Source of the DNA: Owenia fusiformis | Taxonomy: Eukaryota > Annelida > Polychaeta > Sabellida > Oweniidae | Reading direction: 5' to 3' | Length of the DNA stretch: 64,000 nt | Assembly: GCA_903813345.2 (NCBI GenBank) | Contig: CAIIXF020000004.1 | Span: forward strand, 4,669,525 to 4,733,524 | Part shown: piece after piece, positions 1 through 64,000 of the stretch | Layout: each line of letters begins with the position of its first letter | How positions within the stretch are numbered: the stretch's first letter is position 1 | Position numbers and translations under genes: made by a program | The notes under the pieces: generated by a model | What the model was told of the DNA's origin: nothing | Seen by the model: only the letters and a program-made list of their open reading frames with translations | The model's database searches: none

Positions 1-555
1 TTTAATCAATGACACGTCATACACTTTGATGTATCTATCCATTAAAAAATATTGTGAAGTTTGAGATATGGTTTTGTTTGTTAAAGTCGTCAGCTAATCT
101 CTGACATTCCATTTATAACGCATGATTAGAGAGAGAATCAGATATAGCGAGCAGCATAACAAAAACTTGTTTCAATTCTCGAATATTTCTGGCTTATGTC
201 ATTCCTTTTCATGTATATTTTCTAAAAATTCCCTTAATGCACACTTTCTTTCAGGAAAACTAACGATTTTTACAATAATGTATAATTTTTCTGTTAGAAT
301 GGTTACCATTCTTATTATTTGGGAGAATTTAGACATTTTTTCACACATTTTTGCACTTTGAATCCATGATAACTTCATCAATTTATATCATATCCTGAAT
401 CTTTTGGGAGGTATTGTATTTGAGATTGTAAGGAATAGATTGGTAGGTCAACTGTACATGTTGCTTGTAATTTTGTCATCCCCAAGATCTGATTCTGCCT
501 TTAATGTGAGATTACAACAACATCGATTCCGAAGATATACTCAATAACGGATCTA
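1..555. other. Intergenic, contains a diverged repeat copy
   Basis: No gene is seen. The stretch at about 325-470 is a diverged copy of 55,890-56,030: both share a block containing GAGATTGTAA followed by a GAATAGAT...TAGGTCAA tail, so this is an interspersed repeat. The short reading frames here have no recognisable domain. Confidence 0.45.
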
Positions 556-2850
556 TTAAAGTAACTCAGTTAGAGTAGGAGTTGAGTATGGAAACACACA
601 CGAATCACCACATGTTTCTTTGAGCGTTGCGTTAACTGCTTTGATATACGACGAAATCTTGAATGTATCTTGTTTCGAAAATGGATTGAAAAATCCACTT
701 GTGTTTCTATGGTGATTACCCTCGGAGTTACAAACAGTGCATTTGAGAATATCTTCTGATATGCTGAATCCAAGAAAACTACCTATTCTTAGAAGTTCGT
801 GTCTTAAATTTGTTTTAAGATTTTCGTAATGTACAATTAATGACGAACTATTCGTATCAAATGATTTTAACGCAGACAGTGTTCCCTTGAACCATGCGTC
901 TATTCTAGAAAGTAAAAAATTGTTAAAACGACGTCCCATATTTTTTTCTTTGAATACTCCTTCTGTAATCTCTGATACATGGCCTCCATTAAGTCGTTTA
1001 AACTCTGCCAAAAAAGCGTCGAATGGGTTACGTATAATGATAATGGCGCGTTTATACTTTCCTCTTGGTAAGAAATAAACTCGATGTGTTTTAACAACAA
1101 TAACGTGTCCGTCTGTTTGTCCCTCGCCAGGAAAGCCATGCTTTTTTAAAATGGTGTCATTGTAGACTGCACCGGTGTATATACCTAGAACGAAAAGTTG
1201 ATAGTATAATAGCCATTGCCCTATTGACAATTACACATTGCATATACTTGCATAAAACAAATATGAACCCTTTGCATAGGAGGATATACTGATACACTTG
1301 TGCTCCAAAAGTACTCTGAGTTGATTGGCCGAGACTTACTTCTTATATTTGAATAATGAATTTGTTGAACTATTTTCTATGACAAATTAATAATTGCATA
1401 ATGCATACATACAAACTGAACATACTACGTGGTTTTTGTATTGTGTAAATTCCCGTACTATATTTTTAATTTTTACTTTGCCGCTAATGTTATTAAGTTA
1501 ACAAAGGCATACATATACATTTGTATTTATATTAATATCTAGGAAATATAAATAAATTGAATAAAAAAACAAAAACAACAAATTAATCATTTGTAATAAT
1601 GAAACATTTCCACAATACAGTTTAAATTAAATATTTAAACCTATTACTAGGTCAATAATTTTTATTGTTAGTACCTCAGTTGAAATACTCGATTTTGATT
1701 GGTCAACGAGCGGTGAATAATTTTAACTGTACACCGCGCAATGCATTGCCGGTGAATAATATTCCCAGCATTCCACTAAAATGACGTCATTATCAGACGA
1801 TAAAATGGCCGCCGCTAGCACTAGCCGTTTCAAAAATGTTAAAGATGAGGATATTATTAGTCTCTTAGAGAGTAAAGACAGTATAGACCTCTCCATTCGG
1901 TTTACTGTCAAAATTATATCCCTCGACTGTAAACCTCGACCTACGGTCTCGGTTTACAGTCTCGGGATATAATTTTCACAGTAAACCTCTGGAGAGGTCA
2001 ATAATTGTATATTAGATATTATTATTGGATTTACAAATACGTGTATGCTTTCAAACTGAACGTCCAAAATTCTATCGTAATATAACTAATCATATCAATT
2101 CGCATGTTATACTTTTCGATTAATTTTTTAAATGAATTCTCTATTTTCCAGAGAATGACGACTTCACGCGGAAGAAAAGGCATCCTATGTACCCCCACCC
2201 CCTATTCGTGTAAAAGTATTCTACGTGAATGCAATTCGGTCATAGAGGTGAATGATACTGGTAAACTAATTGCACCGTATACATGAATGAAGATAATGGG
2301 CGAATGATATTGACATAACAATAATAGGAAACTAATATTTGAATACATTTGATAATGAAACATTTTTTATTCTGTTTCAGAAACCAATTCCATGAGACTC
2401 TAACTTGTTTTACCAACCTGTTATTTGTTGTATAAGATGTCTCATCCATGTATTTCCAGACCCGGGAAAACTGTAAAGTGCTGTAACAGGCAATAACCTC
2501 TTGGAGTAATGTAAAGGCTGACAGGTGCTAATTAAATCAGTTGGTTGGCATTTGTACTGAATCTCGTTATGTACGTCGCTGGTACTACCATTAGCCGTCT
2601 GTTTTGATACTTCAAAGTTGCCTGCGTTGTCATCAATGGCGTTATTAGAGGCTCCTTTCGAAACACCAGTGATGTATTTTGACTCTGTTTTCCCATCGGG
2701 CTGTTTTGATAACATTTCTGGTGCTTTTATTATAGTTTCCTGAGCCAACTTTTGCGATTGTTTTATTAACATAACAAAGCAAACAGTTAAAAGAATGATT
2801 ATAACAATTAATTGTTTACCCATTATTATGTAACACTTATCATATTTCAT
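556..2850 (-). CDS. WSCD-like Golgi carbohydrate sulfotransferase, two exons
   Basis: Exon 1 is 2850-2418 and exon 2 is 1184-556 (stop included), about 353 residues. The donor is ACAG/GTTGGT and the acceptor TTCTAG/GT; the phase-1 join gives TGIYTG. Residues ~10-30 form one membrane segment (LIVIIILLTVCFVMLI), so a type II Golgi protein is expected, followed by a Ser/Asn-rich stem. The sulfotransferase core has the 5'-phosphosulfate loop SFPGSGNTW, then YTGAVYND, FPGEG, VVKTH and the 3'-phosphate segment RNPFDAFLAEFKR. These are hallmarks of PAPS-dependent sulfotransferases, and the AEF(N/K)R form resembles the WSCD family. No WSC domain is encoded in these exons. A second in-frame Met (position 2823) lies just before the membrane segment and could be the real start. 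The acceptor substrate cannot be told from sequence. Confidence 0.85.
1781..1885 (+). pseudogene. N-terminal fragment resembling Crypton/DUF3504-type tyrosine recombinase genes
   Basis: ATGACGTCA... opens a frame reading MAAASTSRFKNVKDEDII then SLLESKDS. This resembles the N-terminal start of invertebrate recombinase-like ORFs (pattern RFxxVxxEDIxxLLExKDS) of Crypton or QRICH1/ZMYM-related type. The frame then runs directly into a hairpin element at 1886, and no downstream recombinase domain is visible. It lies antisense in the sulfotransferase intron. The family match is from memory of the pattern only. Confidence 0.35.
1886..1999. repeat. Foldback (hairpin) element
   Basis: Imperfect palindrome of about 114 bp. 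GACCTCTCC at the left end pairs with GGAGAGGTC at the right end, and the arms share GTTTACTGT and AAATTATATCCC. The loop centre is CCTACGGTCTC, also seen in the hairpin at 60,971-61,104. It interrupts the recombinase-like fragment. Confidence 0.75.
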
Positions 2851-3661
2851 ATCGTATCTCTTATCTCATTTAACATTTATTGTAATTGCAAACATATACA
2901 GAACATTTTGCAATTGTGGACTTAAATGAATGCATTTATATCTCAACAACTGCCACTTTTGTAACAATCTCAGATGTACAGGACCTTATTTAAATTTTAA
3001 ACGAGCTTTCATCCCGTTCTTAACTTATGTAACGTGAGCCTCTTTGTGAACTTTATTCGATTGACTTTGTTTTATCTTTATTCAGGACATCGTAAACATA
3101 CTTAAGCCTTTGAAACTGGAAAATCATATCTAGCATTCTAAGACAATAGCTCCGATGTGTCTATAGTTTTATCCATTGATGCATGTTATCCATAGATATC
3201 GGGCCAGATCATGGACCATGTCTATGTCTGTGTGTAGTAGTGTTGATTTTGTACGATTGGATCAATAACATAATAGAAAAAACAGCTATGCCCAACGTTT
3301 ATGCTGACTTATCCGTATATGCAATAATTTTGGTTTGAAATTGCGCTGATAAATTGCACATATTATTGGATCCACTTATTTCATAGTATGGTACTTTCAA
3401 CGTCTCTCATAATCCGGTGTCGCCTGCCCTATTGTGCAAACATTTTTACATTTTTAATAAAAAATCAAATATTTCATTGTACCCGTATGTGATGAAACAC
3501 AAATAGATATTTAATAAATCAAATAACTCCAAACATTGAAACGCACATGATAACAATTTATGCATCGGGGAGCATCTCAAACGATAATTGGATTTTTGAA
3601 AAGAATTGCAACTAATGAATAAAAATACACTTATACTAGCTCAGAGGTTGAAAAGTTAATG
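2851..3661. other. Intergenic, nothing recognised
   Basis: AT-rich sequence upstream of the sulfotransferase start. It should hold that gene's promoter, but I see no clear TATA or CCAAT arrangement, repeat or reading frame. Confidence 0.4.
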
Positions 3662-3663
3662 TA

Positions 3664-4645
3664 CAGGGTGACCCAAAAAATACAACCCTCCATTTATCAA
3701 TATTTTTCTTAAATGGAGGTTAATTGCTCTGAAATGATTTGGCACACAAGGACGTCATTCAATGTGAGACCCTCTGGCAAAGTTTCAATAACCATAGTCT
3801 TATATTAGTAAAGTTATGGTCGTTCCAAAATATGCTCCAAATGTCGTCCATTTCCAATGTAAGGTTTTCGGATGAATCACATTCCCTTCTTGCTGAACAT
3901 GTAAACTCAAGAGATAATGTGTTCTGAGATCACAAATTCCAGATGAAGTGCTTCAAAGGCCCCTTCATTCTGTTTAATGCACAGCTTGGGCTGCAAATTT
4001 CCAAACATGAAATCATTAGCCCCTTTTGGTTTGAGGTTGATAATGGCATCACTGTTAGTGTTAACACACAACGCAATATTGGCGTTCCCAGGAAGTTCTA
4101 GGCAGTTCTAGAGTGACATAGAGGCTTCAATAGACAAGAGCAGTGGTTCTAGAAGGATGGAGCTACGTCTCACACTTCTAATGATAGCATAGCCTAACTC
4201 ACTACTCACTTCTATCAAAAGATTATCTCTCCTAGGACAGATAACCCATGGTCACCCCACAGTCTTGATCTCAATGCCCCTGACTTCTATATATGAGGCT
4301 ATTTAAAGGATAATGTGTATGAAAATAACCCTACTGCAATTGCAGAGCTCCAACAAGCAATGGCTGCAAAAATTTGAGCCATGCCCATGGGGAAGAATGC
4401 ATCCGTGTTATGAACAGTTTTCCCTGAACATCGCAAGTTTGTTTTCAGCGAAATTGACGACATATGGAACATATTTTTAGACAACCACAACTCTATCAAT
4501 ATAAGACTATGATTATTAAAACTTTAAACTTTTTTGAGGATCCCACATTGAATGAAGTCCTTGTGTGCCAAATCTCAGAGCAATTTACCTCCATTTAAGA
4601 AAAATTTTGAAGAAATGGAGGGTTGCATTTTTTGGGGTCACCCTG
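3664..4645. mobile_element. Decayed Tc1/mariner-type transposon
   Basis: Begins CAGGGTGACCC and ends GGGTCACCCTG, flanked by TA at 3662-3663 and 4646-4647. The terminal inverted repeats extend over ~100 bp (CAACCCTCCATTT..., GGCACACAAGGAC...). The interior (plus strand, ~4,250-4,490) keeps a broken transposase tail: a degenerate WPHSLDLNAPDF motif, then YLKDNVYENNP and IAELQQAM, which correspond to the WPPRSPDLNPLDFF and LKDRVY..NP segments of mariner-family DDE transposases. Stops and frameshifts make it inactive. Confidence 0.85.
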
Positions 4646-4647
4646 TA

Positions 4648-5977
4648 GGATTAGCTTAGTGTAAAGGCACATACCCCCCCCCCCCTACTCGGCAAATATA
4701 TCTCAATTCTCCCTTTCGCGGTTCGCTCTTTGAATCAGAACGTTCGCGAATATGTTCTGAAAAAGCACTCAAAAAGGACAAAATTTGATTGGTCAATATT
4801 TTCCCACTATGCATTTCGCGTAGCTATTTGCGTGACCCGAAAGTTCTAAATCAAACTAATTACGCAATTTTGTTTTTACACCCGCACGCTAAATAAAACA
4901 ATGACACCATCGGAAGTATTCTTCTTTGTCATTGCTTTAATAGTCAGTATACCGAGTTAATCAATAAAAGATTGTACAATGAACAACAAAATTCGGAAAC
5001 GAGTACTATAGATTTGCTTTCGGACCACTGAACAGATTGACCTAGATAATAGCGACGCGTCTTCTTTGGTGTACTGCTCAGTTGTTTGTGGGTTTTCAAC
5101 GTAACTATTACTCTATGATGTAATTTGAAGATGAATACTTTTATTCAGTTGTTGCATCGATGTTGCAGTTTGTAGTGTGATAAGATTGGCATGAAAGTAT
5201 TGAAAGTCGAATGGAATTGTTTTTTCCAATATGGCGACTAGTCAACTGATCACGTGACCCTCTCTTCCGGAATATTTTCTCACTTTTCAATCGTCGTTTT
5301 CCCCACGCTATGAATCAATACAATGAAAAAAATAGCTGTTATATTAAGATTAATAAGAGATCAATCGTTAGTAATAATTTTTCTGTACTCTCGTGCAGGA
5401 ATATGAACGAATATATCGTTTGAAAAATAGGTGTGAAAATCCCCTTGTTAAACCTATGAGGGAAAACAATGAAGTATAAATTTGTTCCTCCGCGAACTGC
5501 ATCATGGGAAATATTTTGACCTTATAAGGAAAGATTTTCGCGTCTCCTCTTTTGAAGAGGGAACAACGATTTCGAGAATTACTAAATTTATCTTATGAGG
5601 GGTCCCTTCGCGTAGTACTTTTTATGTTAATGATCTGATATACATCAACAGACTCAAAGTGATATCTAATAGCAGCTTTACGTGTAGCTCTAAGGTAATT
5701 CAACAGATGTTGCATTGTGTAGCATGTTAATGTTAAACTACATGTGCATAAATTTTTCTAAATCGTTATTTTATAATTCAATTATCTAAGTAAATGCATT
5801 CAGCACACTGTTTAGTGTGTGTCAAAACAATACGTATACGAAATTGTATACGGTAAGTGTGCTACAATATTATGTGTATTACAAAATTTTTGAGTCTACT
5901 ACAACATGTACGATTTAATACAACTAGTATGTGCTACAACACGTGCGTACTTCAATAGTAGAGAGGTTAAACTACAT
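4648..5977. other. Intergenic, nothing recognised
   Basis: Contains a C homopolymer at about 4,674-4,684 and AT-rich unique-looking sequence with ATGGCG-type short frames that close at once. I see no gene and no clear element boundary. Confidence 0.35.
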
Positions 5978-6230
5978 GTATTTAACAAAACTTGGGCGTG
6001 AACTTCAATGCGCGCGCAGATAAATGACGTCAGATTTGTTTATTTCCTGTGATCCAGCGTGAAGTTTACAGGTTTTTACATGAGATTATCATGTTGGTGC
6101 AATTTACAGACACGTATTCAACAAAGCATGGACGTGTACCTCTATGCGCGCGCAGGAAAATGACGTCAGATTAGTCTACTTTCTACAGGTAAGCGTGAAA
6201 GTTTTTACGTGAAGATAAGTGATTACACGT
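5978..6230 (+). repeat. Direct duplication of a ~138-bp unit
   Basis: Two tandem diverged copies, each starting TATTYAACAAARCWTGG and containing ATGCGCGCGCAG then AAATGACGTCAGATT (a CRE-like palindrome TGACGTCA) and a GCGTGAA segment. The unit repeats at about 5,978 and 6,116. Confidence 0.65.
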
Positions 6231-6699
6231 CGCTCATTACGTGATTGATTCTAGCTAAATGTTCTAGGATGGCCCAGGAACCCAAATTTGATACAGATAA
6301 TTTCGCTTATTATATTGTTAAACCCCAACTCTTAATTGGAAGTAAGAATACATTTTAATTTGTAAATGATGACTTCAAATGTGATCGTTATGTTTTGTCT
6401 TATCACTACATTTGATTTGCGAACGAGGCATTTTCTGTGTATAATGTCCGCCCTTGATATGAGCAAAAAGTGAAACTAAAGTAATAGCTGGAATTGTGGT
6501 TGAATATGAAATGAAGCAAAAATAAAAAACAAAAATGTTTTGGTGCGACTAGATTTGAATATAACCATTGCGCCATAGAGGCGTGACCTTAAGGCATAGT
6601 CACCACATAAATATACCTCCACGTCCACTGACATGGTTTCAGACGTGTAGCCTAACAGAAAATTTTCTTAAACGTGTACTTGAGCGTGGACTTAGCTTA

Positions 6700-7290
6700 A
6701 CCTCTCTATTGTTTAGAGTGTGCTACACTACGTACTCTATGTATTACAGTACCGTAGGGTGTACTACAATACGGTGTATGCACGAAAATACAGTATAGAA
6801 TGTGCTACAAAACGTGCGTACTTCACTATTGTTTAGAGTGTGCTACTATACTCTATGTATTGCAATACCGTAGGGTGTACTAATACGATGCATGCACGAA
6901 AATACAGTATAGTATGTGCTACAATAGGTGTGTACTACAATATTGCTAAGAGTGTTCTACAATACTCTATGTATTGCAATACCGTAGGGTGTACTAATAC
7001 GATGCATGCACGAAAATACAGTATAGTATGTGCTACAATAGGTGTGTACTACAATATTGCTAAGAGTGTTCTACAATACTCTATGTATTGCAATACCGTA
7101 GGGTGTACTAATACGATGTATGCACGAAAATACAGTATAGTATGTGCTGAACACGTGTGTACTACAATATTGTTTAGAGTGTGCTACAATACTCTATGTA
7201 TTGCAATACCGAAGGGTGTACCATAATCCTGTGTATGTATTTTATCGAAGAGTGCTCTACAACACTGACGTATGTCTACTAAACACTACG
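6700..7290 (+). repeat. Tandem array, ~114-bp unit, about 5 copies
   Basis: The landmark CTATGTATT recurs at 6,737, 6,853, 6,967, 7,081 and 7,194 (spacings 116, 114, 114, 113). Units contain ACCGTAGGGTGTACTA, GCACGAAAATACAGTATAG and GTGTGCTACAATA. Related single units lie upstream at about 5,800-5,960. The long reading frame across the array (6,840-7,226) is a by-product of a period divisible by three. Confidence 0.85.
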
Positions 7291-7296
7291 CATGTA

Positions 7297-7358
7297 CACT
7301 CCCCTCCATAAGTTTAGCAACCTTAGCTCCTTCATTGAACTACATTTTAAAACCACAA
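7297..7358 (+). mobile_element. Isolated terminal repeat of a DNA element
   Basis: CACTCCCCTCCATAAGTTTA followed by GCAACCTTAGCTCC matches, in inverted orientation, the sequence ending at 29,244. About 60 bp are shared. No partner end is seen near this copy. Confidence 0.55.
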
Positions 7359-8147
7359 ATAAGTTTCACAGTTTTTCCAATTTGTAGCAATTGCAATGAC
7401 AGGAGGACATGTTTTATTTGCAATAAAGACATTCGTTTTTACTAATATATACGTTGTGATATCACTATGGATGTTCTCATTTTGCACTTGAAAGCATATT
7501 GTCGATGTTTTAGAGGGATGTAACTCTTTTTTACTCTGCGTTATCCCCTTTTACTTTTTATTTCAGATGTCATTGAAATCTGCTGTCTTTGCTTCATGCT
7601 TCAGGAACATATGTACTGTCACTACAATTATGAAGTGGCAGAACTGATGATGATGACTGAACCCTGGATGACAACTCCAAACCTGGGAGGCCAAAAATCT
7701 CACTTTGTCACGGTGGAAGTGCACGGCTAAGAGCGTACCAGGATTGGGTGAGGAGGCATCAAAAGTACATTACATGCAAAGGCTTATAGTTTGTGAAAAT
7801 GTGAAATGGGACACTGTACAATAAACATCCATTAAATCTAGGATGTGCTCCTGGTAAAGTATCTTAAAATAATATTATATTTTTAGCATACTTCTTATAG
7901 CTACACAAAATGGTATTTATTGATTAATTATTTCATATTATTATTTTTTTTATTCCTTTTGACGAGACAAAAACCTGCTCCACCCTACCCAAACCCAAAA
8001 TACATGTGGTATTAAAAATTGAAATGAAACTTTCTAGAATAATCAAAATATCTCTAGGGAATATACACTGGAAATTTTGTGAAAAAAAAGTATTGGTTAG
8101 AGCATATAGTGCATTACTTCTGGGACAACCCTTGCATTGGACAGATA
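7359..8147. other. Intergenic, nothing recognised
   Basis: AT-rich. An acceptor-like TTTATTTCAG/ATG at about 7,560 opens only a 26-codon frame. No gene is assigned. Confidence 0.35.
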
Positions 8148-8468
8148 ATATTTTCTTTTATCGTATGATCTGTAAAATGAAGCCCACTGATTGGTCTTTT
8201 CTTGTGCTATACCAATCTGTATTGCTACTTAGATTATCCCCGTTGATCATCTCCGTCGCAATACAGAAAATATTGGTACGATGAGACAATCTCAGACTGT
8301 AGCAATACAGAGGACAACACGATAAAAACGTTATTGAATGATTTGAAGTGTAATACAGGATATATTCTGTCTCTATATTCTGTATTGGCACTCGACTTCG
8401 TCTCGTACCAATACGGAATTTCTCGAGCAGAATATATCCTGTATTGCACTTTAAATCATTCAATAACT
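8148..8468. mobile_element. Palindromic MITE, copy 1
   Basis: Two nested inverted repeats: ATTGAATGATTTGAAGTG pairs with its reverse complement near 8,465, and GCAATACAG/CTGTATTGC pairs recur inside. The left part carries ATCGTATGATCTGTAAAATG. The same ~320-bp element occurs in opposite orientation at 39,737-40,064. Confidence 0.8.
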
Positions 8469-9254
8469 TATATTACTGGTCATATTTTGATTTGCATAAC
8501 TATCAAATACATAGAGGTGATATGGAAATTGAACCACTAAAACTGAAAATATTTAAGTTAATTAAAGAGAACGTTATACGTTACGTTGGAAGTGCAGTGT
8601 AGCGAATAGTTTTTTCGACTTTCGTCTGCCATATTGGATTTTTTTTTTACTAGTTCATGAAAACAATGTGCATGCTTCAAATTGATCTTTTTATATTCAC
8701 AGATGTGTGTTTTTTATCCTAAAATTATAAATTGTGATGATCACCGTATCATTTCCTGATATTCAAATCAGATATTTCTAGCAAAATGCAAATATTAGCA
8801 TGCGTTGGTGTAAACTGATCACCATTGATTTTTTCAGTAATAGTCATATCCTGGATGGAAAGCTGTCATTTTAACTCTGTATCCAAAGCTTAGTGGAATG
8901 TGCGTGTAAATACAGGATATATTTAAATCACGTGCACCAATCAGATTGCAGGGAATTTCACCATCATGGAATAATCTACTATATTCGCCATGCTATCTGA
9001 CCCGAATGAATCACCAGGTGGTGAAAATGGTAACTACCTAGCTACTCGCACATGAGTTATTGATAAAGAGACGCTCATAACTGACACTGCCCTCTTTCAC
9101 TACACGAAAGAAACAAAAATATATACTTGTAGTTAGCAATATTCCAAATAAAAATTACATCATTTTGAATTTGTTCTTCAATACAATACATATGCTACAT
9201 ATGTAACAAGAGATCACAGGAATTAATCTATATAGTGGAAACAATTGTCTTATA
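8469..9254. other. Intergenic, nothing recognised
   Basis: AT-rich, with short poly-T runs. No supported gene, element end or tandem repeat. Confidence 0.35.
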
Positions 9255-9256
9255 TA

Positions 9257-9889
9257 CAGGGTGTCAAATGGTGTTGTGCCCCCCCCCCTCCACGGCATAA
9301 ACTAGGAAAGATACACACACATACCATATACCATTGGAAAGAGCATTTAATTGTTGTTAACATGGGAAAAGATGAAGATGCATGATGGAAAATAAGATAT
9401 ATTTTTAACTTACTTTTAAAAGTGAGTATGACCCCCTTGGGCAGCCTTAACCGCTACCAATCTAGCCACACATGAAGCTAAATGGGAATGGAAAAGGGCT
9501 GTGTCTTTCTCAAGAGATTTTAATACTTTTCGGAGGTTCTTGAGCAGGGCATGTTTGGACTCTGTTCTCTGCGGCTTCAGTGTCCATAAGTTGCTCTGTT
9601 TTCTCCATTAATATGGACCCCATGTGCTCTGCAGCATTTAGGTCAGGGCTGTTGCTTGGGTATTCATCAATACCAAAAAGTCTATGCCAGATTCTCAAAA
9701 ATCAATGAAATAGAGCACTACACTAGTACATTTCAAATGCATGTGACACTATGTAGCAATATCTGACCTAGGTCATCTAGGGTTTATTTTATCCAAAATT
9801 GAATGCTCTTTCCAATGACATACATAATGTGTCAGTACCTTTCTAAGTTTATGCTGTGGAAGGGGGGCACAACGCCATTTGACACCCTG
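9257..9889. mobile_element. Decayed Tc1/mariner-type element
   Basis: Begins CAGGGTGTCAAATGG and ends CCATTTGACACCCTG, flanked by TA at 9,255-9,256 and 9,890-9,891. Each end carries a C- or G-rich run followed by GCATAAACT / AGTTTATGC. On the minus strand at ~9,580-9,670 a fragment reads YPSNSPDLNAAEHMGSI, matching the WPxNSPDLNPIExLW motif of Tc1-like DDE transposases. The rest is deleted. Confidence 0.85.
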
Positions 9890-9891
9890 TA

Positions 9892-10494
9892 TAAGCAACC
9901 TGGTAAAATGCATCGAAATGTTGATGGCAAGTGTCATTTCAAAGGGCAACATACTTAAATATTGGACCTTGCGCCTTCAGCCCTCGGTGAATTGAGGTTA
10001 TTAGTATTATTCCCACTGTTTATGCACAGGGCTAGAATAATAAAAACTCATTTCCTGGGAAACATTGCCGGGCAGATAATATCCATTTTGGCCCGCCACA
10101 ATGACGTCACATATTGCTCAGGTCAATATCGTAAAATTAAAGCGTTCTTAAAGATATGCTATACAGATATGTAGGTCAGTATTACATAATCGTGAAATGA
10201 ATAAGTCTGAATATATCATTGGTCAGAAAACACTAAAACCTGCTTGAAACTGTAAAAGTTTATACACTCTATTCCACACTGTATAGAAATAAAATAACTT
10301 ACATTATAAGTAACTGTGAGCCAATCATTGCAGAGAAAAAACTTTATGCACTGTTTATAAGATTCACTGAGACAAGTGGGTCAATACTTCATGTACTTTA
10401 TGTGCTCTCACACAATTACCTTCCCTTGCATAAAGTTGCTGTACAGTTATATGTTACTGAATATTGTATATTCATCACAAACAACATTAGCAAA
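9892..10494. other. Intergenic, nothing recognised
   Basis: Contains only short frames (e.g. 9,962-10,174, 70 codons) without recognisable motifs. Confidence 0.35.
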
Positions 10495-10594
10495 ATGATG
10501 GTTCGACGAAATGGACGGTTCGCTAAAACCAATAAACCAGGCAATCCAGGCCAATTTGGAAAGAAACTAGATAGCGTGATAGCGAATGAGGATA
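10495..10594 (+). CDS. Putative first coding exon, function unknown
   Basis: ATGATGGTTCGACG opens a frame of 33 codons with a basic, low-hydrophobicity sequence (RRNGRFAKTNKPGNPGQFGK then KLDSVIANED), ending at a textbook donor GATA/GTAAGT. The composition is unlike the surrounding AT-rich noncoding DNA. No later exon could be matched, so this may be an isolated or dead first exon, possibly from a transposon gene. Confidence 0.35.
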
Positions 10595-11080
10595 GTAAGT
10601 GAAATATATTTTGCAACGGTCAGCTTGTAAACTACTGGGTAACCCTAAATGATGAGAAATATGTACAAAATATGTTTTGCATGATTTATTCATATCCCAA
10701 TGATTTAACTCCTTCACTGCATCTAATAAGGTATATAAATACTAATTACGGGACATTTAGGAATTAAGTGACTAGACCAAAGCAAGCATGTTTGAGATTT
10801 TAATGATTTTAAATAAATTACCACTTCATTATTTGCTTTTAGACATTCAATCAATTTTATTTGTCCAACAAACCATATTCACAAGTGTTCAATCCAACGA
10901 TTAGGGGATAAGCTATAGAGACCCCTCCATCTGTCCGTCCATCCATCCTTCAATTAGACAACAGCAACACCAAAGTGTAGCAAATCCCATCGAACAGCCA
11001 TGGCTGGCAATTTTACAAACAAAGTATACAGCAAAAATGGCAGCCATTTTTCAAAATCGCCACCTTCTACCAAAAGTGTA
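10595..11080. other. Intergenic with a CCATC run and Gly/Ala-type GCC repeats
   Basis: Contains CCATCTGTCCGTCCATCCATCC at ~10,925 (simple-sequence drift) and the first AATGGCAGCCATTTTTCAAAA motif. No gene. Confidence 0.35.
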
Positions 11081-11350
11081 ATTAGACAGTGTGCCATGCT
11101 TATAGTATTCACATACCAAATATGAACAAAATCGCTCCACTACTTTTCGTGTTATAGTAAAATACGTTAAAATGGCCGCCACTGTTCAAAATGGCCGCCT
11201 TCTACCAGAAGAGTCATTAGACAGTGTGCCATGCTTATAGTATTGATATACCAAATATGAACAAAATCGCTCGACTACTTTTCGAGTTACAGCAAAACTC
11301 GTAAAATAACGAGTAAAGGCCGCCATTTTTCAAGATGGCTGCCATGTGCT
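11081..11350 (+). repeat. Two tandem copies of a 135-bp unit
   Basis: ATTAGACAGTGTGCCATGCT starts at 11,081 and again at 11,216. Both copies continue CATACCAAATATGAACAAAA / TATACCAAATATGAACAAAA and end in GGCCGCC-rich AAAATGG motifs. The GGCCGCCATTTT theme recurs at 13,785-14,110. Confidence 0.75.
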
Positions 11351-12095
11351 TCTTTAATAACTACATTTCTAGCTTTATTAATGTCCTATATAATTTTTTT
11401 ACATTTAAAATCAAATCAGTACCAAAATTATGGTTACCCTGTAGTAGTGGAAGACACATTAAAAATGAATATCACCCCCTTCAATCTATTTTTACAGGTT
11501 TTTATGATTTTTTATGATTTTTCTATAGTTTGCGTAACCAGGACGGTGAATTTTCTTCATTTTTCATCAAACATTTTGTCTTACCAATATTTATTATATC
11601 TGTCAATTTTTTCAAAATCGCGCCGCTACGTTTGAAAATAATTCAAATTATGTAGTTTTTCCCATTGAGCTCCATTATAAAAATGGAATTTTCAAACTTA
11701 ATATTTTAAAATTCTACGTGGTGAAAAGTTGCATATTGAGTAGTTAGTTAATGTTATGGTGTTAAAAATTCAAAACAAAAAGGAATAAAGAAAAAATGCC
11801 ACAGAGAAGTCTCAATAGAGTCTCTTTAAGAGTACTAATACCCAAAGAACATGTCCGGCAATGGGGTTATGATAGATTTGAACGCATTGATATATAATCG
11901 TTTATTTGTAATGATGTCTAATTTTTTACGAAATAACTTAATAATAAAATATTTTTAGATGTTTTTTTCATTTGGCCAAATCATATATAATTTGTATTTC
12001 TAAATGCTCGGTATGAAATTACAAAGAACCTTGTATTTGCTATTATTTAGATATCTCTTTAATTTCCAAATAGCAATATTAATGTAAATATATAG
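11351..12095. other. Intergenic, nothing recognised
   Basis: Very AT-rich. Two overlapping short frames at 11,335-11,635 have no recognisable motif. Confidence 0.35.
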
Positions 12096-13400
12096 CTGTT
12101 TACCATGTTTAAATTGCGCTACAAATCGAAACTTTCACAAATTAATTTTATTGAACGTTAAAGTGGCAACGAAATAACGTCACCAAGATAGAGTGATGTA
12201 TAATATATGATATTTATTTCCTGTACAGTATTTAGATAAATGGAATGCATTACACGTATTTCCGATAATGCTAATTTTAAAGCAAAGTCTTCTTAAATGA
12301 AATTTGAGTAAATACACTTTCCGCCGTGAGTATAGATCTTTTTAATTGAGCAGATCTATTTTTATATGTACGTTGTTTATCTCTTATTTCACAATTTGAA
12401 ATAGTTCGCAATGATAATGTATATCTATCTAGCATGTTTACATTGCACTACAAATCGAAACTTTACAAAGAAAAATTATTTTGATTAAACGTTTAAATAG
12501 CCATGACATTACGAAATGACGTCACCAAGATAGAGTGAGTGATGTATAATATATGATGTTAAAGTTCCTGTACAGTATTTAGATTAATGGAATGCATTAC
12601 ACGTATTTCCGATAATGCTAATTTCAAAGCAAAGTTTTCTTGAATGAAATCTGAGTAAATACACTTTTTGTTGTGAGTATATAGATCTTTTTAATTGAGC
12701 AGATCTATATTTATATGTACTTTGTTTCTCTCTTATTTCACGGCAATAGTAATGTATACTGTATATATCCACCACGTTTGCATTGCAATACATATCGAGA
12801 CTTTCCAAAGAAAAATCGTTTTGATTGAATGTTATTTAAGTGGCCACGAAATTACGAAATTACGTAACCAAGATAGAGTGATTGTATAATATATGATGTT
12901 TAGTTTCTGTACAGTATTTAGATTAATGGAATGAATTACACGTTTTTCCGATATTTAAAGCTTATTTCAAAGCAAAGCCTTCTAAATTGAAGTTCGAGTA
13001 ACAGAGAGGGAGAAACACCAGGGTTCAAATATGACATACGCTTATAATGTAAATCTGTATTGAGATGACATCGTCGCTGATTGGTCAAAGTCGACAAACA
13101 AATGACATCATCAATGGCGGTTTCAAAATTTTCGAAATACTCTTCGAATAATATTATGTTCATTTCGGGCGTGTTTACCAATATCATAGCTTCTCATTTC
13201 ACACCAATTAAAACATCCCATCGAAATGTAGTATTAATTGATAACTAGCCGATGAAAATTCGAAAGAACGAAGGTGGTAAGCAAGAGACGTAATTATGTC
13301 TGTCATCTTTATACTCTGGGGCTTTCCCTCCTTTTGTTAAGTAAATACGCTTTCTGCCGTGAGTATTGATCTTTTTAATTAAACAGGTCTATCTCCACAT
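12096..13400 (+). repeat. Three direct copies of a ~335-bp repeat, the third interrupted
   Basis: The landmark ACAAATCGAAACTTT recurs at 12,121, 12,450 and (ACATATCGAGACTTT) 12,790. Each copy also carries CCAAGATAGAGTGA, CCTGTACAGTATTTAGAT, TGGAATGCATTACACGT and GCCGTGAGTATAGATC. Copy 3 is split by a 338-bp insertion at 13,002-13,339 and resumes with GTAAATACGCTTTCTGCCG. Confidence 0.8.
13002..13339. mobile_element. 338-bp MITE inside a direct repeat
   Basis: Flanked by AGTAA at 12,997-13,001 and 13,340-13,344, while the uninterrupted sister copies read GAGTAAATAC, which gives a direct empty-site comparison. The ends are diverged inverted repeats: AGAGGGAGAAACACCAG...ATGACA pairs with the complement of TGTCAT...CTGGGGCTTTCCCTCC. 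Confidence 0.7.
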
Positions 13401-15599
13401 ATTTCCCAAAAATGTCTTCACATTTCAAAGTTTTTCTAGAAGATCAATGTAAGAAAAGAAATGGAAGCTGTTATTGATTGCAAAAGCGTTTGGTTCATTT
13501 TCCCAACCACAATGTGCAGAAACTTTTCAAAAATACCCATTCATTTTTTAAAGCGCATTGACATCATGTTCCATATACTATTTGGAACGTGAGTGGTCCC
13601 CATCTGGTTGTAAGAACAAAGTTGGAAGTCGATGTGTAAATTAATAATTTACCTGTATCCTGTATGTTAATAGTAAAATCTGGTTTCCTGTATCAGCATG
13701 CATTATACAATTTGAACCGAATCTGTCCATATATATGATATATGAGTTATATATGCGTTATCAATTATGTTTTTTTTGAAAATGAAGGCCATTTAGAAAT
13801 TCAGCTGTCATCTTAAAAAATTAGAGTTCAAATCTGGTATTTGGGTTATAAAAGTTGAAATGTTTAACATCAAATGGTGGCCATTTAGATCAATTATGGG
13901 CCATCTTGAAACTTTATTCAGAAGTAGACCCACTTTATATGTAAGCATCAGAATATAACATTAAAGCCAAATTCATCAAAGAAAGTTTTTTTGCGAAAAA
14001 GACGGCAATTTTGCGTAAAAATTTGAACCGAATCGTTAGACTGTTATTTGAGTTATCAAAGATTATGTTTTAATGAAAAATAGCGGACATTTTGAAATTC
14101 AGATGCCATCTTGAAAATTCCTTCTTGAGCAGAGCTTGTTTGTCCCTAAGCATGAACATATAAGGTTTGTCCTAATTGCTGAAGTGAGGGAAATCTTACT
14201 CGATTATTTGAGTTGCTGGCTATATGATCGTGACTGACAAGCTTTCCAGTACCCGGATGTTACTAATAACATACGGGAGAAAAATTTGAATAAAAGTCAA
14301 CCATTTTGTTTGATGAGAATTATCAACGAAATGGAGCTACTATTGCAAAGGTACAAGAGCATGTCAAGGAGATGTTGTATAATTGGCGATCTGCCATAGT
14401 GATATTGCCTTTTAGTAATCACTAAAGTTGTTTCATTAGGGTAGTGTAAACCTTACTTCCATTAGCTTTAGTATTATTTAGAGTTGGCGTCCGTGTCTGC
14501 TTACGTGGAAAAGTACAAAGCATACACCAGAATCAAACAACCAATGTAGGGATATAGGATAGAGTACAAGAAAATAATACATTGTAAACGTATTTGGGAT
14601 ATTTGTTCTCAATTTTTTCTTAATTACTTACACTTCGCATCACTTACACTACGCGTATACATTGTTTTCAAAGAACCAAAATATCTAACAAAAATCGAAA
14701 CTACGTAGGATGTAATAAATAATACATTGCGAGTAGCTTGTGAACATGTTTTCCTGGATTTTCTCATTGACCTAAACTGCGCATCGGATACGACAAGTTG
14801 ACAACCTTTGAAACAATCAAAAATGAACTGAATGTGCACAAAAGCACGCGGATGTGAAAATAATTGTGAAATGAAAATTATTGTGAGCGGATACGCCTGG
14901 GTGATCATGACAAGGAAGTGTCATTGCGTAAAGTAGGGGTTTATTTCCCGACCTTTATAAATATACTGACTCAACATAGACAATGACAATTACAGTCAAG
15001 AAAAAGAAATACTTGTTAATCTGAAAAATGATTTTTTGGGAAATGATTCGTGCCATGTCAACCTGTGTTTATTGATGGGATACGGGAACGCAAGAATTGA
15101 GTACTGTGAGTTATCGTTGAATGATCCGACAATGTATAATATGACTATGGAATTTATTAAATTTACTGTTCAGTATTCCGAACAATTCTGAAGTCGTTCT
15201 TAGAGGGTGAAGATTTGTAAACAAAATGGATGGTAATTGGCTACAAAAAGAAAAACAACACGTTTTGTCGTACATGTAAATGAGTGTTTTTATTAAAACT
15301 AAAAAATGTATTCCAATGTCCCATACTTGTAATTAAAACAAATGCAATACTGTTAAACAGGATCTTGGAAATTTCATTTTGACTCCTCAAGTAGCTCGTC
15401 AAAAGATTCCAATTGAATGGACTTGGCTCCGTTGGTGTATCACTACTGCCTATAATGAAACTACTGCAACGAACTAACGTAACTAACTAGAGTTTGAATA
15501 ATTTGAAAGCATTCAACAGCACCAGACTGAAACTAACTAAGTTATTTTCGAATAATCAGCCATTGTAACACCACGTCTCCGTGAAAGACTAATTCCAAT
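13401..15599. other. Intergenic upstream of the receptor gene
   Basis: 13,785-14,110 contains repeated 'gccatttxgaaattcag' blocks similar to the 11-kb repeat. The rest is AT-rich. The 94-codon minus-strand frame at 14,624-14,908 has no recognisable motif. The receptor promoter should lie in the last few hundred bases, but no TATA box is obvious. Confidence 0.4.
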
Positions 15600-18500
15600 A
15601 TGCTTTACATACGACACATCACAATCTTGTTAACAGGAATTATGTTATCCATCACTGGATCAACTGCAAGAAAGGATGTATTTAAAGTGGGTAGAATCCC
15701 CGGGAATGTCAACCTAGGTTTTGTCCTTCCAGTACACAACAGACGCACCGGACTACATGCCTGCGGTGAACTGGATCCAACTAGCATCATGCGGCTATTT
15801 ACAATCAAATATGTTCTACATCAGGTACGTGTTACAATATAAAGTGTATATCCTATGATTTATGAGTTGTATGCTTTTTATCCACAAAAATATATCGATA
15901 TCTGTCCGACCCATGGTGTTTAATATGCTTTGGTTCTTGCTCAAATGCATATTTCTCACCTCGTTATACCTCAAGATGTATCTATTGACTCTTATCACTT
16001 AATGAGGTTCTTAAGATAACGCGTACGTGAACATGGTATAGTATGATCCATGTAATATTTGTAATATATATTACTGTTCCCTCTCAACTGGCTTATCTTA
16101 ACACCCAACCGGACGGATAAATATAACGAAGGGGAGAATTATCATTGGAGGATAATAGCTTTACACGTTCACGTAGACCTCCAATTGGGTGAAAGAAAAA
16201 ACGCATAGCTTGGCCTCCCTACTAATCTGACCATTGTATGTAATTTCGATGTTTTAGCAATGATCGCAAAATTGAAACATAAACATGTCGTACACTATTA
16301 TAATCAATAAATCGTGGTCTTTAATCATCCATTATTACACATTTTATATGTCGTGTTTAGCGATGTCATGAATTGAAAGCAGGTCTAGGATGTTTGAACT
16401 GTAAACCTCAGTGTCCCTGACTTAAGTGCTCTATCCCGTTACCTAGTAATTGATGAAATGTCTGTATTGGACAATTATGATACGCAACTTCAAACGGTAG
16501 TCATTTTGCAGATCAAATAAGCCATAATTATTAAGCCGATTCGTCATCTTATTAGGAGGGTGCATTATCGTTTATATAGCAATTTGCAAAGTAATTCATG
16601 TTCGGAAGAATTTAAGCAGATTTTGTAAACATTGCCGTACGCAACGCAATGTAATTTTATAACAAACTTACGACAATATATTCTATTAAACGAATGGTCA
16701 GAAATACGTTCCGATGTCACTTAATTGTTCCTTGTTTTTCCAACACAGAACATAGACGTATCTGACCAATTTACAATTTATTTGTAACTTATAAATATAC
16801 ATGGGCTGCAAGAGAGAGAAAATACTTCGGAAAGGTATGGCTGGGCGTATACAAATTACAATAAATAACTTTTGTTGTACATTTCTGTGAATAATTATAA
16901 ACAAAATGCGCTTATAAATCAGCTGAAGTTAGTTTGATGTTCAAAGAAGTAACTACCTAGAATCGTACTGATCTATGTCTTAAATGAAGAACTTGAAAAT
17001 ACCTAATCTATATGCTAGGCTAAGATCAAATACATATTGGAAAGTTATCCTGTAAAAATTGCTATGTCCACAATGGTCATAAAATAGAAGATGCATATAA
17101 TACCTGTGCAAAATTGAAAGATGGCTCAATAAGATAATAAATATCCCCAGCATTATACGTATGTGGTGTGTGAAGACATAACATTCGAGAAAATATCACA
17201 CTATCCCTCTGGATAAACCCATTATTCCCCCTAAATACAACCTACGTATATACAGGGTGTTCCAAAAGTAACAGGACTGGTGCTGGCATTTTGTTAAATA
17301 TGCACCAATCGTTTTCAAAATTTTACATAATGTACTTCCATGTATCGTTACTAAGACTGCAAAGTCTCGACAAAATATATGAAACTCGGGTAGAGTTATG
17401 GTTGCTATAGTAACATGACATCGATATACCCGGGGCAACATTCCACGCAAAAAGTTACAGAGACAGTAAGCATTTTGTACATCCCATATCATTTTGTTCA
17501 TGCCATTTCAAAGTTAAAATGCATCAACTGGTGAGAATTACATTTGTTTTACATCATTTGATATTCCTATGTACCCTCTACTTTGAAAAATAGGCTCCTC
17601 TTTGGTCAGTGCAAGAGTAGTATTCTGTATCCATGACCCAAACACATGAGTGAACCCATTTGAGGACATGTCACGCAGGGTCGATTGGACAACTTGGAGA
17701 AGGTCATTCTCATCTTTAAAGGTCTTACAGCACTGATTAGCATTCCGTTCTCAATATAAGTAAAAATTAGATATTGCATGATCAGAAGAGTATGGTGCAT
17801 GGTTTTAGACCTCAAGACCTAGCTCCTCTTTAGCTGCATGGTCTTTAATGGTGACCTACGGGCAGGCGCGCTATCAAGGTGGATGACTGGCTTCAAATTG
17901 TGTATTTTCAAAAACTCAACCGTGAATTGTTCAGACTGTTATATATAGTGATATTCCAAGAAATTGAATAAATATAATTATCATTATGAAATTATACTTG
18001 AATCTGAGTTGTATAGCAACATCTTTACAACAAAGCAACTAATAAAATAAACAAGAAATGTTGTATTATAATAGGCGAATTAGATGCTTTCTTCAGTAAT
18101 ACAAAAGTGTTAAATATCACATTTTTAAGAAAAAAGTTGCCCCGGGTATTGGAATGTCATGTTACTATAGTAACCATAACTCTAATCGCATTTCATCATT
18201 TCTTCTTAAACTTTACAATTTTAGTTGAAATACTCCAAAGTACAATTTGTGAAAATTTGAAGACACTCAGTGCAAAATTGACAACATGCCAGCACCAGTC
18301 CTGTTACTTTTGGAACACCCTGTACATATTAAAAGTGTGCCCATATAAAAGCCCCATGATTTTTGCAGTTCCAATACTCTACCAGGGCTTAACATGGTGG
18401 TAAACATGGAATGCCAGTATTACCCTCATATTTTGTCATTTTTGGGGATTTGTTCTCTGATGTTTTGCATATTTGTGACTATCAGTCCGATGGTTATATG

Positions 18501-21500
18501 GTAGGCTGGTAGGTAATTGAATGATGTACACATGTGCCACTAATCAGGGACTAATGCCTTAAAATCACAAAGATATGAGGAAAATACGGGTTTCTGTTTT
18601 TTGACTACCCTGTAATAGAAAGAGCAAATAATCCCCACATACTCGTAAATATAATGTTTATTACAGAGGCGTATTGTAATACTTTTTACTTTATTTTTAC
18701 TTTATTTGTTGATGCCTTGGGATCTTTTAAAACTGGATATATCATCTGCTTTTTCTGTTGATATACTATTCATGTTCGTAGTTTCATTGTAGCTCTGGCA
18801 ATATTAGGCTGTTGAGGGGGCAAAAATGTGGTTATTGTATGTCTAGATTTAGAGTTTTTGTACATTTGGGGTTGTAAGAGATCGAAGGTCATTGAAAGTC
18901 TGCGATTTTTTCATATCTTTGGATACTGTAGATCTTAAATAATTAATGATGGGCATTATTTTTTTGTTCAGAAATATAATAACGTCTCTTCTCAATAGTA
19001 CAACTTGATATTTCACGTCAATAACTTAGTAATTAACTTTGGAAACAAGATGATTGTTTTTTATATCTTTAACAATTCGATATGAAAAATGATACTTGAA
19101 AAATCCGTATTTCTAGATTAATGGAAGACATGATGTATGTTTTCGACATCCTGTTCCTACTAAGTATTTTATCATAATGTTGACGTAGTGAAATTAGAGA
19201 TGAGGTATATCAAGAAAACGTCAATACTTCAAACACGTACTCCTTTTCTGAGAACACTGACGATGTAACTGAATCAAACTACTCACAGGCTTTATTACAG
19301 AACGCAATAACCATGGTTTCAAGGAGGCTAAGGAGGGTGTTATACTTTTGTTCTACCACTTCCCACCGAATACAATCAAGTTTTCAAATGAGTCATTTAT
19401 ATTAATTGCGAATAGAGTAATTGCTCGTTACGGTCACTATGTAATGGCAATATATCAAGACCTATAACACTCTACTATACCTTACTCCTAGAAAGGCATA
19501 AGGTACTCGGTTTGTCGCATTGTATCGTTTAGTATATTTTTGAACGTACCCTATGAACATCTAACAGTCATCCGATAAACCATTAATAAGGAACAGACAA
19601 ATAAAAAGCAAATGACATAAGCATTACAATAAGCCAAATGGGATGCTCATGAACACCAAATGCAAGGTATATAGCTATTATAGTAGAGTGTATAACAGTT
19701 TCTGTTCCCAAGCGATCCCCTAAGCAGTGAAACTGTTTTTTATTTGTATATTCTAATTTCAATAAAGAAAATGGGTTCACGTTAACCTATCGAAGTGTAT
19801 CAGTGGATGAATCAATTAATTGTAGGTGCCGTACATGACATGTCTAATTGTAATACTCGCAGGTCTAATTGTAATTCCAGCATATGGATTTCACCTCGCT
19901 TCATTTTTTGTAGAATCGCAACAAGAAATTATTCATCAGAGAGATAAGTTAGCTATTATCAAAGTCGATCCGGTCCGATCCTTACTTTGATTTAAACGTA
20001 TCCAATGCCTTTATATGGTTCCCTTTGTCTGTTTTGCCCATTGATTGGTATTCCGAGGGCCCGTACTTTTAAGCAAATTGCAAGATTGCTCATACTGCCA
20101 AATCAACATTTTAGCGATCGGATTTAGAGATCATGTCATCGTATTTAGATTTTAAGATTAGTCTGTTACAGCCGCATGAGATGTCACATTGGAAATATTG
20201 TTAGTCGCGTCGATTTTAAAATACCTAAAGTACCTTTTAGGCAAATTGTTCTGAATAAAATATGGAATACAAATACATGTAAATGAAAGTGCCGTTTAGC
20301 TGTACGTTAACATGTGTCAGTGTACAAGTAGTGTTATGCAAGTAAAATATAAATTTATTTCGCAACTCTGCTTATTGGAAGTAGTCCAAATTATCCGATG
20401 CGATAGATATCTGACAAACGATCCACCAGAATGAATGTCATTATCGCTATAAGCTAATCGACACTACAATTTGCAAGATAAGGGCTCATCCAATATGTCA
20501 AAATCATAACTGTACATTAGATAGACTATATTTTAGAAATAATCAAACATGATTGGGAATTTTCGATTTATTTCTTAATCTTCTTCAGGTAAATTGAAAG
20601 AAATGATCATATATTTGATATATTTGCTGAAAAGGCTTTAATGTAAACCTTAAATTGGATATCGGCAGCTGTTAAATAAACTTCCCAATATTGTAAAAAA
20701 GTTTTTCAAATAGTGATTTGTCATTCACACATTTTTCGAAAAGATGGACGTTAAATAAACAAAGAAATTAGCAATTAAGAAATATAGACCGGAAAGTAGG
20801 GGAATTTCGTCGAATACATCCCGCAGGGCTAGGCACAAACGTTTGATGTACCCCGAACGACCGAGTTCTTAAATTATCCTGTAAAAAATATTTCTCACAG
20901 CCAATCTTTAGAGTCAATTCAACTATTCTACCTCGAGACCAGAATCACTATTCATATGGAAGTATTCAATTTTATTTTTACTATTACATTATTTTCAGTT
21001 AAATTATGGCAGTGAGTCCATATTGGAGGGGACTGGAATAAAGATCGGAGCTTACATCATTGACAGTTGCCATAGCGACGCATACGCGATGGATCAAGCG
21101 CTCGATTTTATAAGGGTACGTGGGATAACACATTTTTAATATTCGAGTTAAATGCACCTCTCTAGTATCTAGCATATGTTTACTGTAAATATCCGATGTT
21201 GTACATCTCATAGGAGTTCAAGGTTTTAGGTTAACAAATTACGAAAATACAATCATTAATAATTCTAGGGTAAGAAGAACGGTTGTAAGGAGTTTACATT
21301 TTTCAAAATGATTACCACGTTTAGTAAATATACAGGTGGGCCAATTTCTTACTGCGATATAGTTTTTTGGAAATGGATGTATTTCGAAAACATTTTATCA
21401 GGATATGCAGGATATGCAGACATTGGCGGTCTATTTGAGAAACTACATACATCAGAATATTATTCAAAGCAACGGTTTTACACTGATATTAATCATAGAT

Positions 21501-24500
21501 CAAATTAAAGTACCGATTTGACACATTGTTAGAAAAACACAAAAGGTTTGATGTTCAATATATTCTGAAATATTTTCCAGAAAAATGGCATTATTGGTAT
21601 CTTATAAGTAAGATGAAACCGATTCAGCATTCAGAGAAAATGTATTCAAAGTAAAAGTTATTCTGAGATCTTTTTGTGGCAAAAATATTACATGTAGTTT
21701 GGTGCTTGATTGAGCCCACACATTAAAGAAACCGTTTCTTAAGTGCCATTCAAAACTTAAATTAATACTTCATGAGCAAGTTCCATTTTTCTTGATGTTG
21801 AAACTGTCCATCTAATCGTCCTTATCAGTCTCAATACACTGCGATGCTTTTACTTCTATCAGCAATAGAAATTAAACACTGTATATATCATACATAACAT
21901 ATTTCTCTGGCTGTATATATAAAAAGTCAATCTGAAAATGTACAATGTATATGAGGCATGACTATTTTCAGGGTAGAAATTGTTGCTTTGAATTTCATCC
22001 TGAAATCCGTAATTTTTTATATTAGATATCTAGTGTTTTTCTACCTTTATTACCCAGAGACCCCTAAAAAATAAGTTATTTATCCTACTGCAGATTCTGT
22101 CAATTTTTATGGAAATCCATGCATTTCGAAAAAGTTTTATCGAAAAAAGATATATCCGTTTTTGGCCCACCCTGTAGATGCTCTTTTAGTTGCCTCTCTA
22201 TTTCAACATTGCTTCTGAATGTTTCAAAAGTGTCAGCCATTTCATTTGCTCATGACGCATCGAAACTCTTATTTGAAATGCACTTTAAAATTATCTGGAA
22301 GCCTGATTAATGTTGTTTTCAGCTAAGTGTCGCTTATTTACTACTCATGTTACTAATGCTAATGGATTGATTAATCTTTTAACGTATACGTTATGTCATC
22401 TCGTGCGATTTGGAATTTTCTCAGTTTACCTGAATTACAGTCCCTTTCCAAACATTATGGATTTCACCCTTCTAAAACTTATAACTTTTCCCCTACTACT
22501 ACAATAAGCTAGACCTGATGTAAATGTGCTTTAAGAAGCGAGTTGTCGATGTCAGTTCTTATGGGAAATATTGCTTATTTTTTGTACGCTAATCTTTGTT
22601 ACATCATTTTTTGGAATTGTAGGGGCGTTATGAAAATAACTCAAACAATCCCAGGATATATGGCGTTGTTGGAGCGGCGTCGAGTACACTTTCCATAGAG
22701 CTGACAAATTTTCTAAGGATCTTTCATATACCACAAGTGAGTAACTGTTATAAACTACAAAAAAAACGACTTGATAAGTTACCTGCGTCATTAATTGGAT
22801 CTCGACATGGACATACTGGAAAAGTTAAGAGATCAGCCTTGAAATTTTAACCGATAGCTAGAACTTATTTTCCTCTAAAATCGAAATCAAGGATGTATTT
22901 ATTCGACCGAGACTCTCGGGGGTTTTACTCAAATATATACACACTTTTTGATGGTTTCCAAGGTCAATTTCCTCTCAAGATTAAAAATGTCCATGTTTAT
23001 TTTTCTCTCAGACTTATACGAGTCAATTTGTTTTCCCGAATTATTTAGAGTGGTCCACCTCCCCCGGGCCAAGAGTTAGTTAAGTAATTACCTGTAAAAG
23101 ACAGCTCAGAGACCCTTTAACAATGTGCTGTGTATGTGTTTAGTTTTAAATCTGTGTTTTCCTAGATCAGCTACGAAAGCACGAGTGAACAGTTGAGCAA
23201 CTCAGAGCGTTTTCCATTTTTCTTCCGAACTGTGACGTCAGACGCTCACATGGTTCCCGCCATGAAAGAACTGCTGCGCACATTTAACTGGACGTATGCA
23301 GCCATTGTTTATGAGGACTCTAATTACGGTCGATCGGCGGTCGGCATTAAGGGTGCGCTTGGTGCTTGTTTCGCAACGAGGCAGGTCATCCCTCGTGATA
23401 CAGCCCATGCGTATGATGGAGACTACGACAAAATAATCCAACATATTATAAAAAAGAGAAAAGTAAGAGGTAAATGACAAACCATGTCTATATATTCATG
23501 TCGTTTACATGTTTTCTGTACATATAATGATAGTCGCAGGTAATCGAGGATTGATAACGCATTGTTTCGTCCAGTACACATATTTAGTCACGGGTATTAA
23601 ATCGGTCCAAACATTGAGCATCCATGATACAAATAAAAATTAATATATCATTAAAATAGCTTACATAGAACATAAGCCAAACTTTCATTTGACATAATTT
23701 TCAGTATTTTATTGAGAAATTGCCAGAACAATATTCTCTGCAGCTTAAACATTAGGTAGACACATCCACCCTAGTGACAATACGTGTTCGTCACTTTTCT
23801 TGAGGTAATTGAGGTACACGCGCTACCGCTGAGCTATACTGGTGAACCTTTGCTTAAAACCGTTTAAACAATTTTTCAGTCATACTGGTGGTAGCACTTG
23901 CCAAAGATGCCTTGCGGATTTTCTTAGCAGCAAAGCGAGCAGGCGTGCAGAACAGATATGTTTGGATAGGTACGTAAACGAAGTTTTCGAAATATCTTCG
24001 AATTTCAGTGTGAAACACTGCGCATAATTTTGGTTTAAGTACTATTTAAGAGATGTCATGCTGATCATTGTTAAAATACCATTCTCAATAATCACCACTA
24101 CTCATATTTATTTAAAAAAATTATTATTAAAAATTAAATGTTGATAATTATGTTATTTCATATTAATGTCAGCATTATGGCCAAAATACAAGCTGAAACA
24201 AATACATTGTGATTACCTCATATAACCAGTTGAAATAATTGAACGCCTGTATTGTGTTTTTCCATCTTTATTTCGAAATGGTAAATTTATTGTTCGACGT
24301 GCGTTGCTTTTAGGAACAGATGGATGGAGCACCGAACTCAATGATCATCCTGAGGTTAATGACGTCATGGAGGGATCTCTGGCTGTTATGGTAATAATCT
24401 TGTTTTGAAGCATGTCATGCTATGACCAAATACAACTTTAGAGGTTTTACGTGTTTATAGCGTCACGTGTTTGTTTGACTTTTAGACATACTTGTGATCT

Positions 24501-27500
24501 GTTCCAAGATCATTTATTTGATAGATAAGATGGGCACTTGAGTATAGGCTCGCAGATTTAAAGGATAACAGAATTGCAGTGAAAATTTAAGTTTTTCTAA
24601 CAAGTGGGTCATTTAATTCCTTTTCAAATATATTTAAAAACGATCCATAGCATTGTGTAAAATACTTTGTAGATAATGAAAAATGTTCACATCCAATTGC
24701 TGCAAAATATCAATGAAGTCATCCTTTTTACCAATTGTTCTCTTTTGATGGTCATTTAGCCCAAAACATTTATCATTTGTTTTTTTAATTAATTAAAAAT
24801 ACCCATGGCAAGCAATGACCCCCGACAAAATATTTGATTTTCTCTTCCACAAATAAAAGTTTATTTTAAGTGAGATAATTTTGTGAAGGTTATGCTCTTT
24901 TGTAGACCACTTCGAGTCCAATAGAAGGACTCGAGTCATTTGCTAAAGATCTACTTATGAAGGAAGCTAAAGTTGACATGTCGATCACAAGCCGACATCC
25001 CTGGATCAGAGAATTCTTAGACAAGTATTTCAACGTAAGCACAGTCGGTGATCGGGAGAAATTAACGAAGGGGTGGGGTAGCTGATTTTCGCTGGAAAAT
25101 CCAATAAATCTGGAACTGATATAGGTGCACAACAGGGGGATATAATGTATGTTCGGTCTTCTAGGATTTTTTTGAGCTGATATGGTTCTAAGATTTAGAT
25201 ATATTTGAAAAGGTACAGCGTCACCAACGTGTAAATACCAATGTTTTTGTTATATATCAAGCGATCGGGGTCTACCCCATCAATTAAAAAATCCTAGAAG
25301 ACTTAACATATCTCCCCATGTCGTGCGTCCATTCATTTAGCAATTCAATCGTAAACGTTCTCTTGAAAAATTCTTCAAGATTTGTTGAATTTTTAAGAGA
25401 AAACATGGGCATTCAACTATTACTTATTTTGTTTCAACAATGTAATTGCTTTGAGTTAACACAGGGCTGAAGAATCAATCTATTTGCATTGACTTTTTTA
25501 TTTGTCATTTTAGTGTCCAAAACATAGAAAATAATTTCAGATGGAGCACTCAGCAGAATATACTAATTCGACAGTTGGACTGAACACTCCTGCTAAATCG
25601 AGCATTGTGTATTCTGAACTGTGTGGAATAGAACAGCTCATCAACAATGGAGGATTAAATATGAATCACCTTCGAATGGATTATTTGGCAAACGCTATAC
25701 TGGCTTTCGCACACGCATTCAAGCGCCTCCATGTTGAATTGTGTGAGGGTCAAGGTCAAAGATGTCACGTGCAATTCCAAAACGAGATAAATGGAGATAT
25801 GATATTGAGGCATCTTTCAAACGCTAGCTTTACAGGTAACACTTTTAGGTAACTTCGCGACTATAAAACCTCAAAGATATTTTCATGGAAAAATTGAAAA
25901 TACCTAGATCATTAAAAATGAAACAAGGAAAAACACATACAACCTCTCAACAGGCAAAATAAACCCCCAACATCGAACACTGATTAATAATATTTCACGC
26001 ACAATGAACGATGCATACTCCCAAGATGGCAGTTCGAGGCAATAAAACATGTTGTTCAATCAGTTTGTGATGTCGCGTTTTTTTCTTAATGCGTGGTAGT
26101 GAAACAATAACATACATGTTGTAAGCAAAGGCTGAAAAAACATTTCAAATACTTATTTTGACATCGAAAATACTACTTAAAGCCCGTAAATTTAGATGAA
26201 GGTTGAGCATGATTTTGTGTTATGGATTCAACATCTATCACGAGATGTAATTCAGGAAAAGTGGATTGTGTTAATATTAAACAATTTTAGCCTTTATAGT
26301 TGCTATGACAATTGAATCAATAAATTGGATTTCTGATTTTTAGGAATACATGGTGAAAAGATCACATTCGATGTACACGGGGAACCAAAGCCTCGTTATA
26401 GCTTAATGAATTATGTCAAAGATGGCGATAGTTATAGATGGAGGGAAGTAGGACAATTTAATTTCCAGGTAGTCTAACATTCACGTCTAAATTATGTTTC
26501 TTACAACGGTGATGCTATGCTATGTATCTTGTTGCATTTTGGATGAGGTTTCTATTGATAAATAGTCCCGGGATTTCGGCCATTACAACCCCGTGGTGGA
26601 TTATTGATTAAGGGTGCATGTAAATGAGATCCTTCACCAATCGTTATCTTGTGTGGGTATGTTAATCGATATTTTAAGTTAGATTCAGTCCCATAGCCAG
26701 GTGATTCGGTGGTGCCAAAAATGACAAAAAATCACTCTGGATTTTTAAAATGACTCCCCTGTTCGGCAAAAGCTGACTTCGGGCCTAAACCTAACGTAAA
26801 CATCAGTAGCTGTCTCGCTACTTGCTTAAATCATAGACCCCTTGCCATTTCTTATGAACTTTTTTTTATCGTAGGAGGGAGAATCCCAACTTGATTTACA
26901 TTCTGAGATAGTTTTTAAGGAGCACATTAGACGGCTGCCCAAATCAGAATGTTCCACCAGCTGTCTTTCAGGGGAAGTCAGGATTCTAACAAAAGGTAAA
27001 TATTTTTCACTTCTGAAAGGAGGAGGGAAATTAGCGCAACAGATTTTGGACAGTCATATGTTTGATTTTGGCCATTTTCTAGGGATTTAAACAGGTGCAT
27101 ATGTTAGGCCAATGCATTACCTCCAGGAAAATCACTTCTAGAGATGATAAAATAATTTCGACTTTGAGACAGGGTAGATGCAAACAACCCACCCACATGA
27201 TTTTTCAGAAATGTTTCCCTGATTTTCGACCCCTTCCATCCCTGCTTTTTTAATTTTTCTTGCATCAATATGTTGCGTTTTGACACATAATTAACCACTT
27301 TAAAGGAAAAAGTGATTCCTCTAGGGGTTTTAAAGATACCCACTATGACTATGGGTGACCAAACTTAGCTGAAACCAATGATTTTCCCTATGGGAAAATA
27401 ACATGGGAAATATTGTTTTCCACTTTATCACTTAGGAATCACTTATTCCTTTTAAGGGGTTAAACTGTGTGTCAAAACGTAACATATTGATGCAAGAAAA

Positions 27501-30500
27501 ATTAATAAAAAAGCAGGGATGGAAGGAGTTGAAAATCAGGAAAACATTTAAGAAAAATCATGTGGGTGGGTTGTTTGCATCTACCCTGTCTCAAAGTCGA
27601 AATTATTTTACCATCTCTAGAAGTGATTTTCCTGGAGGTAATGCATTGGCCTAACATATGCACCTGTTTAAATCCCTAGAAAATGGCCAAAATCAAACAT
27701 ATGACTGTCCAAAATCTGTTGCCCTAATTTCCCTCCTCCTTTGTTTGCTTGTAACGTGATAATACTTTTACTACAAGAAAAAAATATACAAAAGTCAAAA
27801 GTGACACGCAGGTTACTTAAATGATTAGCATAACAGAGCGCGTAATTTGACTTTATATCCAATACCTCCAAATTTTCTAATTTTTTCCTCAATTACAATA
27901 GGTCGAAAACTGATGATAAATTTGATGAATTTTGAAAATCGAAAAGACCACGTGCAGTATGGCAAGTGATTTTAGACGGTCATATCTTTCACCATGAGTA
28001 CTTTCTTGGCATAAATACAGTGGTTTTTATTAAAACACTATGTTTTCTTTCAAGTGAAGTACCCATGATGATAAAAATATCAATCGAACAATTCGAAAAA
28101 TTATGAATAGGGACCCCATGTCAACATTTTTTCGAAATATTGAACCTATTTACTTAAAAGAGGATCTCCCTTTTCTGATTTTTATTACACGAAAAGATTA
28201 TTCAACAAGGGCTCTAAACCATCTTCAAAAATATAATTGTATTGAAAGTCTAGTTTTGAAGATATCAAGTTTCGATGACCAAAATGATCCTGAAAACAAT
28301 GGATAGCACGAGTTTTCCATATGGGAAAATAACATTGGATATGTGTTTTTTAACTTTAACGCATTTCAATACGCATCCCCTTTTCAGAAACTGTTCATAT
28401 AGTGTAGGAGAAACTTTTGATATGTTTAAATTGAGAAAAGCAAGATCCTCTGCCTAACATTTTTTTAAAAGTGCCAGGGTGGGGCTCTAATCCATAATTT
28501 TTCAGAGAGTTGGATTGATATTTTACTATCATGGGGACTTCACTTGAAACATAAACATATTTGTTTAATAAAAACTTTTGTTTTTATGGCCAGAAAGTAC
28601 TCACGGTGAAAGATATGACTGTCTAAAAATCACTTGCCATACTGCACATGGACATTTCCATGTTAACCAATGGGAAATGGTAGGTTTGCCGCATGTCATA
28701 GACAGAATATCCATCCATCCGACTCCTTGCAAGTTAGGTAGGCAATCGATATATTTCTTCGTGATCAACTGTTATCATCAAGTTATAGGGCTTTAAATTT
28801 AACCCTCCCAATGAAATAACACAAGAAGCGAAAAATAATTTTTAAAAATGACTTTGAAGCTCTGTAACTTTAGTATTCATCAAGTAAACTAAACACTTAG
28901 TGTGCAAAAAATGTGACAATTCAATTTTATAGATATTTTTGCTGAATCGTTCACTGAATAGATATCTTGATTTCTGATTTGCCCCGAATCCTCCATTTCC
29001 CATTGGTTTACATGGGAATGACGATTTTTAAAAATCCATCAAATTTATCATCAATTTTCGATTTACTGTGACTGAGGAAAAAATTGAGAAAATTTGGAGG
29101 TATTGGAAATAAAGTCAAACTACGTTTCCGTCAATAGTATTAAGTATTTTTCGTAGGTTAAGTAAATAAAAATTCAAAAATAAATTGGCTTTAACACGTA
29201 GTTCAATGGGGGAGCTAAGGTTGCTAAACTTATAGAGGGGAGTGTAATGGTATGATTGCACATGCATAGTTGTACTTGCAATGTATTTCATCTCTTTGGT
29301 AACACCATGCAGGTTAAGATACATTTTTCAGATGGGGATAGAAGATGTTGTTGGAGTTGTGCCCCATGCGAAGTTAACGAGTTCATGAAAGATGCCTATA
29401 CCTGTGAGAAATGTGATGTCGGAACCAAACCAAATGTGACTCAATCAGGGTGTGTAGCCATTGAACCAATTTACTTATCATATGAAAATCCTTGGGCGAT
29501 CGTCAATATGATCATAGCTTCGTGTGGAATTTGTGCAACGTTAGTGGTAATTGGAATATTTTATCTCAACAAAAATACAACCATAGTGAAGGCATCTGGA
29601 GGGACATTGAATTTCATTCTTCTTTTCGGGGTACTTCTTTCCTACGCAGTGACGTTTATTCTCGTTGCCAAACCAACGGGTTTTACATGTGCGGTGTCAC
29701 GATTAATACCGGGACTATGCTATACATTCTCGTATGCTCCCGTCTTTACAAAAACTCACAGGATATCGAAATTATTTAACAAAAGAAGCTTTGGACGGCA
29801 TTCAAAGGATATTACTGAAAAATGGACAGTATTTTTGACGTGTCTTTTGATATTTGTTCAAGTCCCAATAGTAGGCATATGGCTACATTTCGATCCACCC
29901 GGAACTACTTTACAATATAATGATTACCAGACAACGGTACTCATCTGCAAAGGGGCGGGAGATTTTAGCTATCTGATTGGATTGGCGTATCCATTTGTCC
30001 TAATTCTGTTCTGTACTCTATATGCGATACAAAGCAGAAACATTCCAAATGTTTTCTCAGAAAGTAGATATATCGCATTTACAATGTACTCGACGTGTGT
30101 TATTTGGCTGGCCTTCATACCTGTGTACATGGTGACTCTGAGTAACATACCCCTCCGCGTGACGTCAATATGTATAACACTAGGATTGGATGCATCTGTA
30201 ACTCTTGGTAAGTGATAAGATTGATATAAGGTGATCGCGTTGATTATGATACAAGAAATTATCAAATTATGAAATTTAACACACTGTAAATGTCTTGAAT
30301 GCAATTATCTATAATACTCTCTTTATACATATTAATAAATTCGTATACTGATTTCCTTTTTCAGGGATGCTATTCGGGCCCAAGGCATATGTTATTTTAT
30401 TTCGTCAGGACCATAATCAGAGGGACTATTTTCTTCAAAAGACAATGGAATTTTCTCAAAAAGTTACCGCGCACCAAATGAATTCTAAACTTGGGAAACA

Positions 30501-30576
30501 CGGTAGTCACAGTAGTTTAAGCTTTGACAGTGTTGCACAAAATAAAGCGTCGACTCCAGTACATTCTCGAAATTAG
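15600..30576 (+). CDS. Metabotropic glutamate receptor-like class C GPCR, 12 exons
   Basis: Exons: 15600-15824, 20999-21115, 22623-22736, 23166-23469, 23880-23969, 24314-24390, 24906-25034, 25541-25835, 26344-26468, 26875-26995, 29332-30207, 30365-30576. All have AG acceptors and GT donors with matching phases; total 894 codons plus stop. Residues 1-~20 are a signal peptide (ILLTGIMLS). Exons 1-9 form the bilobed ligand-binding domain (LGFVLPVHN, IPQISYESTS, FPFFFRTVTSD, FNWTY, SNYGRS, IGTDGW). Exons 10-11 give a cysteine-rich domain with exactly nine cysteines. Exon 11 holds most of the seven-helix domain (TIVKASGGTL, TKTHRI, ESRYIAFTMYSTCVIWLAF) and exon 12 the end (GPKAYVIL) and a short tail. 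Aligned from memory with mammalian mGluRs, the Arg, Ser/Thr, Asp and Tyr residues that hold an amino-acid ligand appear kept, but an Arg after TDGW is Glu. An amino-acid ligand is likely; glutamate is not proven. Exon 8 is odd (see findings). Confidence 0.92.
15825..20998. other. Intron 1 of the receptor gene
   Basis: Holds the mariner-type element at 17,253-18,322 and otherwise AT-rich sequence without supported features. Starts GTACGT and ends TTTTCAG. Confidence 0.6.
17253..18322. mobile_element. Decayed Tc1/mariner-type transposon, long inverted ends
   Basis: Begins CAGGGTGTTCCAAAAGTAAC and ends in its complement, flanked by TA (17,251-17,252 and 18,323-18,324). The inverted repeats extend roughly 230 bp inward (GCACCAATCG..., TAACATGACAT). 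The minus strand at ~17,680-17,900 keeps a broken transposase: VIHLDSAPARRS (the mariner DNAxxH segment) then, after a frameshift, PYSSDHAISNFYLY (the PYSPDLAPxDFxLF motif). Confidence 0.85.
21333..22174. mobile_element. Mariner-type non-autonomous element in intron 2
   Basis: Begins CAGGTGGGCCAATTTC and ends GGCCCACCCTG, flanked by TA (21,331-21,332 and 22,175-22,176). GGAAATGGATGTATTTCGAAA near the left end is inverted at ~22,110-22,135. No transposase motif is visible inside; a 66-codon frame at 21,308-21,508 overlaps its left end but is unlikely to be a gene. Confidence 0.7.
22910..23065 (+). repeat. Interspersed repeat, related to 51,360-51,530
   Basis: The two loci share the series TCAATTTCCTCTCAA, TGTCCATGT and TTTCTCTCAGA/CTCTCAGAGTTATA, in the same order. 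It sits in receptor intron 3. No coding content. Confidence 0.5.
23780..23850 (-). repeat. tRNA-derived SINE fragment
   Basis: The minus strand reads GGTTCACCAGTATAGCTCAG then CGGTAGCGCG. It contains a near-perfect RNA polymerase III A box (TAGCTCAGCGGTAGCGC), but no B box (GGTTCGANTCC) follows within 60 bp. Probably the truncated head of a SINE rather than a tRNA gene. Confidence 0.4.
25036..25330 (+). repeat. Interspersed repeat, copy 1 (also at 41,010-41,265)
   Basis: Shares TAGGATTTTTTTGA(G/A)C, TGATATG, TTCTAAGAT, AATGTTTTTG and ATCAAGC in order with 41,140-41,250. It begins right after the exon 7 donor of the receptor gene. No coding content. Confidence 0.5.
27017..27743. repeat. Large palindrome, ~340-bp arms, in receptor intron 10
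   Basis: The left arm from GGAGGAGGGAAATTAG is mirrored at 27,724-27,743 by CTAATTTCCCTCCTCC. Matching internal landmarks include TTTGATTTTGGCCATTTTCT, CAATGCATTACCTCCAGGAA and CATGTGGGTGGGTTG in opposite orientation. The arms are nearly identical, which implies a recent origin or gene conversion. The 79- and 61-codon frames here are mirror images of one arm. Confidence 0.9.
27845..29244. mobile_element. Nested foldback element ending at a DNA-transposon terminus
   Basis: 27,845-28,090 (TTGACTTTATATCCAATACC, then CATATCTTTCACC) is inverted at 28,490-28,660 and 28,980-29,125. A second small inversion pairs 28,655-28,685 with 28,988-29,020 (AACCAATGGGAAATGG). The right end, GGAGCTAAGG...GAGGGGAGTG (29,211-29,244), is the same terminus as 7,297-7,358. 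It stops 87 bp before receptor exon 11. The left terminus is not identifiable. Confidence 0.65.
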
Positions 30577-30803
30577 AGAAGCTTAGTAACACATATTTGT
30601 GAGAACAAATACGTGAACGAGGAACATTATTGCCGATGCGATTCTTGTCCCCAGGGAACAATACTGTATCAGTACGTCCTCGTTCATATTTCTCAAAACA
30701 ATGCCATATCGATGCATATGACAATGAATAACAATAGTGAATCTGATAGTAGCAAGTATAGATAGCGCACGTTACAAATATATAGTAAGACATCGTTTTG
30801 TGA

Positions 30804-30809
30804 AATAAA
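30804..30809 (+). promoter_or_regulatory. Likely polyadenylation signal of the receptor gene
   Basis: AATAAA 228 bases after the receptor stop codon, the first canonical hexamer downstream. Confidence 0.5.
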
Positions 30810-32028
30810 TGATATTATTTATTTGAAATATGGCCTTCCGTTGATACAATACACTCATATTGTAGATTGAGATACATTAAAATATGAGCCTGGCCATAGG
30901 AAAACCGGTCTTATCACAAAAATTAAAATTGTGCTACAGAGCAAAAAAATGTGCCCAAGATTAAGAGGAAAATATGCTAAACTAAAATCCGACTTTTTGG
31001 TCTATATAATAGCAAGGAAAATCGTTAAGTCATGGCTCATTTGAAAGGTATTTTTGTGCTTTTTAAGATAAACAAAAAACAAAATATAGAAAAGTATGTG
31101 ATAAGACCCCCTTTCCTGTGACCTGGCTCATATATTGGATGCGAGGTGGACTTTCAATTTCTACGTCTACGAAGAACTTTTGGTAGACGCAATCTTTCAT
31201 GCGATGTTGAGTAGAGATAATGTGAAGTAAGGAATGACTTGATGCGCTCGAGAAACTTCATATTGCAAATATTCAACCTTACAATTGTTTGTACATTAAG
31301 TTTATTGACGGGGCAGTATACGTAGTTAAGAACAAATGTACTTGTGTTGCATTGGTATGATACAAAGCTTGTTTTCTGTTCATATTGAAGCTAGGAAAAT
31401 AGCTCAAATAGAAAACAAGATTCAGGGATCATTAGCCACCGATGTGTTTTTAATACCATTGCTTTAAAAGATGGCGCATGTGGTTGAAATTTGATCAGAA
31501 ATTAATGAATCGCGTGATACCAAAACTTTGCCAGAAACTTGAAATGAAATGTTGACATATCCGACATTATTTTGATAATTTATTGAAAGACCCGGTGTGG
31601 CCCGTTTTAGCAGTTTTGGCGATCAAAAAGTAAGTACCTATTAATTAATTGGGAGTACTATGAACATCAAAGAAGTCCTTATTTTGCCAAAGGATGCTAA
31701 ACAGTATGCGCAGAGTCCCTTTAAATAATAAATTATGCAAAATGTTGTGAAAAAAACGTTACCCAATCATCACTGTATAATAGCATAATATAACCTTTTA
31801 GTACACGTATGTATCTTTGCAAATTCTATAATATCGATGTGCATTTATTTTGAAATAATTGATTATTATATACACAATACAGTGTTGAATAAGATTACAC
31901 GTATATTCATTTAAAGCATCTAGTGTTTGTTTAACTTGCTGTAAAAAGATACAGCGCCTACACAACAACTATGGTATATTAATCCACATTCATCCTTTGA
32001 AGTATAATTGTAATCATGATTATTAGTT
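30810..32028. other. Intergenic between two convergent genes
   Basis: No gene or element seen. A TTTATT at 31,844-31,849 reads AATAAA on the minus strand, 180 bases past the stop of the arginine-rich gene, and is its likely polyadenylation signal. Confidence 0.45.
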
Positions 32029-35000
32029 CTACGAAAGTTGCATGTTTGCAAGTGCACTCCTAATTCTATTTCTCATTCCGCCTCTGCCCCTCGCACGTCT
32101 GCGTTCAGCTTTTGTGCGCCGACGTCCAGATATCCGACGTTCTTCTCTCTCCTTTAAGCGCCGTCGTCTGGCGCGTTGACGTCGAATTTGTCGCCTTGAT
32201 TTACGTCGTCGACCTCCTCTATTTTCATTCTGTCGTTGACGCTGCCTTAAAGCTGTCTGTCGGGCTGATATCGGAAATGCGTTGGCGTTATCTGCTTGAC
32301 GGACAGTTGGCGCATTGACTGGTATTACCCCCAGTCCGCCAAATCCAGCATGACCACGGCTGCCCATGCCCTGATTTTGTCCAGTGCGCATGACGGAATT
32401 TGGAAGCATGTCCGGTTTACCAAGGCCCTGGAGGTCATCTATAGATATCGTGGCCTCTTGTTGTCGTTGTCTGTTACGCCTTCGTTTTCCTTTGCGCCTT
32501 GGCGAGCAGTCATACTGGAAAAAGAAGAAAACTTATAAAAAACTTGTCAAATGTATGCATTAGAACTTTTTTATTATGTGATTCAAAATCATATAATTTG
32601 TGGTTTTAAAATCCGTAAAATACTTTAACCATATCCGGATATGGAAATAATGCTATTTTTCTTAAATAAAACGCTTCAATATATATATCTTTTATTGACT
32701 CTTTAGATGTCATTACCTGACATATAAGTCATTACAAAATGAAATTTTACAAAAACTACACTACACTACACTACACTAATATATACAATTTATACAAAAA
32801 ACTTGTTATTTACATATGTTATAATATACTTTAGGTGTGATGCATCCAAATGTTAATCCCCAGGCAAGTTTAAGTTTTTGAATGATTTCGTAATAAAACT
32901 TCCAACTTGATTTTGCACATATTTATCTTTTGAAGAAATTAACATAATGAATGTATTTTCAGGATCATGTTGATCAACATCAATTTTGCTAGTGATGTTG
33001 TCAAACAATATTCTTCTATTTTCTCTATGTATTTGGCATTTAATCATGAAATGAACCTCATTTTCTATTTCCCCACAAAAGTTACACAATCTTTCATATT
33101 CAGGTTTTGGCCGTGGTTTTACATGTCTACCCAGTTCTATTTGTAATTTATGTGAACTTAATCTCAGTTGTGAAATTGATTGCCTGTGATTTTTGTTTTG
33201 AAGGCTTAAATATTGTTCTCTTTCGAAAATTGTTTTGAATTTAATGTATGTTCTTAAAACTGGGTATAATTGTAAATCACACTTCCATTTCTCCTTATAA
33301 TTTTGGTGCAATGTTTTAGTTAGATTCTTTTTGAATACATAGTCATCATCAACAACTTGTTCATTCCAAGTGCTTTCAAGATTACAATCTTTTAAAATAT
33401 TATGAACCTTACTTGACCAAGTATTTTTAAATCCTAAACTGTACATTTCATAGTCATATAGATATGCTTTATAAAGGAGGTTATCTGGACAAAGTTGTAT
33501 AAGCCGTATCCAATATTTAATAAGATTAATATCAAAGCACAAACTAAGGGGGAAACGACCCAGCTCCCCATAGACTGCTAGGGTTGCAGTTGATGTTTTC
33601 ACACCAAGAATGCTTTTTAAAAAGGACAGGTGAATAGTTTTAAGTGACTTGATATGTTTTTTACTTGACCATATTTCTGAACCATACATCAAAATTGGTT
33701 GGACAAGTGAATCAAATAAATGTAAGGCAACTGATATGGGAATGTCATTAAACTTGTGATATTGTTGCTTTATTTTGAATAAAGCTTTTCTAGATTGTTC
33801 TTTAAGATAGCATATTTGTTTATCAAAATTATTTTTACTGTTGAAGATACACCCTAGGTATTTGTAGTCTTCTACACATGCAATCACTTTATTATTGAAT
33901 TTAAAAGTTTCATCTGATTTAGAGTTAAAAATAATAGCCTTTGTTTTAACAGTGTTGACAACAAGATGATAATTTCTGCAAAAATCAAAGAGAGAGTCTA
34001 GCATAGATTGTGCCCCAGATTTAGAGCTAGCTATTATTACTAAGTCATCAGCCCAAAGTAGATGGTTTAAAGAAACACCTTCAAACTCTATACCATGTTC
34101 TGAGGGAAGAAAATCTTTCAAGTCATCCAAAAAATGGTTGAAAAGATATGTACTGAGAACAGAGCCCTGCATAACGCCAATTCCAGTATTGTACGTTGGG
34201 GTAATGCCATCTTTAAGTTTGAGACATGATTTCGATTTTTTATACATGCTATCAATAATTTTAAACATTTTTGAACTTGGATGTATCCCTGATTTACATA
34301 ATTTATAAAGAAGTGCTGTCCTGTTGACATAATCAAACGCTTTCCTAAAATCTACCATTATACAATATAGAGGCTTTTTCTGCCTCTTAAAATGTGAAAT
34401 AATAGTGTTTAAAATGAACAAATTATCTGTTGTACGGTGACCAGATTTATAAGCACCTTGTAATGGGTCTTGAATATTGAGCATTTCTGCATTGAACACT
34501 AATCTTGTTTGAATGATTGTATCAAAAACATTTCCTAGACAAGCAAGTACATTGATTCCTCTGTAATTATCTGGATTGAAACGTGATCCTTGTTTGTAAA
34601 GAGTGGAGAGCATACCGATGCTCCATTCTTCAGGGTAATCTCCTCTATCAAAGATAAAATTAAATAGTGCAGTAAAATCTAATGATAGAGCTTTACAATT
34701 TTTAATAATATTAGATGGTAAGCCATCAATACCTGGTGATTTATTTAAGGCATTTAGAACCTCTTTTTCATGTATAACATTGTTAAGTAAATGATCACTA
34801 ATTTGTAATGAATCTGTATATGAATTATGCATGTTATATTCCAATATAAAGATTTGCATTTTATCTAAAGCTTCATAATCAAAGAAGTCATATTTAGGTG
34901 CTTTACCAAGGTTTTTGAAAGTATCCAAAAGTACAGAGGTTGAAATTGGAATATCTCTGCTATCATTTTTACCAGGGATTGAATGTACCATTTTCCAAAA

Positions 35001-38000
35001 TTCTGTGGGATTATGAGCTTTAAAGTTTAATAATGATTTCAATAAGTCAGTTTGATATGCTCGTTTTTCTCTTTGCTTTGTCTGATTATATTTTTTCTGA
35101 ATAATTGAAATTTCTAAGTCTGAATAATTTTCCTTAATTGCATTCCGTAATTGTTGTTTAAATCTTTTACACTCATCATTGAACCAGGGATTAACTGGGA
35201 ATTTCTTTTTAGACTTTTTAAGTTGCTTTAACTGCAGAGTGCTTTCAAATGCATGATAAATAACACGTTAAGAACATTCAACAAGCTATTTGAATCAATG
35301 TTTTGTCCCATTTTACAATAAAAATCATCTAAAATATCAGTGCTAATATTGTCATGAAGAATTTCAATAAAATTATCTTTTGCTTTAAAATCCCATTTAA
35401 AATATGAATATGGCAAAATGTTAGTTTTAACATTTTTATCTGACTGGGAAGTGCTTTTTGAATGCTTAATATTAAGACTAAAGTGAATTGGTGCATGGTC
35501 TGAGTCAGGATGCCTGTCATGAACCTTAAAATCTGAGAAAAAATTAAAGAGATCAGGTTGTGAAAGTACATAATCTAATACTGATTTCCCTTTGCTATTG
35601 TCTAAGTCATTTTGTTCCTGATATCGATAATAAGTGAATTTTCCAATACCTTTGTCTTGAAAAAATCTACCATTCAAAATCCTTAAATTGGATGATTTAC
35701 ATAAATTGATAAGTTCACGACCGTGAGTTTGATATACAGCTTTAAGGTTTTTATCCATTGAAACCCTATTAGAAGTAACCCCATGCGATGCATCTTGGTC
35801 AATATGATTATATGGTGTCAAATTTTCATCAGATCCACATACCAGAGTATTGCAGTCAGATAATTCTGCTGTTCGAGCATTTAGGTCTCCAACAATAATT
35901 GTATTGCCTAACAACTGATATAATGCAATTGATTTTTCTAAAATTTCCATATTATCTACATGTTCAAATTTTGAACCTTTATGTGGCATATATACAAAAC
36001 AAATATAAATATCTTTGGCTAAATTGTAAAATGATGACTTGAGCTTTAGCCAAACAAAAAAGTCATGTGTTTGTTTAATCAATTCTACACTAGTATTGAA
36101 TAATTCATCTTTTACAAGAACAGCTAATCCTCCTGAAAATCCATTGGAATTTGCATTTTTAGACTGTCGAGCAAGATTATGTACAGTAAAACCATCTAAA
36201 GTAAATGTTTCAAGTGGGTTTAACCAGGTTTCACATAGTAATACAATTGAGTACTTGCTAAAAAGCTCTTTAATGTCATACCCATTATGTAATTTATCTG
36301 ATAAACGATTAATGTTCCACATAAGACATTTTAAGTCAGTTGAATTTTGATTTTTGTGGAATAATGAAACATCATCAGACGCTAAGAGCTTACTACATTC
36401 ATGTATTAACTCATTGTTATTTGAAAACGTAATATCATTCTCACTAATTACAGAGCAACTATCCATCTTATTACTACTATATGTACAATCTTTTGAGTTC
36501 ATCTTACTATATACAGTTAAACCTTCTTTTTTAACACTGATGCCTTTGTTTGTGCATAAATCAGCATCATCATTATTACAAGTCATATCATATGTACAGT
36601 TGCTATTATAATTCCAGGATGCATCACACACAGTGTCTATAATTTGTACTGAGCAGGCTGGTAGGTAGGGTTTTTACTTGGCATATGTCTTGGGTATGTC
36701 ACTGTTGATGCATCTTAGCATGGCCATCACTAGGGAAGTTCGTCCTTTTGGATTAAAGTGGAGTCCATCACGATTTAGCACATCAAAATTTGGTCTGCCA
36801 GCAGTTGAGTTGTTGGCTTGGTTAATATCAATAAATCCAATTCCCTGATTGTTACAAAAAGTTTTCATATTGCTGTTGATGTAATCAATGTCAGAGTTCA
36901 TATTCTGAATGTGATGACTAGATTCTGAATCCCCTCTGTGGTGCAGTCCTGCCATGATCAGTTTAGAATTTGGATGATGTGATCTTGCTGTTTGAGCTAA
37001 GTGTTTAAGACTATAGATAATGTCATTTGGTGAATCTGTCTTGACATTGTTTGTTCCCAATCCAATTATTTTATAGTCTGTTGATTGCTTGATATCACCT
37101 CTCTGTATAGCCTGGACTCCATGCTCAATCCTACCACCGCTGTAGACTGAGGACGTAACATTCACACTTGGTGCCTTGCTCTTCGTGATTCCAGCTAATC
37201 CTCTACCATTTGAAGAATACATTATATGTACAGATGTCATAGACTTCAACTTAGGTGGCTCTTGCATGCTATGTGGCATAGACTTGGCATGTGGTGCAGA
37301 TGTCGCCTTTGGTGACGTTGAAGGCTTAGTACATGGTGAAGGGACAGGTTTGGCAATTTTGCTTTGAGGAGGCTTAGCTTTACTTGGTGCACTTTTTGGG
37401 GCCGAAGAAGGTTTATAAGAATCACATTTTGGTGGTTTGGGTGATTCAGCAAGACTCTGGGGTTGAGATAGATTTTGCTCACTGTCTAACATGGATGCCA
37501 GTTGTTTATTTCTCCGGTAAGTTGTCTCCAGATCAGCTTTCAATCCTTTATGTTCTTTTTCCATACATCTCAGTTTTTCATCTAAGTTGTAGATTTCTGC
37601 CTCTAAGTCTCTAAGCTTTGTGTTATGGAGTACTTGCTGAGCCTCGAGTTCATCCGCTCTCTGCTGTTCATTTACTTTGATGCGGTTAAGAAGATCATTT
37701 ATTTTGGCAGACTGCTCATTTATAAGTTTCATGTCACTCAGATACTTCTCATTTTTGTTCATTAGTTGAGTGATTTTACTCCGTTGTTTGTTATTTTCAA
37801 CTTGTAATCGTTTATTTTCTTCTAATATTGCAGCGACAGATTTTTGGGATTTGGCAAGTTGTGATTGTTCAGTGAAAGAGGACCCATCAGACAGTACATT
37901 ATCCATTATTGTGTTGAGTGAGGGCTCTTGAATATTCATGTTCAATTCCTGATCATTGGCATAATTTGTTGTGGAGGCTTGAAGAGATTCTCCATGTGAG

Positions 38001-40362
38001 GGGGGGGGGCCCTGGGCTGAGGGGAATCCAGAAGATGAAATATCATCAGGGGGTGGGGATAGTCCTTCAGATGAGGGCGGTGGGGATGGTCCTTCAGGTG
38101 AGGGCGGTCTTTCAGACGAGGGCGGTCCTTCAGACGAGGGCGGTCCTTCAGACGAGGGCGGTGGGGATGGTCCTTCAGGTGAGGGCAGTCTCTCAGATGA
38201 GGGCGGTCCTTCAGACGAGGGCGGTGGGGGCGGTCCTTCAGGTGAGGGCGGTGGGGGCGATCCTTCATCAGTCTTATTCAGGTTTTCAAAGAAGATGAGG
38301 CTATCTTCAGCGGTGTCTGTAACAGGATCTAACTCCTTAGTTAGTATTTCTGGATGCAAGAATGTGATAACACTGTCTTCTTGATCTGATAAGTGTGTAT
38401 TCTCCATAACATCTGATAAATGGATTGAACTTGGCACAGCAGCTCTGCTGAGGGGGGGGGGTGGAAGTTAATGAGTGACACCTGTCAATGTGGACTATGG
38501 TGTCCTTGATAAGTGGAAAGTCATTCATCTTCCAATCATCAAGTCCCTCACCTTGCACGTTTATTACTCCTGAATCATTTATGTTGATTGTAACATGATC
38601 AGAAACAGTGATGATTTGTCCATACCGAGCTCTTGAAGATGTTGCTTTCATGCATTTGTTCTTGTAAAATGTTTCAAAAGCATCCAGCCATGTTGGTATT
38701 CTTTCCGTAAAGAACTGAACACTTTTACATTCATCAGTCAGTTCTATTATCCCAGTATTGTCTATGTCAAAGTACTGATAATTATCATGAAGGGTTTCTG
38801 GTTTGTTTCTTAATGTTTTCATGTTTTGCTTTTTGTTGTTCTTTCTCTTTTTGCCCTTTAGGTCTGGTGAAGAGTATGTTACTGGTGCACCTGAAGATAG
38901 GACTTTACGAGATCTACGGGGGTGATCTCTCGCCATTGTCCAAGATATAATATAGATGTAGTTTGTTTTTTATCCAAGTAGAGTAGTAAATCCAAATAAG
39001 TTCAATAAATAGGTTTGTTTATGGCTGTTCTATCAACTTCCCTCAATTAGTAATTAGGTGGCTCTTCCATTTAATTAGGTGGCTCTTCCATTTAACTCCT
39101 ATTGTCATCAATTGTCTAAATTAAATGGCTGTTCCATTCACCTCCATTAGTTGTCCAAAGTTTTTATTGCATGTTTATCACATATATTTCCTGACTATAT
39201 CTTCTTAAAATCCATTGTGATCAAAAACATAATTAAGGGTTTGTATAAGCTATTACAATTATCCTCTTAAATGTTCATGTAACTTCTTCAAAAAGTCTAT
39301 TTAAAATTTCTTTTGTTTAAAATTTTTTTCTTCCTTTGTTTTAACTTTGAAATTTACTTGTTAATATCCTGGTAATTAAGCTCCAAAACTGTTATTTAAA
39401 ACAGTCCAACGGTTTCCCTGTACAATACATATTATGTCACGTAGAATGGCAATTTTGATTTTGAATATAAAAACAAATATTACTTTTCAAAATATGTCCG
39501 AAATAATGAAAAAATGTAAAAAAACAATGGAATGGAATATGTTCGTGCGCACTGATTCACTCAAAGTGTAGAACAATATATAATGCATTGCATTTAATTT
39601 TTTCTTACACATTATGGAGGATCACTTCAAGCTGCAAGTTAGCTAAAGGTACGATTTTTCATTTTCGTGATAATATGGCGAACTATCGTAAAGTTAGGAC
39701 ATGAAACACGGTGGCACAAGATGTTTCAGTAATACTATAAGTTATTGAATGATTTGAAGTGCAATACAGGATATATTCTGCTCGAGAAATTCCGTATTGG
39801 AACGAAACGAAGTCGAGTGCCAATACAGAATATTGAGACAGAATATATCCTGTATTGCACATCAAATCATTCTGTACGTTTTTGTCGTGTGATCCTCTGT
39901 ATTGCTACTGAGAATGTCCCCTCCGCACCAATATGTTCTGTATTATAACGACGCAGATGATCAATGAGGACAATCTCAGTAACAACACAGATTGGTACAG
40001 CACAAGAACAGACCAATCAGAAGGCTTCATTTTACAGATCATACGATAAATAAATATATTCTCTGTAGCGTTATCTGAAATATGCTTTTTGGTATTTACA
40101 TATGCATAAAGCTCACATGATCTGGAGCAAATAATCTATTTAGTTGTTGATTTTTGCAAAAATGTGAGTGTTATTTTTTTTACTGTAGCAATTTCCTTTT
40201 ATGAGCAATTCCCTACATCAATGGACCTACCAACGTATGTTGTGATATTCTCATAAAATTGATCGTAAACTGTACTCAGACACTTACCGATGCGATAAGA
40301 AGACAGACAATCACTAAAATACATATCCACCGAATCCCTATTGTCCGTCTAACCATCTTCAT
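32029..40362 (-). CDS. Secreted arginine-rich basic protein, two exons, function unknown
   Basis: Exon 1 (40362-40288) encodes 25 residues that form a signal peptide: MKMVRRT then IRWICILVIVCLLIAS, ending at a perfect donor TCG/GTAAGT. Exon 2 (32514-32029) follows a TTTTTCCAG acceptor in the same phase (0) and gives 161 residues, so 186 in all. The mature part starts YDCSPRRKGKRRRNRQRQ, has a neutral Gly/Asn-rich middle (GMGSRGHAGFGGLGVIP) and ends in an Arg-dominated tail (RRRKSRRQIRRQRARRRRLK, GRRRTKAERRRARGRGG). There is one cysteine in the mature protein. Such composition is seen in secreted matrix proteins, antimicrobial-like peptides and furin-cleaved precursors, but I recognise no family. 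The exon join is inferred from phase, orientation and splice sites; the intron holds a LINE in the same orientation. A chance pairing of unrelated exons remains possible. Confidence 0.6.
32853..36631 (-). CDS. LINE ORF2: APE endonuclease and reverse transcriptase (one frameshift)
   Basis: The N-terminal piece 36,631-35,228 is an apurinic-type endonuclease: WNIN, CETW, VGDLNAR, VLDYVLS and SDHAPI carry the metal-binding and catalytic Asn, Glu, Asp and His. The C-terminal piece, open from ~35,265 to 32,853, has the linker NPWFNDECK and the reverse transcriptase: GIDGLPSNIIK, NPDNYRGINVLACLGNVF, MVDFRKAFDYVN (first catalytic Asp) and the active-site pair as WADDLVI instead of the usual (Y/F)ADD. 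It ends in a CCHC-like zinc motif (LCNFCGEIENEVHFMIKC). The two pieces are offset by one base around 35,240-35,265. It nicks target DNA and copies the element RNA by target-primed reverse transcription. Confidence 0.92.
36674..38936 (-). CDS. LINE ORF1: coiled-coil protein with SGNH-like domain (one frameshift)
   Basis: Two open pieces, 38,936-38,337 and a frame open from ~38,460 to 36,674, join at a run of ten G at 38,452-38,461, so a one-base slip (natural or assembly error) is the likely break. Order of parts: a basic N-terminus (PRRSRKVL, KGKKRKNNKKQN); an unassigned globular block; a proline/serine repeat of (P)SSEGPPSPEGP type coded by a minisatellite at 38,040-38,270; a long coiled coil from ILEENKRLQVENNKQ to about RRNKQLASMLDSE; a Pro/Lys-rich linker; and a C-terminal esterase-like domain with GLGTNN and DGLHFNPKG, which fit SGNH blocks III and V. 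The GDS block I serine is not evident. ORF1 binds element RNA in other LINEs. Confidence 0.8.
39050..39095 (+). repeat. Short direct duplication upstream of the LINE
   Basis: AATTAGGTGGCTCTTCCATT occurs twice in immediate succession. It may belong to the LINE 5' untranslated region, which often contains short tandem units. Confidence 0.6.
39737..40064. mobile_element. Palindromic MITE, copy 2
   Basis: Reverse-complement copy of 8,148-8,468: the same ATTGAATGATTTGAAGTG start, CTCGAGAAATTCCGTATTGG stem and CATTTTACAGATCATACGAT end. It lies in the intron of the arginine-rich gene between the LINE and exon 1. Confidence 0.8.
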
Positions 40363-43300
40363 TCTGCTACATCCGGTGAAATAATCTTTAGAGGATTTAG
40401 TAATTCTAATACTAACACCCTTGATTTAATTAGAAAATACGAACTCGGCATGTGATTTAAAAGCATCTTAACAATTTACTATATAATTTCAAATATCCTG
40501 ATAATGTCTATGAAAAAGTGTCATTAAATTCGGTAGTAAAACAAGCGCCTGGTACACAACGTGTTAATTATCGTTAATGGTATGATAACGGGCGCCTTGA
40601 GCTATTATTAGGCGACTGCGCGGTCATAAGTTTAATTGTTTAATTGTTGGACTATTCCCCTTTTTGAAATTTTAAAATAATGAGAAAGTTGATATGATGA
40701 AGATGGAAGTATTTAATTGAACCATATGCACGGGTGAAAATAGGAAAAAAGCAACAATATCGATCTTAGCAATGTAAATCCCGTCTAACACAATCAGACA
40801 AGAGCAAGCCATTATATCTCAACTATACCATCATGAAAAATTGTTCATTGACAATTTATTTTCAAGTTATAAAAAGAGATTTAAGAATGAATCAAAATAT
40901 TAAGCAGGTCAATCGAGAAAGTCGATTGCTTCAAAGTAGCTATTTATCAAATGTCAACAAAGTTCAGCTATTTACGTTTGAGTTACAGTCACGCCATGTA
41001 ATCGTAAAACCTGAACTGAGGGGGGGGGGGGCAATTTCTTCAGAAAAATCAACAAATCTGTTAAATTTATATTTTCAAGAGAAAGTTTCTATTGGATTCC
41101 TGAATGGATAGGCGCACGGTATGGTAAAATGTGTTAGGATTTTTTTGAACCGATATGCTTCTAAGATATGAGATATATTAAAAAGGCGCAATGGCACAGA
41201 CAGTGCAAAAGTCAATGTTTTTGCTATAAATCAAGCAACAATGGTCTACACGACCTGTAAATAAATACTTGCAAGAGACGTCAGCATAATAAAATTAATG
41301 CCATTGCTAATCACTTTATAGAATACGTTTCGATACGTTTTATATAGAGAATAATCGAAAATAAATGTAATGGGACAGAGAAGGGGGGGGGGGCGGGGAC
41401 GGGTGAGTAATAAGACATGTCTATAAGACATGTTGTCTATAAGACATGTTAAAAGGTGTGATTTGACTTTAGTCCTGTTACTCCAAATTTGCACAATTTT
41501 CACTTTTCAGAGAGGTAACATCCAGTTTCTAAGCTTTTTTTAAAGTTCAACTTTTATTTGAAAAATGGCTGGGAATTTAAATATTTGAAAAATAAAAAGC
41601 TGGCAACTTTTTCCCCAAAAACTGTTTTTCAAATATCTCAAAAAGTAACTTATACAAAGTCATGAAAAATAGTAAATGAATGATAGAACATATTTTCAAA
41701 CTTTCCATGGAGGTTTTCATTGTTTTTTATTCATGTATGTATTTTGGATGTACATGTATGACTGCATGTGCACCGGATCATGTTTAGATAGTACAATACA
41801 GAATGAAGGAACCTCAAATGCAAGTTAGAAAATGGTACACATCTATCAATCTCGAACACTTGATATAATAATACTTTACAAAATAATACACCTATTTCTA
41901 TAACATTTTGCTATTACACTATCTAGTTCTGTACACAGATAATACACACGTAATTATTCATTGAGTAGTACTAAGTAAAGTTATCGTCTTCTACTTTTCT
42001 ATAAATAACACGAATTTCATTAACACTATTTTCCAAACAGGAATCAATCGTTTGTAAGCTTAATATATACTTAGAAACTATATAGAAAGTTGACTTAAAA
42101 AACGTTTATTTTATTGTCAATATTAACCTTTGCAATTCTCTAAATGTATGAAGTGCTAATCAGATTACCATGCATGCAGAGTCTGGTTAAGAAAGACGAA
42201 GCTCTCTTTTTGATAGGAAGTCAAACGAATGCAAAGGGTATAACCATATAACCATGACCAGGAAAATCTGCCCAGAACCTTCTAATTGACAATTCCTTTA
42301 GTGGTATTTACAATGGGACTGTTTCAAGTAAATTACAAAATGAAAGATGATTGACTAGTAAGCAACAACAATCAAGTGTTAATGCATAATTTTTAATATA
42401 CAATGGTTAATGCCTAGCTCAGATAAGCCCCGATTCATCGTACAGACGCAGGTCGATTAGTATTTTTTAACATCGACACATCGCCAGCAACAATTGGCCG
42501 ATTTTTAGATATCACCAGAAGGCTAATGGATTTTTCTCTCAATCAAATGCATAGGAGCCTATCCCGCCGGCGCCCGTACGGTCATCGTACGATTATCGTA
42601 CGGCTATCGGTGACATCGTTTGGACATCCATTGATTTCAATGAATGATAAAACATAATTCTAATTAGCCAGTAGTAATATAACGTTTTCGCAAATCTTTA
42701 TGTATTACAAATACAAGTACATGTTTCATAAAACATAAATCAAATGAAGATGTCCAACTGGTGCCGTACCGCAATCTAACGATCATGATGCGATTTCCAA
42801 AATTCAAATTGGTTGCAGCTGCCGTACGATCTGTGAGCATACTCACGACACATATGCAAGATAACGGAGAAAAGTCCATGGTGCTTATTTGAACTAGTCC
42901 TACGTTTTATGTTGATTTGTTATAATACAGTATTACTATAAGCATTTTTCCACAAGTACCAGGTAGTGACTGTTTGTATTTTATTTATAATTTGTTAACA
43001 TCTACTCTGTGAGCAATATCGATACTCATCCAGCGTCCAAGTAACAAAACATTTGGTTCTTTAAAGGGTGACGCATATCGTTTAGCAAATCGAACGCTCG
43101 TTTCTGGTGTTGCTCACCGTTTAGTATAAAAGGCCCGATCCCGGAATAATACTCAAGGGTTCACAGGTTCGAGGTCGTTGTGTCAACACCTCTAATTGTT
43201 ATATAGCATAAGTATATTATAGATCGTCACACATTTATAAAAGGGTGAATTTTATTTTGACAAATCAATTCCACATTTATGGGTGAAGTTTCAGGATCTT

Positions 43301-43669
43301 CTATTTGTGTATAATAAGGAAAAATTGGCATCTAAATTTCCCCATAACGTAATAGCACACAGCTTGGCATATGAAATATCCTACAAATGAAACAAAGCAA
43401 GACAAACCGGTTTCTAATACAAGAATTTATATTGGCTGTTGCACATGTATTATTTGAACGCAAACACTCTTTGGATAACGTTTTCAAAATCATTATAAAC
43501 GGATTACTTTATCTCAAAGACAATTTCAATTAACTGGATTTTACAGAACTCCCCTTATTTCTTAAAAATGGACTGATCCAGTTGATTCGCCTGGAGCCGC
43601 CATATTGTTTTTATACGGGATGCTAATCGGAACCCTTTAACAGGACATATCTTTTTGAATTTCTAGGCT
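40363..43669. other. Intergenic between two minus-strand genes
   Basis: Contains G runs at ~41,021-41,032 and ~41,383-41,391, an interspersed repeat at 41,010-41,265 (related to 25,036-25,330), and a small duplication of ACGGTCATCGTACGATTATC at ~42,580-42,610. A TATA-like GTATAAAAGG sits at 43,117 without an adjacent gene. No supported coding sequence. Confidence 0.4.
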
Positions 43670-45552
43670 TTATGTTAGCACACGATATATGGATATGTGT
43701 TGACCATTCACTCCGCCGCATATCTGTGTTGGGTCCCCGTTACATGGTATTGCGCAAATACTCGTCGTGTTATAATGTATATCATTTCCACATATACATC
43801 GGAAACCTTCGTACGCTGCCGCATACAACATTCCTGAAAATAATAAAATAAGTCAATATATGAAATACATAAAGTGGAAAATTAGAAAAAAAGTAAAGAG
43901 TAATTTGAGTCACAATTTTTTAGTACTGTAACGACCGTTGGCCACGCTCGTCGGGGAGCTGTAGTGTACTAAGCCAGATACTAGACACGAAAGAGAATGT
44001 GCTAAACTCAATGCCCCGTACGGGAATCGAACCCAGGACCTCCAGCTGTCGAGTCAGACGCTCTACCCCTGAACCATAAAGGCTAGCCACTACAACTGAG
44101 ACTGTAGTAGCGACTTGGTATCGAAGGTCATTACAGCACTTTTAGCACTCATTGGTTTTTGTCATGCCTACTTTCTACATTTTCCAACGATTCTGACTCA
44201 AATTCAGGATAATCGTCAGTCATTTTGTGTAGCATAACTAAAAACAATGAATTCGTTTAATTCTAATGAATGGCTTTGGTAATGAAATTGATCGGATGTT
44301 TCAATTGATTTTCAAAAATGTAAATTACAATTTGAAATACCAGTAACTAGTATAATACTAATAGTAATACTAGTGATTAAATGATTTGTATACCCCCCAC
44401 GAACCCACAAATCTAAACCGATTTCACTTGCCAGCGACAGATAATTTAGTCTTCAAGGAATCGAACATCAACATTTCAAAATTGGAAGTAAGCTTGCAGA
44501 GGTGTCTAGACAATGATAGACAATACTTTGTACACTAATACCCTTGAGATACTGTAAGTAAAACAAAAGGTACAAAATGAAAAAATAAGAACATTCAAAC
44601 AAAACAAATACTCTTTTCCGCGTCCCCCTGACTGTTACTTTTCTTCAAAGACCTATTCACGATGATTTAAAATGTATGAGTAGTGTAGCTATACTGTGTG
44701 AAAATTTCAGCTAGATGAGAGTACTTATAATGAACGCCCCTGTACATACCATAATTTATCAGATACCGGACAAATTCATAGATTACTAAACCAGAAGTGT
44801 GTTCTGTGACGTCCGCAAGAAAAAGACGTATTCAGATTTCAGTTCTTTCAATTTTGCCATGGATTCAATTTAATGCTTCTAAAAGATCTTCGAAAGCTTA
44901 CTATTAATTCTAAAAGTACTGTTTTGACTTCCCCGCTTCATAAAAAGAACATTATCACAATTTACTCGACTCGTAAATTTACTTCCGGTCTACCGAGAAA
45001 AAAGTCCTTGGGACTTTTTCAATCCTCAGTCTACATGGCATGATGAGTCATCCAGGGGATGAGTTGTCCAGGGGATGAGTTGTCTAAGGGATGAGTTGTC
45101 CAGGGAATGAGTTGTCTAGGGAATGAGTTGTCTGGGGGATGAGTTGTCTTAGGGGATGAATTGTCCAGGGGATGAGTTATCCAGGGGATGAGTTGTCTAA
45201 GGGATGAGTTGTCCAGGGGATGAGTTGTCTAAGGGGTGAGTTATCTAGGGGATGAGTTGTCCAAGGGATGAGGTGTCTAGAGGATGAGTTGTCTAGATGA
45301 TGAGTTGTCCAGGGGATGAGTTGTCTTGGCGATGAGTTGTCTTGGCGATGAGTTTCCTAGGGGATGAGTTGTCCAGGGGATGAGTTGTCTAGGGGATGAG
45401 TTGTCTGGTTACCATATTTTATAGTGTAGTGTAATTACCTTCTTGTCTGCATTGTTCAACACATGCCTGAAGTGTTAGGTTTTCATAAGGTGTATTCGTA
45501 CTGCTATATACGTAGTGGAACATTTTGTGACATCCCACATAGGTTAGTCCAA
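43670..45552 (-). CDS. WSC-domain protein, last two exons (5' part not found)
   Basis: Exon A is 45552-45439 (acceptor TTTCAG, donor GAAG/GTAATT) and the last exon is 43833-43670 with its stop (acceptor TTTTCAG). The phases match. Together they code for one complete WSC carbohydrate-binding domain: TYVGCHKMFHYVY, then TLQACVEQCRQEG, MLYAAAYEGFRCICGND, SICAIPCNGDP and QICGGVNG, ending SIYRVLT. All eight cysteines of the fold are present. WSC domains occur in yeast stress sensors, polycystin-1, Kremen and WSCD sulfotransferases. Exon A starts in phase 1, so at least one upstream exon, probably with a signal peptide, must exist. I found none between 45.6 and 48 kb. The minisatellite at 45,042-45,408 and a tRNA-like SINE lie in the intron. 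Confidence 0.85.
44012..44084 (-). repeat. tRNA-derived SINE head
   Basis: The minus strand has A box TGGTTCAGGGGTAGAGC and B box GGTTCGATTCC at tRNA spacing. The would-be acceptor and anticodon stems have several mismatches, so a SINE or dead tRNA copy is more likely than a working tRNA gene. It lies in the WSC gene intron. Confidence 0.55.
45042..45408 (+). repeat. 17-bp minisatellite, about 21 units
   Basis: Unit GATGAGTTGTCCAGGGG with variants TCTAAGGG, TCTAGGG and TCTTGGC. Nearly every unit starts GATGAGTTGTC. It begins ~30 bp upstream of WSC exon A's donor side, inside the intron. Confidence 0.92.
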
Positions 45553-46089
45553 CTGAAACACACGTTAATCAAAAACATTATATAACATTAATGCATGAAG
45601 TTTGAGATTTCTTTTGTACATACTTTGTATGAAGCTGTTACATCAATTTAGCTAGCTTTAGTTTTAAATTTGAAGTTGACATTGAAGCGATTGCAATATA
45701 TCCAACAGCTCTAGTGTAATCTTATGAACCATAGTGGAAAAATTAAATTTTGGTAAAATAATATAAAATAAGATACACGGAAACTGCTTTTGAAAACCGG
45801 TGTAAAAGAAATTATGGTCCCCTGGGGATTATGGTCCCCTTTCCTTACGGCCCTTACTGGCCCTGACTGTGTATAAATAATAAGGAAAATAATTGTAATT
45901 AGGTCACCATATAAATCAATAAAGATTAGGGATTAGGGCCAAGATTTTATAAAACCACCAACCCTTTTACACACCGGCACTCATCGTTGCATCCAATGCA
46001 TCATACACAATACATCACAAGTATTTAACAAGGCATTAACATGACAAAATGTCACTACCTAGTTGCTCACAATATCATTAGCTCAATTC

Positions 46090-46640
46090 TAAGTCAGATT
46101 TGAATTTGTGAGAACTCTGTAGATGATTTTGAAAAGATTGGTCAATGGGTCAAGTTGAAAAAATACATTTTTGACCATGAAAAGGTCATTGAAGGTGAAA
46201 TCTCAAATCTGAAGTCAGATATAAACTTCTGAGAACTTGCAGATGATTTGAAAAAGGTCAATTTGAAGTAGTTGAAAAAGACCTGTTTGACCTTGAGAAG
46301 GTCATTGAAGGTCAAATGTTTGTTGACCTTGAGAATGTCATTGAAGGTCAAATCTATAGTCAGATTTGAACTTTTGAGAATATGACTTTGAAAAAATTGG
46401 TCAATTTGAAGCAAGTTGAAAAAATACCTTTTTGACCTTCGTTTAACCTTGAAAATGTCATTGAAGGTCAAATCTTAAATCTAAAGTCAGATTCGAACTT
46501 GTAAATCATTTAAAAAAGGTCAATCTGAAGCAAGTAGAAAAATAGCTTTTTGACCTTTTTTAACTTCTTTTGACCTTGAAAAGCCAATTGGAGGTCAAAT
46601 TTTAAATTAAACTCATGAAAACTTGTACTATGATTTGGAA
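46090..46640 (+). repeat. Degenerate tandem repeat rich in AGGTCAttgaAGGTCA
   Basis: Units of roughly 120-180 bp with variable internal loss, each with CTTTTTGACCTT, AAGGTCATTGAAGGTCAAAT, a CAGATTTGAACTT block and GAAAAAGGTCAATTTGAAG. About four copies. The 109-codon minus-strand frame here is a repeat artefact. Confidence 0.8.
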
Positions 46641-48161
46641 AAAATGAAGACAGTCTAAACAGTATTTGTTAAGTTATTGGAAGTTCTAAGAATCTGTGAC
46701 GCCAACCGCCGCCCGCCACCCGCCGATCGCCAACTACCAATCCCCAACCACCGCCACAAAAACAGCGACCATAACAATATGTCATTGGTGGCGACATGAT
46801 AGCTAAATTAGTTTTAATTAGTGAAAATTAGCAAAATATTCAAAATATTAGCAAGGGTGCCCTGCTTTTCCATGCGAACAGTATCAAATTTAAATATTTT
46901 ATGACCAGTACTGATCACCTTTTTAATCAATTCTATTCCACAAATGCTGGTACACATGACCATGAAACTAGAAATAAAGACCGTATACGTTCATATATGC
47001 TTAAAGGGACTCATACAATTAGCTACGTTGACCAAAGTGTTTACATTTTCGGATTAGAAGGGTTTATTTTTTTTAAGGGGTGTTTGCATTGAAGATTTCG
47101 TGCAGTACAAAATAATTCTCAGTTTTCCTTATAATGCTTGCGCTGCCCCGTTGTTTTCGTATTCCAAAATAACCAATATAATCACTATTGATAGGTGGAT
47201 TTTTTGTTGAATACCTTATTATGTTATTCTCAAGGTATCAAACTATGTATTGAACTGAATGAGAATGTATGTATTTTTACAAACCATTATGTATATGGAC
47301 ACTCTCTTACAATATGGTCTGTGAACGTTGCTACCTTGAAATGTGTGGGGCAGATATCGGTCGTTCCCAGGCTTGGTTTGGACAAGGAAATAACCCATCA
47401 GATAGAAATCGCATCAAGAGAAAAAAGCTATATAAACGTTTCTGATCATTGATGGAGAACTTAGGAGCATGGCGAAGACCAGAATACGTCGCGAAGAAAA
47501 GGGCGATGACACCTGGACACAGGAATCATCCGAATGTAATTTTTCTAAGACAGATAATGTCTGATTGCATTACAAAGGTACATCGACTTTTCGGATTATC
47601 ATCTTTGGAAAATTCACATAATTTACACTGTTAAAATAGATGTGTTACGACAGATTTATATATTTATGTGTCTCTCAGATCATCGGCAAATGGACGTTCA
47701 TCATTTTGGTACTGGTTAGAGGGCCGCACATACACGTAACATGTAATAGGGGTATTTTTTTTCCAGTTGGTGAGGACGAGCTACCCAAATGTGGAGGGGG
47801 TGCCATATCAAGGTCACAAATGGCAGTGAAGAACTGGGGATGCATATACAATATAAATAAACATTGACAATTCTATTCAATTCAGAAAAGGTTTTGTTCA
47901 TATTGTGAATAAAATATTGAAGTTGTATTACCAAAAATAAACATAAGACTCTGCTATTGTGCCTGTGAAACATATAACACTACATACAATTTTTGAATGT
48001 ATTTCTGGATACATAATATTGTATTTTTGTAATCTAAACCAGATACAAAGTACCCAGTCAAACAAACATATATATCACAGTTAATAAAAAACATTTTTAT
48101 CTATGTTCAACCTATTTATATATTTTCTCTGGACGTTTGTTTACGAATAAAAACAATTTAT
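46641..48161. other. Intergenic, small unassigned frames
   Basis: Two adjoining plus-strand frames at 47,195-47,452 (85 codons) and 47,449-47,634 (61 codons) have ordinary-looking composition but no motif I recognise. 48,000-48,160 should hold the 3' end of the transposase element; its terminus is not identified. Confidence 0.35.
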
Positions 48162-49177
48162 CTATGCTTCCAGGTAACTAATCCAAATCTTTTCCAAATA
48201 CTGAAATGTTTTCTTTGATTGATATTTTCGCCCACTGTTTTCTCTTGGAGTTCCCTCGTTTTGAGGAACAACCGCTCTCTTGAATGGTCGATTAACATTT
48301 TCATTCCAATGCAAAATAAATAAATCAACCCTGACTTGAAATGACGTATCACCAAAGGAATGCCTTTTGGGCAGAAAAGAACGCAAAGCATTGTTTGCCG
48401 CTTCAACGTAACTTGTGCTAAGTCCTTCTAGTACGAGATGCGGATTTTTGTATATTGAAGTGTCATGGACAAATTTCGATAAGAGGTCAATTGCAATTGG
48501 ATCAGTAAGGAGCACACGAGATGGGGCATATCTTGGGTTTCTTACACAATGGCTCGTAAGCCTGCAACTTTCGTGGTATCCTTGGTAATGTGACACGATC
48601 GCATCTAGACTGCCTCGTAGTAGAGTCTCATCATTTCCTGAGTGCATGATGGAGTACCATATGTGGTTTTTAATTCCATCATATTTATCAAATAGCTGAC
48701 CATGCCAACATATATTTTCAGTTTTCTTTGTCCCTTTCGAAATTTTTTTGAAAGATGACATAACATTTTTAATCACATGCCAAACGTCTTTTTGTTCCTT
48801 TACTTCTGGAAAATCGTCTTTTACTACCTTGCTCACGCTATTGTTAGAATCGTGCACGATGCAACGAACTTTAATTCCTTCCTGTTTGAAATCATTTAGA
48901 ATTTCCTTTGTTGCAATCGTTTCATGTCGTTGGACAGAACTGTCATCGTGATTTGTTGATTTCACCTTATCTGCCAATACAGTATGCGTTTCGTTGCAAA
49001 GGCCAAATGTTATACTCCTCTTGGCATTGCGGAATGCAGAAAAACACGCATCGGTTTCCATGGTTATCCCAGACGCCCCACTGTCTGCTAAACTATTTTG
49101 TATCGCTCTTTCTTTAGACGCTTTGGCTTCGTTGGATATAATCGTAGATAAACGATTGCATGTTTCATTATAAACAC
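48162..49177 (-). pseudogene. DDE-type (Mutator-like) transposase, C-terminal part, disrupted
   Basis: The open frame runs from VYNETCNRLSTII at the break to SYLEA at 48,162. Likely catalytic residues are the Asp in ITMETDACFSA, the Asp in CIVHDSNNSVS, and the Glu in YVEAANNALRSF; DVWHVIKNV follows the second Asp, as in Mutator-like transposases common in invertebrates. The conventional first Met (49,199) is an artefact: its first seven or eight codons come from the terminal repeat of the 14.7-kb insert that broke the gene. The N-terminal part continues in the same frame at 63,894-64,000. Family assignment by pattern only. Confidence 0.7.
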
Positions 49178-49224
49178 CCCAGCAAACAGTGACGTCCATG
49201 TAACGTCACTCATATGTGGTATAT

Positions 49225-51110
49225 AAGTTCACTGAAGACGTTGTATATTTCCGTTATATAAACGTCAAAGCAACGTAAAATTGTGACATTCAGCAAAACG
49301 TCGGTGGATGGTTAAAAAATGACGTTGTAGTAATGTGTTAGTAAAGTTCGAAATTTGTGCTGGTGTGAAAAACGTAACAATGACGTTGAATTTTTACCAG
49401 TTTGGTTCATTTGCAACGTAATATAAACGGTAAAATTTAACGTTGTCGTAACGTTTTTTAAATGTGTAAAATATTTGTAAGTGCAGGAAACATTACAAAG
49501 ACGTTGCAGTTCTCACCAAATTGTTTCATTTGCTACGTAATATAAACGGTAAAATTTGACGTTGTCGTAACGTGTTTTAAATGTGAAAGATATTTGTAAG
49601 TGTAGAAAACGTTACAAAGACGTTGTGTTCTCACAAAATTTGGTACATTTGCAACGTAATGTAAACGGTAAAATTTGACGTTGTCGTAACGTGTTTTAAA
49701 AGTGAAAGATATTTGTAAGTGTAGAAAACGTTACAAAGACGTTGCACTTCTCTCCAAATTGTTTCATTTGCTACGTAATGTAAACGGTAAAATTTGACGT
49801 TGTCGTAACGTTTTTTAAATGTGAAAGATATTTGTAAGTGTAGAAAACGTTACAAAGACGTTGCACTTCTCACCAAATTGTTTCATTTGCTACGTAATAT
49901 AAACGGTAAAATTTGACGTTGTCGTAACGTGTTTTAAATGTGAAAGATATTTGTAAGTGTAGAAAACGTTACAAAGACGTTGTGTTCTCACCAAATTTGG
50001 TACATTTGCTACGTAATGTAAACGGTAAAATTTGACGTTGTCGTAACGTGTTTTAAACGTGAAAGATATTTGTAAGTGTAGAAAACGTTACAAAGACGTT
50101 GCACTTCTCACCAAATTGTTTCATTTGCTACGTAATGTAAACGGTAAAATTTGATGTTGTCGTAACGTGTTCTAAATGTGAAAGATATTTGTAAGTGTAA
50201 AAAACGTTACAAAGACGTTGTGTTCTCACCAAATTTGGTACATTTGATACGTAATGTAAACGGTAAAATTTGACGTTGTCGTAACGTGTTTTAAATGTGA
50301 AAGATAATTGTAAGTGTAGAAAACGTTACAAAGACGTTGCACTTCTCACCAAATTGTTTCATTTGCTACGTAATATAAACGGTAAAATTTGATGTTGTCG
50401 TAACGTGTTCTAAATGTGAAAGATATTTGTAAGTGTAAAAAACGTTACAAAGACGTTGCGTTCTCACCAAATTTGGTACATTTGCTACGTAATGTAAACG
50501 GTAAAATTTGACGTTGTCGTAACGTACGTGTTTTAAATGTGAAAGATATTTGTAAGTGTAGAAAACGTTACAAAGACGTTGCAGTTCTCACCAAATTGTT
50601 TCATTTGCTACGTAATATAAACAGTAAAATTTGACGTTGTCGTAACGTGTTTTAAATGTGAAAGATAATTGTAAGTCTAGGAAACGTTACAAAGTCCTTG
50701 TTTTCCCACCAAATTGGTTCATTTGCAACGTAGTGAAAATGGCTAATTGTAACGTTGTCAAAACATGGTTTGAATGTGAAAAATATTTGTGATTGTAAAA
50801 CACGTTACAAAGACGTCATTTTCTGACCAAAATGGTTCATTTTCAACGTAGTGCAAACGGTTAATTTCAACGTTGTCGAAACGTGTTTTCAATTGAAATG
50901 TAAAAAAATATTTGTAAGTGCAGGAAACGGTTACAAAAAGACGCTATGTCCTCACGAAATTGGTTTATTTGCAACGTTGTCGAAACGGTTAATTTTGACG
51001 TTGACGAAACGGGTTTTAAACGTGAAAAATATATATACATGTATGTGAAAAAGAACGTGACAAAGACGTTGTGGTCTCAACAAATTCGTTTAATTTGTGA
51101 CGTGAAGTAA
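49225..51110 (+). repeat. 119-bp tandem array, left end of the insertion
   Basis: CGTTGTCGTAACG recurs at 49,441, 49,560, 49,679, 49,798, 49,917, 50,036, 50,155, 50,274, 50,393 and 50,512, always 119 apart; one later unit has a 4-base gain (CGTACGTG at ~50,525). Flanking copies degrade towards both edges. Two unit types alternate: X with TTGCACTTCTCACCAAATTG and Y with TTGTGTTCTCACCAAATTTG. No spacer or coding structure. Confidence 0.95.
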
Positions 51111-51359
51111 ATGTTAAATATATAACGAATATACATGTATGCCTCGAGTGGTGGTAACTTTAAATACTGATCGGTGGAGGCACAGGCATATGTTGGCTCA
51201 CACAGATGAACTTAACGTGGTAATTGAGAGTGAGAGTGGAAATATGATGTAAAGAAAACGTTTCTCCGACGTTGTAATTTTGCCATGGGTTATTGCTGAC
51301 AAAAGTCTGACGTTCTGTCCCGGGGGGTTCACTCCAATATACCTCTTAATACCTATGTG

Positions 51360-51530
51360 CCGCGCCAAAGACCCCCTTTTTGAGCATTTTTCCATGTCAA
51401 TTTCCTCTCAAAATTGGAAGTTTCCATGTATTATTCCTCTCAGAGTTATAAAATTCCATATTTTCTTCCTCTGAACTTCATAGATGTCCATGTCTACTTC
51501 CTCTGGAGCTTGCCGGGACTAAAGTTGCGA
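51360..51530 (+). repeat. Interspersed repeat, related to 22,910-23,065
   Basis: Shares TCAATTTCCTCTCAA, TGTCCATGT and CTCTCAGAGTTATA in order with the copy in receptor intron 3. The plus-strand frames across it are not gene-like. Confidence 0.5.
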
Positions 51531-51740
51531 ATTATCGGTAAATTGACTAAAACTCCACTCTTCCGGCGATTTGTCAGACCTCGGGACAAAAATTTTCGGT
51601 TTTAGTCCCTTTCAACAAGGGCGAGCGTTACAAACGGAAAGTACATCGTTCGCAAATTTGATGTATTTCTCGTTCGGCTTTTTATCGTATTCTGTTCTAT
51701 CAACCAATAGAAATAGAGGAATTCCCGCGTCGAAATCAAC

Positions 51741-51813
51741 ATGGAGGACAGTTCCAAGTTCAAGATATTGCTGCTTAAAAGCAACTTGGGAGCCGTACTG
51801 CCAGCTTTCGAAG
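51741..51813 (+). CDS. Putative first coding exon inside the insertion, function unknown
   Basis: ATGGAGGACAGTTCC opens 24 codons (MEDSSKFKILLLKSNLGAVL then PAFE) ending at a strong donor GAAG/GTAAGAAT. Upstream, an ATCAACCAATAG (CCAAT box) lies about 40 bp before the ATG in a locally GC-richer stretch, like a promoter. The residues could start a SAM-like helix bundle, but that is a guess. A phase-compatible acceptor occurs at 54,598 (TTTTCAG/AAGTAGGAG), whose frame closes after 13 codons. Confidence 0.35.
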
Positions 51814-52282
51814 GTAAGAATGATGCATTTATGTTACACAATCACCAAAGGTTAAGATGAAAGCATTCCATGGCCGGTACTTGCAGCGAGAACACAAATA
51901 ATCTCATGTGAAAGTTGGGATCGTTTCAATTTTCATAATTTTTCAATTTTTGAAATGAACTTTTGAATATTCTGATATTTGAATCGATGTTTTTGATTTT
52001 CAATTTCATCACGATTTCAATCATAATTCCCGGTTCATAATTTTCGTTAGGTCAATTACAAGGGGTCCAGGGGTCAATTAACCATCAGCGACTTTGAAGT
52101 CAGATCCGGCCCCGGGGATCTGGCGCAGAGGTGTGGATTGGATGGTGAAGTGTTTATGGCAAATGGTTTATGCAGTTATCTTAATCTTGATGGTGATCTC
52201 TGTTAGATCATCTACCTCTTTCAAAGAATAGACATTGCCCGGGGAGTCAGTGATTGCCATCTTTAGCCTGATAGATAATCAT

Positions 52283-53335
52283 GATGGCAGAAATACAGAA
52301 ATGCACAAACATGTATCAGTTTCATATGCTTTAGAAAATGTACACGTTTGCGAACAAATAGTTCAGAAGACAATAGAATCGTCGATTTAATTCCTCACTT
52401 AAGTTACATAAACGGTGTTTCGAAAAACAGTTAAGGTCTGCACTTTTAAGGTAACTTATAACTTAATCAAAAAATCCAAGATGGCCGAAACCAGGAAGCA
52501 CATGGCATTTGAGTATAATCTGACCATCAAAATTAACTGTCTTTTGGTTGGATTTTCTCTCAATTTTTTTAGTTCCACTTATCATTTATATAACCAGGCT
52601 CACTGTGGTAATGCAAATAGAAACAGTAAGCATTCTGGAATGGGAATTTGAGTCCTCTGAAAATGTGACAGAAAAATTGACAAAAACAGTAGCACGGCAA
52701 AGGTCCCTGAACATTTTTTTTCTAATTTCTCTGAAACATCCCTTTAATATAGCACAAAATGGAAGGAGCTTTAGAATTTTGAAATCTCTCATACAAATTT
52801 AAAAAAATAGAAAAAAAACAATTTGAGAAGTGTACTTTTTTCCTTATTTTGATCCCAATTTTTTTATCGGGTAATTTTTCAAATTTCTGTTGCTCCTTCT
52901 TTTTTCATATATGTTTGAAGTATATTTTCTGAAATGTTCAGATATTTTGAATCAGTTGTTTTTCATGGGCTACTCCTAGAAAAAAATCTTCTCAAATTCT
53001 TTAAACGGCACTTTTTTTCTCAAACTAAAGTTTTTTGTTGTTCTTTGATATCTTTGTAATGATTACACTGCACAAGCATATGTGAAATAACAAAAACGAC
53101 TTCTCAGGAAGAGTTTGAAAATTTCAAGATTGTGAAATTTTCAATTTTTTCTGAAAATCGATTAAGTTAACAGTCACCTTAACCCGAACCGTTTGTGTAA
53201 CCTAAGTGAGGAATTAAATCGATGATTCTGTTGTCTTCTGAGCTATGCCTATTTTTCGCAAACATGTTCATCTTCTAAAACATATGATGCTGATACATGT
53301 TTGTGAGAAAAAATGTCGTGGGGATTCTGCCTACA
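52283..53335. mobile_element. ~1.05-kb element with ~170-bp inverted ends
   Basis: CACAAACATGTATCAG, CATATG, GTTTGCGAA, GAAGACAATAGAATC, AATTCCTCACTTA and GGTTAAGGT-like blocks of the left arm (52,283-52,465) recur in reverse order and orientation in the right arm (53,150-53,335). The centre is A/T-rich with no coding frame. Confidence 0.75.
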
Positions 53336-54157
53336 ATGCGTGAAATAAGGAAAAAAGAAAAATCGTACCTTCGACGTTCCGACATTTTGTTACCAAAACG
53401 AACCGTTTCGGTAACCAGTGTAATCGAGTGGATCACCAGTGAATAGATAGCATACTATATTTAGGGAGTTCTTTAATTTTTTTGAAAATAACATGGCAGA
53501 GAAGCATTGAAATATGAGGCCACAGATATGATAGCTAAACTACAAAACAAATAAACAAAAGTAAGAACATGTATAAATGTTTCTATTTTTACATGTTCTG
53601 TTTCAATGTGGTCCTTTAATTGCTTATTTTTTAGATTCAGAGAAGTTCCAAACATTCAAAATTTTACTGTAATCTCATCTACTCTACGACCCCCACTTAA
53701 ATTTGTAAAAAACATAAGTGGGGGTAACCAAACTCGTCTGGCCCTGTTATCCACTCCCTGATTCTGAAATGTCGTAGACCAACAACGTCAGGCGTAGATT
53801 ACTGGGCCATACAGGTTTTGTTAAAGTGGGGGTAGAATGCGATAAATCGCATGATGTATGGTCTCTCTAAAATTCTCTTATTTTTAACATGGGAAATCGT
53901 CACTTCAGCAAATTCACATGTCATTTATTTATGTTCCAAAATTTATTTAGGCTAGTATTAATATGTATATAACATATGCCTGGCAAAATTTTGTGAATTT
54001 AATTTAAAATCAAACATTATCCATTATGATTTAGGTTCGCCTTTGACAGTTTTTGATGTGGAAATGTGTCTGTTATTAAGCATATTAAGCATACACCCTT
54101 TACCAATTTACGGAGACTGAAAGGTGAACTTCAACCTTCCTTGAAACTGTATGATTA

Positions 54158-54350
54158 TCAGGCCCGTAGCCAGGGGGGGTTCGCAGGGTTCCCCCCCCCT
54201 GGCCAAAAATTCTTTCATGCAGTTTTCACCATTTTGAGCACTTCTCAAGTGATTTTGTCCATATTTGGTCCAAAATTGTCAAATGTGAACCCCCCCCCTT
54301 GAAATTTTTGAAAAATGAACCCCCTTGGCAAATCCTGGCTACGGGCCTGA
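54158..54350. mobile_element. PIF/Harbinger-like MITE, 193 bp
   Basis: A perfect 17-bp inverted end, TCAGGCCCGTAGCCAGG / CCTGGCTACGGGCCTGA, with TTA on both sides (54,155-54,157 and 54,351-54,353). A 3-bp TWA duplication is typical of PIF/Harbinger. Contains C and G homopolymers. Confidence 0.8.
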
Positions 54351-54539
54351 TTATTGATATTTATATTTTTTAATCGAAATGGTGTTTGTTATAAGCACAC
54401 GCCTTTTAACAATTGATAGAGACTGAAAAGTGTATTTCATCTTCATCAAATCTGAAATTTAGCTTTGTTTTTATTGATTGAATTCAGTAAAAGTTAATTT
54501 CTTTTAACTTAAGTTAACTTTTATCAGCCTTTAAAAAGA

Positions 54540-55185
54540 CTACTATTGTCATCTGTTTTTCCATCTTAGTGTACAATAGTTCTCTACTCTGTTTTCAGAA
54601 GTAGGAGATGAACCAGATTTTTGTAGCTTTCATCCATGATAACCCTGAGACCTTGTTGGTTGTGTTTAGATGATGGTGTTTCATACTAATCAGGTATATT
54701 ATTTCATCGTTTGATTTAATTAACTTGCATCATTTGTGGCTCCTTGCTTCAGAAATTATTCATTTGTATTTAATGCAGTTATTATTTAACTTTCACAGTT
54801 TCGCAGCAAATGAGATACTGTAAATTGCTTTAATTTGGTGCTATTTAATTTGGCGCACTGTGCAAATTTTAAAAGTATGACTGCTATATAATTAAGTTCT
54901 TTTAAAAGGTTTGAACTTAATCCTGATTGACACAATGTTAAAACATCTCAGTAGATTTACTCATCATATTCACAATTTAAAGGTCTTATCTTAATCAATA
55001 CAATTTGAAATAAAAATATAAAATAAAGTAACAGTCTTTTAAAGTACTACTATTGTCCTCTATTTTCCCATCTACCTATTCTGTTTTCAGGATTGTTGTA
55101 GCCTTCACCCATGATAACCCTGAGATGATTTTGGCTGTGTTGAGATGAGTGGTGTTATGCTAATCAGGTAGGCCTATATTATTTC
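54540..55185 (+). repeat. Duplicated exon-like module
   Basis: 54,540-54,715 and 55,040-55,185 are diverged copies with the same order: CTACTATTGTC, CCATCT, a polypyrimidine tract ending CTGTTTTCAG, TTGTAGC, CCATGATAACCCTGAGA, GGCTGTGTT/GGTTGTGTT, GATG, CTAATCAG/GTA. Each module looks like acceptor-exon-donor (CAG ... CAG/GTATA and CAG/GTAGG). Reading frames are short, so the exons would be noncoding or decayed. Confidence 0.6.
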
Positions 55186-55439
55186 TAGAGGTGTCACACT
55201 GACCCGAAGTTGACCTGCCATATTTTATCTCAGAAAGTTAAGAGTCATTCTCAGGTATCTACTTTCCTACCGTTCCAACATTTCAAATTATTATCCAATA
55301 GAATATTTTAATAAATAGATCTCTAGTTAGATCATTGGATGAAGATTATGAGAGTCAACGAAGGAATGTTTTGGCTATATGATTCTACTGTAAAAATACA
55401 AAAGGATAGTACAAAAAGCTACTAGGGATCTATAAACAG

Positions 55440-56255
55440 ATGAGCTTAGGGATTGTTTTACCCCAGAGTAGTCCCAAAAAGTCTCCTGAGACAAAGATCA
55501 GATCTGGTGGAAGAAAGATTACACCCTCAGGTGCATTTTCAGATAACCAACTAATAAAATGTTTATACTACAAGTCTCTAAAATATTTCAGACAAACTAG
55601 CAGTACAAGCAGAATGGAACATTTGACGGTTTGGAAGTTATGCAGTCTAGAGTCCTCTGAGCTTGGGGAGTTGCGAGGAAAGTGACTTCGGTAAGTCCAG
55701 GTTAATCTATTATTCATTATAGAAGTATTTTATATATATTAAGTTTACAGCAGAATCAAATCTAGCAAGATCCTTGTCATTCTATTCTAAAAATATTTAC
55801 TTTACTTCAGGAATACTAGAGAATTTTACCAAAGCATTTTACAATTATGTATTTTATTTTATATATATGGCTTCCATATTTATATTTGGAAGAATTAAAA
55901 AATTTTCCCTATTTTCGCACTTTTAATCCTCAATAACTTACTGATTTACAACACATTGTAGACCTTTGAGACATATTGTATCTGAGATTGTAAAGAATAG
56001 ATCGCTAGGTCAATTTTGGTTGAAAATGACACTGACTTACATTTGACTTAAATATATACAGAGTGGGTGTGGGTATACAGGTTACATTTCATACTTTTCA
56101 ATAGATTGATTTTTTCCAGGAAAATGTCCAAAAACAAGCAGAAATGGCAATGTGTTAAACATGCAATCAGGGAAACAACGACTGAGCTGTACAAGTCATT
56201 TGAAGAAACATTTGGAAAGTGATGAGGACCAATGAGAGCTCATGCTTTCAAGGAA
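55440..56255 (+). pseudogene. Two exon-like segments, second with a BED/zinc-finger-like tail
   Basis: A first segment (open frame 55,440-55,685) ends near a donor CTTCG/GTAAGTCC at ~55,690. A second begins after TTTTTTCCAG at ~56,120. If spliced, one frame across the join gives KCPKTSRN, a basic stretch, then CTSHLKKHLESDEDQ and a stop. HLKKH and the spaced cysteines resemble a BED-type zinc finger of transposon proteins. The other frame of the second segment starts MSKNKQKWQC. The segments do not fit together in a single long frame, so a decayed gene is likelier than a live one. Confidence 0.3.
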
Positions 56256-58833
56256 AAATGAACACTTAGCATAAACAATATCTGTTCCGAGAAGCAAGCC
56301 AGTTTGAATTCAATTTTTATCTCTATAACAAGTAACGGGACAGTACTTTTAAGATTGCATAGATATAATGGCTTCATATCTGAAACATGCAATTTTTCTA
56401 GATTTATTCCCAACTTAAAATGGTCATTATTGCTTTTTGAAAATCAATACCATGTTAATAGGGTGGTGGCATGATTTTTTCAAGTACAATATATCCACTA
56501 GTTAAAGTGCAAGTTGTGTAGGCCTTGGCTGTGTGATCAAAATGAGCCCAAGATGATCAAATTTGGTCAAAGCGTTCAAAAGTTACAGCATTTTAAAGAT
56601 CTGAAATTCGCGATTCCTTTCGTCGAAAATTGAATAAATTATGCTAATGAGCTCATTAGCATATTTCACTTATAGATAAAAAGAATAAATATTATTCTAA
56701 GATTAGAAATATTTCAGATACCTAGAGAGAAAAAGTTGTGTGATAGGAAAAATAATGAATCATGTCCAAGAAAACATGTAAATTAGAGATACAGATGCCC
56801 AAATATGGCTAACAGAGCCAAATTTCACTCCGATTTCTGGTAAAATTTGGACAAAATTGGCATTTTTTGTTCCTACACCCATATTTCTGAATCAATTTTA
56901 CAGAAAATAATGTACTTAGTTGGTTGCATACTATTTTATTTCTGTCAAACCATATTTCTTCTCTAGATAAAAGTAATAAAATGCTTGATCTGATCAAAAA
57001 ATTTCCCCAAAAAAGTTATTTGAAAGGTCTCACCAGTACAAAATATCCATATTTAGCCACTTTTTTCACCTATTTCATGATCATCACCAATGTTGATAGG
57101 CCTCTATTTTTAAAAATCAGTAAATATCACATCTGCTATTCTAAATTTCCCCATAACTATTTTTTCTGTGAACATGTGTATGCTCAAACAGCCTCTTTAT
57201 GCCATATTTTCTTCGAAAAAAGGCTCTGAAGTATGCTAGGAAAACATATTTTCACACAAATTCTAGGTGGAAATAAGCCCAGAGAGGCCATTTTGTAGTA
57301 AAATATGTCTAAAAATACATAATCTAGACATCTTGCACCTATTTGTAACCATGAAAAATATTATCATATCCACACAGATTCAATATAAAGTACTATATAT
57401 TTTTAATTCCTGCTATATAATGATTCAAACATAGCCAGTAGTCAAAAAGTGCGCTCCCTTGGCGGGATTTTGGGGTAGGGCGATTATTGAAAAACCAAAA
57501 ATGACAATAACTTTGCCAAAAATGGATGAATTTGCATAATTTTTTTTTTAAAATGCTCAGTAAAGAAATTGTAATCTTTCTCTTTCTTTCAATTTAATCA
57601 ATGTGGACTTATTATTCATCAAATAATTATTTTCAATCTTCAGAGGACCCATTTTTAAGGATTTGGGGGTAGGGCAATCACTGAAAACCACAAATAACAA
57701 TAAGTTCACCAAATATGAAGACATTACTGTATTAATTAGTCACTGTATTAATACATGTAATATGTTGGATTTTCAGTTAATTACATTTTTAAAATGTGTC
57801 CATTAATTTACATTTTTAAAATAAAAACCGTGTTCAATCGACAGTCATGTATGTATTTCTCCATTGCAGCTTCCTAGTCGGAGTAGTCCTATTCACCTTC
57901 AATAGTTGTTCCACTGTACATTTTGTCAGCTATTGTCCAATGTTAGGGACTGAAATCATAAAAAAAGTAGTTTAATTACTACTATAGTATTTCAAATTCT
58001 TAAAGAATTTCAGAAGATATCTTTAAAACCTTTTTTGATTGACACTGTATTTAAGCATAGAAATTGTTTACTTTACTACCACTGTAGTGCTCCCTAAATT
58101 ACTCTCATTAGACATTACTCTCTAGATATTCTCATACATCATAAATGATAAATGTTCACTTTTATTGCGAAGAAGAAAATTGATGTACATCATTATATTG
58201 ATTGGAATTATTACTCAATAATAATCCTATTCAATCACTAATCATATGTACATATTGATCAAATGTTATAACAGAAACAACAAAGAAATAAAAACAATAA
58301 CCAACACAATTACGAGAGCGAAGAAACTGTTAACAGACAGGCATATCATGAAAATGTACATAATATCTTTGTTATGGTCCGCGGCATTTTAGAAAGTCAA
58401 TCATTTATACATTACAATACATTTTCAGTCAATTCCAATCTGTTTTTTAATCTAAACCATAAATGTACAAATGCAATAAAACCAAGGCCTTTGAGAAATT
58501 TGGCCAAATTCAACATGGACTAACCAAATTGATCAAATATGTTGTCTCTTGGAAGGGCACTATGATTAGCTGGCATAACTGGGGGAGAAGGGGTGCATGT
58601 ACCTACTAGTAATTCATTTCATGCTACTAGAAAATTTACAAACCTTTATGTAGTTTGATGTTATTGTAGATCTTGTTTACTTGTATAATGCTTATGTCTC
58701 ACAGTCTGATTGTCTGTATTTCTATAAAGTAAGAGGGGAAAATGTATTCTACGCATGTATTTTTTATGGATTACTTCTTACACTGTGACAAGGCAGGCTA
58801 TTATAAGACAAATAATCTGGGTACAATCCGAAA
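56256..58833. other. Central insertion sequence, nothing recognised
   Basis: AT-rich. Several short frames (e.g. 56,924-57,229) lack motifs. Two similar blocks with GGGGTAGGGCRAT(T/C)A(T/C)TGAAAA occur at ~57,470 and ~57,660, a faint direct repeat. No gene assigned. Confidence 0.4.
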
Positions 58834-58839
58834 GAATTG

Positions 58840-59000
58840 CATGGGCGTAGCGCTATTTTAATGAGTAGTACGCCAACTCGGAAACATAAGTTCAGGGAGG
58901 TCCGGGGGTTCTCCCCCAGGAATATGTGGGAACTTGGTTGTATTTTGGAGCATATTTGCAATCGTCTGGTATGCTTGTGCGTACCAGGTGCTACGCCAAT
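58840..59000. mobile_element. 161-bp MITE with GAATTG flanks
   Basis: CATGGGCGTAGCGC at the left mirrors GTGCTACGCCAAT at the right; GAATTG lies on both sides (58,834-58,839 and 59,001-59,006) as a likely 6-bp target duplication. The middle has GGTCCGGGGGTTCTCCCCCAGG, a strong hairpin. Confidence 0.65.
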
Positions 59001-59006
59001 GAATTG

Positions 59007-60550
59007 GTGAGATTCTTTTGTTTTATAAGAGCTTGGTGCAAGACTACATGTAATACAGTGTGAGTGTACAATGTATGTATAGACTCTAGAGTAGATCTAC
59101 ATGTACTGTTGTACATGTAGGCTATGTTTGAGAAACAATAGATTCTAAAAGCTGAGTGATGTAAATGAAATGTGATTAGAATGTGATGTCAATTTTCTAC
59201 AGAAGTCGATCATGAACTGTGAGTACATGCTGCTGCAGGCATGACTTCAAAATCACGCAAAAGCAAGTGACATTTCACCTTTTCCTGGGCCTCAGATACA
59301 ACTTGTAAGCCAATTTTCAAATTGAATTCCAAAATATAACTTGTGAAATTGAACCTCATTTATCTGTTTATGAACTTTGTTTATGGCATTAGCGTTGCAA
59401 ATTGTCTAATACTTTCATCTAGAACATTTCATGATTATTATAAACCTAAATCTTATTCATACTTTATTAAAATACTTACAATTGTATCCAAAAAACATCG
59501 GAGGAATAATTTTGCTTTAGTTATGATTCAAAATGGCTTTTGGGAAACCCCTCTAGCTGATCACGTCACGTGATTGGATTCTCCGCATTCCAGTATTCTA
59601 ATTGGTTGGTTCATGGTGTGACGTCAACCAGGTCATTTGAGGTCAGATTATACATAAAAAATGGCTTGAACATAAAAATGTGTGCTGTGTTTAGGTTCCA
59701 TTCCGCACCACCAAATAGGTAGGACTCAATAAACCACTGCAATATTTGATTAGAAGACATTATTGGCTACATCAGAGTCTTTCCGTTTTTTAAAAGGACA
59801 AAACATAAGTCATGTTCCGAGGTGTGCAAACTTTTCCTTTGAATGTTTTCTTAGAAAATCATATTTTCGATCAAGAACCAGAAAAAAACGGAAAGACCAT
59901 CGTAAAGAAGAGTATATTCCGATTCAGAAAAGTATTGGTTCAAAAATTGTTGATCAGGATTAAGCGTGCGGAATTAGCATCAAAAAGGGTTGCAAAATTA
60001 ACGTTTTTCGCGGATGTTGTTATTTTTCAGGACACTAAGAAGTACGTCACAAATTTATCAAGTTTAGTTGACTGCTCACTTTCAATATGTTATTTCTCGG
60101 TCAATTCTTTTTAGAAAATTACAAAAATAAACATTCCGAGAGACAAAAAAATGCTTGTTTCATTGATATTACTTTTATTCCAAACAACACAATATTGAGG
60201 AAGTTATGGTGTGTTAAAAATGGCCCAAATGGGAAAAATACGTCATGTCAGGGCTTTCCGCGCCTATTGTCACCACCCTAATGTTAACTAATAGAGCATT
60301 TGTTCAAGCTCAAATTAGAATATTTATTCATTCCCGTTCAGAAAAGTAACAATATAACCCCTAAACAGTTAGGCTATAGATAATTACATTCATAGTAAAG
60401 GGGGTGAATAGATCTGCCGAGATCTGGGCACAATCTCGGAAATGAAATATCGAAATATCATCAAAGGTTAATCCCATACTTAGTAGTGTTATAGGTAAAT
60501 AACATGCAGGAATATAATTGATATCTGAGTTGAGCGGGAGATATATAAGG
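59007..60550. other. Insertion sequence with a promoter-like segment
   Basis: 59,560-59,640 clusters CACGTCACGTGATTGG, ATTGGTTGG (inverted CCAAT boxes) and a CRE-like TGACGTCA. Downstream frames at 59,763-59,963 and 59,812-60,114 are Lys/Arg-rich but overlap in different frames and show no domain. If a gene starts here, I cannot define it. Confidence 0.35.
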
Positions 60551-60688
60551 GTTATGTACTGGGAGGTTTTGGATACAGGTTTTATCCCAAGGGAAATATG
60601 TGTTTATCCCGAGGGACCGCAGGGACCAAGGGATATACACATATTTCCCGAGGGATAAACCCTGTATCCAAAACCGACCGTACATAAC
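60551..60688. repeat. Foldback element, 138 bp
   Basis: GTTATGTAC at the left pairs with GTACATAAC at the right; GGTTTTGGATACAGG, TTTATCCC and GGGAAATATGTGT also pair. The loop centre is GGGACCGCAGGGACC. Would form a long hairpin. Confidence 0.85.
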
Positions 60689-60970
60689 AGATGCATTTCA
60701 TACCTACTGATGTTCTTGGTACGTCATATACCTTATAAAGTTCCAAAATTCAAAAATATACTTAAGATACACATTTTCTTGGTGTTATAAAGTGGTTTTT
60801 TAAGTTTCTGAGATTATCAAACTCATATAGCCTAACTCATATTTGTGAAAATCTTTTTTAAAAAAATGTGAAAAAAAATTTTGAAAATTAATGTGAAAAA
60901 AAATTTGGGGAAAAATGGGAAATTTCAATGCATATTTAATTCTCATAATCTACTAAGTAAAGGATAAATC

Positions 60971-61104
60971 AGTTGTTAAATGCTCGATTTTTGATACGGT
61001 GTATATCCCTCAGTAAATACAATATATCAACCTACGGTCCCTCAGGTAGATATATTGTATTTCCCTCAGATATACCCTCTATCAAAAATCTCCCATTAAA
61101 TAAC
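60971..61104. repeat. Foldback element, 134 bp
   Basis: AGTTGTTAAATG pairs with CATTAAATAACT; GATTTTTGATA, TATATCCCTCAG and AATACAATATATC pair with the right arm. The loop centre is CCTACGGTCCCTCAGG, close to that of the hairpin at 1,886-1,999. Confidence 0.85.
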
Positions 61105-61599
61105 TTCTATATATTAGGTATCATTGGAAAGGTAACAAGTATTCAACTCCCAGTATTTTGAGTTTTCTTATAACTATATTGAGCCATTATTAATGAAGAA
61201 ATTCATATTTTAAAAACATAGGGGTTTATCATTTCTTAGGGGGGGGTTAATCACAATTTATTAGTTAATATATGCCTAATTCAATTTTAAGACAAGCCAG
61301 AACGGCAAATCTGCCCACCCCCTTAACCGTTTAGGGGTTAATAAAATACTTAATAAAACTTATTAACGATAGGATAGATTTTTGATAGATGACATACGAG
61401 ACTGTAATTATATTTAAGTTCAATTCTGTGTGTCAATATTCTCTATTTGGATGCTCAAAAAAGTTATTGTGTATTAACTCATTAATTATTGGAAAAACAA
61501 TATACATTTGTTAATAAGTCAAAGCATAAGTTAGTTGTGTTTTACCTTCACATGTGAAAATGTTAGGCTTAGTGTGTTATATATAATTTTACTGAACAT
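61105..61599. other. Insertion sequence before the right array
   Basis: AT-rich, with a G run at ~61,240. No feature recognised. Confidence 0.35.
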
Positions 61600-63838
61600 C
61601 GGTGTCTACATCTTCCTGTACAGGAACTTTAAATTATGTTCATGTAATGATTCATTTAACTGGACGTTAGTCATTACTATCACTATATCTTGTTGATGGC
61701 ATAATTAAGGTTACTAGAACATTCCTTGCATGTGTTGTCCTAACTTGATGTAACCAGAAGTTATGAATTTGCCATGTATATGACAAGCACGTTACAGTCT
61801 ATTTTGGCAAAGTCGTTGTTAAGGTTGGTACTACATTCCTGGCTCGTTATATCTAAGTCGAACGTAACTTGTATACTCATTTATGCGTGTCCACACTTTC
61901 CTTTGCCTACAACGTTCTATAATTAATGTTTCCAGAACTTTAACTTGGCCACGTATATGTGACGTTGCATAAGCACGTTACAGTCTGTCATTTTATTTTT
62001 GCAGTCATTGTTAAGGTTGCTACTACATTCCTAGCACATGATATTTAAGTAAAATGTAACGTTGTATAAACATCTGTGCGAGTCAAGACCTTCCTGTGCC
62101 TACATCGGTCCAAGACAAACGTTACCAGAACTTTAAACTGGCCAGGTATATGTTACGTTGCATAACCACATTACAGTCTCACTATTTTTGCGAAGTCATT
62201 GTTAAGGTTGGTTCTACATTCCTGGCACGTGATATTTAAGTCAAATGTAACGTTCTTTAAACATCTGTGCGAGTCCACACCTTCCTGTACCTACAACGTT
62301 CCATAATTAACGTACCAGAACTTAAAACTGGCCACGTATATGTGACGTTGCATAAGCACATTACAGTCTCGTTATTTTTGCGAAGTTATCGTTTAGGTTG
62401 GTTCTACGTTCCTGGCACGTGATATTTAAGTCAAATGTAACGTTCTTTGAACATCTGTGCGAGTCCACACCTTCCTGTACCTACAACGTTCCATAATTAA
62501 CGTATCAGAAATTTAGATTGGCCACGTATTTATGACGTAATGTAAGTACGTTACATTTTCGTTATTTTAGCGAAGTCATCGTTTAGGTTGGTTCCACGTT
62601 CCTGGCACGTGATATTTAAGTCAAATGTAACGTTCTTTAAACATCTGTGCGAGTCCACACCTCCCTGTACCTACAACGTTCCATATAAACGTTACCAGAA
62701 ATTTATATTGGCCACGTATATATGACGTAATGTAAGTACGTTACATTTTCGTTATTTTGGTGACGTAATTGTTAAGGTCGCTACTACGTTCCTGACACGT
62801 GATATTTAAGTCAAATGTAACGTTCTTTAAACAGCTATGCGAGTCCACACCTTCCTGTACCTACAACGTTCCATATCAACGTTACCAGAAATTTAGATTG
62901 GCCACGTATATATGACGTAATGTAAGTACGTTACAGTTTCGTTATTTTGGCGACATTATTGTTAAGGTCGCTACTACGTTCCTGACACGTGATATTTAAG
63001 TCAAATGTAACGTTCTTTAAACATCTGTGCGAGTCCACACCTTCCTGTACCTACAACGTTCCATTTCAACGTTACCAGAAATTTAGATTGGCCACGTATT
63101 TATGACGTAATGTAAGTACGTTACATTATCGTTATTTTGGTGACGTAATTGTTAAGGTCGCTACTACGTTCCTGACACGTGATATTTAAGTCAAATGTAA
63201 CGTTCTTTAAACATCTATGCGAGTCCACACCTTCCTGTACCTACAACGTTCCATATCAACGTTACCAGAAATTTAGATTGGCCACGTATATATGACGTAA
63301 TGTAAGTACGTTACAGTTTCGTTATTTTGGCGACGTAATTGTTAAGGTCGCTACTACGTTCCTGACACGTGATATTTAAGTCAAATGTAACGTTCTTTAA
63401 ACATCTGTGCGAGTCCACACCTTCCTGTACCTACAACGTTCCATATCAACGTTACCAGAAATTTAGATTGGCCACGTATATATGACGTAATGTAAGTACG
63501 TTACATTTTCGTTATTTTGGTGACGTAATTGTTAAGGTCGCTACTACGTTCCTGACACGTGATATTTAAGTCAAATGTAACGTTCTTTAAACATCTATGC
63601 GAGTCCACACCTTCCTGTACCTACAACGTTCCATATCAACGTTACCAGAAATTTAGATTGGCCACGTATATATGACGTAATGTAAGTACGTTACAGTTTC
63701 GTTATTTTGGCGACGTTATTGTTAAGGTCGCTACTACGTTCCTGACACGTGATATTTAAGTCAAATGTAACGTTCTTTAAACATCTGTGCGAGTCCACAC
63801 CTTCCTGTACCTACAACGTTCCATATTTAACGTTGCTA
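61600..63838 (+). repeat. 190-bp tandem array with a 380-bp dimeric period
   Basis: GTGATATTTAAG recurs at 62,039 (as ATGATATTTAAG), 62,229, 62,419, 62,609, 62,799, 62,989, 63,179, 63,369, 63,559 and 63,749, always 190 apart; a more diverged unit starts at 61,846. About 11-12 units. From 62,609 on, type A (ATCTGTGCGAG, then GTTACATT, then GGTGACGT) alternates strictly with type B (ATCTATGCGAG or AGCTATGCGAG, GTTACAGTTTC, GGCGAC). Units are dense in ACGT cores. The array stops 55 bp before the insertion terminus. Confidence 0.95.
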
Positions 63839-63893
63839 CAACTTGAGACATATATTCTGACGACGTTATCACAACGTAAAATTGTTAGCTGGG

Positions 63894-64000
63894 ACGCTCG
63901 TTCGTGCTTCCTAATGTAGTAGCATTTAAAAATCTGGTGAATGGAGTATACATAAGTCCACTACAAACTACACCAAAAGCCATTTTCTCGTTCACGAAAA
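63894..64000 (-). pseudogene. DDE-type transposase, N-terminal part (continues past the window)
   Basis: The minus strand is open in one frame over all 35 codons: VNEKMAFGVVCSGL, then YTPFTRFLNATTLGSTNER, meeting the insertion. The sequence fits the N-terminal region of Mutator-like transposases, where a conserved small-residue/Gly segment precedes an LG(I/S)xxxN stretch. It is in frame with 49,177 once one AC copy is removed. Confidence 0.65.

Follow-up and report, generated by a model that had tools for sequence, protein, structure and literature searches.

Animal relatives of the CACTA transposons, the TRC elements, have termini with a CCC core, duplicate 2 bp of target and contain tandem repeats, according to the sections of the published description used here (PMC1636069). 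In those sections, SmTRC1 of Schistosoma mansoni has a tandem-repeat region, truncated copies and multiply spliced transcripts, with the 2-bp duplication in 7 of 14 copies, and an Aedes TRC element is 9.2 kb in length with CCCAGTCAAC termini (PMC1636069). The wider group that contains CACTA has CA..TG termini in most cases, as stated in part of a 2025 paper (PMC12730594), and enlarged families of the En/Spm (CACTA) type in the red alga Chondrus crispus are reported at 16–20 kb, with 4–5 genes (PMC6431247). Here we describe a family in the annelid Owenia fusiformis that most resembles the animal CACTA transposons; because its closest likeness is to these, we regard it as a well-delimited new family and not as a new type of element.

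The window, a 64,000-nucleotide stretch of O. fusiformis DNA, contains an insert of 14,716 bp (positions 49178–63893) with AC abutting each end (Table 1). The original prediction had proposed inverted termini and flanking AC at these bounds and different arrays at the two ends, and checking of the sequence found all of these in place; the terminal repeats CCCAGCAAACA and CCCAGCTAACA are identical at 10 of 11 positions. The insertion split a Mutator-like transposase gene. When the flanks were joined at offsets of 0, 1 and 2 (leaving two, one-and-a-half and one AC), the long frame stayed open upstream only with the single AC, which upholds the prediction that excising the insert with one AC rejoins the gene in frame. 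Alignment of intact transposase relatives across the junction had been set beforehand as a test: the 1,121-bp reconstructed empty site aligns without gaps to all five insert-free relatives that were fetched, at 99.2–99.4% identity.

Table 1. Features of the inserted element and its target gene (window coordinates)
Feature	Position	Strand	Basis
Interrupted Mutator-like transposase gene (insertion target), C-terminal part	48162..49177	-	PF20700 (E=3e-8); insert-free relatives
Left target-duplication copy (AC)	49176..49177	.	Flank comparison and empty-site alignment
Left terminal repeat CCCAGCAAACA	49178..49188	+	Sequence
Left tip; ACGT at offsets 14 and 25	49178..49368	+	Sequence
Left subterminal tandem array, ACGT-rich; unit 119 bp, ~14 copies	49369..51032	+	
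Core, no recognisable genes	51033..61799	.	Common to 7 fully read copies, plus copy-specific indels
Nested insertion, 3,822 bp, ends TAGGGTGGTG/CACCACCCTA	56459..60280	.	Comparison of 7 fully read copies
Right subterminal tandem array, ACGT-rich; unit 190 bp, ~10.7 copies	61800..63834	+	
Right tip; ACGT at offsets 16 and 27 from end	63835..63893	-	Sequence
Right terminal repeat TGTTAGCTGGG, inward reading CCCAGCTAACA	63883..63893	-	Sequence
Right target-duplication copy (AC)	63894..63895	.	Flank comparison and empty-site alignment
Interrupted Mutator-like transposase gene, upstream coding part; continues beyond the window	63896..64000	-	Alignment to relatives

The block is a true transposon insertion and one of dozens of copies of a family. 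Genome-wide, 66 of 72 exact left ends pair with a right end (drawn from the full set of 95 right ends, allowing three mismatches at most, over distances of up to 45 kb), at a median length of 11.4 kb, which bears out the recurrence of the two ends together that had also been set in advance as a test. Counted among these pairs are a copy of 845 bp, a span of 42 kb and an element that has a second one nested inside; the right-end pattern matched 95 times, against 13 for its reversed control. The 12 large contigs carry 68 exact left ends, of which 58 have a properly oriented right end no more than 20 kb away, compared with a mean of 0.13 and a maximum of 3 in 1,000 runs with randomly placed right ends, so the pairing is not due to chance. 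A variant right end occurs at three loci, where only the terminal 41, 273 and 469 bp match the family. The copies are close to one another in sequence. Left tips are 99–100% identical among 40 scored places (of 200 candidates; right-tip scoring covered 40 of 106), and the cores of seven fully read copies are 96.5–99.6% identical over 4,882 columns that are gapless in all seven. All 24 copies read, selected on the basis of their ends, have terminal inverted repeats on both sides, with CCCAGC at both termini.

A perfect 2-bp target duplication flanks 21 of the 24 copies with flanks read, a smaller pairing set than the 66 above, and a 3-bp duplication flanks none; left and right flanks paired at random gave a mean of 3.8 matches and a maximum of 11 in 2,000 runs. 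The expected 2-bp duplication, with one dinucleotide on both sides of an element, is thus seen at other loci. The duplicated dinucleotides vary (AT, TA, AA, GC, GA, TC, AC, GT and TT), with A/T preferred. No matching duplication was found in the other three copies or in the 845-bp copy, which lies outside that count.

Two looser readings of the left end were rejected. The bare 11-mer CCCAGCAAACA has 371 matches, against 78 for a reversed control, and none of 20 sampled from outside the scored left ends is such an end. The left-end pattern occurs at 198 places (100 listed), including 126 near matches with 1–2 mismatches, mostly TCCAGCAAACAGTGACGTC; among the 28 of these listed, 27 begin TCCAGC, and 14 fetched places comprise 13 TCCAGC and one CACAGC. 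In these 14 the preceding 40 bp are ~90–95% identical and the similarity extends, by eye, ~100 bp before the match, so the near match is embedded in a larger repeat and was not accepted as the end of a sister family. A pattern for related ends matched two places in the genome.

The left and right arrays are dissimilar in unit, yet both are built on the motif ACGT, which reaches ~39 per kb in each (72 and 82 sites, more than in all 200 shuffles) compared with 0.6 per kb in a core stretch. In each array, ACGT sites most often stand 11 bp apart, and a pair with this spacing is also present at the left and right tips of all seven copies, which share descent. Plant non-autonomous En/Spm-type CACTA elements likewise have repeated subterminal motifs, thought to bind the transposase, but differ in their CACTA termini and 3-bp duplications.

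Large size had been put forward as a distinguishing trait. The 14,716 bp are real, but the length of this copy is partly due to a transposon-like insert lying within it, flanked by ATGTTAA at 56452–56458 and 60281–60287. Together with one of the two 7-bp repeats that flank it, this insertion accounts for 3,829 bp, leaving ~10.9 kb; it is absent from the other six fully read copies, and a six-frame Pfam search of it with a cutoff of E 0.1 was empty.

The original prediction had seen no recognised transposase, and a six-frame domain search of 5.5 kb of the core of one copy agrees, returning no transposase domain; reading frames in the core reach about 112 amino acids at most. No CCCAGC end considered on the 12 large contigs (left ends matching exactly, right ends as listed) has any of the 39 Transposase_21-related places within 98 kb, the counts being lower bounds from a search that works exon by exon. 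A PF06869 search added no new place near the listed ends, as judged by eye. The Plavaka transposase (PF18759) had no matches, but 14 control genomes were equally silent, for PF02992 and PF06869 as well, so the blank is no sign of absence; the termini of the family differ from those given for Plavaka (TGT..ACA or CATCA..TGATG) in the part of PMC12730594 used here. Among the longer copies, five of 16.8–20.2 kb were fetched in part to look for a transposase, and none was recognised in the parts examined; four others measure 22–42 kb (one nested) and several 15–16 kb. The extra DNA of these five is mostly unlike between copies: two have 0.76 kb in common at 90% identity, two have an insert with the same starting letters at the same core position, and a six-frame Pfam scan of the extra DNA in two found nothing relevant. 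A 224-amino-acid frame in one longer copy, with no match in Pfam or PDB, recurs at other loci, none of which, judged by eye, is that of a listed CCCAGC end.

The same genome does contain a transposase-bearing element of similar build. It measures 14,457 bp (contig C1, 24231595–24246051), has tandem arrays and a 608-amino-acid Transposase_21 frame, and has CCCC termini (CCCCGGCG; CCCCGGCGAAA). Nine identical transposase frames of this element occur in the genome; among the nine copies looked at, three were dropped because an end was missing where expected, and three of the other six have a 2-bp duplication and three have none. It resembles the CCCAGC family in C-run termini, large size, tandem arrays and some 2-bp duplications, whereas the ends have only their leading C's in common and its arrays differ from the ACGT type. 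No ACGT-bearing tandem array was found in the fetched stretches of three other Transposase_21 loci.

Taken together, the exact ends, varied 2-bp duplications, dozens of copies, near-identical tips and common core without recognisable genes define the family. We consider it probable that the element in the window belongs to a young DNA transposon family that is non-autonomous, its copies most likely being cut and pasted, as in animal CACTA/EnSpm (TRC) elements, by a transposase that is provided in trans. Membership of CACTA is likely but unproved, because the searches turned up no element that has CCCAGC ends and also encodes a transposase. Against it stand the lack of a family transposase, the Transposase_21 element whose ends are alike in leading C's only, the missing duplications (3 of 24 family copies, the 845-bp copy and 3 of 6 Transposase_21 copies) and the CA..TG termini of most of the CACTA-containing group (part of PMC12730594). 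A rival reading is a DNA transposon of an undescribed superfamily whose transposase goes unrecognised, its CCC start and 2-bp duplications being convergent with CACTA: no Transposase_21 relative lies near the listed ends, six frames of a core are without a transposase domain, and the terminal sequence and motif are unlike those of the in-genome element. We regard this as unlikely; the published animal CACTA elements agree with the CCCAGC family in terminal core, in duplication length, in having no fixed target, and in size and tandem repeats (PMC1636069), so no new class is needed. Similarly doubtful is mobilisation by an unrecognised transposase, either distant from Transposase_21 or belonging to no known superfamily, which would read phased ACGT pairs (11 bp apart) over ~2 kb per end, array length acting as a tunable transposition enhancer.

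An autonomous family, its transposase divided among exons too short to notice, is very improbable. SmTRC1 transcripts are multiply spliced (PMC1636069, in part) and core frames of up to about 112 amino acids exist, but the core gave no transposase domain in six frames, no Transposase_21 relative lies near listed ends and the extra DNA of the five longer copies is mostly unlike. Still less credible is a place in ISL2EU or in a different PHIS group, 2-bp duplications being made by some of these: the length and the A/T preference agree, but ISL2EU duplicates AT and its termini usually begin GG (passages of PMC4482050), which the TA, AA, GC, GA, TC, AC, GT and TT duplications and the CCC start contradict. 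That two unrelated repeats or an assembly join mimic a bounded element is scarcely conceivable; the arrays do differ and the bare 11-mer is common elsewhere (0 of 20 sampled being such an end), but 66 of 72 paired left ends and five of five empty sites refute it.

For the CACTA-like family, a CACTA-type transposase may bind the repeated ACGT in tips and arrays, the frequent 11-bp spacing being about one helical turn, and could bring the two ends together and insert them with a 2-bp stagger; the arrays would lengthen or shorten by whole units. In the window the insertion landed inside the Mutator-like transposase gene, and the insert was itself hit later by another transposon-like element. The family is young and sharply delimited, and its elements are very large and non-autonomous; with empty sites, known copy lengths and two dissimilar arrays that share one phased motif, it permits direct tests of how long subterminal arrays are read by CACTA-like transposases and of how elements of more than 10 kb spread when they do not code for their own movement.

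The claim that no superfamily matches the element is not supported when set beside the animal TRC elements, which share its CCC core, 2-bp duplication and tandem repeats (sections of PMC1636069), or beside the Transposase_21 element of the same genome; an undescribed type is likewise unsupported, as CCC termini, variable 2-bp duplications, size and repeats fit the published TRC elements. The Chondrus crispus CACTA families are also well above 10 kb, but carry genes where the CCCAGC family has none recognised (part of PMC6431247). TRC elements encode Transposase_21, whereas in the CCCAGC family none is recognised and each end has a tandem array. The CCC terminal core and a 2-bp duplication without fixed sequence are both present in the family, and in the published sections it shares the CCC start and 2-bp duplication with SmTRC1 and the Tribolium and Aedes elements, and tandem repeats with SmTRC1 (PMC1636069).

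The window copy interrupts a minus-strand gene for a Mutator-like transposase (PF20700, E = 3e-8), which has 61 matches, counting the gene itself, in the 498 Mb of genome searched, where the window occupies C4:4669525-4733524. The CCCAGC termini and the AC dinucleotides on both sides are present in the sequence at the positions predicted for them. The 1,121-bp rejoined site aligns without gaps across the junction to all five relatives cut out by the genome search (99.2–99.4% identity), one of which has a 530-amino-acid frame that spans the insertion site. Because these relatives fix both ends and the 2-bp duplication at the DNA level, the boundaries of the window copy are settled independently of the reading-frame argument used in the original prediction.

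We found that the window copy belongs to a family. Of 200 candidate places for the left 191 bp, the 40 that were scored match with 99–100% identity; of 106 for the right 204 bp, the 40 that were scored match over the full length, at 100% (rounded). Pairing of these lists gave 24 complete copies of 9.8–15.1 kb. Comparison of their flanks identified a perfect 2-bp target duplication in 21 and a 3-bp duplication in none of the 24, versus a mean of 3.8 (maximum, 11) with 2-bp duplications when flanks were paired at random. The duplicated letters are TA (seven), AT (four), AA (three), TC (two), and GA, AC, GC, GT and TT (one each). A wider count yielded 72 exact left ends; for right ends, allowing up to three mismatches, the number was 95 (13 for the reversed control of the same pattern). 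Rather than never meeting elsewhere, the two ends are coupled: for 66 of the 72 left ends, a properly oriented right end lies within 45 kb (median length, 11.4 kb) and, on large contigs, 58 of 68 are paired within 20 kb, compared with 0.13 by random placement. One copy, cut down to 845 bp, has flanks without a matching duplication; another, from the positions of the listed ends, is nested within a further copy.

Seven copies, including that in the window, were read at full length. As predicted, the arrays at the two ends differ: in all seven, the core lies between an array of 119-bp units on the left and one of 190-bp units on the right, and on each side the core-to-tip lengths of six differ by close to a whole number of units. 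The cores align over 4,882 gap-free columns with 96.5–99.6% identity. The large size of the window copy stands at 14,716 bp, of which 3,829 bp is an insertion in the core, counted with one copy of its 7-bp flanking repeat, that is not found in the other six, leaving 10,887 bp. We take this nested insertion to be hAT-like; it has no Pfam match in six frames. The 642-bp insert in another copy is probably a further small transposon.

Features and their locations
Feature	Location	Length	Details
Nested insertion in window copy	window 56452-60287, including flanking repeats	3,822 bp	ends TAGGGTGGTG/CACCACCCTA; 7-bp ATGTTAA duplication
Insert in another copy	copy at C6:4.14 Mb (fetched stretch L006)	642 bp	TTAGTCAT on both flanks
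Transposase_21 element	C1:24231595-24246051	14,457 bp	CCCCGGCGAAA ends; tandem arrays
Cysteine-rich frame in one long copy	fetched stretch L119 5184-5855, +	224 aa	has relatives elsewhere, at about a dozen loci
Right ends on a 70-kb contig	C446 17075-59446 (fetched stretch L117)		six right ends, single orientation

The overall sequences of the two array units are unrelated, yet both are dense in ACGT, with 72 sites in 1,860 bp (left) and 82 in 2,096 bp (right), against at most 46 and 38, respectively, in 200 shuffles; in the core, the 4,970-bp stretch that was tested contains 3. These counts overstate the evidence because the units of an array, like the copies of the family, are related by descent; the agreement of two unrelated units and two tips is less affected. 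Neighbouring sites are most commonly 11 bp apart in either array, and an ACGT pair with this spacing occurs at both tips of all seven copies. We infer that the motifs are putative transposase-binding sites.

Core frames are short (up to about 112 amino acids) and, in line with the earlier failure to recognize a transposase, a six-frame Pfam search of 5.5 kb of core from one copy gave no match better than E = 0.19. In five longer copies of 16.8–20.2 kb that were read in part, the extra DNA is mostly copy-specific, with some exceptions. The cysteine-rich frame has no match in Pfam or PDB. Neither the genome search nor the parts of copies examined revealed a transposase with CCCAGC ends, and none of 39 Transposase_21-related places comes closer than 98 kb to a listed CCCAGC end on the 12 large contigs; the genome searches give lower bounds and treat genes exon by exon.

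Related repeats also occur. The left end with one or two mismatches is present at 126 places, and 27 of the 28 matches listed start with TCCAGC. At 14 such places that we fetched (L079–L092), the sequence preceding the end is likewise conserved; they represent a left-arm relative inside a larger, abundant repeat. On C446, four of the five spacings between right ends are 7.5–7.8 kb, and the one unit read contains only about 0.8 kb of the CCCAGC element, as would follow from capture of a right end by a long tandem repeat.

Transposase_21, the CACTA-type domain, scores above the cut-off at 14 genomic places, nine of which have identical 608-amino-acid frames. We extended two of the nine to the element in the table and fetched the ends of the other seven at the expected positions. 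Both ends were found in six of the nine, three with a 2-bp duplication (AA, CG and TC) and three without. An element with a CACTA transposase and a similar build is therefore present in this genome.

The window element is best called CACTA-like and non-autonomous; membership of the family in CACTA is likely, short of proof because no transposase with its ends was found. ISL2EU does not fit because it duplicates AT (PMC4482050), whereas the duplications of the CCCAGC family vary, and the termini of fungal Plavaka elements differ (PMC12730594). The suggestion that the element matches no known superfamily was not borne out. The TRC elements, animal relatives of CACTA, combine a CCC core with a 2-bp duplication; a region of tandem repeats is present in SmTRC1, and an Aedes element of 9.2 kb terminates in CCCAGTCAAC (PMC1636069). 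The CCC-starting termini, 2-bp duplications, tandem repeats and large size of the CCCAGC family match these published elements.
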